DNA of 42,309 nucleotides, taken from Candidatus Gastranaerophilales bacterium. Its GTDB lineage: Bacteria; Cyanobacteriota; Vampirovibrionia; Gastranaerophilales; Gastranaerophilaceae. Below the pieces are notes generated by a model that was not told where the DNA came from, searched no databases, and was given only the letters and a program-made list of their open reading frames with translations. Shown piece by piece: positions 1 through 42,309 of the stretch. The position numbers were made by a program, and so were the translations under genes. The number at the start of each line of letters is the position of its first letter. Position 1 is the first letter of the stretch. The stretch lies in contig CALUVR010000019.1 of assembly GCA_944324285.1 (NCBI GenBank), forward strand, positions 1 through 42,309, given 5' to 3'.

Positions 1-34
1 ATGCGTCAGCATTTAACGACATCCATTCGGTCTT

Positions 35-154
35 GCGCTGCAAAGCAGCGCTGTTATATAGCGTGTTTTTCTTTCTTGTCCGGTATTCTTTCTTTTGACA
101 TCGCAACCAAAAGAAAGAATACCGGTGCAGGGCTTGGGGCTGCAGAAGCCCCAA
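35..154. repeat. Three consecutive hairpins in intergenic DNA
   Basis: Three perfect inverted repeats follow one another. A 7-bp stem GCGCTGC/GCAGCGC lies at 35-41 and 45-51. A 17-bp stem lies at 80-96 and 109-125 with a 12-nt loop. An 8-bp stem TTGGGGCT/AGCCCCAA lies at 134-141 and 147-154. A 63-codon open frame runs through them but is made largely of the hairpin arms, so I do not call it a gene. The cluster looks like a dispersed intergenic repeat; no function is shown by the sequence. Confidence 0.6.
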
Positions 155-190
155 ATATAGAAAATCTTTTACGCACTGGGCTGTTCCTAT

Positions 191-222
191 AAAAGCGACC
201 TCTATTAAAGAGGCCGCTTTTT
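191..222. terminator. Bidirectional rho-independent terminator after secF
   Basis: The stem GCGaCCTCT / AGAGGcCGC (195-203 and 209-217) has one internal mismatch and a 5-nt loop. It is flanked by an A-run on the left and a T-run on the right, so it can act on both strands. It sits 20 nt beyond the secF stop codon and would end the minus-strand secD-secF transcript. Confidence 0.8.
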
Positions 223-241
223 ATTCTGTATTTATTTTATG

Positions 242-1228
242 TTATGCAGCAGTTGCAGCAGCTTTTTTGTTATTTTTATGGTCTTCCCAGATGTCTACAA
301 GTACCGAGCAGAAGAATATACTTGAATATGTGCCGATTGCAATACCGATTAACATCGCAAGTACAAAGTCTTTTGTCGTTACACCGCCGAAGAAATACAA
401 TGCTGCAAGCGTGATTATTGTTGTCAGTGATGTGTTGATACTTCTTGCTAAAGTCTGGTTAACTGACGCATTGACAATTTCTCCGAAAGACATTTTCTTT
501 GAGTAATAACGCAGGTTTTCTCTAATTCTATCGAATACAACGATTGTATCGTGGACGGAGAACCCGACAACCGTCAAGATTGCAGTGATAAATAATCCGT
601 CGATTTGAACGTTGTATAAAAGCCCGAGAAGAGAAAATATACCCACTACAAAAAGTACGTCGTGTGCAATACCGAGAATTGCGGCAAGCGCATAATCAAA
701 TTTAAATCTAAAAGAAAGATATGCAATAATCCCTAAAAATGCAAGACTTAACGCAAGGAGCGAATTTTTAAACAATTCTCTTCCTAAAGTCGGTCCCACA
801 GAACTTACTGAAATCAAGTCAGGATTTGTGTAATCTTTTGATAAAGTTTCAGTGATTTTGTTCACGGTATCTTTATCTTCTCCGATGAATTTAGTTTTTA
901 TTGAAATAATACTTTTCAAATCAGAATTTTTTGAAGATTCTGCATTTGCGTGGAGAATTTGGATTGACGGATTTTCAATCCCTATTTTTTCCAAATCCGT
1001 ACGGGTTTTGCTCATATCTGCGTTAGTGACGTTTTTGTTAACTCCGTACTGGAGAATAGTCCCGCCGGTATAGTCAATGCCGACTTTAAGCGGAATATGA
1101 TTTTCGTTATGGATAGTCGAATAAACTAGCGCAATAACTCCCGGCAATAGCAATATTGCGGAAATACAGAGCCACACTATTCTGTATTTAACTATATCTA
1201 TTAAGTGTCTTGATGTTATCTCATTCAT
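242..1228 (-). CDS. secF: Protein translocase subunit SecF
   Basis: SecF is the inner-membrane partner of SecD in the SecDF accessory complex, which uses the proton gradient to help pull secreted proteins through SecYEG. The 328-aa protein has a first membrane helix near residues 17-37 and the P1-type signature IDYTGGT at 51-57. A hydrophobic C-terminal half follows with about five more helices, containing GFSVHDTIVVFDRIRENLR, the classic SecF TM4-TM5 motif. The start is supported by AGAGGT about 11 nt upstream. It lies 37 nt downstream of secD, so the two are co-transcribed as separate genes rather than fused. The C-terminus is a short Ala/Lys-rich tail. Confidence 0.95.
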   Translation of the reverse strand: MNEITSRHLIDIVKYRIVWLCISAILLLPGVIALVYSTIHNENHIPLKVGIDYTGGTILQYGVNKNVTNADMSKTRTDLEKIGIENPSIQILHANAESSKNSDLKSIISIKTKFIGEDKDTVNKITETLSKDYTNPDLISVSSVGPTLGRELFKNSLLALSLAFLGIIAYLSFRFKFDYALAAILGIAHDVLFVVGIFSLLGLLYNVQIDGLFITAILTVVGFSVHDTIVVFDRIRENLRYYSKKMSFGEIVNASVNQTLARSINTSLTTIITLAALYFFGGVTTKDFVLAMLIGIAIGTYSSIFFCSVLVDIWEDHKNNKKAAATAA

Positions 1229-1265
1229 TTTTTATTTACCTCTTTTTATTAAATTTTAACAGTGC

Positions 1266-2573
1266 CTAATCCAAAATACCGAAACGTGCATTTTCGCGTT
1301 TTGTTTCGGTTGCTTCAAAGCCTTTTCCAATCTCGTCTTTACGCAGACCGAAGAGTGCAGGGTATTTGAGTTCCCCTGTACCGAAGATTAAATGCATGAA
1401 GTTTTTCGTGATTGTGATTGCACTGAACATGGAAACAATTACACCTAAAGCAAGAGTGAGCGCAAAACCTTTAACAATACTTGTACCGAGCATATAAAGG
1501 ATTACGCAGGTAATAATCGTTGTCATATTTGAATCGAAAATACTTGTGAAAGCTCTGTCAAAGCCTGAATTGATAGCTGTGAATAAATTTCTGCCGGCTC
1601 TTAATTCTTCTTTGGTTCTTTCAAAGATAAGAATGTTAGCATCAACCGCCATACCGATACTCAGGATAAAACCTGCGATACCTGCAAGAGTCAAGGTAAC
1701 AGGAATAGCTTTAAATAAAGCAAAGAGCATTAAACTATAGATAATTAATGCAACGTCAGCAATTAAACCGGGGAGTCTATAATATGCAATCATAAAGAGC
1801 ATTACTAAGCCTAAGCCGATAATCCCTGCAACTTTTGATTTTGCAATACTATCTGCACCGAGTGTAGGTCCTACGGTATTTTCTTCAACGATTTTTGCAG
1901 GAACAGGAAGTGCACCTGCATTCAGAAGGTTAACCATTCTTTCAGCCTCTTCATAGGCAAACCCGCTGTCACCGCCTGAAATCTGCGCTTTTCCGCCGTA
2001 GATTGGTTCATTTACATTAGGAGCTGAAACCAAATCTCCATTAAAGAATATAGCCATTGGTTTATTTACTAATTCTTTTGTGAGTTCCGCGAATTTTTTA
2101 GAACCTTCTGATTTAAATTCAAGAGAGACAACCCAGTGACCTGCAGCGTCAGTTGTAAGAGTAGATTTAGCTAAATCCTGACCTGTTAAGCCTGTTTCAA
2201 CCCAGGTTTGAACTCCGTCTTTACCGATAGCTTCTTTTTTGAATTCCAATTGAGCGGTTTCGCCTAAGAAAGCTTTTGCTTCTTTCAAATCCGTAACGTT
2301 CGGGATTTCAACGAGTAATCTTTTTTCTCCTGTCTGTTGTACGACAGTTTCTGCAACCCCGAGTTTATTTACACGATTTTCTATTGCAAATTGTAATCTG
2401 TCCATAACTTCCTGAGTAATTACAGGAACACTTTTTGTGGTTTCGGCTTCAAGAACAAGGCGGGAGCCCCCGACAAGATCAAGTCCGAGCTTGGTTGGTT
2501 TGACGAAAATTGTAACTATTGAAGCTATTACAATAAGTACAATTGCCCAAAACATGATAATTTTGTTTTTCAC
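1266..2573 (-). CDS. secD: Protein translocase subunit SecD
   Basis: SecD is the larger half of the SecDF secretion motor. The 435-aa protein has an N-terminal helix (about 4-24), the signature GLDLVGGS at 30-37, a periplasmic P1 region to about residue 250, and five C-terminal helices. Those helices include GMAVDANILIFERTKEEL, the conserved TM4 region that carries the proton-relay Asp. It is shorter than E. coli SecD (615 aa), mainly in the periplasmic part. Translation appears to start at GTG (complement of 2571-2573), preceded by AGAGGAT at good spacing; the next in-frame ATG is inside the first helix. No yajC is seen beside it. Confidence 0.94.
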   Translation of the reverse strand: MKNKIIMFWAIVLIVIASIVTIFVKPTKLGLDLVGGSRLVLEAETTKSVPVITQEVMDRLQFAIENRVNKLGVAETVVQQTGEKRLLVEIPNVTDLKEAKAFLGETAQLEFKKEAIGKDGVQTWVETGLTGQDLAKSTLTTDAAGHWVVSLEFKSEGSKKFAELTKELVNKPMAIFFNGDLVSAPNVNEPIYGGKAQISGGDSGFAYEEAERMVNLLNAGALPVPAKIVEENTVGPTLGADSIAKSKVAGIIGLGLVMLFMIAYYRLPGLIADVALIIYSLMLFALFKAIPVTLTLAGIAGFILSIGMAVDANILIFERTKEELRAGRNLFTAINSGFDRAFTSIFDSNMTTIITCVILYMLGTSIVKGFALTLALGVIVSMFSAITITKNFMHLIFGTGELKYPALFGLRKDEIGKGFEATETKRENARFGILD

Positions 2574-2644
2574 TTTTTTTATCCTCTTATATCTGTACTT
2601 TTTTAACTTATTTCGTGCGGATAAATTCCGCGTTGCAGTTTTAA

Positions 2645-2690
2645 TTTTATTAAAAAATAAAACTCAATTTGATAGCCTGAGCGGGCTAAT
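2645..2690 (-). terminator. Weak stem region after dapA
   Basis: The dapA stop codon lies in a short stem TAGCC/GGCTA (2673-2677 and 2684-2688). An all-A/T inverted repeat TTTTATT/AATAAAA follows on the minus strand. This may weakly attenuate transcription between dapA and secD. It is not a convincing terminator, so dapA and secDF may be read through. Confidence 0.25.
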
Positions 2691-3579
2691 CATTTTTGAC
2701 ACTGTCCAAAACTTTAAAGAGTTCTGTTTTTTCATCGTCAGAAAGTTCGACGAGCGGACGTCTGACAACATCTTCAATAATACCTTTATGAGCAAGTGCA
2801 GCCTTAACAGGGACCGGGTTCGGCGCCATAAAGAGTTTTTTGAAAGCAGGATAAAGTTTTTTGTGCATATTAAGAGCTGCCAAAAACTCTCCTGTTTTAT
2901 AATTCCTAATCATTGATTTAAGTTCGGATCCGAAAATATGAGATGCCACTGAGATAACCCCTCTTGCGCCGAGAGAAAGCATCGGGAGGGTTAAACTGTC
3001 GTCGCCTGAATAGATTGAAAAATCTTCAGGACAGAGAAGCTTCATTTCTGTAATAGCATCCATATCACCGCAGCTTTGTTTAATTCCGACGATATTATCA
3101 AATTCTTTTGCAAGCTGTGCCACAGTCTGCGGCTGCATGTTAACGCCGGTTCTTGACGGTATATTATAAATAATTACAGGCAGGTTTGTACTTTTTGCAA
3201 TAGCTGAAAAGTGTTCAATCATGCCCTTTTGCGACGGTTTATTATAGTAAGGGACAACAGATAAAATTGCATCGACGTCTTCTTTTTCCGCAAGTTTAGC
3301 GGTTCTGATGGCAGTCATTGTGCAATTAGAACCTGCATTCATAATAACTTTTGCTTTATTAGCGTTTGCGCGTTTTACAGTGCTTAGAACTTCAATTTCT
3401 TCTTCGTGCGTAAGGGTTGGGCCTTCGCCTGTAGTTCCTGCAACTAGAAGGGTATCACTCCCGTTATTAATAAGATATTTTGTTAATTCTTCAACTTTGT
3501 TGTAATCAATTTCTCTATTTTTATCAAACGGCGTAACCATAGCGGTTATAACTTCCCCGGCGTCAAATCTGATAGCCAT
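2686..3579 (-). CDS. dapA: 4-hydroxy-tetrahydrodipicolinate synthase
   Basis: DapA condenses pyruvate with aspartate semialdehyde, the committed step toward diaminopimelate (peptidoglycan) and lysine. The 297-aa length is normal for the family. Visible active-site features are GTTGEG at 48-53, the YNKP segment at 112-115, YNIPSRTG at 138-145 (Tyr138 and Arg143 match the catalytic Tyr and the substrate Arg), and Lys167 in GIKQSCGD, which forms the Schiff base with pyruvate. GAGGT lies 5 nt before the ATG. It is the first gene of the minus-strand dapA-secD-secF run and is divergent from the lpt run. Confidence 0.95.
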   Translation of the reverse strand: MAIRFDAGEVITAMVTPFDKNREIDYNKVEELTKYLINNGSDTLLVAGTTGEGPTLTHEEEIEVLSTVKRANANKAKVIMNAGSNCTMTAIRTAKLAEKEDVDAILSVVPYYNKPSQKGMIEHFSAIAKSTNLPVIIYNIPSRTGVNMQPQTVAQLAKEFDNIVGIKQSCGDMDAITEMKLLCPEDFSIYSGDDSLTLPMLSLGARGVISVASHIFGSELKSMIRNYKTGEFLAALNMHKKLYPAFKKLFMAPNPVPVKAALAHKGIIEDVVRRPLVELSDDEKTELFKVLDSVKND

Positions 3580-3724
3580 AAATACCTCTTTTCTTAAAAA
3601 CTAAGACTTTCTCCTTTTAAATTATATCTCAAACATGCTATATGGGCGGTTTATATTAAGAACGTTAAAGTAAAATAAAAAAAGGAGTATGCCTTTTGGT
3701 ATTTTTCGTGCTACCATTTTAATT

Positions 3725-4312
3725 ATGAACTGGAAAAATCTAAGCAAAAAGAAGAAGGCTTATTTATTTGCATTTATCGCTATTGTAGGGCTTTTGATGT
3801 GGGCATTTATCTCCGCCGGAGTGATAACCCATAACTTTAACAGAAGCCAGTTATCAGGACAAAAAGATAAGCAGGAAGCCCTGATTAACGGTATTATTCT
3901 GACGGAAACTAAAAACGAGAAAAAATACTGGGAAATCTACGGCGATACAGGAAATTACGACAGTACAAACGGTGTTGCCATGCTCGACAACTGTATCGGA
4001 AATTTTTATGATGAAAATAATGAAGTATCTATGAGTTTTGAATCTTCCAAAGGCACCTACAACGAAAGAAAAAAACAGATTATAATGTATGATGATACAA
4101 CAATTGTAATCAAAGACGGAACCATACTGGAAGCAGACAGATTAACCTGGTCCGGCAGCGATGAGCCTGTTATAGCAAAAGGCAACGTCAAAATTACAAG
4201 AGGGAAAGAACTATATGCGACTGCTGATATCGTTGAGATAAGTCCGGGATACGATGACTTTAAAATTATCGGCAACGCTGTTTCAAAATTGTACGATACC
4301 AAGGAGAAATAA
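3725..4312 (+). CDS. LptC-like LPS export membrane protein
   Basis: This is a 195-aa protein with a short Lys-rich cytoplasmic start, one membrane helix (about residues 12-34) and a beta-rich periplasmic domain typical of LptC. LptC passes lipopolysaccharide from the LptBFG transporter to LptA. The assignment rests on topology, size and the adjoining LptA/OstA-like gene, not on a strong sequence signature. The start is uncertain: an ATG at 3689 in the same frame would add 12 residues, but AAAGGAG ends only one base before it, while the 3725 ATG gives a normal N-terminus yet has no nearby ribosome site. The stop overlaps the next ATG by one base. Confidence 0.7.
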   Translation: MNWKNLSKKKKAYLFAFIAIVGLLMWAFISAGVITHNFNRSQLSGQKDKQEALINGIILTETKNEKKYWEIYGDTGNYDSTNGVAMLDNCIGNFYDENNEVSMSFESSKGTYNERKKQIIMYDDTTIVIKDGTILEADRLTWSGSDEPVIAKGNVKITRGKELYATADIVEISPGYDDFKIIGNAVSKLYDTKEK

Positions 4313-5304
4313 TGAAAAAGATATTATTTGCTTTATGTTTATTAATTGCGACATGTCTGATTACACAGGCGTCAGAACTTGTAATTGAATCAAAAACACA
4401 AAGTTACGCGGAAAAAGATAACAAAATCAAATTCGACGGTGATGTCAAAGTTTCAATTGACGACTTAAAAGTTGTCGGGGAATCTGCTGATGTCGATATT
4501 GATAAAAACCAGCAGCTTGATACTGCAACTTTTTATGATAAACCTTATGCTTATGAAATTAAAAAAAATAAAAAAAGAGAGGTTAAAGCAAATATCTTAA
4601 AAGTTTCATTGATTACAAAAATCGTTAGAGCCGAAGGGGATACACAATCTGTAGTTTTTGACGGCAAAACTCCAGTTGTAGTTATCAATTCCGATATTCA
4701 GGAATACAACACTAAAACCGGTGTTATGACTGCAACAGGCATGGTTACAATTAAATACAAAGAAATTGAAACTTTCTCTGATAAAGCTATTATAAAAACC
4801 GATAAAAACGGGGATTTGAAAGATCTTGAATTAATCGGAAACGGCAGAGTAAAACGTGAAACCAATGAATCTTTTGCCGACAAATTTTACTATAATGAAG
4901 CAACCAAAATCCTGACAGCTACGGGTAATACAACATCTAACGTTTTGATGGAGGACGGTACAAAACTTGTCTTAAAATCAAATATTCAGGAATACGTTCA
5001 GGATAAAAATACATTCAGTGCAAGCGGAAACGTAAGAGTGTGGTATAAAGATTACTATGCAGTCGGTCCGAAAATTAATGTTTATCCTGACAAAACAACA
5101 AATAAACCGAATGATATTTATTTTGTCGGAAGATCAAGTATTACGCAGGGAGTGAGAACGATTTATGCAGATAAGATGAAGATGATGCTGAATCCGAAAG
5201 ATTTCCATGCAGAAGGGAATACAAGAACAGTTATCAGAAACCTTGGCAACGGTTCTGATGAAAATCAGACTGAAAACAGCGGCGGTATTGGATTAGGATT
5301 ATAA
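4312..5304 (+). CDS. LptA/OstA-like periplasmic protein
   Basis: The 330-aa protein has a clear signal peptide (MKKILFALCLLIATCLITQA) and a mature part built of repeating OstA-type beta strands (the recurrent DGDVKVS..., ATGMVTIKYKE..., ASGNVRVWYKD... segments). LptA forms the periplasmic bridge that carries lipopolysaccharide from LptC to LptD. At 330 residues it is nearly twice E. coli LptA (185 aa), suggesting duplicated OstA domains, as in cyanobacterial-type proteins. AAGGAG is 6 nt upstream of the ATG. It is tightly coupled to the lptC-like gene before it and the TPR gene after it. Confidence 0.75.
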   Translation: MKKILFALCLLIATCLITQASELVIESKTQSYAEKDNKIKFDGDVKVSIDDLKVVGESADVDIDKNQQLDTATFYDKPYAYEIKKNKKREVKANILKVSLITKIVRAEGDTQSVVFDGKTPVVVINSDIQEYNTKTGVMTATGMVTIKYKEIETFSDKAIIKTDKNGDLKDLELIGNGRVKRETNESFADKFYYNEATKILTATGNTTSNVLMEDGTKLVLKSNIQEYVQDKNTFSASGNVRVWYKDYYAVGPKINVYPDKTTNKPNDIYFVGRSSITQGVRTIYADKMKMMLNPKDFHAEGNTRTVIRNLGNGSDENQTENSGGIGLGL

Positions 5305-5306
5305 AT

Positions 5307-6086
5307 ATGAGCGACAAAATTAAAACAGCAGTAGAATGTTATAATAAAGGCGAATACGAAAAAGCAATAGATATATTTAGTTCCGTGTTGGAAACCGAAA
5401 AGCCGACGGCGGAAGTTTATAATAACGTTGCACAGTGTTATGCTAGTATCGGCAACAATGAAAAAGCAGAGGATAATTTCTTAAAAGCAATTGAACTTAA
5501 TCCTAAACTTCCTCAGGCATATATAAATCTTGCTGACATTTATTTTAAGACAAAAGATTACGGCAACGGTATCGAACTTTTGTGTCAGGGAATTTACGAA
5601 CTTCCTGATAATATGGTTCTGAGGCATTATCTTGCGCGTTTTTATATGGAAGATGCGCGTCTTGATTTGGCGGTGGATGAGTTGGAAAAAGTTCTTGAAG
5701 TTCAGCCGGAAAATTATGATGCTTATTATGACCTCGGCAAAGTCCATTTTGAACTCGGAAATTATGATTCAGCCATAGAAAATTTTGAAAACGTTCTTGA
5801 ATTCAAAGAAAATAATGTCTGGATATATTATTACCTCGGGCAGGCGTATGAGGCAAACGACGAAATTGATAAAGCATTGTCAAACTATCTGAAAGCGATA
5901 GCAAGGGATGACGGATTTTATCAAGCTTATAAAAAAGCCGCAATTCTTTTTCTCGCAAGAGGGGATTATGAGGATGCGATTGAATATTTTGAAGATTATA
6001 TGAATATGGAAATCCCTGCAGAGGAAAAAGAAAACATTTCAAAATTGGTAGAGAGAATTAAAAAGAAAACAGCAAATGAAAAATAA
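5307..6086 (+). CDS. Tetratricopeptide-repeat protein
   Basis: The 259-aa protein is almost entirely TPR repeats, about six to seven units of 34 residues; YNNVAQCYASIGNNEKAEDN, YINLADIYFKTKDYGNGIEL and YYDLGKVHFELGNYDSAIEN each fit the TPR consensus. It has no signal peptide or membrane helix, so it is probably a cytoplasmic protein-binding scaffold. It begins 2 nt after the lptA-like stop and overlaps dprA by 11 nt, so it is translationally coupled to both. Its partner is not evident from sequence; a link to envelope assembly is suggested only by position. Confidence 0.85.
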   Translation: MSDKIKTAVECYNKGEYEKAIDIFSSVLETEKPTAEVYNNVAQCYASIGNNEKAEDNFLKAIELNPKLPQAYINLADIYFKTKDYGNGIELLCQGIYELPDNMVLRHYLARFYMEDARLDLAVDELEKVLEVQPENYDAYYDLGKVHFELGNYDSAIENFENVLEFKENNVWIYYYLGQAYEANDEIDKALSNYLKAIARDDGFYQAYKKAAILFLARGDYEDAIEYFEDYMNMEIPAEEKENISKLVERIKKKTANEK

Positions 6087-7161
6087 ATTCTGGATAGCGT
6101 TTTCCGCAATAGAACAAATCGACAGTCCTTTCATTCATAGACTCTATAATTACTTTGGTGATATAGAGGAGGCTTTTAATGCAGGACTGAATGAATTATC
6201 GCAGATTGACGGGTTGAGTGTAAAAAGAGCCGAAACTTTTTTGCGCGAGCGCGACAAAATTGATCCGGATAAAGCGCTCTTTGGGGTTGAAAACCGCGGT
6301 GTAAATTATCTTACACTTGAAGATGATAATTATCCGAAAATGTTGAAGCAGATTTCAGACCCGCCTGCGGTTTTATATTACAGGGGGGATTTATTTAATT
6401 GTAATTTAGATAGAACAGTTGCTGTTGTTGGGTCAAGGAAATCAACTTACCACGCAAAAGAAGCGGTCAGAAAAATCTTATCGGAACTCACCGGCACTGA
6501 TATTTGTATAGTATCAGGGCTTGCTGCGGGAATTGATACGACTGCACATGAGGCGGCAATGGATAACGGATTAAAAACAATCGGCGTAATCGCAAGCGGT
6601 TTTGATTTTATTTATCCAAGTTCCAACAAAAGACTGTATGAAAAGATAGAAAAAGAGAATGGTGCTGTTGTCACGGAATATTACCCGACATTCCAGCCGT
6701 TAAAGTTCAGGTTCCCGCAGAGAAACAGAATAGTTTCGGGGCTTTCATACGGCACTCTTGTTGCAGAAGCCTCCTTAAAAAGCGGTGCATTGATTACCGC
6801 AAACTTATGCCTTGAACAGGGGAGAGAATTGATGTGTATTCCGGGGCTTATTTCAAATCCGAATACGGAAGGAATTTATAAGCTTTTGAAAAATGGTGCA
6901 ACTCTTGTGACACAGGCTCAGGATATTCTTGAGGCTCTGAACTGGGAAATTAAACCCGCAGAACAATTGACAATGGATTTGAGCGGATTAACAGATATTG
7001 AATTAAAAATTCTGAACGCAATAGAAGTTGAAGAAAAAGGATTTGACGAAATCGCGGCAATAACAAAGATTGACACCGTGGAATTATTGACAAACTTGAC
7101 AACCATGGAGCTTAAAGGCATAATAAAACAGGTAACCGGCGACAGATATAAGAGGGTATAA
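6076..7161 (+). CDS. dprA: DNA processing protein DprA (Smf)
   Basis: DprA binds incoming single-stranded DNA in natural transformation and loads RecA on it. The 361-aa protein has an N-terminal SAM/HhH-like region, the Rossmann-like DNA-binding core (VAVVGSRKST near 110, SGLAAGIDTTAHEAA near 150, FPQRNRIVSGLS near 215, EASLKSGALITA near 235) and a C-terminal winged-helix domain (about 295-361). The core motifs look intact. It sits directly before topA, an arrangement common across bacteria. No other competence genes are in the window. Confidence 0.94.
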   Translation: MKNKFWIAFSAIEQIDSPFIHRLYNYFGDIEEAFNAGLNELSQIDGLSVKRAETFLRERDKIDPDKALFGVENRGVNYLTLEDDNYPKMLKQISDPPAVLYYRGDLFNCNLDRTVAVVGSRKSTYHAKEAVRKILSELTGTDICIVSGLAAGIDTTAHEAAMDNGLKTIGVIASGFDFIYPSSNKRLYEKIEKENGAVVTEYYPTFQPLKFRFPQRNRIVSGLSYGTLVAEASLKSGALITANLCLEQGRELMCIPGLISNPNTEGIYKLLKNGATLVTQAQDILEALNWEIKPAEQLTMDLSGLTDIELKILNAIEVEEKGFDEIAAITKIDTVELLTNLTTMELKGIIKQVTGDRYKRV

Positions 7162-7167
7162 ATATAA

Positions 7168-9495
7168 ATGGCAAAAGCGGCAGCAGCAGAAAAAACAGAG
7201 GGCGCGCAGGCGTCAAAAACTAAATCCAAAAAAGAGAAAGCTCTTGTAATAGTAGAGTCTCCTGCAAAATCCAAAACCATCAGAAAAATTTTGGGGGATA
7301 GTTATACTATAGAAGCAAGTTTCGGTCACATCAGGGATTTACCGCAGAATGTTCTCGGGTTTGATGTCAATAACGGTTTCCAGCCATCTTTTGTTGTTAT
7401 CCCCGAGAAGAAAAAAGTCGTTACCAAATTGAATGAATTATCAAAAAAAAGCGATAAAATATTTCTGGCTTCCGACCCCGACCGCGAGGGAGAGGCTATT
7501 GCCTGGCATGTCAGACAGGTTCTGAATGTGCCGGATGATAAGGTTTTCAGAATTGAATTTAACGAGATTACGCCGAAGGCAGTAAAATACGCGGTTGAAC
7601 ATCCGCGCGCAATTGATATGGACAGGGTAAAAGCCCAGCAGACAAGACAAATTCTTGACAAACTCGTAGGCTACAAATTAAGTCCTGTTTTATGGAAACA
7701 GCTCGGAAATTATCACCTCTCTGCGGGACGCGTTCAATCTGTCGCCCTCAGAATGATTTGCGAAAGAGAAGAAGAAATCGAAGCTTTCGTTCCGGTTGAA
7801 TACTGGTCTATTCATACAGAATTGGAAAAAGAAGGGGGCGTTTTCGAGGCCGAACTTTCCAAATATAAAGATAAAAAAATCGAAATCAAAAATGAAGAAG
7901 AAGCGCAAAAGATTGTAGAATTTCTCTCGGATAAATCAACGGAATACAAGGTTGAAAAGATTACAAACAGGGAAACAAAACGTAAGCCCACAGCACCTTT
8001 TATCACTTCAACTTTGCAAAGAGAAGCCTCCTCAAAACTAGGTTACGGCGTTCAAAAAACAATGCAGATTGCGCAGAAATTATACGAAGGTATTGAACTT
8101 GAAAACGGCGCAGTCGGTTTGATTACCTATATGAGAACCGACAGTACAAGAATTTCCGATGACGCGCAGGCAATGGCAAAAGATTTTATCCTGAAAAATT
8201 ACGGCGAGAAATATTATCCTGAAAAGCCAAATGTTTACGCCAAAGGCAAACAAAATGTTCAGGACGCCCACGAAGCCATCAGACCGTCATACCCTGAGCG
8301 GACGCCTGACAGTATAAAAAAATATCTTTCTAATGAACAGTACAGGTTGTATAAATTAATCTGGAATAAATTTATGTCGTCCCAGATGACAAATGCAACC
8401 GTTGCAAATAAAGCCGTTGAAATAACGGCAGGCGACTATACATTAAGAGCCAGCACAAGCAAGGTAACTTTCGACGGTTTCCTGAAACTTTATAACGAGA
8501 ATGATGAAGAAGATAATGCACCAAAGGAAAAAATTCCTGATTTGCATAAAGATGACATTCTGACCTGTCGTAAGGTTACGCCGAAACAGCACTTCACCCA
8601 GCCGCCGCCAAGATACTCGGAAGCAACTCTGGTTAAGGCGCTGGAAGAGTACGGAATCGGTCGTCCGTCAACTTATGCCTCAATTATTACAAAAATTCAG
8701 ACGCGCGGTTATGTTGAGAAACTGGAAAAAGCACTGGCGCCGACGCTTCTTGGTAGAACTGTCTGTAAACAGCTCATGTCGCAGTTTACGGATGTTATGG
8801 ATTATAAATTTACAGCCGGCATGGAAACAAAATTAGACCAGATTGCGGATAAAAAAGCTGTATGGAATAAGGTTCTCGAGGATTTCTACGAACCGTTTAT
8901 CGAGGTTGTAAATGACGCGATGAAAAGCGGTGAGCGGGTACGAATTGAAACAAATGTTATGTGTCCGAACTGCGGCAAACCGATGCTTGTCAGAACAAGC
9001 CGTCAGGGGAATCAGTTCTTAGGGTGTTCAGGATATCCTGAATGCAAAACCGTAATGTCTTTAAATGCAATGGCAGAAGGCGCTTCTTCTCAAACCCCTT
9101 CCGAAGCTGAGAAATGCGAAGAAAAATGTGAAAAATGCGGCTCTGATATGGTATTTAAAACAGGACCTTACGGCAAGTATATGGAATGCACTAATGAGGA
9201 TTGCAAATTCCGTAAACCTTACCGCCGCTCAACAGGCGTTAAATGCCCGAAATGCGGCAAAGGTGTAATAGTAGAAAGAAAATCCAAGCGCGGAACCGTA
9301 TTCTTTGGCTGCGACAAGTATCCTGACTGCGACTTTGTACTGTGGAACGAACCGACAGGTGAAGAATGCCCTGACTGCGGCGCATTATTGGTGAAAAAAG
9401 TTCTGAAAAAAGGAACTACAATAGAATGTTCAAACCGCTCATGCGGTTATAAACGTGTGGAAGAGCCAAAACCGGAGGAAAATTCTGATGAATAA
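7168..9495 (+). CDS. topA: DNA topoisomerase I
   Basis: TopA relaxes negative supercoils by cutting one strand and passing the other. The 775-aa protein has a TOPRIM domain (ALVIVESPAKSKTIRKI at 25-41; SDPDREGEA at 102-110 carries the metal-binding DxD-type acidic residues). The catalytic Tyr321 is in GLITYMRTDST. The C-terminus has four Cys4 zinc ribbons: CPNC...CSGYPEC, CEKC...CTNEDC, CPKC...CDKYPDC and CPDC...CSNRSC. The first 20 residues are an Ala/Lys-rich extension. It begins 6 nt after dprA and its last 8 nt overlap aroE. Confidence 0.97.
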   Translation: MAKAAAAEKTEGAQASKTKSKKEKALVIVESPAKSKTIRKILGDSYTIEASFGHIRDLPQNVLGFDVNNGFQPSFVVIPEKKKVVTKLNELSKKSDKIFLASDPDREGEAIAWHVRQVLNVPDDKVFRIEFNEITPKAVKYAVEHPRAIDMDRVKAQQTRQILDKLVGYKLSPVLWKQLGNYHLSAGRVQSVALRMICEREEEIEAFVPVEYWSIHTELEKEGGVFEAELSKYKDKKIEIKNEEEAQKIVEFLSDKSTEYKVEKITNRETKRKPTAPFITSTLQREASSKLGYGVQKTMQIAQKLYEGIELENGAVGLITYMRTDSTRISDDAQAMAKDFILKNYGEKYYPEKPNVYAKGKQNVQDAHEAIRPSYPERTPDSIKKYLSNEQYRLYKLIWNKFMSSQMTNATVANKAVEITAGDYTLRASTSKVTFDGFLKLYNENDEEDNAPKEKIPDLHKDDILTCRKVTPKQHFTQPPPRYSEATLVKALEEYGIGRPSTYASIITKIQTRGYVEKLEKALAPTLLGRTVCKQLMSQFTDVMDYKFTAGMETKLDQIADKKAVWNKVLEDFYEPFIEVVNDAMKSGERVRIETNVMCPNCGKPMLVRTSRQGNQFLGCSGYPECKTVMSLNAMAEGASSQTPSEAEKCEEKCEKCGSDMVFKTGPYGKYMECTNEDCKFRKPYRRSTGVKCPKCGKGVIVERKSKRGTVFFGCDKYPDCDFVLWNEPTGEECPDCGALLVKKVLKKGTTIECSNRSCGYKRVEEPKPEENSDE

Positions 9496-10327
9496 ATTCG
9501 GACTGATAGGATATCCTTTAGGACATTCTCTTTCTGCTGTTATTCATAAGGCAGGATTTGAAAGTCTCGGGATTAATGCGACTTACGATATTCTGGAAAC
9601 TCCGCCTGAGGATCTTGTGGATAGAGTAAAATTTCTGAAGCGCGAGAATTACACAGGATTTAATGTCACAATACCTCTGAAACTTCCGATTTCTCTTTTT
9701 GTTCAGGAGGTGGATAAGTATGCGGATATTGCAGGAGCGGTGAACACTGTAAAAATAAATTCAGACAAAACCTTCAGTGCATTTAATACAGATGCAACGG
9801 GATTTAAAAAGGCAATTCCTTCTGACATAAATCTTGCAGGGAAAAAAGCTGCAATACTAGGAACAGGCGGTGCAAGCCGCGCGGCTGTTCTCGGACTTTC
9901 TGATTTAGGGATTTCCGAAATCGGAGTTTATACAAGAAATATTCCAAATGCCATGGACTATATGGCTTATATGAGAAGGAAATTCCCGCAGATAACATTT
10001 ACTTCATACCAGATTGATGCGGTCAGAGATTTGTCAAAATATGATATTTTAGTAAACACAACGCCAATCGGTATGCAGGGAGTTTCTGCAGATATGACTC
10101 CTGTGGAAGAAAATGTTTTGAAAACCTTGCCTGATGGGGCTGTAGTGTACGACGTTATTTATAACCCTAAAAAGACAATTCTTTTAAAGAATGCGGAAAA
10201 ACTTGGTTATAGAACGATTAACGGTCTTGATATGCTTGTATATCAGGCAATTGCAGCACAGGAAATTTGGTTTGGGCGCACGCCTGATTTTAATGCAATG
10301 AAGATTGCTGCGCTAGAAAATCTATAA
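9488..10327 (+). CDS. aroE: Shikimate dehydrogenase
   Basis: AroE reduces 3-dehydroshikimate to shikimate with NADPH in the aromatic amino acid pathway. From the ATG at 9488 the protein is 279 aa. An upstream in-frame ATG at 9455 lies inside topA and would add an unrelated leader, whereas GGAGG sits about 10 nt before 9488. Key features are HSLS at 13-16 for shikimate binding, catalytic Lys65 in NVTIPLK, FNTDATG with Asp102, the nucleotide loop GTGGAS at 125-130, and NTTPIGMQ. It is the last gene of the long plus-strand run that starts at the lptC-like gene. Confidence 0.95.
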   Translation: MNKFGLIGYPLGHSLSAVIHKAGFESLGINATYDILETPPEDLVDRVKFLKRENYTGFNVTIPLKLPISLFVQEVDKYADIAGAVNTVKINSDKTFSAFNTDATGFKKAIPSDINLAGKKAAILGTGGASRAAVLGLSDLGISEIGVYTRNIPNAMDYMAYMRRKFPQITFTSYQIDAVRDLSKYDILVNTTPIGMQGVSADMTPVEENVLKTLPDGAVVYDVIYNPKKTILLKNAEKLGYRTINGLDMLVYQAIAAQEIWFGRTPDFNAMKIAALENL

Positions 10328-10333
10328 TCTGTT

Positions 10334-10352
10334 GTTGGGCTGAAAGCCCAAC
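10334..10352. terminator. Hairpin between convergent aroE and XRE genes
   Basis: A perfect 8-bp stem GTTGGGCT/AGCCCAAC has a 3-nt loop and lies 7 nt after the aroE stop and 9 nt past the end of the convergent XRE gene. There is no strong T-run, so it is a modest terminator or a copy of a short palindromic repeat. Confidence 0.5.
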
Positions 10353-10360
10353 CTACTTTA

Positions 10361-10570
10361 CTATTTGTTTATCCGTTCAAATTCAAGTAAATCCTGTATA
10401 CGACAGTCTAAAAAGTCGCACAATTTATCAACAGTGTCGAGTCGTATATTGGGACGTTTTCCGCGAATTATGTCAGAAATAGTGGATGTACTTATCCCTG
10501 TTGCATTGAAAATTTCAACAGCAGTTATATCTTTGTCCCACATTAACTCTCTCAACTTAATTTTAATCAT
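10361..10570 (-). CDS. Small XRE/Cro-type transcription regulator
   Basis: The 69-aa protein is nearly all helix-turn-helix: LRELMWDKDITAVEIFNATG is followed by ISTSTISDIIRGKRPNIRLD, which gives the recognition helix and the conserved RG(K) turn, then TVDKLCDFLDCRIQDLLEF as the closing helices. Such single-domain Cro/CI proteins bind short palindromic or tandem operators and often repress themselves. It is divergent from a 63-aa ORF across a 109-nt A/T-rich spacer with TAGTATTA repeats. No antitoxin or phage gene can be named beside it. Confidence 0.85.
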   Translation of the reverse strand: MIKIKLRELMWDKDITAVEIFNATGISTSTISDIIRGKRPNIRLDTVDKLCDFLDCRIQDLLEFERINK

Positions 10571-10610
10571 ATATTAATTGTAATAATTATTATTGTATAT
10601 TGATATAAAT

Positions 10611-10647
10611 TAGTATTAATGCTATAGTATTATTATTAATAGTATGA
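10611..10647. promoter_or_regulatory. Possible operator: three spaced TAGTATTA-type repeats
   Basis: TAGTATTA occurs at 10611 and 10625, and TAGTATGA at 10640. The 14-15 nt steps would put the sites on about the same or opposite faces of the helix. They lie between the XRE gene and the divergent 63-aa ORF. The DNA is very A/T-rich, so chance repetition is possible; binding by the XRE protein is inference. Confidence 0.3.
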
Positions 10648-10679
10648 TGATTTTAAAATAAGTTAATAGGAGAGTCAGT

Positions 10680-10871
10680 ATGCTATATTATTTGGAACAA
10701 TTCTTTGAAAAATTTTTTGATTGTATAGATACAATCCATCTTCGTTTGATTGATTATCTCATAATGAACGTTAAGGCAAAGTTTTCTACTGATAATCTTG
10801 CTGTACTTCTTTCCCTAAATAATTATCAGGAAGATTTAAATGAATTAATTACATTTTTACAATATTTTTAA
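10680..10871 (+). CDS. Small hypothetical protein (63 aa)
   Basis: A 63-codon frame begins at ATG 10680, with AGGAGAG about 6 nt upstream, a proper ribosome site. The product is acidic and rich in Leu/Phe/Tyr, predicted mainly helical, with no clear membrane span or known motif. It is divergent from the XRE gene and 41 nt before the phosphatase gene. I do not recognise a family; the good ribosome site and its position behind a regulator argue that it is real. Confidence 0.5.
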   Translation: MLYYLEQFFEKFFDCIDTIHLRLIDYLIMNVKAKFSTDNLAVLLSLNNYQEDLNELITFLQYF

Positions 10872-10912
10872 TTTATACGCAAAAAAATTTATGTTCGCGA
10901 TTTTTAATTTCT

Positions 10913-11410
10913 ATGAAAATAAATTCCGTTTCGTTTACGGGTTACGATAAACCGCAAAATTTTAAACGTATTGATAACAACGTAATGCGCTCGGCGCAGC
11001 CAGAGGCGGAAGAAATTGTCTGGCTTAAGAAAAACAAAAGTCTGACAGATATTATTAATTTCAGAACGCTCGTTGTTCCGGCAACTGATTTTAATGAGAA
11101 AAAACTTTCAGAAGCTCTTTATATAAAATACCATTCAATTCCGACAGAAACCAAACACCCGAAAATCAGTGATGTGAAAAAGTTTTTGAAAGTGATTGAT
11201 GATGTGAAAAAGCAAGACGGACAGGTGCTTATTCACTGTAAAGCAGGTGCAGACAGGACAGGATTTTATTCGTTGATTTATAAAGTTCTGAACGGGCTTG
11301 ACAACTTTGATAACGCTGTGAAAGAAATGCTTGAGATGGGTTATCATCAGGACAGATACCCATTTTTAACAGAAATTGCAAAAGATTTCCTGAAAAAACT
11401 CCGCAAATAA
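10913..11410 (+). CDS. Dual-specificity/tyrosine phosphatase-like protein
   Basis: The 165-aa protein carries the Cys-based phosphatase loop HCKAGADRTG (108-117), with nucleophile Cys109 and phosphate-binding Arg115. It also has an early MRSAQP segment (25-30), as in bacterial DSP-like enzymes. It is likely a cytoplasmic protein or small-molecule phosphatase; the substrate cannot be told. Its N-terminus MKINSVSFTGYDK contains a SFTG motif shared with unrelated proteins elsewhere in this window. No good ribosome site precedes the ATG, so it may depend on the 63-aa ORF upstream. It abuts the convergent macB-type gene with no spacer. Confidence 0.8.
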   Translation: MKINSVSFTGYDKPQNFKRIDNNVMRSAQPEAEEIVWLKKNKSLTDIINFRTLVVPATDFNEKKLSEALYIKYHSIPTETKHPKISDVKKFLKVIDDVKKQDGQVLIHCKAGADRTGFYSLIYKVLNGLDNFDNAVKEMLEMGYHQDRYPFLTEIAKDFLKKLRK

Positions 11411-12640
11411 TTATTCGTATCTTAAAGCATCAATCGGATTTAGAAGAGAAGCTTTGTAGGCAGGGTAGTAGCCGAAGAGAACCCCGATTGCGCCTGAGAA
11501 TCCGAGGGATAGTGCGATAGAAAACCCTGATATATAAACATTCATCTCCGAAAATATCTGGATTGCTTTGGCTCCCAAAACACCAATCAAAACCCCGATA
11601 ATCCCTCCGATTACGGATAACAAAAATGATTCTATTAAAAATTGTATTCTGATGTCGCTTGCCTTTGCTCCGATTGCCATACGGATGCCGATTTCTTTGG
11701 TACGTTCTGTCACAGACACCAGCATAATATTCATAATTCCGATACCTCCTACAATTAGCGATACAGAGGCAATTGCGCCAAGGAGAATTGACATTGTTTT
11801 GGCGGAAGATTTTATGGTTTCTTGCATTTCTGCAAGATTTCGGATTTCAAAATCTTTGTCCTGATTTTTCCCTATATTGTGGCGTTTTGTGAGAATTTCA
11901 TCTATATCTTCTTCTGCGGTTTTCATAGAGGTGTCGCTTTGTGCTTTCACATTAATCATCTTTATCGAACCGGGGAAATCTGTTCCGAAAACTTTTTTCT
12001 GGGCTGTTGTAATCGGAATAAAAACTAAATCGTCCTGATCCATACCCATTCCGCTCTGCCCTTTTGTTTTAAGCAACGCAATAATTTTAAACGGAACATT
12101 TCCGATACGCATTGTCTTATTAAGAGGATCAACATCGCCGAAAAGTTCGTTTGCAACTGTGTTTCCAATAATTGCGACCTTCGTATTGTTTTTAATATCT
12201 TCTTTTATAAAATTTCTTCCGGATAGGATTTCATAATTCCTGATAAAAAGGTAATCTCCTGTAGTGCCGCCGATTGTTGTAGACCAATTCTGGTTCCCGT
12301 AGGTTAATTGGGCTGTGCCTGAAGAATAGGGGGCAACAGCAAGGACTCCGCGGGCTGTTTTTTCGATTGCTTCAGCGTCTTTCAGTGTAAGGGAAGGTTT
12401 TGTGCCAAATCCCATTCTGACACCTCCGGAGGTTGCAGATGCAGACCGTATCATAAGTAAGTTACTGCCCATAGATTCCATATCTTTGGCGATTTTTTTA
12501 CTTGCGCCTGTTCCGACAGCAAGCATTATGATAACCGCGCTCACACCGATAATTATACCGAGGCTCGTGAGGATTGAGCGCATTTTGTTTATCTTTAATG
12601 ACCTTATTGCCATAATAAGCGTTGATTTGAAATCTATCAC
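11411..12640 (-). CDS. MacB/FtsX-type ABC transporter permease
   Basis: This is the permease half of a MacB-type exporter (409 aa). It has a membrane helix near residues 20-42 after the SLKINKMRSILTSLGIIIG start, a periplasmic MacB core domain (about 45-280), and three C-terminal FtsX helices including VGGIGIMNIMLVSVTERTKE and a closing Pro-rich NPIDALRYE tail typical of MacB. Unlike E. coli MacB, the ATPase is a separate gene, which overlaps it by 4 nt. With the upstream fusion protein and TolC it would form a tripartite pump. Substrate unknown: macrolides, peptides or lipids are all known for the family. Confidence 0.9.
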   Translation of the reverse strand: MIDFKSTLIMAIRSLKINKMRSILTSLGIIIGVSAVIIMLAVGTGASKKIAKDMESMGSNLLMIRSASATSGGVRMGFGTKPSLTLKDAEAIEKTARGVLAVAPYSSGTAQLTYGNQNWSTTIGGTTGDYLFIRNYEILSGRNFIKEDIKNNTKVAIIGNTVANELFGDVDPLNKTMRIGNVPFKIIALLKTKGQSGMGMDQDDLVFIPITTAQKKVFGTDFPGSIKMINVKAQSDTSMKTAEEDIDEILTKRHNIGKNQDKDFEIRNLAEMQETIKSSAKTMSILLGAIASVSLIVGGIGIMNIMLVSVTERTKEIGIRMAIGAKASDIRIQFLIESFLLSVIGGIIGVLIGVLGAKAIQIFSEMNVYISGFSIALSLGFSGAIGVLFGYYPAYKASLLNPIDALRYE

Positions 12641-13365
12641 AGTTCGTAATCCTCCATTTTAGATGTAACAGGGTGAGGATTTTTGTTAATCTCATCGGAA
12701 ATTATATTTCCGTCCTTAAACCTTACAATTCTTCCGCAATATTCAGCTATATCGGGTTCGTGGGTTACGAGGACAATTGTTTTTCCCATTTGTTTATTGA
12801 GGTTCACGAAAAACTCCATAACCTCAATACTCGTTTTTGTATCAAGGTTTCCGGTCGGCTCGTCCGCTAAGATTAAAGGCGGATCGTTGACAATTGCACG
12901 CGCAATCGCAACTCTCTGCTGCTGGCCGCCTGACATCTGGTTTGGCATGTGGTCTTCTCTTTTTTCCAAGCCTACGATTTTTAGTGCGTTTTTAGCACGC
13001 CTAATCCTCTCTTCTTCCGGAATTCCTTTATAAATCATCGGAAGCTGGACGTTTTCGAGTGCGCTCGTTCTTGATATAAGGTTAAACCCCTGAAAAACAA
13101 ACCCCATCTTGACGTTTCTAACATCCGCAAGCTGATTTGAATCCAGAGAAAGCATATCAATTCCGTCAAGAAAGTAACTACCGGAATTGGGTTTGTCGAG
13201 GGTGCCGAGCATATTCATAAAAGTGGATTTCCCTGAGCCTGAAGCCCCCATAATCGCAACAAATTCTCCGCGCTCAATCGAAAGCGACACGCAGTTGAGA
13301 GCATTGAAACTATCTTCTCCTGTCTGGTAAGTTTTTATTGCGTTTTTTACTTCTATTAGACTCAA
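12637..13365 (-). CDS. ABC transporter ATPase (MacB/LolD type)
   Basis: The 242-aa ATPase drives the adjacent permease. Walker A is GASGSGKST (about 39-47), the Q-loop is in GFVFQGFNLI, the signature is MSGGQQQRVAIARA, Walker B is LILADEPTG, and the switch His is in LVTHEPD. It matches the LolD/MacB/FtsE branch by length and motif spacing. It is translationally coupled to the permease through a 4-nt overlap and lies 61 nt after the membrane-fusion gene. Confidence 0.94.
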   Translation of the reverse strand: MSLIEVKNAIKTYQTGEDSFNALNCVSLSIERGEFVAIMGASGSGKSTFMNMLGTLDKPNSGSYFLDGIDMLSLDSNQLADVRNVKMGFVFQGFNLISRTSALENVQLPMIYKGIPEEERIRRAKNALKIVGLEKREDHMPNQMSGGQQQRVAIARAIVNDPPLILADEPTGNLDTKTSIEVMEFFVNLNKQMGKTIVLVTHEPDIAEYCGRIVRFKDGNIISDEINKNPHPVTSKMEDYEL

Positions 13366-13426
13366 TGTTTTTCTCCGTATTTAGCGGACTTTTATACGTG
13401 CCGCAAGCTTCTGACTGTGCCTGACG

Positions 13427-14590
13427 CTAGAACATTCTAGGGCCTCTGCGGCGCTGATTGGTTTTATCTTTACTGCTTGTGAGCGAGGAATCCACAATTA
13501 CTCTGTCGCCTTCTTTCAGGTCTTTTGAAATAATTTCCGTATTGGTATCATCGCTTGCGCCGGTTTCAATATTTATACGTTTCGGTTTACGTTTTTCAAG
13601 AATCCAGATGCCCTGAGTTTTATAGCGTGTGCCGTCGGTATTAGGGTTAAACTTCAATGCAATACTCGGGGCGCACATTACATCCTCGCTCTTATCCGTG
13701 ATAATTGAAACGTTCGCCGTCATACCAGGAATAAGTTTAAGGTCGTCATTATTGACGTTTACAATTACCGTGTAAGTTACGACATTGGAAACCGTTGTCG
13801 GGGAAATTCTTACCTGAGTAACTTTTCCGTGGAAGAGGCTGTCAGGATAACCGTCAAGGGTGTAGGTTACGTCCTGCCCGTCCTGAACTTTTCCGATATC
13901 GGCTTCCGAGACGCTCACTTCAATCTGCATTTTTGTCAAATCCTGCGCGATTGTGAATAATTGCGGAGCCTGAAAGCTTGCTGCAACCGGCTGCCCTACG
14001 TCTATTTCTCTTGATACGATTGTTCCGTCTACAGGCGCTATGATTTCAGTGTAGCCCAAATTTGTTTGCGCTGTTTTTAAGTTTGCCTGATACTGTCTGA
14101 CCTGTGCCTGTGCTGCTTGCATTTGCGCTAAATCAGAATAATATGTGCTTTTATACTGATCAAGTTCGCTTTTTGCAACGAAATTTTTTGCATAAAGGTT
14201 TTTGTAGCGTTCATACATAACTTTATCATAATCAACTACGGCTTTCAGTCTTGCAACATTCGCCTGCGCGTTTGCAATCTGCGCCTGATTTTGCTGAACT
14301 GTTGCTTCAAATGTTCTCGGGTCAATTCTTGCTAAAATCTGACCTTTTTTAACCTGTGAATTAAAGTCAACGTAGATATCCTGAATTAGCCCTGATACTG
14401 TTGAACCGACTGATACGGTGTTTACAGGGTTAATAGTTCCGGACGCTTCTACCACCTGCGTGATTGTACATTTTTTAAGCGGTCTTGTGTGGTATCTGAC
14501 ACGTTTTTTGAACGCATTGTAAGCAAAACTCGACCCGACAAGTGCTATGATCACCGTGCAAACTATTATATGTTTTTTCTTTAGTTTCAT
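13427..14590 (-). CDS. MacA-type membrane fusion protein
   Basis: The 387-aa periplasmic adaptor joins the inner-membrane pump to the TolC-type channel. It has one N-terminal helix (about 8-25), split lipoyl halves (VSGLIQDIYVDFNSQVKKGQ and IIAPVDGTIVSREIDVGQPV), and between them a Gln/Ala-rich coiled-coil hairpin (about 105-180). A beta-barrel and a C-terminal proximal domain follow. ATG overlaps the TolC stop by 4 nt (ATGA), and GAGGAC is about 9 nt upstream. The tail is Lys/Arg-rich. Confidence 0.92.
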   Translation of the reverse strand: MKLKKKHIIVCTVIIALVGSSFAYNAFKKRVRYHTRPLKKCTITQVVEASGTINPVNTVSVGSTVSGLIQDIYVDFNSQVKKGQILARIDPRTFEATVQQNQAQIANAQANVARLKAVVDYDKVMYERYKNLYAKNFVAKSELDQYKSTYYSDLAQMQAAQAQVRQYQANLKTAQTNLGYTEIIAPVDGTIVSREIDVGQPVAASFQAPQLFTIAQDLTKMQIEVSVSEADIGKVQDGQDVTYTLDGYPDSLFHGKVTQVRISPTTVSNVVTYTVIVNVNNDDLKLIPGMTANVSIITDKSEDVMCAPSIALKFNPNTDGTRYKTQGIWILEKRKPKRINIETGASDDTNTEIISKDLKEGDRVIVDSSLTSSKDKTNQRRRGPRMF

Positions 14591-16071
14591 CCTCTTTTGT
14601 CCTCTACGTTAACAGTAATTTCCTGCTGTAATGCTATTAATTTTTCAAGGTTTGCCCTTGCAACATTGTAGTTGTAAACAGTTTGAACATACGCTTGCTG
14701 GGCATTGTTATAGTTTACCCTTGCATCCTGTAACTGGATGTAGTCGCCGATTCCGACCGCGTAGCGTCCGTCAGCAAGTTCAAAATTCTCAAACGTCTGC
14801 TTTACCTTGACTGCAAGAAGCGGAATTTGTTTTTCTAATTGTACCATATTTATGTAGGCATTTTGAACTTCAAAATAGATGTTTTGTTCCAGTAAATCTA
14901 TTTCATTCTGCGCAAGTTTTACCTGTAATTTCCCGTTATCAATCTGATATTTCTCGCTTAAAATGTTCACCGAACTTGAAAGGTTTACACCTACATTGAA
15001 GGAATTCGTATTATACTGGTTTCTGTAATTATAGCCTGCACTGGCGGAAATCTCCGGATAATACTGGCGCTTGATGTAAAGTAACGACTGTTTCATTGCT
15101 TCAAGTGTTGCTTTATATGCTTTCAAATCCGGACGGTTTTCTTTTGCTTTTTCTACACATTCCTCAAATGTATAAGGAAACGGCTTGAATTTGAAAGTTT
15201 CAATAACATCCATTTTCTCAACTTTAGATGTTAAGGTTGCGTCGGATACAGGGGCAGGGGTTTTGCTTAAATCTCTTTTTTCAGAAATTTTTTGCAAATT
15301 TACAGGGATTTCTTTTTGCTGAAAGTTGAAGGTTTCCGTTGCGGAAATTTCGTATTCAGGTGTGTATGCAACATACATAGAATTATTCAATTGAACTATG
15401 GCATTTTGATACGCCTTGATAGAATTTACAAGCGTAACTTTTGAATCGCTGAGGTTTACTTCTGCATTTACAAGGTCGATTTTAGAACGTATCCCTTGAT
15501 CAAAATAGGCTTTTGTCCTCTGGTAATTCCTCTCATTAATCTGGACGTTGGCTCTGTTGATATCAACGGTTGCCTTTGCCGCAAGCACACTGTAGTAATA
15601 TGTTTTTACACCGAGAATCGTGTCCAATACAACATCATCAAAATTGTACATCGCCGCAATTTTATTAAATTTCTGCATTTTTATCTGGGCGTTGGTTTTA
15701 CCGAAATTGAAAATAAGCTGACTCAGGGTTGCCTGTGCAGTATAGGAATTATTGTTATTATAATTAAACCTTCTGTCGGACGTCATATCGTTATAGGTAT
15801 AGCCTGTTCCGACGCCTATTGTAGGGAAGAAAGCTGTCTTTGCAATTTTTTCATCATTTTTGGAAACATGATAATTATAATATGCTTTATTAATAAGCGG
15901 ACTGTTTTTCAGTGCAATCTGAATACAATCCGAAATATTAAGCTTCGCACCCTTTTGGATAGCTGCATATTTTTCGGCTGCACTCGCTGCGCTGATATTT
16001 AATAATACAGCACCAAGCAGGATAAATATTTTTAGTTTAACGTTAGCATTCAACCCTGTTATCCTCAACAA
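14587..16071 (-). CDS. TolC-type outer membrane efflux protein
   Basis: The 494-aa protein has a signal peptide ending near ISAASA and two OEP (TolC) repeats, about 45-220 and 295-485. The helical portions (YYNYHVSKNDEKIAKTAFFP; RPDLKAYKATLEAMKQSLLY) fit the TolC fold. Between the repeats is a roughly 60-residue insertion (about 230-290). TolC trimers form the outer-membrane exit duct. It is the first gene of the four-gene pump run tolC-macA-ATPase-permease, 67 nt after trkH on the same strand. Confidence 0.92.
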   Translation of the reverse strand: MLRITGLNANVKLKIFILLGAVLLNISAASAAEKYAAIQKGAKLNISDCIQIALKNSPLINKAYYNYHVSKNDEKIAKTAFFPTIGVGTGYTYNDMTSDRRFNYNNNNSYTAQATLSQLIFNFGKTNAQIKMQKFNKIAAMYNFDDVVLDTILGVKTYYYSVLAAKATVDINRANVQINERNYQRTKAYFDQGIRSKIDLVNAEVNLSDSKVTLVNSIKAYQNAIVQLNNSMYVAYTPEYEISATETFNFQQKEIPVNLQKISEKRDLSKTPAPVSDATLTSKVEKMDVIETFKFKPFPYTFEECVEKAKENRPDLKAYKATLEAMKQSLLYIKRQYYPEISASAGYNYRNQYNTNSFNVGVNLSSSVNILSEKYQIDNGKLQVKLAQNEIDLLEQNIYFEVQNAYINMVQLEKQIPLLAVKVKQTFENFELADGRYAVGIGDYIQLQDARVNYNNAQQAYVQTVYNYNVARANLEKLIALQQEITVNVEDKRG

Positions 16072-16138
16072 TTTACTAACGATTAAACCATATTAATTGT
16101 TCATTTTAATCATTCCGATAAAGGAAATTGTATGTTTT

Positions 16139-17608
16139 TTAATTGTCTTTAAAATTCCAGAAATCAGCTTCCAGCATTACAAAAAACGGAATGATTTCAA
16201 GCCTGCCGATTAGCATTGATGCAATCATTATCATCTTTGATACAGGATGAAGTGAACTAAAACTGCCCATGGGGCCTGTTATTGTTCCAAACCCCGGACC
16301 GATGTTTCCCACAGATGTTATAGAACTTGTAAGTCCGATTGCGGCATCTTGTTCCAGCAAACCTATCGCAAGCGCTCCGATTGCAAATATCATAAAATAA
16401 TACAGGATAAATACGATAGTCTGTCTTATAACCTCAGGTGCAACAGTCACATTATCCATTTTTATATTTACAATTGCGTTCGGGTGCAGAATTCTTACAA
16501 GCTCCGCTTTCAACGACTTAAATACAAGTGCCCATCTCGCAATTTTTATGCCGCCTCCGGCTGAACTTGCACATGCTCCTGTGAACATCGCGATGAATAG
16601 CAACAGTTTTGCCGTGATATCCCATTTAGCGAAATCAACACTTGCACTTCCCGTTGAGGTCATAAGTGTTATTACCTGATAAAGTGCATGCGTTATTCCT
16701 TCAAATATTGAATAATTATTGTTCACGACCAGCGCAATTGCAATTAATCCGCTCAACACAAGAAATATTAAAGTATATAATTTGAATTCATCATTTTTAA
16801 ATAATAATAACGGATTTTTTTTATTTATTACCTTATAAAGTAAGTTGAAACTTGTTCCGGCCAGGAACATAAAAATTATAGTTATCCAGGTGATATAGTT
16901 TGAGTGATATCCCATAATACTCTCGGGATTTGGAGAAAACCCTCCCGCGGCAATTGTTGACATCGAATTGCAAATTGAATCAAATAGAGTCATTCCGCCG
17001 CAGACTAAAAGTGTTATCTGTATTATAGTGAGTCCTGTATAAATTTTCCATAACGCGGATGCTGTGTTCCTGATTCTCGGAGTAAATTTATCCTCCGTCG
17101 GCCCCGGAGCTTCTGCAAAAAACATCTGTCGTCCGGCAACCGCAAACTGAGGCAATATCGCTATGAATAACACGATTATTCCTAAACCCCCGAGCCACTG
17201 GGTAAATGACCGCCAGAAAAAGAAGGCTTTCGGGTAATCGTAATTAGTTATGATTGTAGCACCTGTTGTTGTAATACCTGATACAGATTCAAATAAACTG
17301 TCCAACGGACTCAGATTGTAAAATAAATATGGTATCGCAGAAATTACCCCGAACAGTATCCACGAAACCGCAACTATAAATAAGGCTTCCGCTTTTTTTA
17401 TATCGTTTAGATTTTCCGGAATTTCTTCACCCTGTAAAAGTTTTTTTATAGCAAACCCTGAAGATGCGGATATTACGCTTGCAGTAAAAAACGGTATTAT
17501 TGAACTGAAATCTCCGTCAATCAACGCTACAATTATCGGTACAAGTATCACAAGGCTTATATACATCAATATTATACCGAGTGCGGTTGCAATATAATTT
17601 ATTCGCAT
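16139..17608 (-). CDS. trkH: Potassium uptake membrane subunit TrkH/KtrB family
   Basis: The 489-aa protein is a Trk/Ktr/HKT ion channel-like transporter. Four pore-loop filters are visible: SGITTTGAT near 110, STIAAGGFS near 215, STGSASVDF near 320 and SVGNIGPGFG near 430, each with the selectivity glycine. About ten membrane helices are present and the length is typical of TrkH. The gene starts one base inside the trkA stop (TAATG), so channel and regulatory subunit are coupled. Confidence 0.93.
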   Translation of the reverse strand: MRINYIATALGIILMYISLVILVPIIVALIDGDFSSIIPFFTASVISASSGFAIKKLLQGEEIPENLNDIKKAEALFIVAVSWILFGVISAIPYLFYNLSPLDSLFESVSGITTTGATIITNYDYPKAFFFWRSFTQWLGGLGIIVLFIAILPQFAVAGRQMFFAEAPGPTEDKFTPRIRNTASALWKIYTGLTIIQITLLVCGGMTLFDSICNSMSTIAAGGFSPNPESIMGYHSNYITWITIIFMFLAGTSFNLLYKVINKKNPLLLFKNDEFKLYTLIFLVLSGLIAIALVVNNNYSIFEGITHALYQVITLMTSTGSASVDFAKWDITAKLLLFIAMFTGACASSAGGGIKIARWALVFKSLKAELVRILHPNAIVNIKMDNVTVAPEVIRQTIVFILYYFMIFAIGALAIGLLEQDAAIGLTSSITSVGNIGPGFGTITGPMGSFSSLHPVSKMIMIASMLIGRLEIIPFFVMLEADFWNFKDN

Positions 17609-18957
17609 TATTTGCTGCTCCCTGCCTTAAAAAATTCCTTTACAGCATCGCCGTCTTCCGCTCTTGTAAAGATAATCAAAATATCATCGTATTTTAATTC
17701 CGTCATACCATAAGGAATAATAACTTTGTTATGGCGCTGAATTACCCCGATAATTGCGGGGGTCGGAAATTTTAATTCCATAACCTTTCTGCCGTCAAAT
17801 TCCGGTTTCACTCTGATTTCCAAAACCTCGCCAAGCCCCTGTTCAACGGTTGCCAGAATATCCACGTTATTCTCGGCTAAATCATTTTTAACCTCCGCGA
17901 GCGCTGAATTCTTAGGCGAAATCGCAACATCAATACCAACTTTTTCAAAAAGCGGTATATTCAAAACTTTTGCAACTCTTGCAATAACCCGATTTACGCC
18001 CAACTGTTTTGCCAGAAGCGAACAGAGAAGATTTTTTTCATCGTTATTGGTGACGCTTATCACAACGTCGGCTGACCCGATTTCCTCTTCATCAAGTAGT
18101 TTTAAATCCGTTCCGTCGCCGTGGATTATCAGAGTGTTCTTTAATTCCTGCGCAAGATATTCACAGCGCGGATAGTTTCTTTCTATTATTTTTGTTTTAA
18201 TTTTCAGAGTCTCAAGGTTTTTGGCAAGCATAAAACCAACTGTACCGCCGCCGATTATTGCAACGTTTTTGACAATTTCTTTTTCGTGAAAAAACGTTCC
18301 CGCAAGAATATCAAGAGAATGCGCCGTCCCCATAAAAATGAGTTTGTCATCCGCTAAGATTTCCGTGTCCCCGTTCGGGATAAAAAGTTCGCTGTTTCTT
18401 GTAATCCCGACTATAATTGTGTCATTGGTGAATCCGCAGTCTTTAATCTTTTGTCCGACGATTTTTAAATTAGGAGTAACTTTATATTCCAGTAACCTTG
18501 CGTTGCCGTCTGCAAAGTTTTCAACATCAAGCGCCTTTGCAACTGTCACAATTCTAAATATATCCTGAGTCAAAAGTTCTTCCGGCCAGATTATATAGTC
18601 AATAAAAAAGTCGCCGGTATTTATATTATTTTTTTCAAAGTAGAGAGTATTTTTGTATTCCTCTTTACTTACAAAACAAATTGTCCTTATGCCGCAAATA
18701 CGCTTTGCAGAAAGGCAGGCAACAATATTTGCTTCATCAATTGCAGTACATGCAATAAATACATCCGCATTTTCGACTTCCGCACACTTTAATGTCCCGA
18801 TATCACAAACATTCCCTGTGATAAAACTTATATCAAGTTTAGAAAATTCGTCAGTTCTGTTTTCTTCCTTATCAATAATAGTGATATCGTGATCTTCGAA
18901 AAATTCCGTAGCAAGAAGGCATCCTACTTCCGTTGCTCCAAAAATTATAATTTTCAT
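17608..18957 (-). CDS. trkA: Trk potassium uptake regulatory subunit TrkA
   Basis: TrkA is the cytoplasmic nucleotide-binding gate of the Trk system. The 449-aa protein has two RCK units. The first Rossmann domain opens with IIFGATEVGCLLATEF (residues 3-18), and the second has AIIGGGTVGFMLAKNL near 235. Each is followed by a TrkA-C domain. The first glycine motif is GATEVG rather than the usual GxGxxG, so its NAD(H) binding may be altered; the second is canonical. It overlaps yggT upstream by 4 nt. Confidence 0.93.
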   Translation of the reverse strand: MKIIIFGATEVGCLLATEFFEDHDITIIDKEENRTDEFSKLDISFITGNVCDIGTLKCAEVENADVFIACTAIDEANIVACLSAKRICGIRTICFVSKEEYKNTLYFEKNNINTGDFFIDYIIWPEELLTQDIFRIVTVAKALDVENFADGNARLLEYKVTPNLKIVGQKIKDCGFTNDTIIVGITRNSELFIPNGDTEILADDKLIFMGTAHSLDILAGTFFHEKEIVKNVAIIGGGTVGFMLAKNLETLKIKTKIIERNYPRCEYLAQELKNTLIIHGDGTDLKLLDEEEIGSADVVISVTNNDEKNLLCSLLAKQLGVNRVIARVAKVLNIPLFEKVGIDVAISPKNSALAEVKNDLAENNVDILATVEQGLGEVLEIRVKPEFDGRKVMELKFPTPAIIGVIQRHNKVIIPYGMTELKYDDILIIFTRAEDGDAVKEFFKAGSSK

Positions 18958-19235
18958 GACATTAACCCGCCTATTATTGCAACCGCATAAATTATAAGCT
19001 GTTGTATTATCTGAAGCACAATAAGAGCCACAATCGGCGAGAAATCCAATCCGGCATAAGGCGGGATGAATTTTCTGAATATGCCTAAATACGCATCAGC
19101 GACATTTCTTATTGTGAACCACGGCTGCCTGTACCAGTCGACATTCGGTATCCAGCTTAAGAATATTCTCAAAAGAATAATCACGTAAAAAAGCAGGAAT
19201 ATATTATTTATACCGTTGATTAAGCCTTGAATCAT
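18954..19235 (-). CDS. YggT family membrane protein
   Basis: The 93-aa protein has two hydrophobic helices (about 10-28 and 65-90) separated by WIPNVDWYRQPWFTIRNVAD and FRKFIPPYAGLDFSPIVA, the hallmark FIPP...DFSPIVA of YggT/YlmG (CCB3-type) proteins. Members occur in Cyanobacteria, plastids and many bacteria and are linked to division or membrane organisation; the biochemical role is not settled. It lies 10 nt after mtnP and overlaps trkA by 4 nt. Confidence 0.9.
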   Translation of the reverse strand: MIQGLINGINNIFLLFYVIILLRIFLSWIPNVDWYRQPWFTIRNVADAYLGIFRKFIPPYAGLDFSPIVALIVLQIIQQLIIYAVAIIGGLMS

Positions 19236-19245
19236 TTTTTATAAC

Positions 19246-20049
19246 CTATAATTGTGATTTCTTTTTAGTCAAAGCGCAGTCGCACTCTTTTCTTTCTGCT
19301 GGAATTTGTTCAATCATATTAAAGAGTAAGTTTTTAAGGTTTGCAAGGTTTGAATTGAACACTTCAATAACTTCATGGTGCGAAACAGGCGGAACATCTC
19401 CGACAAGACCTGCGTCGTAGTCTGTTATAAGAGAAATATTTAAAGGACACATATCAGCTTCTTTAACGAGATATGCTTCCGGGAAAGCTGTCATATTAAT
19501 AACTTCCCAGCCCTGATTTGTGAAGAATTTCGATTCAGCTTTTGTTGAAAATCTCGGGCCGTTTATGACGACGACGGTTCCTGTCTCATGAATAGTTATA
19601 CCTAAATCTTTACCTGTTTTAATCGCCAGTTTTCTTAATTCCGGACAATAAGGATCAGCAGCAGACGGATGGGTTACAACAGGCCCTTCAAAGAAGGTTG
19701 TTTTTCTGCCGTCAGTCCAATCTACAAACTGGTCGCAAATTACAAAATCTCCAGGTTTGACATGTTTTTGCAAGCTTCCTGCAGCACACGGTGAAATCAC
19801 TCTTTCTACACCGACGGATTTCATTGCCCAGACGTTTGCTCTGTAGTTGATTAAATGAGGCAAAATAGTATGGTTTCTGCCGTGACGAGGCATAAATGCC
19901 ACCTTATGCGGTCCAATCTGTCCGATAAGAAGATTATCGCTTGGCATTCCGTAAGGCGTTTCAACTTTTACTTCTTCTATGTTATCCAGAAATTTATAAA
20001 AACCTGAACCTCCGAAAACTCCGATTGTTGCTAATTTTTTATCAGACAT
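19246..20049 (-). CDS. mtnP: S-methyl-5'-thioadenosine phosphorylase
   Basis: MtnP splits methylthioadenosine to adenine and methylthioribose-1-phosphate in methionine salvage. From the ATG at 20049 it is 267 aa. The in-frame ATG at 20082 would add 11 residues, but AAGGGAAAAGG lies just before 20049 and the conserved fold starts right after it. Motifs are GVFGGSGFY, RHGRNHT, SPCAAGSLQ, GPRFSTKAES and NMTAFPEAYL, the purine-binding Met/Asn region; they favour MTA over guanosine-type phosphorylases. An mtnA-like remnant lies far off at 41026. Confidence 0.9.
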   Translation of the reverse strand: MSDKKLATIGVFGGSGFYKFLDNIEEVKVETPYGMPSDNLLIGQIGPHKVAFMPRHGRNHTILPHLINYRANVWAMKSVGVERVISPCAAGSLQKHVKPGDFVICDQFVDWTDGRKTTFFEGPVVTHPSAADPYCPELRKLAIKTGKDLGITIHETGTVVVINGPRFSTKAESKFFTNQGWEVINMTAFPEAYLVKEADMCPLNISLITDYDAGLVGDVPPVSHHEVIEVFNSNLANLKNLLFNMIEQIPAERKECDCALTKKKSQL

Positions 20050-20220
20050 ATCCTTTTCCCTTTCTTTATGCATAACGGTCACGTCAGGGAAATTATAACT
20101 AAAAAAAACTTTTAATGCAAATTTTGTGAAACTTCATAAGAAGTCTACAGGATAATCTTGCCGGGTAATGGCTATCCGCCGTAAATTCTTTCATAATATT
20201 CCGGATAGAGGTGCGTTGAG

Positions 20221-20772
20221 TTGAAATATTTCCTTAAATTAATTATATCCTGCTGTTTGTTTGCTTATAGCTTATATCCTGCTTCGGGTGCACCTAATTT
20301 ATACCTGAGAACCAAGTATGACTATAAACTACGGGAAATCTACCATGCGCTCTCAGCAGTCCTGCCAAAAGATAATACTGTCGCCTATACTGCTGTTCCG
20401 AGAGGACTCATCTTAAGCATAGATGAAAATTTATTTTTTTACACCGCAAGCAATAAAATAAAACCCACAGGCGCTATTATTTTAAACGGAATAATATCAG
20501 TTCTGCAAAATTATGACAATAATTGCGTTATAGAAAGCCACACTGATGAAGTTTTAGCAGGCAGAGGCATTTATAAAGAGGATTGGGAACTATCAATAGC
20601 ACGCGCGACGGCAGTCGCGGATTATCTTGTAAAAATCGGAAAAATTAACCCTGATAGAATTTTTGCACTTGGGTACGGTGATATGATGCCCTTTAAGGAA
20701 AATGTTTCTCAAAAAGGATTCAGCGACAGGAGGGTTGATTTTGTAATATTTGATTACGATATCAGGCGATAA
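20221..20772 (+). CDS. OmpA-like domain secreted protein
   Basis: A 183-aa product is read from a TTG start; AGAGGTG about 8 nt upstream and the signal-peptide N-terminus (MKYFLKLIISCCLFAYSLYP) support it. The C-terminal half is an OmpA/MotB peptidoglycan-binding domain: ESHTDE, then LSIARATAVADYLV, INPDRIFALGYGDMMPF and SDRRVDFVIF match the usual GHTD...LSxxRAxAV...GxGxxxP...NRRV pattern with some changes (SHTD for GHTD). It is likely anchored to the cell wall in the periplasm. Its last 11 nt overlap the convergent sigma gene. Confidence 0.82.
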   Translation: MKYFLKLIISCCLFAYSLYPASGAPNLYLRTKYDYKLREIYHALSAVLPKDNTVAYTAVPRGLILSIDENLFFYTASNKIKPTGAIILNGIISVLQNYDNNCVIESHTDEVLAGRGIYKEDWELSIARATAVADYLVKIGKINPDRIFALGYGDMMPFKENVSQKGFSDRRVDFVIFDYDIRR

Positions 20773-21589
20773 TACTCTGGCGCATGCGGGAAGTTCTGTT
20801 TTCGCTGAGGATATTTTTAAGCTTCATAATTGCCTGCGCGTGGAGCTGGCATACTCGTGATTCTGACATATTTATTGTCGCACCGATTTCTTTTAACGTC
20901 ATGTTTTCCTGATAATATAAAACCATTATAATGCGTTCACGTTCAGGAAGCCGCTTCAGAGCTTTTTCAAGTTCATATTTAACGTTCTTTTCTTCCATTT
21001 GCTCCTGCGGATTTAATTTATGCGTATCCTGAATTGTATCTATAATCTCAACACTGTCATCAGTATTGCCTTTTTTATCGTAAATAGATGTCATTGTAGC
21101 ATCTTCCGATAAAATCTGGGTAACTTTTTCCGGATCCATATCAAGCGCCTGAGCGACTTCTGCAGTTGTCGGCATTCTGCCAAGAGTTTGCTTTAATTCT
21201 TCCTGTGCATTTTTGATTTCTTTAAGTTTTTTTCTCACGCTTCTAGGAAGAAAATCTTCAGAACGTATCTTATCCAGAATTGCGCCTCTGATTCTTATAA
21301 GTGCGTAGGTTTCAAACCTTGTATTCTTTTGCGGGGAATATCTTTCTATAGCGTTAATAAGTCCTTCCACTCCGTATCCGGCAATATCTTCAATTGATAT
21401 AGTGGCAGGAAGCGTCACCTTAACCCTTCCCACTACGTATCTTATCAGATAAATATACTGAACTATCAACGTATCGCGGGCTTCTTTGTTTGATTTGTCC
21501 TTAAAATATTCCTCCCACAAGGCAGTCAATTCTTCTTCCGACATTCTTTTTATATTATTGTAAGATGTGAAATCAAAACTTTGATCCAT
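20762..21589 (-). CDS. RNA polymerase sigma factor, FliA/WhiG type
   Basis: The 275-aa sigma-70 family protein lacks region 1.1. Region 2 runs from LIVQYIYLIRYVVGRV through IEDIAGYGVEGLINAIERYS (core binding) and ETYALIRIRGAILDKIR (-10 recognition). Region 3 includes LGRMPTTAEVAQALDM, and region 4 contains LKEIGATINMSESRVCQLHA, the -35 helix-turn-helix. The order and length fit FliA/WhiG/SigF-like sigma factors. No flagellar gene is seen here, so its regulon may be motility, envelope or stress; the sequence does not decide. Confidence 0.88.
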   Translation of the reverse strand: MDQSFDFTSYNNIKRMSEEELTALWEEYFKDKSNKEARDTLIVQYIYLIRYVVGRVKVTLPATISIEDIAGYGVEGLINAIERYSPQKNTRFETYALIRIRGAILDKIRSEDFLPRSVRKKLKEIKNAQEELKQTLGRMPTTAEVAQALDMDPEKVTQILSEDATMTSIYDKKGNTDDSVEIIDTIQDTHKLNPQEQMEEKNVKYELEKALKRLPERERIIMVLYYQENMTLKEIGATINMSESRVCQLHAQAIMKLKNILSENRTSRMRQSIIA

Positions 21590-21753
21590 TAATTTACCTG
21601 ATTGTTAAAATTTCTTTACATTTCTATTCTATAACATTCGGGTTTTGTCACATCATTTAAAAAGAGGAAAAGTTGAAATTTTACTAAAGTGTGTAGGGGA
21701 TATAGAACTGAACAGACATGTCGTTAGGACTATAAGACATTAAGTATAACTAA

Positions 21754-21774
21754 GTGAAGGGTGAAGGGTGAGGG
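21754..21774 (+). repeat. Heptamer tandem repeat (GTGAAGG type)
   Basis: Three back-to-back heptamers are read: GTGAAGG, GTGAAGG, GTGAGGG. A related array stands at 26961 in another repeat-rich gap, and in both the array is followed within about 50 nt by a GATGAA...TTG...GAAGA segment, implying a shared larger element. Confidence 0.65.
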
Positions 21775-21980
21775 GAAATTTTTTAGTTAAAAAGATGAAG
21801 TTGGGAAGAGTTTTCAATTAATCCACTCTCTCCTTGCGGGAGAGGGTGCCCGTAGAACGGGTGAGCGGGTAAACTGAAATATTACGTCATTCCGGAAGCG
21901 TAGAAAAACAGATTGAAGCAAATGCTGAAATCTTGTTTTGCAAGCTATGCGGAATCGCAGAATTGAGGAACGCAGCGGCA

Positions 21981-22012
21981 ACGTGATTGCGGGTCGCAGC
22001 CCGCAATCACGT
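21981..22012. repeat. Perfect 13-bp inverted repeat
   Basis: The arm ACGTGATTGCGGG (21981-21993) and its complement at 22000-22012 enclose a 6-nt loop. There is no T-run on either strand, so it is more like a palindromic intergenic repeat than a terminator. Confidence 0.7.
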
Positions 22013-22277
22013 CACTCTTTACAAGGAGGCAAACAATTCCCTCTCCCGTAGGGAGAGGGGTAGGGTGAGGTGGAGGACGAAAAGGCATGTTGAGAGGTTT
22101 AGCAAAAATAATTAATACATTCAATCTTCACTACGCAACATTTACTTTTTAAAAGGCTGGATTGCTTCGGCTAAAGCTTCGCAATGACACATACCGCTCT
22201 CTCCTTGCTGGATACAAAGGGAGCAGGCGATAAATGAACCTTGCGCCCTTGTATACCTTGAGCGGATGGCTAGAGAG

Positions 22278-22335
22278 GGTAAAAGAGAAAACCCTCCGGC
22301 ACTTACGTGCCACCTCCCTTACAAAGGGAGGCAAA
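22278..22335 (+). repeat. Two-stem dispersed repeat, copy A
   Basis: The element has a stem GGCAC/GTGCC (22298-22311), then CCTCCCTT/AAGGGAGG. A copy in inverted orientation is at 27081-27139, where the first stem is GGCGC/GCGCC. The A-T to G-C change is matched on both arms, a compensatory substitution. Confidence 0.65.
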
Positions 22336-22358
22336 AATGATTGCTTCTTTCCTCTATC

Positions 22359-22412
22359 AAACGTGACATTTAGTCACCTTTTGTTCGGCAGAGTCGCAAG
22401 GGGAGGACAAAA
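22359..22412. repeat. 54-nt exact dispersed repeat, copy 1
   Basis: Identical base for base to 33890-33943. It contains GTGAC atttа-type spacing to GTCAC (a 5-bp stem) and a GGGGAGGAC end. Looser similarity continues for about 40 nt to the GT8 gene end. Both copies stand just downstream of a minus-strand gene in the same orientation. Confidence 0.85.
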
Positions 22413-22470
22413 TCTTAAAATTCATTGCACTAAGAAGTTAACAATGCCCTGCTTGAGCGGGGGAAAATTG

Positions 22471-23379
22471 TTAGAATAACCTCTGCAGCCATTTGAAACT
22501 GAAAAATTCCTGTTTCGTAAGACTGTACTTATAAGGCGTCATCGCTTTAACTTCATTATATTCTTTAGAAAACGGTAATTCAGCGTTAGGTTTGCGCCAC
22601 GGCTTTAAAAGGTAATGGATAATTAAAGGGCGCTCCTTTTCAGTTTTATAAGGCAAAAGTCTTTCTAATGTTTCTTCCTCCACTCTGCTCCAGGTCGATT
22701 TGAATATAACCATAAAATTGTACTTAGGTTCTACTATTTTTACATGGTCATGACAGACGTAGTTTATGCAGTCCTGATCAGGAAATGCAAAAATATTCGA
22801 TTTCAAACTATCCATAACCGCCTTTTCAACATTATTTTTTCTCATTTCATCTAAATTCATCAGAAGCATGCCGCTATTGAAATAGCGCTGCATATCTGTA
22901 TTATTCCATTTGCGGATATTTCCAAAATAATGTTTAATATCAACCGTATTTTCGCCGAGTTTTAGCTGATTATTTGTTTTTAAATCGCTAATCATACCAT
23001 AATCGTTTACTGCCGCAAGATAATATCCGTCGAGAGGCTGGTTATAAAATTTACTTAAATCACCAAGAACAAAAGTATCAGCATCCAAGAACAAAACCCG
23101 TTCATCTTTACAGATTGAAGGTAATTTGAGAGGGAAATACAACGTTTTCGATTTCCAGTTGCCCGTAAATAGGTCATTGAATTCCCCTGACATATCAATC
23201 CAGTGATAGTGTTCATTATGGCTTTCTATCATAGAACTAATTTTTTTAATGTCAGACTTTTTCAGGTTATCATACATCAAATAAAAAGTAACATTTTTAT
23301 TGTGCAGAAGAATTGATTTAATTGTGGTTGCGGCATAAGGTGCAAAATTGCCATCAAAACCTAGAGCGATATTTATCAT
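22471..23379 (-). CDS. GT8 family glycosyltransferase (copy 2)
   Basis: The 302-aa retaining glycosyltransferase is of the LPS galactosyl/glucosyltransferase-like GT8 kind. It has the N-terminal strand NIALGFDGNFAPYAATTIKS, the metal-binding DAD at 99-101 in LFLDADTFVLGDL, FNSGMLLMNLDEMR, the DQDCINYV segment and the C-terminal HYLLKPW motif. The donor is a UDP-sugar by family knowledge; the acceptor is probably a lipopolysaccharide or capsule sugar. It overlaps the upstream paralogue by 4 nt and shares the same first 30 residues with few changes. Confidence 0.9.
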   Translation of the reverse strand: MINIALGFDGNFAPYAATTIKSILLHNKNVTFYLMYDNLKKSDIKKISSMIESHNEHYHWIDMSGEFNDLFTGNWKSKTLYFPLKLPSICKDERVLFLDADTFVLGDLSKFYNQPLDGYYLAAVNDYGMISDLKTNNQLKLGENTVDIKHYFGNIRKWNNTDMQRYFNSGMLLMNLDEMRKNNVEKAVMDSLKSNIFAFPDQDCINYVCHDHVKIVEPKYNFMVIFKSTWSRVEEETLERLLPYKTEKERPLIIHYLLKPWRKPNAELPFSKEYNEVKAMTPYKYSLTKQEFFSFKWLQRLF

Positions 23380-24371
23380 TTTGCAATCCTTTCCATATAC
23401 TTATTAATGTCTTTTCTGCTGTCAAAAATTTTTTTGCTAAATATATATAGATATTTCATTTTTGAAGACATTTTGAATTTGAAGATTTCCTTTTTATGCC
23501 TGTGATATTTATACGGAGTCTGCTTTCTTATTTCGTTAAACATATCTGCATAAGGCACATATTCTTCTGGAAGCAGCCAAGGCTTTTTGATTAAATGGAC
23601 GATTAGCGGAGTTGTAATCTTGAGATTATCCAGATATTTCTGTTTAATATTGTCTGGCATTGCATCTATTATATAATTTTTAAGAATTAATATAGCTTCG
23701 TTTTTAGTTAATACTTTTTTCTTCCCTTTTCCGATATAATTGAAACAATCCTGCTCATTATATGCAAAATCAATCTTGTTAAATAGTTCATACATTTTAT
23801 TTTCAATATCATCAGCCCGCATTGTTTTTAGATTATATAACATGATACCGCCGTTTATGTAATCATTAAAATCTTCAACTTTTGTATAGTTAAAAAGTCT
23901 TTTATAGTATTCTTGTGCAGGAATTTTCCCTCCATAAATCGTAGATGTTACCAGAAGATTTTCTTTGTACGTTACAGGTAATCCCAAGTCTTGGGTTCCC
24001 GCAAAATAACAGCCATCAAGATTTTGATTATATAAGTTTTCAAGATTTCCGGTTACAAGAACATCGGCATCCAGAAAAAGAATTCTGTCATCCGGACAAA
24101 TAGAAGGTAATGCCACAGGGAAATATACACTCTTTGACTTCCATCCGCCCGCACTTAAATGTTCAAATTTGCCGGTCATATCTACCCACTCAACAGAACA
24201 ATTATCACCTGTTTTTATAAGAGCACCTATCTTTTTGATGTCGGATTTTTTCAATCCTTTATCATACATTATATAAAACTTGACATTTTTATTGTGCAGA
24301 AGAATTGATTTAATTGTTACAGCGGCATAAGGTGCAAAATTACTGTCAAACCCGAGCGCGATATTCATCAT
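23376..24371 (-). CDS. GT8 family glycosyltransferase (copy 1)
   Basis: The 331-aa paralogue of the next gene has DAD at 101-103 (LFLDADVLVTGNL), YINGGIMLYNLKTMR, NEQDCFNYIG and VHLIKKPW in the same order. It is 29 residues longer, with an insertion before the YINGG segment and a basic C-terminal tail (KYLYIFSKKIFDSRKDINKY) that may rest on the membrane. It overlaps the CorC/HlyC gene by 4 nt. The pair looks like a tandem duplication that has since diverged. Confidence 0.9.
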   Translation of the reverse strand: MMNIALGFDSNFAPYAAVTIKSILLHNKNVKFYIMYDKGLKKSDIKKIGALIKTGDNCSVEWVDMTGKFEHLSAGGWKSKSVYFPVALPSICPDDRILFLDADVLVTGNLENLYNQNLDGCYFAGTQDLGLPVTYKENLLVTSTIYGGKIPAQEYYKRLFNYTKVEDFNDYINGGIMLYNLKTMRADDIENKMYELFNKIDFAYNEQDCFNYIGKGKKKVLTKNEAILILKNYIIDAMPDNIKQKYLDNLKITTPLIVHLIKKPWLLPEEYVPYADMFNEIRKQTPYKYHRHKKEIFKFKMSSKMKYLYIFSKKIFDSRKDINKYMERIAK

Positions 24372-25726
24372 TTTTCAGATTCTTCCTCTTTGGTTTCTTC
24401 TTCTTCCACAGGTTTTCTTATAATTTCAAGTTTTGTAATTCTTGCCCCGTCTATTTCTCTTACAATAAAGGTTAGATTTTCAAACTGAACAGAATCCCCG
24501 ACATTTGCAATTCTGCCTAACAGTTTTACAACCAAACCGCCGATTGTATCAATATCTTCATCGTCTATGGCATCCTCTGAGATATTGAAAAATTCAGCCA
24601 TTTCATCAAGCCGCATCATCGCATTTGCCATATATCTATCGGTTTCAATTTCTTTAATATCACATTCTTCTTCTTCATCAAATTCGTCCTGAACTTCTCC
24701 AAAAATTTCTTCAAGGACATCTTCCAGTGTAATTAACCCGGAAGTACCGCCAAATTCGTCAACTACAATTGCCATCTGACCTTTGCGTTTTTTAAATTCA
24801 AGGACAAGTGTATCCATTGTCATTGTTTCCGGAACAAGAAGAACTTCTCTTAAAAGACTTTTTATCGGACGTTCCTGATTTTTTATAGAAAGCGAATACA
24901 AATCTTTTACGTGAATCAACCCTGTAATATGATCGATATCTTCACTATAGACAGGGTATCTTGTATACTGGCTTTCTGCCGCAAGATTATTCAAATCTTC
25001 GAAACTCATATCCTCCGGAATACAAACCATATCCGTTCTCGGAATCATTACCTGTTTCGCTGTCAAATCCGAAAACTTAAATACATTATGCAGCATATCT
25101 TTTTCGGTTTCATTAAGAACACCTCCGTCATAACTCGCGTTAACGAGCATATCCAATTCTTCGGTAGAATGAACCATAGAACCTTTATGTGAATGCGGGA
25201 TATGGAACATTTTCAATAAAGAATTACCAAACCCGTTCAAAAGCCAGATAAAAGGATTAAATACAAAAGTAATCCACTGCATCGGACGTGCTACAATAAG
25301 CGCCGTTTTTTCAGTATATTCAAGCGCAATTGATTTTGGAATAAGTTCACCGATTACCACATGGAGGAAAGTTATCAGTGCAAAAGATAACGACACAGAT
25401 ACCGTATGGGTTGCAATATTCTGACTTATCCCCGGCAGAAATGAGAATATCGGTTCAATAATTCTTGCCAAAGTACCTTCCCCGACCCAACCTAAACCGA
25501 TACTTGATATCGTAACACCGAGTTGAACCGCAGCAATAAATTTATCTAAATCAGATAACGCTTCCTGCGCTATTTTTGCCGTCGCGTTTCCTTCTTTTAC
25601 AAGCTGCTCTATTCTTGTTTTTCGGACTTTTACCATCGCAAATTCTGATGCCACAAAAAATCCGTTTGAAAATAACAAAAATATTATTACAAACAAATTA
25701 AATACTATACTGCCCGTCTCATTCAT
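24368..25726 (-). CDS. CNNM/CorC (HlyC) family membrane protein with CBS domains
   Basis: The 452-aa protein has a DUF21/CNNM membrane domain (four helices within residues 1-190, with VASEFAMVKVRKTRIEQL after the first), two CBS domains (about 215-335, KQVMIPRTDMVCI...YTRYPVYSED...GLIHVKDL, then VVDEFGGTSGLITLEDVLEE), and a C-terminal CorC_HlyC domain (about 350-435). Relatives take part in magnesium/cobalt homeostasis; the old hemolysin label is historical. The tail is Glu-rich. It leads an overlapping run with two GT8 genes, for which no functional link is known. Confidence 0.92.
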   Translation of the reverse strand: MNETGSIVFNLFVIIFLLFSNGFFVASEFAMVKVRKTRIEQLVKEGNATAKIAQEALSDLDKFIAAVQLGVTISSIGLGWVGEGTLARIIEPIFSFLPGISQNIATHTVSVSLSFALITFLHVVIGELIPKSIALEYTEKTALIVARPMQWITFVFNPFIWLLNGFGNSLLKMFHIPHSHKGSMVHSTEELDMLVNASYDGGVLNETEKDMLHNVFKFSDLTAKQVMIPRTDMVCIPEDMSFEDLNNLAAESQYTRYPVYSEDIDHITGLIHVKDLYSLSIKNQERPIKSLLREVLLVPETMTMDTLVLEFKKRKGQMAIVVDEFGGTSGLITLEDVLEEIFGEVQDEFDEEEECDIKEIETDRYMANAMMRLDEMAEFFNISEDAIDDEDIDTIGGLVVKLLGRIANVGDSVQFENLTFIVREIDGARITKLEIIRKPVEEEETKEEESEK

Positions 25727-25805
25727 TACTGTTTAGTTTCCTTTTTATGTCTATTACTTATTAGTTTAATTATAATATTATTAACAAAAAAATGCAAGAA
25801 TCCCC

Positions 25806-26612
25806 CTATTCTACCGTAACCTCCCTGAGCTGCGTATATATCATAGGTGAAAATCCTTTCGTTAAATTTATATCAATAATCTTATACTGATGAGGCAGAA
25901 CTAACAGTGCAGGGGTATTTATGTGATAAATTCCGTCCTGCATTTTTTCGCTGTTCATGTGATAATGACCGGATACTATCGCTATTACATTTGAATGCTT
26001 GTTTAACAGCTCAAGATACTCCTCTGCCTTATACGTACTATGTGAGGATGAATGCTTAGGTTCAATAAGCGGGAAATGCTGAAATATTACAAATTTCAAA
26101 TTATCATGTTTTGTCAATTGTTTATCAACATATTCAAGCGTAGATGCCTTAAAATAACCGTTTGCCCCAGGAATAACCTCCTTTGCGCCGTCCGCTATTA
26201 AAAATCCGAAACTACCCTTCCTGAAATAATAATCCGGCGTTCTCTGTCTGAAAAAGAAATTGTGTTCTTTAATAACTTCCATATAACGCTGCTTTGAAAG
26301 TCCGTTTGATTTAAATACTTCATGGTTTCCGATTACCACATAATAAGGAACCTTAAGCTTATTCACTATCCTTACAAATGCTATTAAATCTTCTTCCTTT
26401 GCTCTGTTAATGTTGTCGCCCGTAAAAACGACAAAAGAAACTCCTTGAAGTTTATTAATATCCTTTACTGTTGCTTTCAAAACTTTATTTGCATACGCGT
26501 TATCTTTTGTGTAATGACTGTCCGTTACCTGAACAAACTTTATATCCTCAGCAAAACAACTCTGAGCAAAAATTAACAATACAAATACAATTAATGCTAA
26601 ATATTTTTTCAT
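25806..26612 (-). CDS. Secreted calcineurin-like metallophosphoesterase
   Basis: Starting at the ATG at 26612 it is 268 aa with signal peptide MKKYLALIVFVLLIFAQSCFA. The ATG at 26624 is rejected because GGAG, inside that codon's neighbourhood, is placed correctly for 26612. The metal-site blocks are all present: VTDSHYT (D, H), VFTGDNIN (GD), VIGNHEV (GNHE), FQHFP and VSGHYHMN (GHxH). It probably acts in the periplasm or at the surface on a phosphoester that cannot be named. It is divergent from rqcP. Confidence 0.9.
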   Translation of the reverse strand: MKKYLALIVFVLLIFAQSCFAEDIKFVQVTDSHYTKDNAYANKVLKATVKDINKLQGVSFVVFTGDNINRAKEEDLIAFVRIVNKLKVPYYVVIGNHEVFKSNGLSKQRYMEVIKEHNFFFRQRTPDYYFRKGSFGFLIADGAKEVIPGANGYFKASTLEYVDKQLTKHDNLKFVIFQHFPLIEPKHSSSHSTYKAEEYLELLNKHSNVIAIVSGHYHMNSEKMQDGIYHINTPALLVLPHQYKIIDINLTKGFSPMIYTQLREVTVE

Positions 26613-26677
26613 AGAAAACTCCATTAATATCCAAAGAAATTATATCATAAATGAGTTTTGCATGTTAGAATGTAAAT

Positions 26678-26926
26678 ATGAGATTAGATAAATTTTTAAA
26701 AGTTTCACGATTAATAAAAAGAAGAACCGTTGCCAATGAGGTTTCTGATATGGGAAGAGTTTTTGTTAACGGAAACCCTGCAAAAGCGGGAAAACAATTA
26801 AAAGAAGACGACATCATTGAAATTGAATATGCCAATAGAACGGTCAAAGTAAAAGTTTTAAGAATACCGCAAAACAATGTGAGCATTCAGGAAGCCCCGA
26901 CCTTATACGAAATTATTCAAGGGTAA
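26678..26926 (+). CDS. rqcP: S4-domain RNA-binding protein RqcP (YabO/Hsp15 family)
   Basis: The 82-aa protein is one S4 domain: MRLDKFLKVSRLIKRRTVAN, then GRVFVNGNPAKAGKQLKEDD and the C-terminal strand VKVKVLRIP. The opening matches Bacillus YabO/RqcP almost word for word. RqcP works with RqcH on stalled 50S subunits to add Ala tails to blocked nascent chains (established for the family). RqcH is not in this window. Confidence 0.88.
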   Translation: MRLDKFLKVSRLIKRRTVANEVSDMGRVFVNGNPAKAGKQLKEDDIIEIEYANRTVKVKVLRIPQNNVSIQEAPTLYEIIQG

Positions 26927-26960
26927 GATTGTTACTAATAAATACGTTAAGTGCAAGAAA

Positions 26961-26988
26961 GTGAATAGTGAATAGTGAATAGTGAAGG
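26961..26988 (+). repeat. Heptamer tandem repeat (GTGAATA type)
   Basis: Four units in register are seen: GTGAATA three times, then GTGAAGG, followed by GTGAGG. Same unit length and reading register as the array at 21754. Heptamer tandem repeats are known in Cyanobacteria (STRR sequences); relation to those is only a suggestion. Confidence 0.7.
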
Positions 26989-27080
26989 GTGAGGTGTAAA
27001 GGGGCAGTTTTGTTGGAAGGATGAAAGGTTGAAGATTGTGACGTCATTGCGAGGAGCGAAGCAACGCTGCAATCCAGTAT

Positions 27081-27139
27081 TTTGCCTCTCTTTGTAAGGG
27101 AGGTGGCGCGTATGCGCCGGAGTATTTTGTCTTTTACCC
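27081..27139 (-). repeat. Two-stem dispersed repeat, copy B (inverted)
   Basis: Reverse-complement counterpart of 22278-22335. Its central stem is GGCGC/GCGCC in place of GGCAC/GTGCC, so the pairing is kept despite the change. The second stem is CCTCCCTT/AAGAGAGG with one mismatch. Confidence 0.65.
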
Positions 27140-27230
27140 CTCACCCGTCCTACGGACACCCTCTCCACCAATGGGAGAGGGATGAAGCTCCACTTGTAAA
27201 GAGAGGATAAAGGTGGAATTCTTTACAAAA

Positions 27231-27270
27231 ACAAAACCGCAGGCTTTTAAACCCGCGGCTTTGTTTTTTT
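27231..27270. terminator. Terminator after small-protein genes
   Basis: An imperfect stem (ACAAA-CCGC-GG paired with CC-GCGG-TTTGT, two mismatches) ends in T7 on the plus strand and has an A-rich left side giving a T-run on the minus strand. It is 20 nt past the stop of the 68-aa minus-strand gene. Confidence 0.7.
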
Positions 27271-27289
27271 ATATTCGAGATTGCATTGA

Positions 27290-27496
27290 TTACGCAAGAT
27301 AATAGAGTCTGCCTGTGTTCGGAGAATCCCCGTAAGGTGTTGAATTTCTGTGTTCAGGGCGAGTCAAATCAATCGCCTGCCCTGCTGTTGTCGCTGTCTG
27401 TATAAAATTTGGCGCCTGTATTGCATCAACTTTCCCAAGATAGTTTAATGAATTTGTTCTCAGTGCCCCTAAAATATTCCCGACAGATAATGTCAT
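27290..27496 (-). CDS. Small hypothetical protein (68 aa)
   Basis: The 68-aa product begins MTLSVGNILGALRTNSLNYL and ends NTGRLYYLA. It has a Pro/Asn/Thr-rich second half, no signal peptide and no Cys. GGGGA lies 7 nt before the ATG, and a terminator follows, so it is likely expressed. I do not know the family. It follows another small gene of similar size and composition on the same strand, suggesting a pair. A 9-bp hairpin (27521-27545) lies in its leader. Confidence 0.6.
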   Translation of the reverse strand: MTLSVGNILGALRTNSLNYLGKVDAIQAPNFIQTATTAGQAIDLTRPEHRNSTPYGDSPNTGRLYYLA

Positions 27497-27520
27497 AATT
27501 AATTCCCCATATTAATTTAT

Positions 27521-27545
27521 CCCTATACTATAATAAAGTATAGGG
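27521..27545. promoter_or_regulatory. 9-bp inverted repeat in leader of the 68-aa gene
   Basis: CCCTATACT (27521-27529) pairs with AGTATAGGG (27537-27545) around a 7-nt loop, 25 nt before the minus-strand start codon. It could be an operator or an RNA hairpin near the ribosome site; no T-run follows on the minus strand. Confidence 0.4.
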
Positions 27546-27568
27546 TAATAAAAAAATTGCCTGAAATC

Positions 27569-27594
27569 AGCTTAATATTAAGAAATATTAAGCT
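27569..27594 (-). terminator. 11-bp stem over the stop of the 64-aa gene
   Basis: AGCTTAATATT (27569-27579) and AATATTAAGCT (27584-27594) form a perfect stem with a 4-nt loop. The stop codon of the 64-aa gene is inside it, and a T7 run follows about 10 nt later on the minus strand. Possible terminator or mRNA-end stabiliser. Confidence 0.45.
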
Positions 27595-27782
27595 AACAAA
27601 TCCAGAGATTTGCCTAAAGTTTCACTCCCTTTGATGGACGGATAATTAAGATTATGCCCGCCATTAGCAAAGAAGTTAACTTCAGCGTTTTTTTGCTGTT
27701 TTGCGTTTGTACCGTCATTCCACGCAACAGGCTGTACCTTGTAGATTTGCTGTGCCTGGACGGCTTTGATTGAATCTAACAT
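27588..27782 (-). CDS. Small hypothetical protein (64 aa)
   Basis: The 64-aa product begins MLDSIKAVQAQQIYKVQPVA, has an Asn/Gly-rich middle (FFANGGHNLNYPSIKG) and ends SLDLLA. AGAGG is 5 nt before the ATG. There is no signal peptide, membrane span or known motif. It precedes the 68-aa gene on the same strand, and both end in Leu/Tyr-Leu-Ala. I do not recognise it; expression is supported by the ribosome site only. Confidence 0.55.
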   Translation of the reverse strand: MLDSIKAVQAQQIYKVQPVAWNDGTNAKQQKNAEVNFFANGGHNLNYPSIKGSETLGKSLDLLA

Positions 27783-27904
27783 TGTGACCTCTTTTATTCT
27801 CTCTCAAATATATAAAAAATTTTAGTAATATATGAATTTCAAAAATCTGATTTTTTGTAACATTTTTTACAAATTATAAAAGCTGTACGAACTCTTTTCC
27901 ATCT

Positions 27905-28963
27905 TTATTTTACGACTTTATGCAGCCCGCGGGGTTTATCAACGTTTCTATGGAGGCTCTGCGCTATCTCCAGCGCCAAAAGCTGTATTATAACTACAAT
28001 GCAAAAAGATTTTACAATCACGCTTTCGCAATTCTTATCAATGTGGTATTTTGTCTTAATCTTATCGTTTGAACAGCCAACTACACAAAGCGGAGCCTTA
28101 TAATCTTCTTCAATTTTGTTGAGATTTTTTATTGCCGTGTAGGTTAATTCATCAACGGAAATATGTATCATTGCCGGCTTATTATTCAAAACAGCAACAT
28201 GACCGTGCATGAATTCGCCTAAGATACTTGAATACACATTTATGTATGAGGTTTCTTTAATTTTTAAAGATGCCTCTTTTGCAATAGCATAAGATATTCC
28301 GTCCGCAGTTATTACAATATTTTTGTATTTCGCGAGGAATTTTGCCATTGTTTTAATTTGACCATGGAGTGTATATGTCTGATTTACGTAATCTGAAAGA
28401 CATTTCAAATCATCTATAAATGGTGCAATATCAATTCCTTTATGAGAAGCATATTTCAAAACCAACAATACGCAGCATAGCATTTGGGTTGTAAGAGATT
28501 TTGTTGCGGCAATACTTTTTTCTTCACCCGCGCAGCAATCAATTTTGAAATCTGCAGCCTGCCAGATTGTTGACTCTTTACGATTAGTGATACAAAGAGT
28601 CCTCATCCCGAGTTCTTTTGCTTTTTTGAGTGCTGAATTTGTATCAGAAGTTTCACCTGATTGAGTTATAAAAACGTACAGGATGTCGCTGTCGTGCGGA
28701 ACCGCTGACTTTAGAAGAAATTCGCTGGAGTAAATTGCTCGAGCCTCCATGCCGGCGACATTCCCGAACAAGTCAGCCGCAAATCTTGCGCAATGGTAGG
28801 AGGAACCGCTTGCAACCATTATTACTTTTGATATATCCGTCGGAATATCAAACAGAATGTAGTTGTTATCATTTACATGAGTATTCAATAAATTAGCAAG
28901 AACATCCGCCTGCTCAAAGATCTCTTTTTCCATACTGGATTTTTGATTATTTTTAAAAAACAT
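27905..28963 (-). CDS. Stand-alone GlmS-type SIS-domain sugar isomerase
   Basis: From ATG 28963 the protein is 352 aa with two SIS domains (about 35-190 and 200-340). Sequence features match the isomerase half of GlmS: MEKEIFEQADVLANLL at the linker, VASGSSYHCARFAADL, TQSGETSDT, SLKIKETSYINVY with the catalytic-type Glu, GEFMHGH with the ring-opening-type His, and the C-terminal NVDKPRGLHKVVK with the terminal Lys. The N-terminal glutaminase domain is absent. It may work with ammonia or in the deaminase direction, like AgaS/FrlB/GlmD-type proteins; the substrate is uncertain. It follows gatB across a hairpin. Confidence 0.8.
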   Translation of the reverse strand: MFFKNNQKSSMEKEIFEQADVLANLLNTHVNDNNYILFDIPTDISKVIMVASGSSYHCARFAADLFGNVAGMEARAIYSSEFLLKSAVPHDSDILYVFITQSGETSDTNSALKKAKELGMRTLCITNRKESTIWQAADFKIDCCAGEEKSIAATKSLTTQMLCCVLLVLKYASHKGIDIAPFIDDLKCLSDYVNQTYTLHGQIKTMAKFLAKYKNIVITADGISYAIAKEASLKIKETSYINVYSSILGEFMHGHVAVLNNKPAMIHISVDELTYTAIKNLNKIEEDYKAPLCVVGCSNDKIKTKYHIDKNCESVIVKSFCIVVIIQLLALEIAQSLHRNVDKPRGLHKVVK

Positions 28964-28991
28964 ATAACCCCACCCGGAAATTAAAATTTCC

Positions 28992-29012
28992 ACCCTCCCT
29001 CAAAGGGAGGGT
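28992..29012 (-). terminator. Hairpin between gatB and the SIS gene
   Basis: ACCCTCCCT and AGGGAGGGT form a perfect 9-bp stem with a 3-nt loop, 7 nt after the gatB stop and followed on the minus strand by a short A/T-rich run. It could end gatB transcription or be one of the CTCCC-type repeats common in this window. Confidence 0.55.
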
Positions 29013-29018
29013 AAAAAT

Positions 29019-30461
29019 TTATCCCAGAATTTCCTTTAATAACTCATTAACAGCTTTAGGATTAGCACGCCCTTTGGTTTCTTTCATAACCTGTCCTACA
29101 AAGAAGCCCAGAAGCTGAACTTTTCCATTTTTGTAAGATTCTACTTCTTTAGGATTTGCCGCAACGACTTTTTCGCAAATTGTCTTGATTGCACCTTCGT
29201 CAGAAATCTGGCTCAAGCCGCGTTTTTCAACAATTTCGGAAGCCTTTGTACCGTCTTTGAGCATATCTGTAATAATTTGCTTACCGATATTATTTGAAAT
29301 TGTATTCTTTTCAATCAAAGAAATCAATTCGACAAGGTTTTCAGGTGTTAATTTTGTTTCAGAGATTTCTTTATGCTCTTCTTTCAAGTAAGCGGAAATT
29401 TCGCCCATAATAAAGTTTACGGCAATCTTAGGAGTTGCGCCGAGTTCCAGAACTTTATCAAAGAACAGGGCAAGCCCCATTTGTTCTACGATTACACTAG
29501 CATCGTATTCGCTTAGACCAAGCCCCATATATCTTTGGCGTTTTGCTTCCGGCAGTTCAGGCATTTTGTCTTTAATTTCCTGAACCCATTCTCTCGAAAT
29601 TTCAAGAGGCATTAAATCCGGTTCAGGGAAGTATCTGTAATCATGAGCATCTTCTTTCCCTCTCATTGAACGTGTTTCTCTTGCATTATCATCCCAGAGT
29701 CTTGTTTCCTGAACGACTTTTCCACCTTCTTCAACGATATCAATTTGTCTGTCGATTTCGTATTCAATTGCTCTTTGAAGTGCAGAGAAACTGTTTACGT
29801 TTTTGATTTCAGCACGAGTACCGAAAACTTTTGAGCCCTTAGGCATAACGGAAATATTAGCATCGCATCTCATAGAGCCTTCTTCAAGGTTTCCGTCACA
29901 AACACCTATATATCTTACAATATTTCTTAATTCTTCCATATAAGCTCTTGCTTCATCAGAACTTCTCATATCAGGTTCTGATACAATTTCCAAAAGCGGA
30001 GTCCCGGCTCTGTTCAGGTCAACTAAAGAATAGCTTGAACCTGCAATACCGGCTGAACCTGCGTGAACAAGTTTTCCGGCATCTTCTTCCAAATGGGCAC
30101 GGGTAATACCTATTCTTTTACCTTTAATATCAATATAACCGTTTACGCAGATAGGTTCATCATATTGAGAAATCTGATAACCCTTAGGTAAATCAGGATA
30201 AAAATACTGTTTTCTGTCAAATTTGCAGCGTGACGGGATTTCACAATTCAGTGCAAGTCCTGTCAAAATTCCCATATTAACAACTTCTCTGTTTAAAACA
30301 GGTAACACACCCGGCATCCCGAGCGTAATAGGACTGGTTTCAGAATTTGGTTCTTTTCCGAATTCAGTACCGTCCGGGGCAAATATTTTTGATTTTGTTT
30401 TCAACTGTGCGTGAACTTCCAAACCTATAACAACTTCGTATTTATCTCTTAAACTTTCCAT
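29019..30461 (-). CDS. gatB: Asp-tRNA(Asn)/Glu-tRNA(Gln) amidotransferase subunit B
   Basis: GatB is the kinase and tRNA-binding subunit of GatCAB, which converts misacylated Glu-tRNA(Gln) or Asp-tRNA(Asn) to the amide form. The 480-aa protein has the signature GLEVHAQLKTKSKIF (13-27), FYPDLPKGYQISQYD, EEDAGKLVHAG, and LLEIVSEPD in the catalytic cradle. The helical and YqeY-like tail covers about 330-480. AAGGAG is 6 nt before the ATG. GatA and GatC are not adjacent. Confidence 0.96.
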   Translation of the reverse strand: MESLRDKYEVVIGLEVHAQLKTKSKIFAPDGTEFGKEPNSETSPITLGMPGVLPVLNREVVNMGILTGLALNCEIPSRCKFDRKQYFYPDLPKGYQISQYDEPICVNGYIDIKGKRIGITRAHLEEDAGKLVHAGSAGIAGSSYSLVDLNRAGTPLLEIVSEPDMRSSDEARAYMEELRNIVRYIGVCDGNLEEGSMRCDANISVMPKGSKVFGTRAEIKNVNSFSALQRAIEYEIDRQIDIVEEGGKVVQETRLWDDNARETRSMRGKEDAHDYRYFPEPDLMPLEISREWVQEIKDKMPELPEAKRQRYMGLGLSEYDASVIVEQMGLALFFDKVLELGATPKIAVNFIMGEISAYLKEEHKEISETKLTPENLVELISLIEKNTISNNIGKQIITDMLKDGTKASEIVEKRGLSQISDEGAIKTICEKVVAANPKEVESYKNGKVQLLGFFVGQVMKETKGRANPKAVNELLKEILG

Positions 30462-30563
30462 AGCTTCTCCTTATCGTAAAATCAGAATATCACAAAGATT
30501 ATTCTCATGCAAACCTGTTATTACCGGATGTATATTGATGTTTACTCAATATGCATAAATTCG

Positions 30564-30621
30564 TCATGCAGAACTTGTTTTGGACTCTCTCCAATATTAG
30601 ACCCTGAAACAAGTTCAGTGT
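30564..30621. repeat. Palindromic intergenic repeat between gatB and the SPOR gene
   Basis: GAACTTGTTT (30571-30580) is complemented by AAACAAGTTC (30607-30616). Pairing extends imperfectly outward to GTCATGCA / CAGTGTGAC, giving ends of about 18 nt around a 26-nt loop. It resembles GTCATxCTGAACTTGTTTC-type repeats that recur in many bacterial genomes. Confidence 0.55.
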
Positions 30622-30650
30622 GACATATTTATAAACTTCAATATATCCCG

Positions 30651-31376
30651 TTATTGTTCTATGAGCACTCTTGCAGGGTAATTTTTATTTAACAAATCTC
30701 TTGCGGCATCCATAGCCTTTTCTTTTGTAGAATAAGAACCTATCTGCAGGGTATATTCATTTCCTATCCGTCTTATAAAAGGTGACAGACCGAGTCCTGC
30801 ATCAGTCAGAATGCCTTTTGCAACCTGAGCCTGCTCTATTGTCGAATATGAACCTACTACGACCTTAATCCCGACATAATGCGGAACAGGAGCAGTTTCT
30901 TCCGCTTTCGGAGTCACTTTTGGTTTTGCCGGAGCTTCTTCAACTTTCTTTGATTGTTGTTCAGAAGGAGCTGTGGTTTCTTCAGTGTAAACAGGCTCTT
31001 CTTCAGTATAAACAGGGGCAGGAACTTCCGCTTCAGACACATTTTTCTGCTTTGGTATTACCACTTTACCGCCGTCAGCTATGGATAACCCGTCACCGCC
31101 TATAGCTTCCGAATTATCTTCCATGTGAATTTCTTTTAATCTTTCATCAATCTCACCCTGTTTGACATACTCTTCTTCCGTTTGAGCTGTTTCATCACCG
31201 AGATTTATCTCAACATCAGGCGACATAACTTTTGCTAATCCGAGAAATACAATTAATAATACGCAAAACACAGATATAAACATTATTAATCCCTGACGGG
31301 GGTTTCTGTTTACTATTTTTTTGTAATCTTTATAGCTTATATGAGCATGTTGTATTGGTTCATCTTCGTGAATCAT
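30651..31376 (-). CDS. SPOR-domain membrane protein
   Basis: The 241-aa protein has a short cytoplasmic head, one membrane helix (about 28-50), a Pro/Glu/Ala-rich periplasmic linker with repeated VYTEE (about 115-165), and a C-terminal SPOR domain: VGIKVVVGSYSTIEQAQVAK, then EYTLQIGSYSTKEKAMDAAR. SPOR domains bind peptidoglycan stripped of stem peptides at division sites, so a septal role is likely. AGAGGAG is 8 nt before the ATG. It is last in the HEAT-queC-DUF366 run with a 3-nt gap. Confidence 0.88.
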   Translation of the reverse strand: MIHEDEPIQHAHISYKDYKKIVNRNPRQGLIMFISVFCVLLIVFLGLAKVMSPDVEINLGDETAQTEEEYVKQGEIDERLKEIHMEDNSEAIGGDGLSIADGGKVVIPKQKNVSEAEVPAPVYTEEEPVYTEETTAPSEQQSKKVEEAPAKPKVTPKAEETAPVPHYVGIKVVVGSYSTIEQAQVAKGILTDAGLGLSPFIRRIGNEYTLQIGSYSTKEKAMDAARDLLNKNYPARVLIEQ

Positions 31377-31379
31377 AAA

Positions 31380-31934
31380 TTATACTCCTCTGACCTTTGT
31401 ACTTGCCATTATTATATCATCAATTTCTTCTGAATAATTTTTCAGAATTTCCAATGCAAAATCATCAATATCTGTTATTCCTAAGTCATTAGATAATCCG
31501 CATGCTTTCACAGGTGCGCCGGTTGAATCAATATTAATCCCTGTATGGATAAGGATTGATGTTAATGATTTTGTTGCAATAGATACTGTTAATTTTTTCC
31601 CGTTAACAAATAAATCATCTCCGCCTCTGACAGGATAAATTCCGCGGCGCTCAAGTGCCTCTTTGATTGCACAAATCAAAAGCCTCTGCCTGAAAACACC
31701 TTCCACAAGTCCGACATTAAACTGTTCCGAGATAAAACTGAGCATTGATTTACTGTAAATAGGTTCGTTATTTATAACGTCCTCAATATCTACCATCTCC
31801 GTCAATTTAACTTCGCATTCACCTTTGAAGGCAACCATTGCATCCCCTTGAATTTTAAAATTTTTATAAATCCAATGAGGGCTTAACTGCCATCCTTCGT
31901 ATTTTATTTCTTGATTTAAGAGTTGAGTTTTCAT
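31380..31934 (-). CDS. DUF366-like protein
   Basis: The 184-aa protein contains SPHWIYKNFKIQGDAMVAFKG, RQRLLICAIKEALERRGIYP, RGGDDLFVNGKKLTVSIAT and IHTGINIDSTGAPVKACGL, which I match to the DUF366 family. Its biochemical role is not established. It sits 13 nt after queC, and the contact suggests a link to deazaguanine (queuosine/archaeosine-type) metabolism; that is inference. The VNGKKLTVSIA segment superficially resembles biotin/lipoate ligase strands. No signal peptide or membrane span. Confidence 0.65.
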   Translation of the reverse strand: MKTQLLNQEIKYEGWQLSPHWIYKNFKIQGDAMVAFKGECEVKLTEMVDIEDVINNEPIYSKSMLSFISEQFNVGLVEGVFRQRLLICAIKEALERRGIYPVRGGDDLFVNGKKLTVSIATKSLTSILIHTGINIDSTGAPVKACGLSNDLGITDIDDFALEILKNYSEEIDDIIMASTKVRGV

Positions 31935-31947
31935 AGTTTATTTATCC

Positions 31948-32610
31948 CTAAAATAATTTCTCAATATAATCTTCTGCAGCATTATAGAGAAGTGCGTTTT
32001 TAAGTCTTTTGCAGGATTCGCATTCTCCGCAGTTTTTATCGCCGCCAAGATAGCAGCTCTTTACTAATTCCAGAGGAATTTTATTTTCCAGCGCTTTTTC
32101 AACTATATCATTCTTTGTACAGTCTATCAACGGAGCAATCACCCGAGGCTTTTTAAGGGTTGAAAATTCAAATTCCGCATTCACCCTATCTATAAATTCC
32201 TCTGTATTATCGGAAAAAGTTTCAGCCTCCTCCTTATTTGCCCCGATAATTATATCGTCGTAATGTCTGCTATCAGCAAAACTTGCGGCGATATTTAAAA
32301 ATAACCCGTTCCGATTAGGAACCCAGACTGCTTTCATAGATTCTTTGTAATCTTTAATATCCGTCGGGACAGATGCCTCCGAAACAAGAGAAGTATGTGT
32401 AATCTCTTTCAACCATTCAAGAGTAATAACTTTATGACTTATATTATAATACTCACATATTGCTTGTGAGGCAGAGATTTCCGGCTGAACCGCTTTTTGC
32501 CCGTAATCAAAAGTTAACGCCAGCATTTTATCGTATTTTTGTTTCTCCAACCCGAGGCTTACCAGAGAATCCAAGCCTCCTGACAAAAGTATAACCGCGC
32601 TTTTAACCAT
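31948..32610 (-). CDS. queC: 7-cyano-7-deazaguanine synthase QueC
   Basis: QueC turns 7-carboxy-7-deazaguanine into preQ0 with ATP and ammonia, on the way to queuosine in tRNA. The 220-aa protein has the PP-loop SGGLDS at 10-15, VPNRNGLFLNIAASFA, and a C-terminal zinc site of Cys186, Cys194, Cys197 and Cys200 (CYLGGDKNCGECESC). GGAG lies 5 nt before the ATG, and the gene begins inside the end of the HEAT gene. queD, queE and queF are not in the window. Confidence 0.95.
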   Translation of the reverse strand: MVKSAVILLSGGLDSLVSLGLEKQKYDKMLALTFDYGQKAVQPEISASQAICEYYNISHKVITLEWLKEITHTSLVSEASVPTDIKDYKESMKAVWVPNRNGLFLNIAASFADSRHYDDIIIGANKEEAETFSDNTEEFIDRVNAEFEFSTLKKPRVIAPLIDCTKNDIVEKALENKIPLELVKSCYLGGDKNCGECESCKRLKNALLYNAAEDYIEKLF

Positions 32611-33583
32611 CTAACTCCCTGCGTATTTTTCGTACCATTTCATCATTTTCATCAATTTCATATTCATCTAATATTGATACGGCTTCAATTTTTAAAATAT
32701 CACTGTATGAAGGCTCTTTTATAACCTCGTCCAAAATTTTTCGTCCAACCATATTGTACAATGCAATAAGAGCATTTTTCTTAACTTCATCATCCTTATC
32801 CGACAGACACTCTTTGATTGCATCATAAGCATCTTCAAAGTCACTTTCCATCAAAGCTTCAATTGCATTAATTCTAATCTGCGGAGATTCATCCATTAAG
32901 GATGTTTTTAAAGCATTAAAAACCCTCTGATTTTTCTCAAGTTTCATTTTCCCGAGAGCCTCAATAACACGTTCTTTCAAAAAGGTAAATTTGTCAATAA
33001 TTCCCTGTTTCGTTTCGAGAATACTTACTAAAGGTTCTACAGCACGGGTATCACCGAGCATACCGAGAGCCGATGCGGCTGATTCTCTCAAATAAACGGA
33101 TCTTTCATCCTCGTCTTTTACAACATCAATAAGAGGAGCTACTGCATATTTATCTCCAATTCTGCCAAGCGCATCAGCACATGCAAAACGAACCTTATAA
33201 TTTTCATTTTTATTATTCAAGCTGTATAAAAGAGGGGTGACTGCCGAAGTATCTTTAAGGTTTGCGATAGCTTTCGCGCACATTACCCGGACATTTATAA
33301 ATTTTTCTTTATTGGTTCCGTCATCTCCTGTTTTTAATAAAAGTATATCCAGTAAAGGACTCAGTGATGATTTATCACGAAACCTGTCACTGCAACGTAT
33401 TATTGACATTAAGACATCAGGATTTTTGCATACCGTAAGAAAGTAATTGTATATTAACACCAGATTATCGCGTTCATAAGTTTCATCAAGGTCGTTAATA
33501 TTGCGGATAACTTCTTCGGTTTCCCCGTCAAACAAATTGCATTTTTTTGCTATCGCTTCTAAATCCAATTTACTTTCTTCCAC
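32603..33583 (-). CDS. HEAT-repeat protein
   Basis: The 326-aa protein is a superhelix of about eight PBS-lyase-type HEAT repeats: AIANLKDTSAVTPLLYSLNN, ALGRIGDKYAVAPLIDVVKD and ALGMLGDTRAVEPLVSILET are clear units. No catalytic motif is seen; such proteins are scaffolds, and in Cyanobacteria relatives act on phycobilin proteins, which does not apply here. It starts at GTG (complement of 33581-33583), with GGGG about 8 nt upstream. It overlaps queC by 8 nt. Confidence 0.88.
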   Translation of the reverse strand: MEESKLDLEAIAKKCNLFDGETEEVIRNINDLDETYERDNLVLIYNYFLTVCKNPDVLMSIIRCSDRFRDKSSLSPLLDILLLKTGDDGTNKEKFINVRVMCAKAIANLKDTSAVTPLLYSLNNKNENYKVRFACADALGRIGDKYAVAPLIDVVKDEDERSVYLRESAASALGMLGDTRAVEPLVSILETKQGIIDKFTFLKERVIEALGKMKLEKNQRVFNALKTSLMDESPQIRINAIEALMESDFEDAYDAIKECLSDKDDEVKKNALIALYNMVGRKILDEVIKEPSYSDILKIEAVSILDEYEIDENDEMVRKIRRELDG

Positions 33584-34003
33584 TTAATACCCCTGCTTAG
33601 AATATACTACAAACCTTTTTTTTTAGCAAGTTTCAGGCTGATAAAATATAATCTTTGAAAAAATTTATTACACAGACTTTTTCAATTGGAATGATCCGTT
33701 AATAAAAATTTTGACCTGTTGTTTTTATTTTCTCAACACGCTTCCGCACATGCTCTTGCTATCGTTTCGAAAACAAAAACAACAGTTCTCTTTTCATCTT
33801 TTGAATAAAAAACGCCCCTCAATATGGAATTTGTTAACTTTTCATTGATAACCCCTCCTCGAAATCAAAGATTTCGGTCACCTCTCACAAAACGTGACAT
33901 TTAGTCACCTTTTGTTCGGCAGAGTCGCAAGGGGAGGACAAAAAATGATAAAATTTGCACCAATGAAATGTTAACAATCCCCTCAAGGAGGGACTTTTCT
34001 TTT
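33584..34003. repeat. Gene-free region with a 54-nt repeat copy
   Basis: There is no credible gene in these 420 nt. The right half has a hairpin CGAAATC/GATTTCG (33860-33876), the second copy of the 54-nt repeat (33890-33943) and a TCCCTC/GAGGGA stem just after the minus-strand gene stop. The left part is A/T-rich with no structure I can support. Confidence 0.6.
33890..33943. repeat. 54-nt exact dispersed repeat, copy 2
   Basis: Identical to 22359-22412 over 54 nt, with weaker similarity to about 33980 (GTTAACAAT...CCCT is shared). As with copy 1, the unit lies within about 65 nt downstream of a minus-strand gene, in the same orientation. Confidence 0.85.
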
Positions 34004-34900
34004 TTAACCTTGAGCTTTTTCTGCTTCTTTTTCTTTTTTGTGAGCGAGATATTTTTCGCAAAGGATGTTTGCAGGTTTCGTAACCGCTACCGGTACTAAG
34101 TATCTGTATACAAGTCCAAATACGAGCATTGTTTTGAGTTTACCCATACCGCTGATTTTCCTTGTCAGATTTTTTACTTCGTCAGGCGTACCGAGGTAGT
34201 TACCCAGACGTTTTTTCAAAAATTTCTCAGCCTTGACTTTTTTATAATCCTGCAATTCTTCTTTTACTAATTTTCTGCCTTCTTTTTTAGCCGCAGCTTT
34301 CAGCGCATCATTTGCTTTCTTGATTTCAGCATTTTCTGCTTTTGCTTTTGCAACTTCTTCATTAAATTCTTTCAAAAGGGTAAATTTTTCATCGTTGCAT
34401 TGACCGGAAGCATATCTTACAGTCATCTTCTGCCACCAATCTGAAAGTGAAGTATCTATCAGGTATGCACCCGCAGTTGATAAAACAAAGGTTAAGAACT
34501 GGTTCACCGCAAGTGTTTGTTTTCTGTCTTTATCCATTTTGTCATTGGTTAAAGTTTTATACATATACATGCCCGATGTTATCGCAGATCCAACTGCCAG
34601 AAAGTGATTGAATAATAAATCGCTTTCTTTTACTTTGTTGGTAAATCTATCAGTAAATTCGTTATCAAAAATTTTCGGGATAACTTTTTTACCCATCCAA
34701 TCTCCGATACTGTCATAAGCTTTTTCAAATTTTTTAGCAATTCTTTTGAAAAATTTTGACTTTTTTACTACAGATTCTGCAACCGTGTCTGCCCCACCGG
34801 AAAATGCCGGAGTATATTTAACAGAAAAATTATTTTTTCTAGAATTATTGTAATTGTTAGCACCGTATTGAGGAGTATAATTGTTAAATGAAACTTTCAT
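34004..34900 (-). CDS. Membrane protein with N-terminal FSG motif (298 aa)
   Basis: I do not recognise a named family. The N-terminus is Asn/Tyr-rich and disordered (to about 30), then TPAFSGGADTVAESVVKK with Phe33-Ser-Gly35. A helical hydrophobic segment is near 92-112, a second at about 133-152 follows a basic KMDKDRKQTLAV loop, then comes a long charged, Ala/Lys-rich coiled coil (about 180-245) and a third hydrophobic segment (about 255-280) with a basic tail. Its architecture matches the upstream neighbour step for step. The stop of that neighbour overlaps its start region by one base, so the two are co-translated. Confidence 0.75.
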   Translation of the reverse strand: MKVSFNNYTPQYGANNYNNSRKNNFSVKYTPAFSGGADTVAESVVKKSKFFKRIAKKFEKAYDSIGDWMGKKVIPKIFDNEFTDRFTNKVKESDLLFNHFLAVGSAITSGMYMYKTLTNDKMDKDRKQTLAVNQFLTFVLSTAGAYLIDTSLSDWWQKMTVRYASGQCNDEKFTLLKEFNEEVAKAKAENAEIKKANDALKAAAKKEGRKLVKEELQDYKKVKAEKFLKKRLGNYLGTPDEVKNLTRKISGMGKLKTMLVFGLVYRYLVPVAVTKPANILCEKYLAHKKEKEAEKAQG

Positions 34901-35796
34901 TAGTTAGCTCCTCCTTTCACATCTGCGTTTGATTTGTGTATAAAATTTTCCATTCCTAAATGACTCTTTTTTACATTTTGTTCTTGGTTAACAGACTGTG
35001 CCTCTGTCTGCTGAGGTTTTGGCTCGGATTTTTTCTTTTCAAGTCCGAATACGTATTTCAAAATCGGAGGGATTAAAGCAATTGTTAATATAGAACGAGG
35101 AATTGCAATTACCCATTCCGTAATATTTTTCATTGAAAGCTGCATTGCATCTATTTGCGCTCTGAGTGCTTTCTTTTCAATTTTTGCAGCTTTATCGGCT
35201 GCCAGTTTTTCCAATTCCAAAATTCTTCCGTACTTTTTATCAAGAAGTTTAAATTTATGTTTTAAAGGAGGTACATCTGTATTGATATCCTTACCAGCCT
35301 TAATATTTTCAATCATCTTTTCGTAATGATTTTTGTAATCATCCATTACGTTTTTAACCCCCTGATCCCAAGGGCTTGTAACGATTGTGGAGGCAACAAA
35401 ACCAATAAGACCTGATGCCATCGAGTGCCCGGAAGCATAAATCTTATCTTCTTTGTCTTTCTTACCAGGAAGTGCCATAATTGTTGCCGGTCTTAATATC
35501 CCTGCAAGTATCAATGCGATGAATGCACTTGCCGCAATATTGTGATCTTCCGCAAAACCTGTAAGCCAGTTATAAGGCTTACTTGCAAAAATCTTATCAA
35601 CCACGCCTGTTTTTATAACACTAGCGGCAACCTCACTCTTACCCGTAAAGTTGCCGCTAAATTTATTTTTATCCTCTTTTACTCTTTTGCCATACAAACC
35701 CGCACGCTCTTTCTCCTTGAAGTTATGCGGGTCTTTAAAGACCGCAGAGGAACCCTGTTGAAGGGTTGTATTATAATTTATTGCATTAATTTTCAT
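34900..35796 (-). CDS. Membrane protein with N-terminal FSG/FTG motif (298 aa)
   Basis: From ATG 35796 (MKINAINYNT), preceded by GGTGGG, it is 298 aa; an upstream ATG at 35826 has no ribosome site. A disordered, Lys-rich head contains KFSGNFTGKSEVAASV (45-60). Hydrophobic segments lie near 85-105 and 125-150 (SGLIGFVASTIVTSP) around a KKDKEDK loop. A charged helical stretch (about 160-225) and a last hydrophobic segment (WVIAIPRSILTIALIPPIL) follow, then a Gln/Lys-rich tail. It looks like a distant paralogue of the next gene. Function unknown. Confidence 0.75.
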   Translation of the reverse strand: MKINAINYNTTLQQGSSAVFKDPHNFKEKERAGLYGKRVKEDKNKFSGNFTGKSEVAASVIKTGVVDKIFASKPYNWLTGFAEDHNIAASAFIALILAGILRPATIMALPGKKDKEDKIYASGHSMASGLIGFVASTIVTSPWDQGVKNVMDDYKNHYEKMIENIKAGKDINTDVPPLKHKFKLLDKKYGRILELEKLAADKAAKIEKKALRAQIDAMQLSMKNITEWVIAIPRSILTIALIPPILKYVFGLEKKKSEPKPQQTEAQSVNQEQNVKKSHLGMENFIHKSNADVKGGAN

Positions 35797-35912
35797 GTCC
35801 CACCATTCAGTTAATGTCTTGTACATTTATTTTAAATCAAAGGAAAATTTTTTTTGCCACTGTTTTTAAGAAAGTTTACAATTATTTTTCTAAAATCGCC
35901 CCAAAATAGGAA

Positions 35913-35944
35913 AAGAAGATGAAATTCAGGATTTTCATCTTCTT
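35913..35944 (-). terminator. Terminator after nadC
   Basis: A perfect 12-bp stem (AAGAAGATGAAA at 35913-35924 with its complement at 35933-35944), 8-nt loop, is followed on the minus strand by a TTTTCC run. It stands about 47 nt after the nadC stop and ends the nadB-nadC run. Confidence 0.7.
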
Positions 35945-35990
35945 AACAATTAGTGTAATATTAACACTATATAAATCTTTTATATATTTC

Positions 35991-36821
35991 CTAGATATCC
36001 AGTGCCAAATCAAGTGTCGGAGCTTTTGCGACAATTGCGCTGGAGGATATTATATCGACGCCGCAGGCTGCTATTGATTTAACCGTTGAAAGGTTTACAT
36101 TACCGCTTGCCTCGACTATTGCTCGGTGATTTATATATTCGCAAGCTTTTTTCATTGTTTTGATATCCATGTTATCAAGCATAATTATATCTGCTCCGAC
36201 AGCAACAGCCTCCTGCACCTGTTCAAAGGTATCACATTCAACTTCTATCTTATGGGTAAAAGAAATTTTATCACGTAATTTTGTGACAGCTTTTGTAATA
36301 GAACCGGCAAGACGAATGTGGTTATCTTTAATCATTGCACAATCAGATAAATTAAATCTGTGCATGTGCCCGCAGCCCGTAAACACCGCATATTTTTCAA
36401 ACGGTCTGAAGTTCGGAGTGGTTTTTCTGGTATCTACAATCTTTGATTTAAAACTTCCTATAGCTTCTTGATATTTATGGGTTTCAGTTGCAATACCGCT
36501 CATTCTTTGCGCGTAATTTAATGCAACACGTTCTCCCATAAGAACATACTTTGCAGGTCCTGAGATATCTGCTATTTTATCCCCTTTTTCAATTTTATCG
36601 CCATCTTTAAAATAAAATTTTATCTCTACATCAGGTGATAAAATTTTGAATACAGTTTCAAACACTGCGCTGCCGCATAAAATGCCATCACTTCGTGTGT
36701 TAAGCGAACCTGAAAGAAAATCATCTTCTTCCGCGAGATTTTCGGTCGTGATGTCGCCAAAACCGATATCCTCCGCGAGTGCTTTTTTTACATGATCCTC
36801 TATATAAAAATTACTTAACAA
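35991..36821 (-). CDS. nadC: Nicotinate-nucleotide pyrophosphorylase (carboxylating)
   Basis: NadC joins quinolinate and PRPP to give nicotinate mononucleotide and CO2 in NAD synthesis. The 276-aa length is typical. Motifs are EDIGFGDITTENL (16-28), ERVALNYAQRMSGIAT, KIVDTRKTTPNFRPFEKYAV with the quinolinate-binding Arg and Lys, HRFNLSDCAMIKDNHI, and ADIIMLDNMD. It overlaps nadB by 11 nt and so is coupled to it. Confidence 0.95.
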   Translation of the reverse strand: MLSNFYIEDHVKKALAEDIGFGDITTENLAEEDDFLSGSLNTRSDGILCGSAVFETVFKILSPDVEIKFYFKDGDKIEKGDKIADISGPAKYVLMGERVALNYAQRMSGIATETHKYQEAIGSFKSKIVDTRKTTPNFRPFEKYAVFTGCGHMHRFNLSDCAMIKDNHIRLAGSITKAVTKLRDKISFTHKIEVECDTFEQVQEAVAVGADIIMLDNMDIKTMKKACEYINHRAIVEASGNVNLSTVKSIAACGVDIISSSAIVAKAPTLDLALDI

Positions 36822-38427
36822 AATCCAGTTCTCCTTCTTTTTTAGTCAATATACTGTGAACACAAGCTTCATTCGTGTTCGGATAATCAAGTCTGTAATG
36901 TGCCCCGCGTGATTCTTTGCGCTGAAGCGCTGATGTTGCGATTAATTTTGCAACCGTCAGCATATTCTTTAATTCGTATTCATATTTATTCAGACATTTA
37001 GCCTGTCTGCCAAATTTTTCCTGAAGTTCATTCAATTCCTCAATTGCTGTAGACAAAGACTTTTCGCTTCTGACAATCCCTGCACCTTTCCACATTATTT
37101 CTTTTAATTTATTTTTCATTTCTGATAAATCTACAGACTCAAAATCACTATCTTCAGAATACTTATCAATAACTGATTTAATCTCGCTGTCAATTTGTTT
37201 AGGAGAAGATAGGTTTTTATCCTTCAAAAAATCAGAAACCGCGTAAGCACAAACCACACATTCCAGTAAGGAGTTACTTGCAAGCCTGTTTGCACCGTGC
37301 AGCCCGGTAGATGACACTTCTCCAATTGCAAAAAGCCCATTGATAGAGGTTTCACCCTGCATATTTGTTTTTATACCGCCCATAAAATAGTGTGCGGCAG
37401 GTGCTACCGGAATAAAATCTCTTGAGATATCAATTCCTTTTTCCAGACATTTTTTGGAAATAGTCGGAAACCGTTCGGCAAGAGTTCCTTTATCAATACA
37501 GCTAGCGTTCAAATAAACATTATCCAAATGCTTTTCTTTCATTTCATGGTAAATTCCGCGGGTTACAATATCACGCGGAGCGAGTTCTTTTCTTTCATCA
37601 TACTTTTGCATAAATTCAATACCGTCAGCATCAACAAGTTTTGCACCTTCTCCCCTGACAGCTTCCGATATAAGAAAACGGTTCACATCATCATCAAAAG
37701 CTAGTGCCGTCGGGTGAAACTGTACAAATTCCATATCCTGCATAACAGCCCCTGCATTATATGCAATAGCAAGCCCGTCGCCAGTTGCACCTTCAGGATT
37801 TGTTGTGTATTTATATAACTGTCCGATACCGCCTGTTGCAAGGATTACTGCTGATGAATATATGGTTTCGTATTCTCCTGTTATACTGTTATATACAAGT
37901 ACTCCTTTACATTCCGAATTTGCGTTTACAAGAAGTTCAACGGCAAGACCATTTTCATAAATATCAATATTCCCGTTATCCCGGACTCTCTTACAAAGGG
38001 CAAGCTCAATCATTCTGCCGGTTGCATCCCCGCCCGAATGGAGAATTCTTCTCACACTGTGTGCTGCTTCTTTAGTAAAACAAAAATTATTATTTCTATC
38101 TCTGTCAAATTCAACACCAAAATTCAGTAAATCTTTCACGACATTATCCGAATTTTCAGAAATAAATTTGACTGCATTAAAGTCATTAAGTCCGGCTCCT
38201 GCTTTGATTGTATCCGCGATATGAGATTCCGTTGAATCACACTCATTTTCCTTCAATACGGCAACCATACCGCCTTGAGCATATTTTGAGTTACTCTCCC
38301 CAAAGTCAGATTTTGTCAACACCATAAGCCCGTCCGGTAAATCAGCCTGCTGTTCAAGCTTTAACGCCGCATACAACCCTGCAATACCGCTTCCGATAAC
38401 TATTATTGAATATCTTGAGTACTTCAT
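36811..38427 (-). CDS. nadB: L-aspartate oxidase
   Basis: NadB oxidises L-aspartate to iminoaspartate, the first step of de novo NAD synthesis. The 538-aa flavoprotein has the FAD loop VIGSGIAGLYAALKL (10-24), SKYAQGGMVAV, HSGGDATGRMIE, FVQFHPTALAF, PVAPAAHYFMGGI and GLHGANRLASNSLLE, with the C-terminal helical domain (about 430-538) ending EACVHSILTKKEG. NadA, needed to finish quinolinate, is not adjacent. Confidence 0.95.
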   Translation of the reverse strand: MKYSRYSIIVIGSGIAGLYAALKLEQQADLPDGLMVLTKSDFGESNSKYAQGGMVAVLKENECDSTESHIADTIKAGAGLNDFNAVKFISENSDNVVKDLLNFGVEFDRDRNNNFCFTKEAAHSVRRILHSGGDATGRMIELALCKRVRDNGNIDIYENGLAVELLVNANSECKGVLVYNSITGEYETIYSSAVILATGGIGQLYKYTTNPEGATGDGLAIAYNAGAVMQDMEFVQFHPTALAFDDDVNRFLISEAVRGEGAKLVDADGIEFMQKYDERKELAPRDIVTRGIYHEMKEKHLDNVYLNASCIDKGTLAERFPTISKKCLEKGIDISRDFIPVAPAAHYFMGGIKTNMQGETSINGLFAIGEVSSTGLHGANRLASNSLLECVVCAYAVSDFLKDKNLSSPKQIDSEIKSVIDKYSEDSDFESVDLSEMKNKLKEIMWKGAGIVRSEKSLSTAIEELNELQEKFGRQAKCLNKYEYELKNMLTVAKLIATSALQRKESRGAHYRLDYPNTNEACVHSILTKKEGELDFVK

Positions 38428-38630
38428 AATCGTGCCTCACATTCAAATACACTTATCCCTATCAATCATATATAATAACCCAAAATTTTATTTTTTTCCA
38501 CCCTTTAAAATAAAATTTTTATTAAGTTTTTGATTTCAATCCAAATCATATTTATTAAATATAAAGATTTAATATTACCGGTAAAAAAAATTTTTTGGTC
38601 GATTAAAACATAAACGTAACAGATTATAAA

Positions 38631-38636
38631 TATAAT
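38631..38636 (+). promoter_or_regulatory. Likely -10 box for the response regulator gene
   Basis: TATAAT stands 31 nt before the ATG at 38668, and a strong AGAGGGGGG ribosome site follows it. No good -35 box is seen at normal spacing, so activation or an alternative sigma factor is possible. Confidence 0.4.
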
Positions 38637-38667
38637 AGAAAAATAAAACAAAAGAGGGGGGATTCCT

Positions 38668-39336
38668 ATGTCAATAACACCTATCAGAATACTTCTTGTA
38701 GAAGATCATAAACTTATGCGGGTCGGATTAAAATCGTTATTTGAAGAGCACAAAGAACTTGAGGTTATATCGGAAGCCCAGAGCGGAAAAGAAGCTGTGG
38801 AAAATTATAAAATTTCTCACCCTGATGTCGTTTTAATGGATATAGGACTTCCTGATATAAGCGGCATTGATGCGGCAAAGAAAATCATTGAAAATTCTTC
38901 TAATGCAAAAATTGTAATTCTTACCTCACATCTTTCTGAAGAAGAAGTAATGGCATCACTCCATGCCGGAGCATGCGCTTATGTAATGAAGGATATTAAT
39001 ATAGAAATCTTAAAAATGATAGTAAGAACTGTAAAGGATGGAGCCATGTGGCTTGACCCGCAGGCTGTCCCAATATTAAGGGAAAAGAATTGCGGTGTAA
39101 TCCCGCCGCGACAGATGTCACGTGCAATGTTCAAAGAACAGCACGCAAATTTAACCCAAAGAGAATACGAAGTATTGAAACTTGTTGTGGACGGGAAATC
39201 CAATAACGAAATTGCGAAGGAACTAACTATTTCTGAACATACTGCGAAAGCTCACGTTTGTAATATAATCCAAAAACTTGTAGTGGACGACAGAACCCAA
39301 GCAGCAGTAAAAGCGTTAAAAGAAGGACTTGTATAA
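38668..39336 (+). CDS. NarL/FixJ-family response regulator
   Basis: The 222-aa two-component regulator has a receiver domain (about 6-120) with acidic Glu12-Asp13, phosphoacceptor Asp58 in VVLMDIGLPD, the switch Thr in ILTSH and Lys in YVMKD. A LuxR-type HTH follows at about 155-217 (LTQREYEVLKLVVDGKSNNE, IAKELTISEHTAKAHVCNII). It has a strong ribosome site, and a terminator follows, so it is a one-gene unit. No histidine kinase is nearby. Confidence 0.93.
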   Translation: MSITPIRILLVEDHKLMRVGLKSLFEEHKELEVISEAQSGKEAVENYKISHPDVVLMDIGLPDISGIDAAKKIIENSSNAKIVILTSHLSEEEVMASLHAGACAYVMKDINIEILKMIVRTVKDGAMWLDPQAVPILREKNCGVIPPRQMSRAMFKEQHANLTQREYEVLKLVVDGKSNNEIAKELTISEHTAKAHVCNIIQKLVVDDRTQAAVKALKEGLV

Positions 39337-39408
39337 GATTTTTCGACATTAGCCTAAAAATTTTCTTTATCAGCCACTTGAAAATAAATATTTTTTTGTT
39401 AAACTAGG

Positions 39409-39434
39409 AGTTGCGGTATCCCGCAACTTTTTAA
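39409..39434 (+). terminator. Terminator after the response regulator gene
   Basis: Perfect 8-bp stem AGTTGCGG/CCGCAACT (39409-39416, 39421-39428), 4-nt loop, then TTTTT. It lies about 70 nt after the stop. Confidence 0.8.
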
Positions 39435-39451
39435 TATAAAAAGTTGAATTT

Positions 39452-39528
39452 TAAGCGTGCGTAGCTCAGTTGGCAATAGTAAGTTCGGAGAACTTACGGA
39501 GTTTAAATAATAAGCTCTATCCAACTGA
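39452..39528 (+). pseudogene. Broken tRNA-Arg remnant with inverted fragment
   Basis: A 22-nt stretch at 39452-39473 (3 nt of leader, acceptor strand and D-arm start) is identical to the start of the intact tRNA-Arg at 39554. It then breaks off. After a perfect 8-bp hairpin GTAAGTTC/GAACTTAC (39479-39497), a 15-nt piece GCTCTATCCAACTGA at 39514-39528 is the reverse complement of the tRNA D-arm. TCAGTTGG and CCAACTGA can pair across the unit. There is no anticodon arm or T-arm, so it cannot be a working tRNA. Confidence 0.7.
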
Positions 39529-39556
39529 AACCACATAAAAACTAAAAAGACCATAA

Positions 39557-39630
<74 letters not shown>

Positions 39631-39643
39631 AGGTTTATAAAGC

Positions 39644-39676
39644 AATAGCGATAAGTGTTTGAAACTTATCGCTATT
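39644..39676 (+). terminator. Terminator after tRNA-Arg
   Basis: A perfect 13-bp stem AATAGCGATAAGT / ACTTATCGCTATT, 7-nt loop, begins 14 nt after the tRNA. The following T-run is short. It is the right place to end the tRNA transcript. Confidence 0.75.
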
Positions 39677-39720
39677 TAGTTTGTAATTTAACGGGACATT
39701 TTATCTGAACGCATAAAAAT

Positions 39721-39770
39721 ATTATTCGGCAAAGTTGGCTTTGTGTTTAAGCTTTAGCGGTCGGAAGTAA
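39721..39770 (+). repeat. Degenerate direct repeat, copy 1
   Basis: AAAGTTGGCTTT(G/A)TG followed by a GGTCGGAA block about 20 nt later recurs at 41426-41475. The two copies frame most of the accessory segment after the tRNA. Confidence 0.4.
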
Positions 39771-39901
39771 TCGTTTTACATGTTACAAAACGGTCTTTTG
39801 ATGGTCATCATTGTCCGATTACTGTCCAAGAATTGTCTTAATTTTTCTATTTTAAAATCAATGTTATAGCCTATTTCGCCCTCATAATTTAATTTGTATG
39901 A

Positions 39902-40252
39902 AAAACAGAACATCTTGCAAGACTAAATGAAAAAGTCAGAGAAAATTATTTAAACCCAAACTCAAAATATGTAGGATCTACACTGGAAGTATTAGTTGGA
40001 AACTTAGAAAATTATAAGGGTAAAAATGTAATTACTGGCAGGATAAGAAATAATAAAATAGTTTATATTCCTTGTGATACTGACATAACCGGTAAATTGT
40101 TGGATGTAAAAAAATCACAGGTACCAAAACTTGGTATTTGCAATGCGAATTATTATAGTAGAACAATAGAGCAAAAATATTTTTCAGGGGTTTTACTAAT
40201 CAATGGGGGATCTATGTGTCGCAACACAAATTATTCCTTATATAGAATATAA
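39902..40252 (+). pseudogene. C-terminal TRAM-domain remnant of a MiaB-like methylthiotransferase
   Basis: An open frame of 116 codons has no usable start: a TGA precedes it directly. Its first 73 residues read as the end of MiaB: a linker helix (KTEHLARLNEKVRENY), then a TRAM domain with VGSTLEVLVGN, VITGRIRNNKIVYIP and ITGKLLDVKKS. In whole MiaB this domain binds tRNA behind the radical-SAM core, which is absent here. The last 43 residues are unrelated to MiaB. I read it as a 3' gene fragment, either left by recombination or brought in with the segment. Confidence 0.6.
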
Positions 40253-40320
40253 AATTCCTACAAACAAATTTATTGAAACTTTAAAATGTTTTAACAAAAC
40301 TAAAAATTAAGGAGACTCTC

Positions 40321-40956
40321 ATGTTAATAAGAAAACAAAACCAATATTGTACTTTAAATAGAATTAACAGTACCCCAACAAGCAATAAATATAAAAATTA
40401 TACACCTATCTCACAAGATAGATTATCATTTACAGGAACCATTATTAAAAGAATTAACAGTAAAGATGAAATTAAAAAAATTTTAGATTTATTTTATGAT
40501 TCATTAGTATACAATCTTGAGCCAAATAAAACACAATCTAAATTTTTAAGAAAAATAGACCGTTATATATCAATGCTGCCATTTTCAATAGCGTCAAAAC
40601 AACCCAACAGTATCACTGAGGTGATAGAAAAAGAAAATCAACTTATCGGTGGGTACTCAATGAATATAAACCCGCTAAAATCTAGTGCTCATTTAGGATT
40701 TATTACTTTGGCACCAGAATACATCAGAACAAAGGCAGGTATTGAAGCTTTAAAAAAATTAGGAATAAGAATTTATGAAAATGCAAATGCAAATAATGTA
40801 AAAGAATTAACTTGGACAACTAACTCAAAAAATAAAAATATAAACAATTTATTAAAACGTCTAGGTGCTGAAAAAGTGAAAGAAATTGCATTGGGTGAAG
40901 CTGAATATAAAATTTCAATTAATGACTTAGGGAAAAAATTATATAATTTAGTATAA
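40321..40956 (+). CDS. GNAT-like acetyltransferase with N-terminal SFTG motif
   Basis: The 211-aa protein has an Asn/Lys/Tyr-rich head ending in DRLSFTGTIIKRI (Ser36 to Gly39), then a domain with GNAT character. That domain shows central strands QLIGGYSMNINP and SSAHLGFITLAPEYI, a helix KAGIEALKKLGIRIYENA, strand ELTWTTNSKN and the closing NLLKRLGAEKVKEI, like the usual NxxxxxLYxRLGF end. The acetyl-CoA loop is not clearly canonical, so activity is uncertain. AAGGAG is 6 nt before the ATG. The gene is A/T-rich, like the rest of the segment after the tRNA. Confidence 0.65.
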   Translation: MLIRKQNQYCTLNRINSTPTSNKYKNYTPISQDRLSFTGTIIKRINSKDEIKKILDLFYDSLVYNLEPNKTQSKFLRKIDRYISMLPFSIASKQPNSITEVIEKENQLIGGYSMNINPLKSSAHLGFITLAPEYIRTKAGIEALKKLGIRIYENANANNVKELTWTTNSKNKNINNLLKRLGAEKVKEIALGEAEYKISINDLGKKLYNLV

Positions 40957-40990
40957 ACTCACCCTGTAAAAATACTACAAGAGTGAGTTT
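40955..40990 (+). terminator. Hairpin after the GNAT-like gene
   Basis: AAACTCAC and GTGAGTTT form an 8-bp stem with inner TGTA/TACA pairing, overlapping the stop codon. An A/T-rich run follows on both sides, so it may serve both the plus gene and the minus-strand remnant beyond it. Confidence 0.55.
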
Positions 40991-41025
40991 AATAAAAATA
41001 ATATTCTGTTATTTTTTAAATGCTT

Positions 41026-41316
41026 CTACAATGGATTTTTTATAATTAGGTTTAAAATACCAACTTTTATAATTATTCCTGTAATCAATTCATTCGGAAT
41101 GATATCAAACCTAGGATTTATTACATCTAAATCCGGCGCACAAATAATTTTGCCGTTGATATGAATCATCTCTTCGTGTGATCTTTCTTCAATTACAATT
41201 TCATCTCCAGTTGCAATAGATGTATGGATTTGATTTTTATGATGATGATAAATTATATTCTCTAAATCATAAAAATTTTTGTATTTCTTAATACTCGTTT
41301 TTACTATTACAAATAA
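41026..41316 (-). pseudogene. C-terminal remnant of an MtnA-like isomerase
   Basis: Read on the minus strand, an open frame of 96 residues without a start ends at TAG (41026-41028). It contains ATGDEIVIEERSHEEM, CAPDLDVINPRFDIIPNELI and TGIIIKVGIL. These match the end of S-methyl-5-thioribose-1-phosphate isomerase (family pattern SGxEIPIEER...APxGVxVYNPAFDVTPxELI...II). The active-site N-terminal two thirds are missing, and TGA closes the frame upstream. In the methionine salvage pathway MtnA follows MtnP, which is intact at 19246, so this is a decayed copy of a related step. Confidence 0.6.
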
Positions 41317-41400
41317 TCATTTAAGGTGTTTCTTTACATAGTTATTGTCATTGTTGTTGTAGTTTTATTAAACCAGACATTTCTGTATGTACTTTTTTGT

Positions 41401-41503
41401 CCAGATTGATTTGTACTGATAGATAGATTATTTTGGTAAAGTTGGCTTTATGTGGGAGTTTCCGGGTCGGAAAAATTAAGTTTACCCCCACAAATTAATC
41501 TGG
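41401..41503. repeat. Inverted-repeat element of about 100 nt
   Basis: CCAGATTgATTTGT at 41401-41414 is complemented by ACAAATTaATCTGG at 41490-41503, with one mismatch in 14. Inside, TGTGGG (41451-41456) can pair with CCCACA (41487-41492). The central part carries the second copy of the AAAGTTGGCTTT repeat. MITE-like in layout, but no target duplication was found. Confidence 0.45.
41426..41475 (+). repeat. Degenerate direct repeat, copy 2
   Basis: Matches 39721-39770 in the blocks AAAGTTGGCTTT and GGTCGGAA, with diverged sequence between. Confidence 0.4.
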
Positions 41504-41518
41504 AAAACCGGACTTTTT

Positions 41519-41615
41519 CTGGACTGTACGGATAGATTGAGATTTGCAGAATTTCAGTGAGATACACACTGTTTTTGAGTTGTACGGATAATTTGATTAT
41601 TTCGGAACAGTCCAG
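41519..41615. promoter_or_regulatory. Direct and inverted repeats before the DNA methyltransferase
   Basis: TGTACGGATA occurs at 41525-41534 and again at 41581-41590, 56 nt apart. CTGGACTGT (41519-41527) and ACAGTCCAG (41607-41615) form an inverted pair around them. This lies 130-225 nt before the methyltransferase start and could be a control site or a decayed mobile end. Confidence 0.35.
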
Positions 41616-41715
41616 TTCCGCAAATTTTCAGAAAAATTTAAAACGAGGTCGGAAATATTCCATTGTCGTTCTTATAAATATAACTTAATAAAATTTATTA
41701 ATATAATTTTTGGTG

Positions 41716-41721
41716 TATAAT
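41716..41721 (+). promoter_or_regulatory. Possible -10 box for the DNA methyltransferase gene
   Basis: TATAAT stands 22 nt before the ATG at 41744. No matching -35 is clear in this A/T-rich stretch. Confidence 0.35.
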
Positions 41722-41743
41722 AGTTAATTTATGGAGTATTATT

Positions 41744-42309
41744 ATGGATAAACGAGTTGTAAGTTTATTTTCTGGAGCCGGCGGTTTGGATAAAGGCTTT
41801 GAATTAGCCGGATTTGATATTATATGGGCAAATGAATATGATTCTGCAATCTGGGATACTTTTCAGTATAATTTTCCTGAAACTTTTCTTGATAAACGAA
41901 GCGTAAGAAATGTTCCATCTATTGAAATTCCTGATTGCATTGGTGTTATAGGCGGACCACCATGTCAAAGTTGGTCAGAAGCTGGAACCCTTCGCGGTAT
42001 TGAGGATGAAAGAGGGCAACTTTTCTATGAATTTATAAGAATATTAAGAGATAAAAAGCCTTTATTTTTTTTAGCCGAAAATGTTGAAGGTATGCTTGCC
42101 CAAAGACATTCAGAGGCTCTTGCTAATATCAAAAAATTATTTAGAGAATCTGGCTATAATTTAAGCTTTCATTTGATTAATGCCAATAACTATAATGTAC
42201 CGCAAGATAGAAAAAGAGTTATTTTTGTTGGCTATAGAAAAGATTTAAATACGACTTTTGAATTTCCTGAAATTTCAAATTATAAGCCTGTATTAAAAGA
42301 TGCAATATG
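41744..42309 (+). CDS. DNA (cytosine-5-)-methyltransferase, 5' part
   Basis: The gene runs off the window; 188 codons are visible. Start ATG 41744 has GGAG 7 nt upstream. Conserved C5-methylase motifs appear in order: motif I SLFSGAGGLDKGFELAG (7-23) for S-adenosylmethionine, motif IV GGPPCQSWSEAG with nucleophile Cys74, motif VI ENV at 112-114, and motif VIII QDRKRVIFVG with Gln154 and Arg156/Arg158. The target-recognition domain and motifs IX-X lie beyond the end, so the recognition site and any partner restriction enzyme are not visible. It lies in the accessory segment after tRNA-Arg and may belong to a restriction-modification or phage-derived unit. Confidence 0.93.
   Translation, partial: MDKRVVSLFSGAGGLDKGFELAGFDIIWANEYDSAIWDTFQYNFPETFLDKRSVRNVPSIEIPDCIGVIGGPPCQSWSEAGTLRGIEDERGQLFYEFIRILRDKKPLFFLAENVEGMLAQRHSEALANIKKLFRESGYNLSFHLINANNYNVPQDRKRVIFVGYRKDLNTTFEFPEISNYKPVLKDAI

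Follow-up and report, generated by a model that had tools for sequence, protein, structure and literature searches.

A conserved and recurrently fused pair of overlapping genes probably encodes a membrane heterodimer in Gastranaerophilales

Two adjoining genes, here termed P2 (upstream) and P1 (downstream), of a Candidatus Gastranaerophilales bacterium, a gut-dwelling and non-photosynthetic relative of cyanobacteria, probably encode an obligate 1:1 membrane heterodimer (rough probability 0.62), which would have arisen by an old duplication, be translationally coupled and combine a polar and charged core with heads carrying an F-x-G motif. The support for a heteromer is indirect, stemming from the comparison of related loci: the genes overlap by a single nucleotide in 67 of 73 separate pairs, have been fused recurrently, and lack the internal ribosome-binding site once fused. 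As the earlier note had reported, the window (the whole 42,309-nt stretch of DNA analysed) contains two adjoining frames of 298 codons on the minus strand, at 34004-34900 and 34900-35796. The features of the locus are as follows.

34900..35796, minus strand: P2, upstream gene, 298 aa, three hydrophobic segments
34004..34900, minus strand: P1, downstream gene, 298 aa, three hydrophobic segments
34898..34902, minus strand: TAATG, the P2 stop and P1 start with a 1-base overlap (TAATG in 67/73 separate pairs)
34910..34914, minus strand: GGAGG, putative Shine-Dalgarno sequence of P1, in conserved Gly-Gly codons of the P2 tail
35913..35944, minus strand: terminator-like hairpin between nadC and P2 (pattern match only)

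The upstream gene can be read as an open frame of up to 308 aa, from 35826, but its relatives start at MKIN (35796). Given the terminator-like hairpin before P2 and approximately 400 bp without a large frame between P1 and the next gene, the two genes would seem to form a transcript by themselves, as judged from pattern matches. The neighbouring genes, which by eye we take to be nadB, nadC, a HEAT repeat gene, queC and a DUF366-like gene, are housekeeping genes that differ between genera and thus give no clue to function. Immediately 3′ of P1, at 33815-34005, lies a palindromic MITE- or REP-like dispersed element; it has 30 matches across the genome, among them a second site in the window (22359-22450), a predicted folding energy of -64.5 kcal/mol (z -4.83) and no match in Rfam.

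Both products display the order of elements listed in the earlier note, namely, an FSG motif, an xVAxSVxK-type stretch (TVAESVVK in P1 and EVAASVIK in P2), hydrophobic segment 1, a loop rich in Asp and Lys (NDKMDKDRK in P1 and GKKDKEDK in P2), segment 2, a charged stretch, segment 3 and a basic tail. The long coiled coil that had been placed between segments 2 and 3 did not hold up as a shared feature: its length is not conserved, and distant members of the P1 family can have as few as ~190 aa. The heads, the charged stretch and the tails are the variable parts of both families.

We examined the gene junction in the best 80 of 130 P2 relatives identified by a scan of genome contigs, a set that is biased toward closer relatives. 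The partner adjoins in each of the 80 named loci, always in the order P2 then P1, so that the pair, as the earlier note had suggested, is indeed kept together; the two genes are separate frames in 73 of these loci and a single fused frame of 497-544 aa in the remaining 7. Among the 73 separate pairs, 67 overlap by 1 nt, all with TAATG, and two by 4 nt, giving 69 with a short overlap of 1 or 4 nt; overlaps of 7, 11 and 29 nt occur once each, the start in the last case being uncertain. One of the 73 loci, L114, has TAATG in the DNA, yet its downstream frame is interrupted. In another locus (L074:5106-7871), two pairs are found in tandem (P2 P1 P2 P1), with each junction overlapping by 1 or 4 nt.

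The GGAGG sequence lies within P2, 9 nt 5′ of the P1 start, and coincides with a Gly-Gly dipeptide present in the tail of 63/63 P2 family rows. Across the 67 TAATG pairs from the best 80 of 130 relatives, the first tail Gly codon is GGA in 66 and GGG in one, whereas in the P2 bodies GGA accounts for 391 of 1,211 Gly codons, and GGAGG is found at a constant spacing from the P1 start in 66 of the 67. In the fused proteins, Gly-Gly or Ala-Gly is retained, but is encoded by GGC-GGN, GCC-GGA or GCA-GGA, and GGAGG is present in none of the 9 fused rows examined, which represent 8 distinct proteins (L139 and L071 being one protein) from two clades. The choice of GGA in the separate pairs, together with the loss of GGAGG in the fusions, indicates that Gly-Gly is conserved, at least in part, at the level of RNA and that the ribosome site was apparently dropped once the genes had fused.

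In 488 kb sampled from the window genome, 13 of the 267 same-strand junctions, this pair included, are overlaps of 1 nt. Short overlaps are reported to be enriched among genes for subunits of heteromeric complexes (PMC10666635). With 1-nt-overlap pairs coupled by termination-reinitiation, P2-P1 shares TAATG, an adjacent Shine-Dalgarno sequence and a probable heteromeric product; it differs from them in that its coupling is deduced from sequence and that its Shine-Dalgarno sequence doubles as the Gly-Gly of the protein and is lost on fusion.

The two genes could also be neighbours through operon history only, without joint work of their products, and other overlapping neighbours at the locus are likewise conserved. 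Among loci from the best 80 of 130 P2 relatives, nadB and nadC overlap by 11 nt in 38 of 43, and HEAT and queC by 8 nt in 37 of 41; the 4-nt overlap between queC and the DUF366-like gene is less well kept (17 of 34). Because such unrelated neighbours overlap in a conserved manner too, a conserved overlap alone does not prove a complex. Nevertheless, we consider mere operon history very unlikely: the flanking genes change (nadC and nadB are each found upstream of the pair in 44 of these best 80 of 130 loci, with other genes elsewhere), whereas the pair is unseparated in all 80, and both its repeated fusion and its paralogy speak for joint function.

When distant relatives are counted in, 29 of the 104 units examined are fused. 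On a midpoint-rooted FastTree phylogeny of the joined domains with 104 tips, parsimony yields 7 changes between the fused and separate states, a count that is approximate because some of the nodes are poorly supported. Nearly half of the fused units (14 of 29) correspond to a compact paralogue of ~340 aa, which occupies a second locus in many genomes, including that of the window. One copy (L067:7039-8058, the same as G000 C3:65038-66057) encodes 339 aa with an internal IPFSG linker, and similar proteins are encoded in second loci of 13 other genomes. Like the pair, the compact paralogue comprises a P2-like half and a P1-like half, here joined by an F-x-G linker in a single chain; unlike the pair, it is fused in all 14 cases examined and is far shorter than P2 and P1 combined.

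The earlier note had taken P1 and P2 for old paralogues of low identity. Their identity is indeed at the level of noise (BLASTP E 0.37), and profile-profile comparison recovered a relation that is likely, if unproven, with moderate support (hhalign P 6.5e-5). In this best-controlled comparison, in which halves of the compact paralogue were added to the family alignments, P2 and P1 matched with a score of 40.4 and a probability of 64% over 85 colinear columns, compared to 23.5 for a reversed profile and at most 25.3 for 30 window-shuffled profiles. We rate the support as moderate because smaller or otherwise built alignments gave variable values: a probability of 6.5% (P 0.0056) with 37+37 rows, 11.8% (P 0.0025) with 62+63 rows, and 66% (P 5.6e-5) with 82+83 rows, falling to 28% (P 6.3e-4) when query and target were exchanged. 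The two halves of the compact paralogue, compared with each other, gave 21.6% only, in a short off-register match, and hhalign detected no match of its N half to P1 or of its C half to P2. The P1 profile picks up several P2 proteins (E 3e-5 to 5e-4), and all P1-P2 family alignments are in one register, covering helix 1, the charged loop and helix 2. Taken at face value, the profile matches suggest that P1 and P2 are likely products of an old duplication.

Hydrophobic segments, located as peaks of the 19-residue Kyte-Doolittle (KD) mean, are the following.

34562..34618, minus strand: P1 segment 1, residues 95-113, KD peak 1.16
34457..34513, minus strand: P1 segment 2, residues 130-148, KD 1.48, with N133, S141 and T142; D149 just after
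34082..34138, minus strand: P1 segment 3, residues 255-273, KD 1.53, with R266 and P270 in 62/62 rows
35470..35526, minus strand: P2 segment 1, residues 91-109, KD 2.09, with R102-P103 in 63/63 rows
35380..35436, minus strand: P2 segment 2, residues 121-139, KD 1.21, with H124, S128 and S136; D144 just after
35059..35115, minus strand: P2 segment 3, residues 228-246, KD 1.82, with R/K234 and T238

The conserved residues are located within and beside these segments. Invariant in 62/62 P1 family rows are S109, G110, Y112, T116, N133, S141, R266 and P270, with D149 in 61/62; invariant in 63/63 P2 rows are R102, P103, S128, G132, S136, T238 and P243, with H124 in 62/63, D144 in 60/63 and Arg or Lys at position 234 in 63/63. 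At matching places, both proteins carry Ser (Thr), Asp and one basic residue. In P1, the segments are only weakly hydrophobic, with family mean KD peaks of 0.91, 1.21 and 1.68 for segments 1-3, and it is therefore not certain that they span the membrane; the means for P2 are above those of P1 (1.90, 1.57 and 1.82). If all three segments of each protein span the membrane, the second half of a fused chain would be inverted, and the KR means of the segment flanks show a charge pattern without clear opposite bias between P1 and P2.

Weakly hydrophobic helices that contain charged residues, in a probable heterodimer, bring to mind insertases of the Oxa1/YidC/EMC3 type, for which three-helix heterodimers, such as Get1-Get2, EMC3-EMC6 and TMCO1-OPTI, are known. 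The Pfam family EMC3_TMCO1 (PF01956, Oxa1 superfamily) was matched by one P1 member (E 0.0038) and one P2 member (E 0.0056). Neither of these best values lies above the curated cut-off, however, and the matches are confined to 1 of 62 P1 and 1 of 63 P2 members, with the window proteins missing. Furthermore, the segment order of P1 and P2 is helix-helix-charged stretch-helix, unlike the helix-coil-helix-helix order of Oxa1 members, and the genome already has its own gene that by eye appears to be YidC-like (L069:387-1481). An insertase pair is thus highly improbable. A looser likeness is to small membrane proteins that work in pairs as heterodimers or fusions, such as the paired SMR transporters, which, like P2-P1, are paralogous, co-encoded and sometimes fused; P2-P1 differs in having three hydrophobic segments rather than four, long disordered heads, and no sequence or fold match to them.

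The view of the earlier note that the proteins match no nameable family was borne out, as neither P1 nor P2 matched Pfam, NCBIfam or PDB sequences, and no fold match was obtained in the PDB. Searches of Pfam, NCBIfam, PHROGs, PADLOC and PDB sequences returned matches at chance level only, and literature searches retrieved nothing on this pair. Matches to CagA_N, Colicin and MalF_P2, seen in one to three members, were dismissed as compositional, and a role as a phage defence or phage protein was rejected, with no match in PADLOC, PHROGs or viral contigs.

For structure modelling, an alignment that combined the fusions with rows of P1 and P2 was discarded, its P2 rows having fallen on the P1 half, and a smaller alignment (49 of 131 rows), which proved correct in a local trial, was used. 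AlphaFold2, given the natural fusion L148 plus 48 other rows, returned a model (pLDDT 73.9, pTM 0.61) with predicted helices 83-106, 109-149 and 184-219 in the P2 half and helices 332-354, 360-404 and 451-516 in the P1 half, the helix order being the same in both. P2 modelled alone (P0002 with 62 further rows) gave a poor model (pLDDT 55.3, pTM 0.38), which would fit, without proving, a need for a partner; as the queries differ, the two confidences can be compared only loosely. A Foldseek search of the PDB with the fusion model found nothing at E 0.001 (best E 0.71), and VIA-align gave a best Z of 5.7, to an unrelated helical protein, with matches spread over unrelated helical proteins.

The FSG motif singled out by the earlier note is present in both proteins, but F-x-G is not peculiar to the pair, as it precedes other proteins of the genome.

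34796..34804, minus strand: F-S-G of P1, residues 33-35, with F33 in 61/62 family rows
35641..35661, minus strand: FSGNFTG of P2, residues 46-52 (FSG 46-48), with G48 in 62/63 rows

The motif was found in 43 of 72 P1 heads (5.0 expected) and 69 of 72 P2 heads (9.0 expected), and F-x-G precedes the P1 half in 29/29 fused proteins (27 assessed from junctions, L216 and L210 from sequences). This strong retention, along with the weak hydrophobicity of the P1 helices, would agree with a membrane scaffold, in which the helices merely anchor and the F-x-G heads do the work by recruiting proteins to the membrane. The invariant columns, however, lie mostly in the hydrophobic segments rather than in the heads, and we regard the scaffold as a conceivable but rather unlikely alternative to the heterodimer with a polar core.

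Elsewhere in the window genome, F-x-G occurs near the N terminus of an AAA ATPase, a CheR-type methyltransferase, an HNH protein and two proteins that by eye we take to be phosphatase-like and acetyltransferase-like. Polar, probably disordered N termini ending in F-x-G are found on unrelated proteins encoded in the window at 10913-11410 and 40321-40956 (both on the plus strand), and further cases are present in L067, L068, L160, L161, L166, L167, L170 and L176. In the 488-kb sample, the pattern was matched by 24 of 432 predicted genes, compared to a mean of 6.8 (maximum 17) in 200 shuffles, and by 4 of 340 internal windows, with the proviso that it was composed once examples from this genome were known, and that some of the 24 are plainly due to chance (e.g. 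a UvrA-like P-loop). In 80 other loci, the 409 neighbouring genes, most of them housekeeping, showed no excess (4 versus 5.4). A lineage-wide F-x-G motif is accordingly a lead; that it serves in docking or processing, with P2-P1 and their paralogues as the membrane machinery of an unrecognised targeting system, seems to us quite unlikely. Locus L176:11003-14424 encodes tandem proteins of 569 and 566 aa, each with an N-terminal F-K/R-G and no clear Pfam family, which are perhaps another paralogous pair of similar style. Larger proteins with similar hydrophobic segments and an internal SFGAI or TFTGN are encoded by L068:8377-9984 and L069:8519-9796, with no Pfam match above the cut-off.

Under the favoured reading of P2 and P1 as a heterodimer, the two subunits would have arisen by an old duplication, either within the Gastranaerophilales or at their base. 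The Shine-Dalgarno sequence in the last P2 codons combined with TAATG is an arrangement known for termination-reinitiation and would ensure coupled 1:1 synthesis. The unit would be pseudo-symmetric and built of six hydrophobic helices, three from each subunit; in both halves, helix 2 appears to retain a Ser(-Thr) and, at its end, an Asp, and helix 3 a basic residue. As the invariant residues cluster in the helices and the heads, loops and tails vary, a polar intramembrane core is the most likely working part, and may serve in the passage or holding of a substrate or in tight packing of the subunits; the disordered F-x-G heads would probably serve to dock it onto a partner. The weakest step in this scheme is that from a heterodimer to a transport-like core, and the biochemical role of the unit can be inferred only weakly.

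Single-sequence searches of 191 genomes of the family matched P1 in 163 and P2 in 183. The P2 profile matched 171 of 386 genomes of the phylum, 168 in the family of the window and 3 in its order, and gave no match in the 10 listed genomes from another order of the same class, the other misses being listed as the same phylum or without a name. The P1 profile matched 179 of the 192 genomes of the order, with weaker matches outside the window family, where 11 of the 13 misses also fall. The named relatives belong to Gastranaerophilales, namely, Candidatus Scatousia, Ca. Gastranaerophilus and unnamed metagenome-assembled genomes (MAGs); a few relatives labelled Brachyspira, Fusobacterium or Clostridiaceae are taken to be mislabelled MAGs. 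No relative of the pair was found in the viral contigs searched. As sampled here, the P1 and P2 families are confined to the order Gastranaerophilales. In a gut family that is common and largely uncultured, the pair is nearly universal, and no copy was detected in the rest of the cyanobacterial phylum as sampled, which makes it a candidate core, lineage-defining membrane component that lacks annotation. It also provides a natural experiment, in which most species would couple the two genes through a Shine-Dalgarno sequence within P2, whereas others make a single chain without the site.
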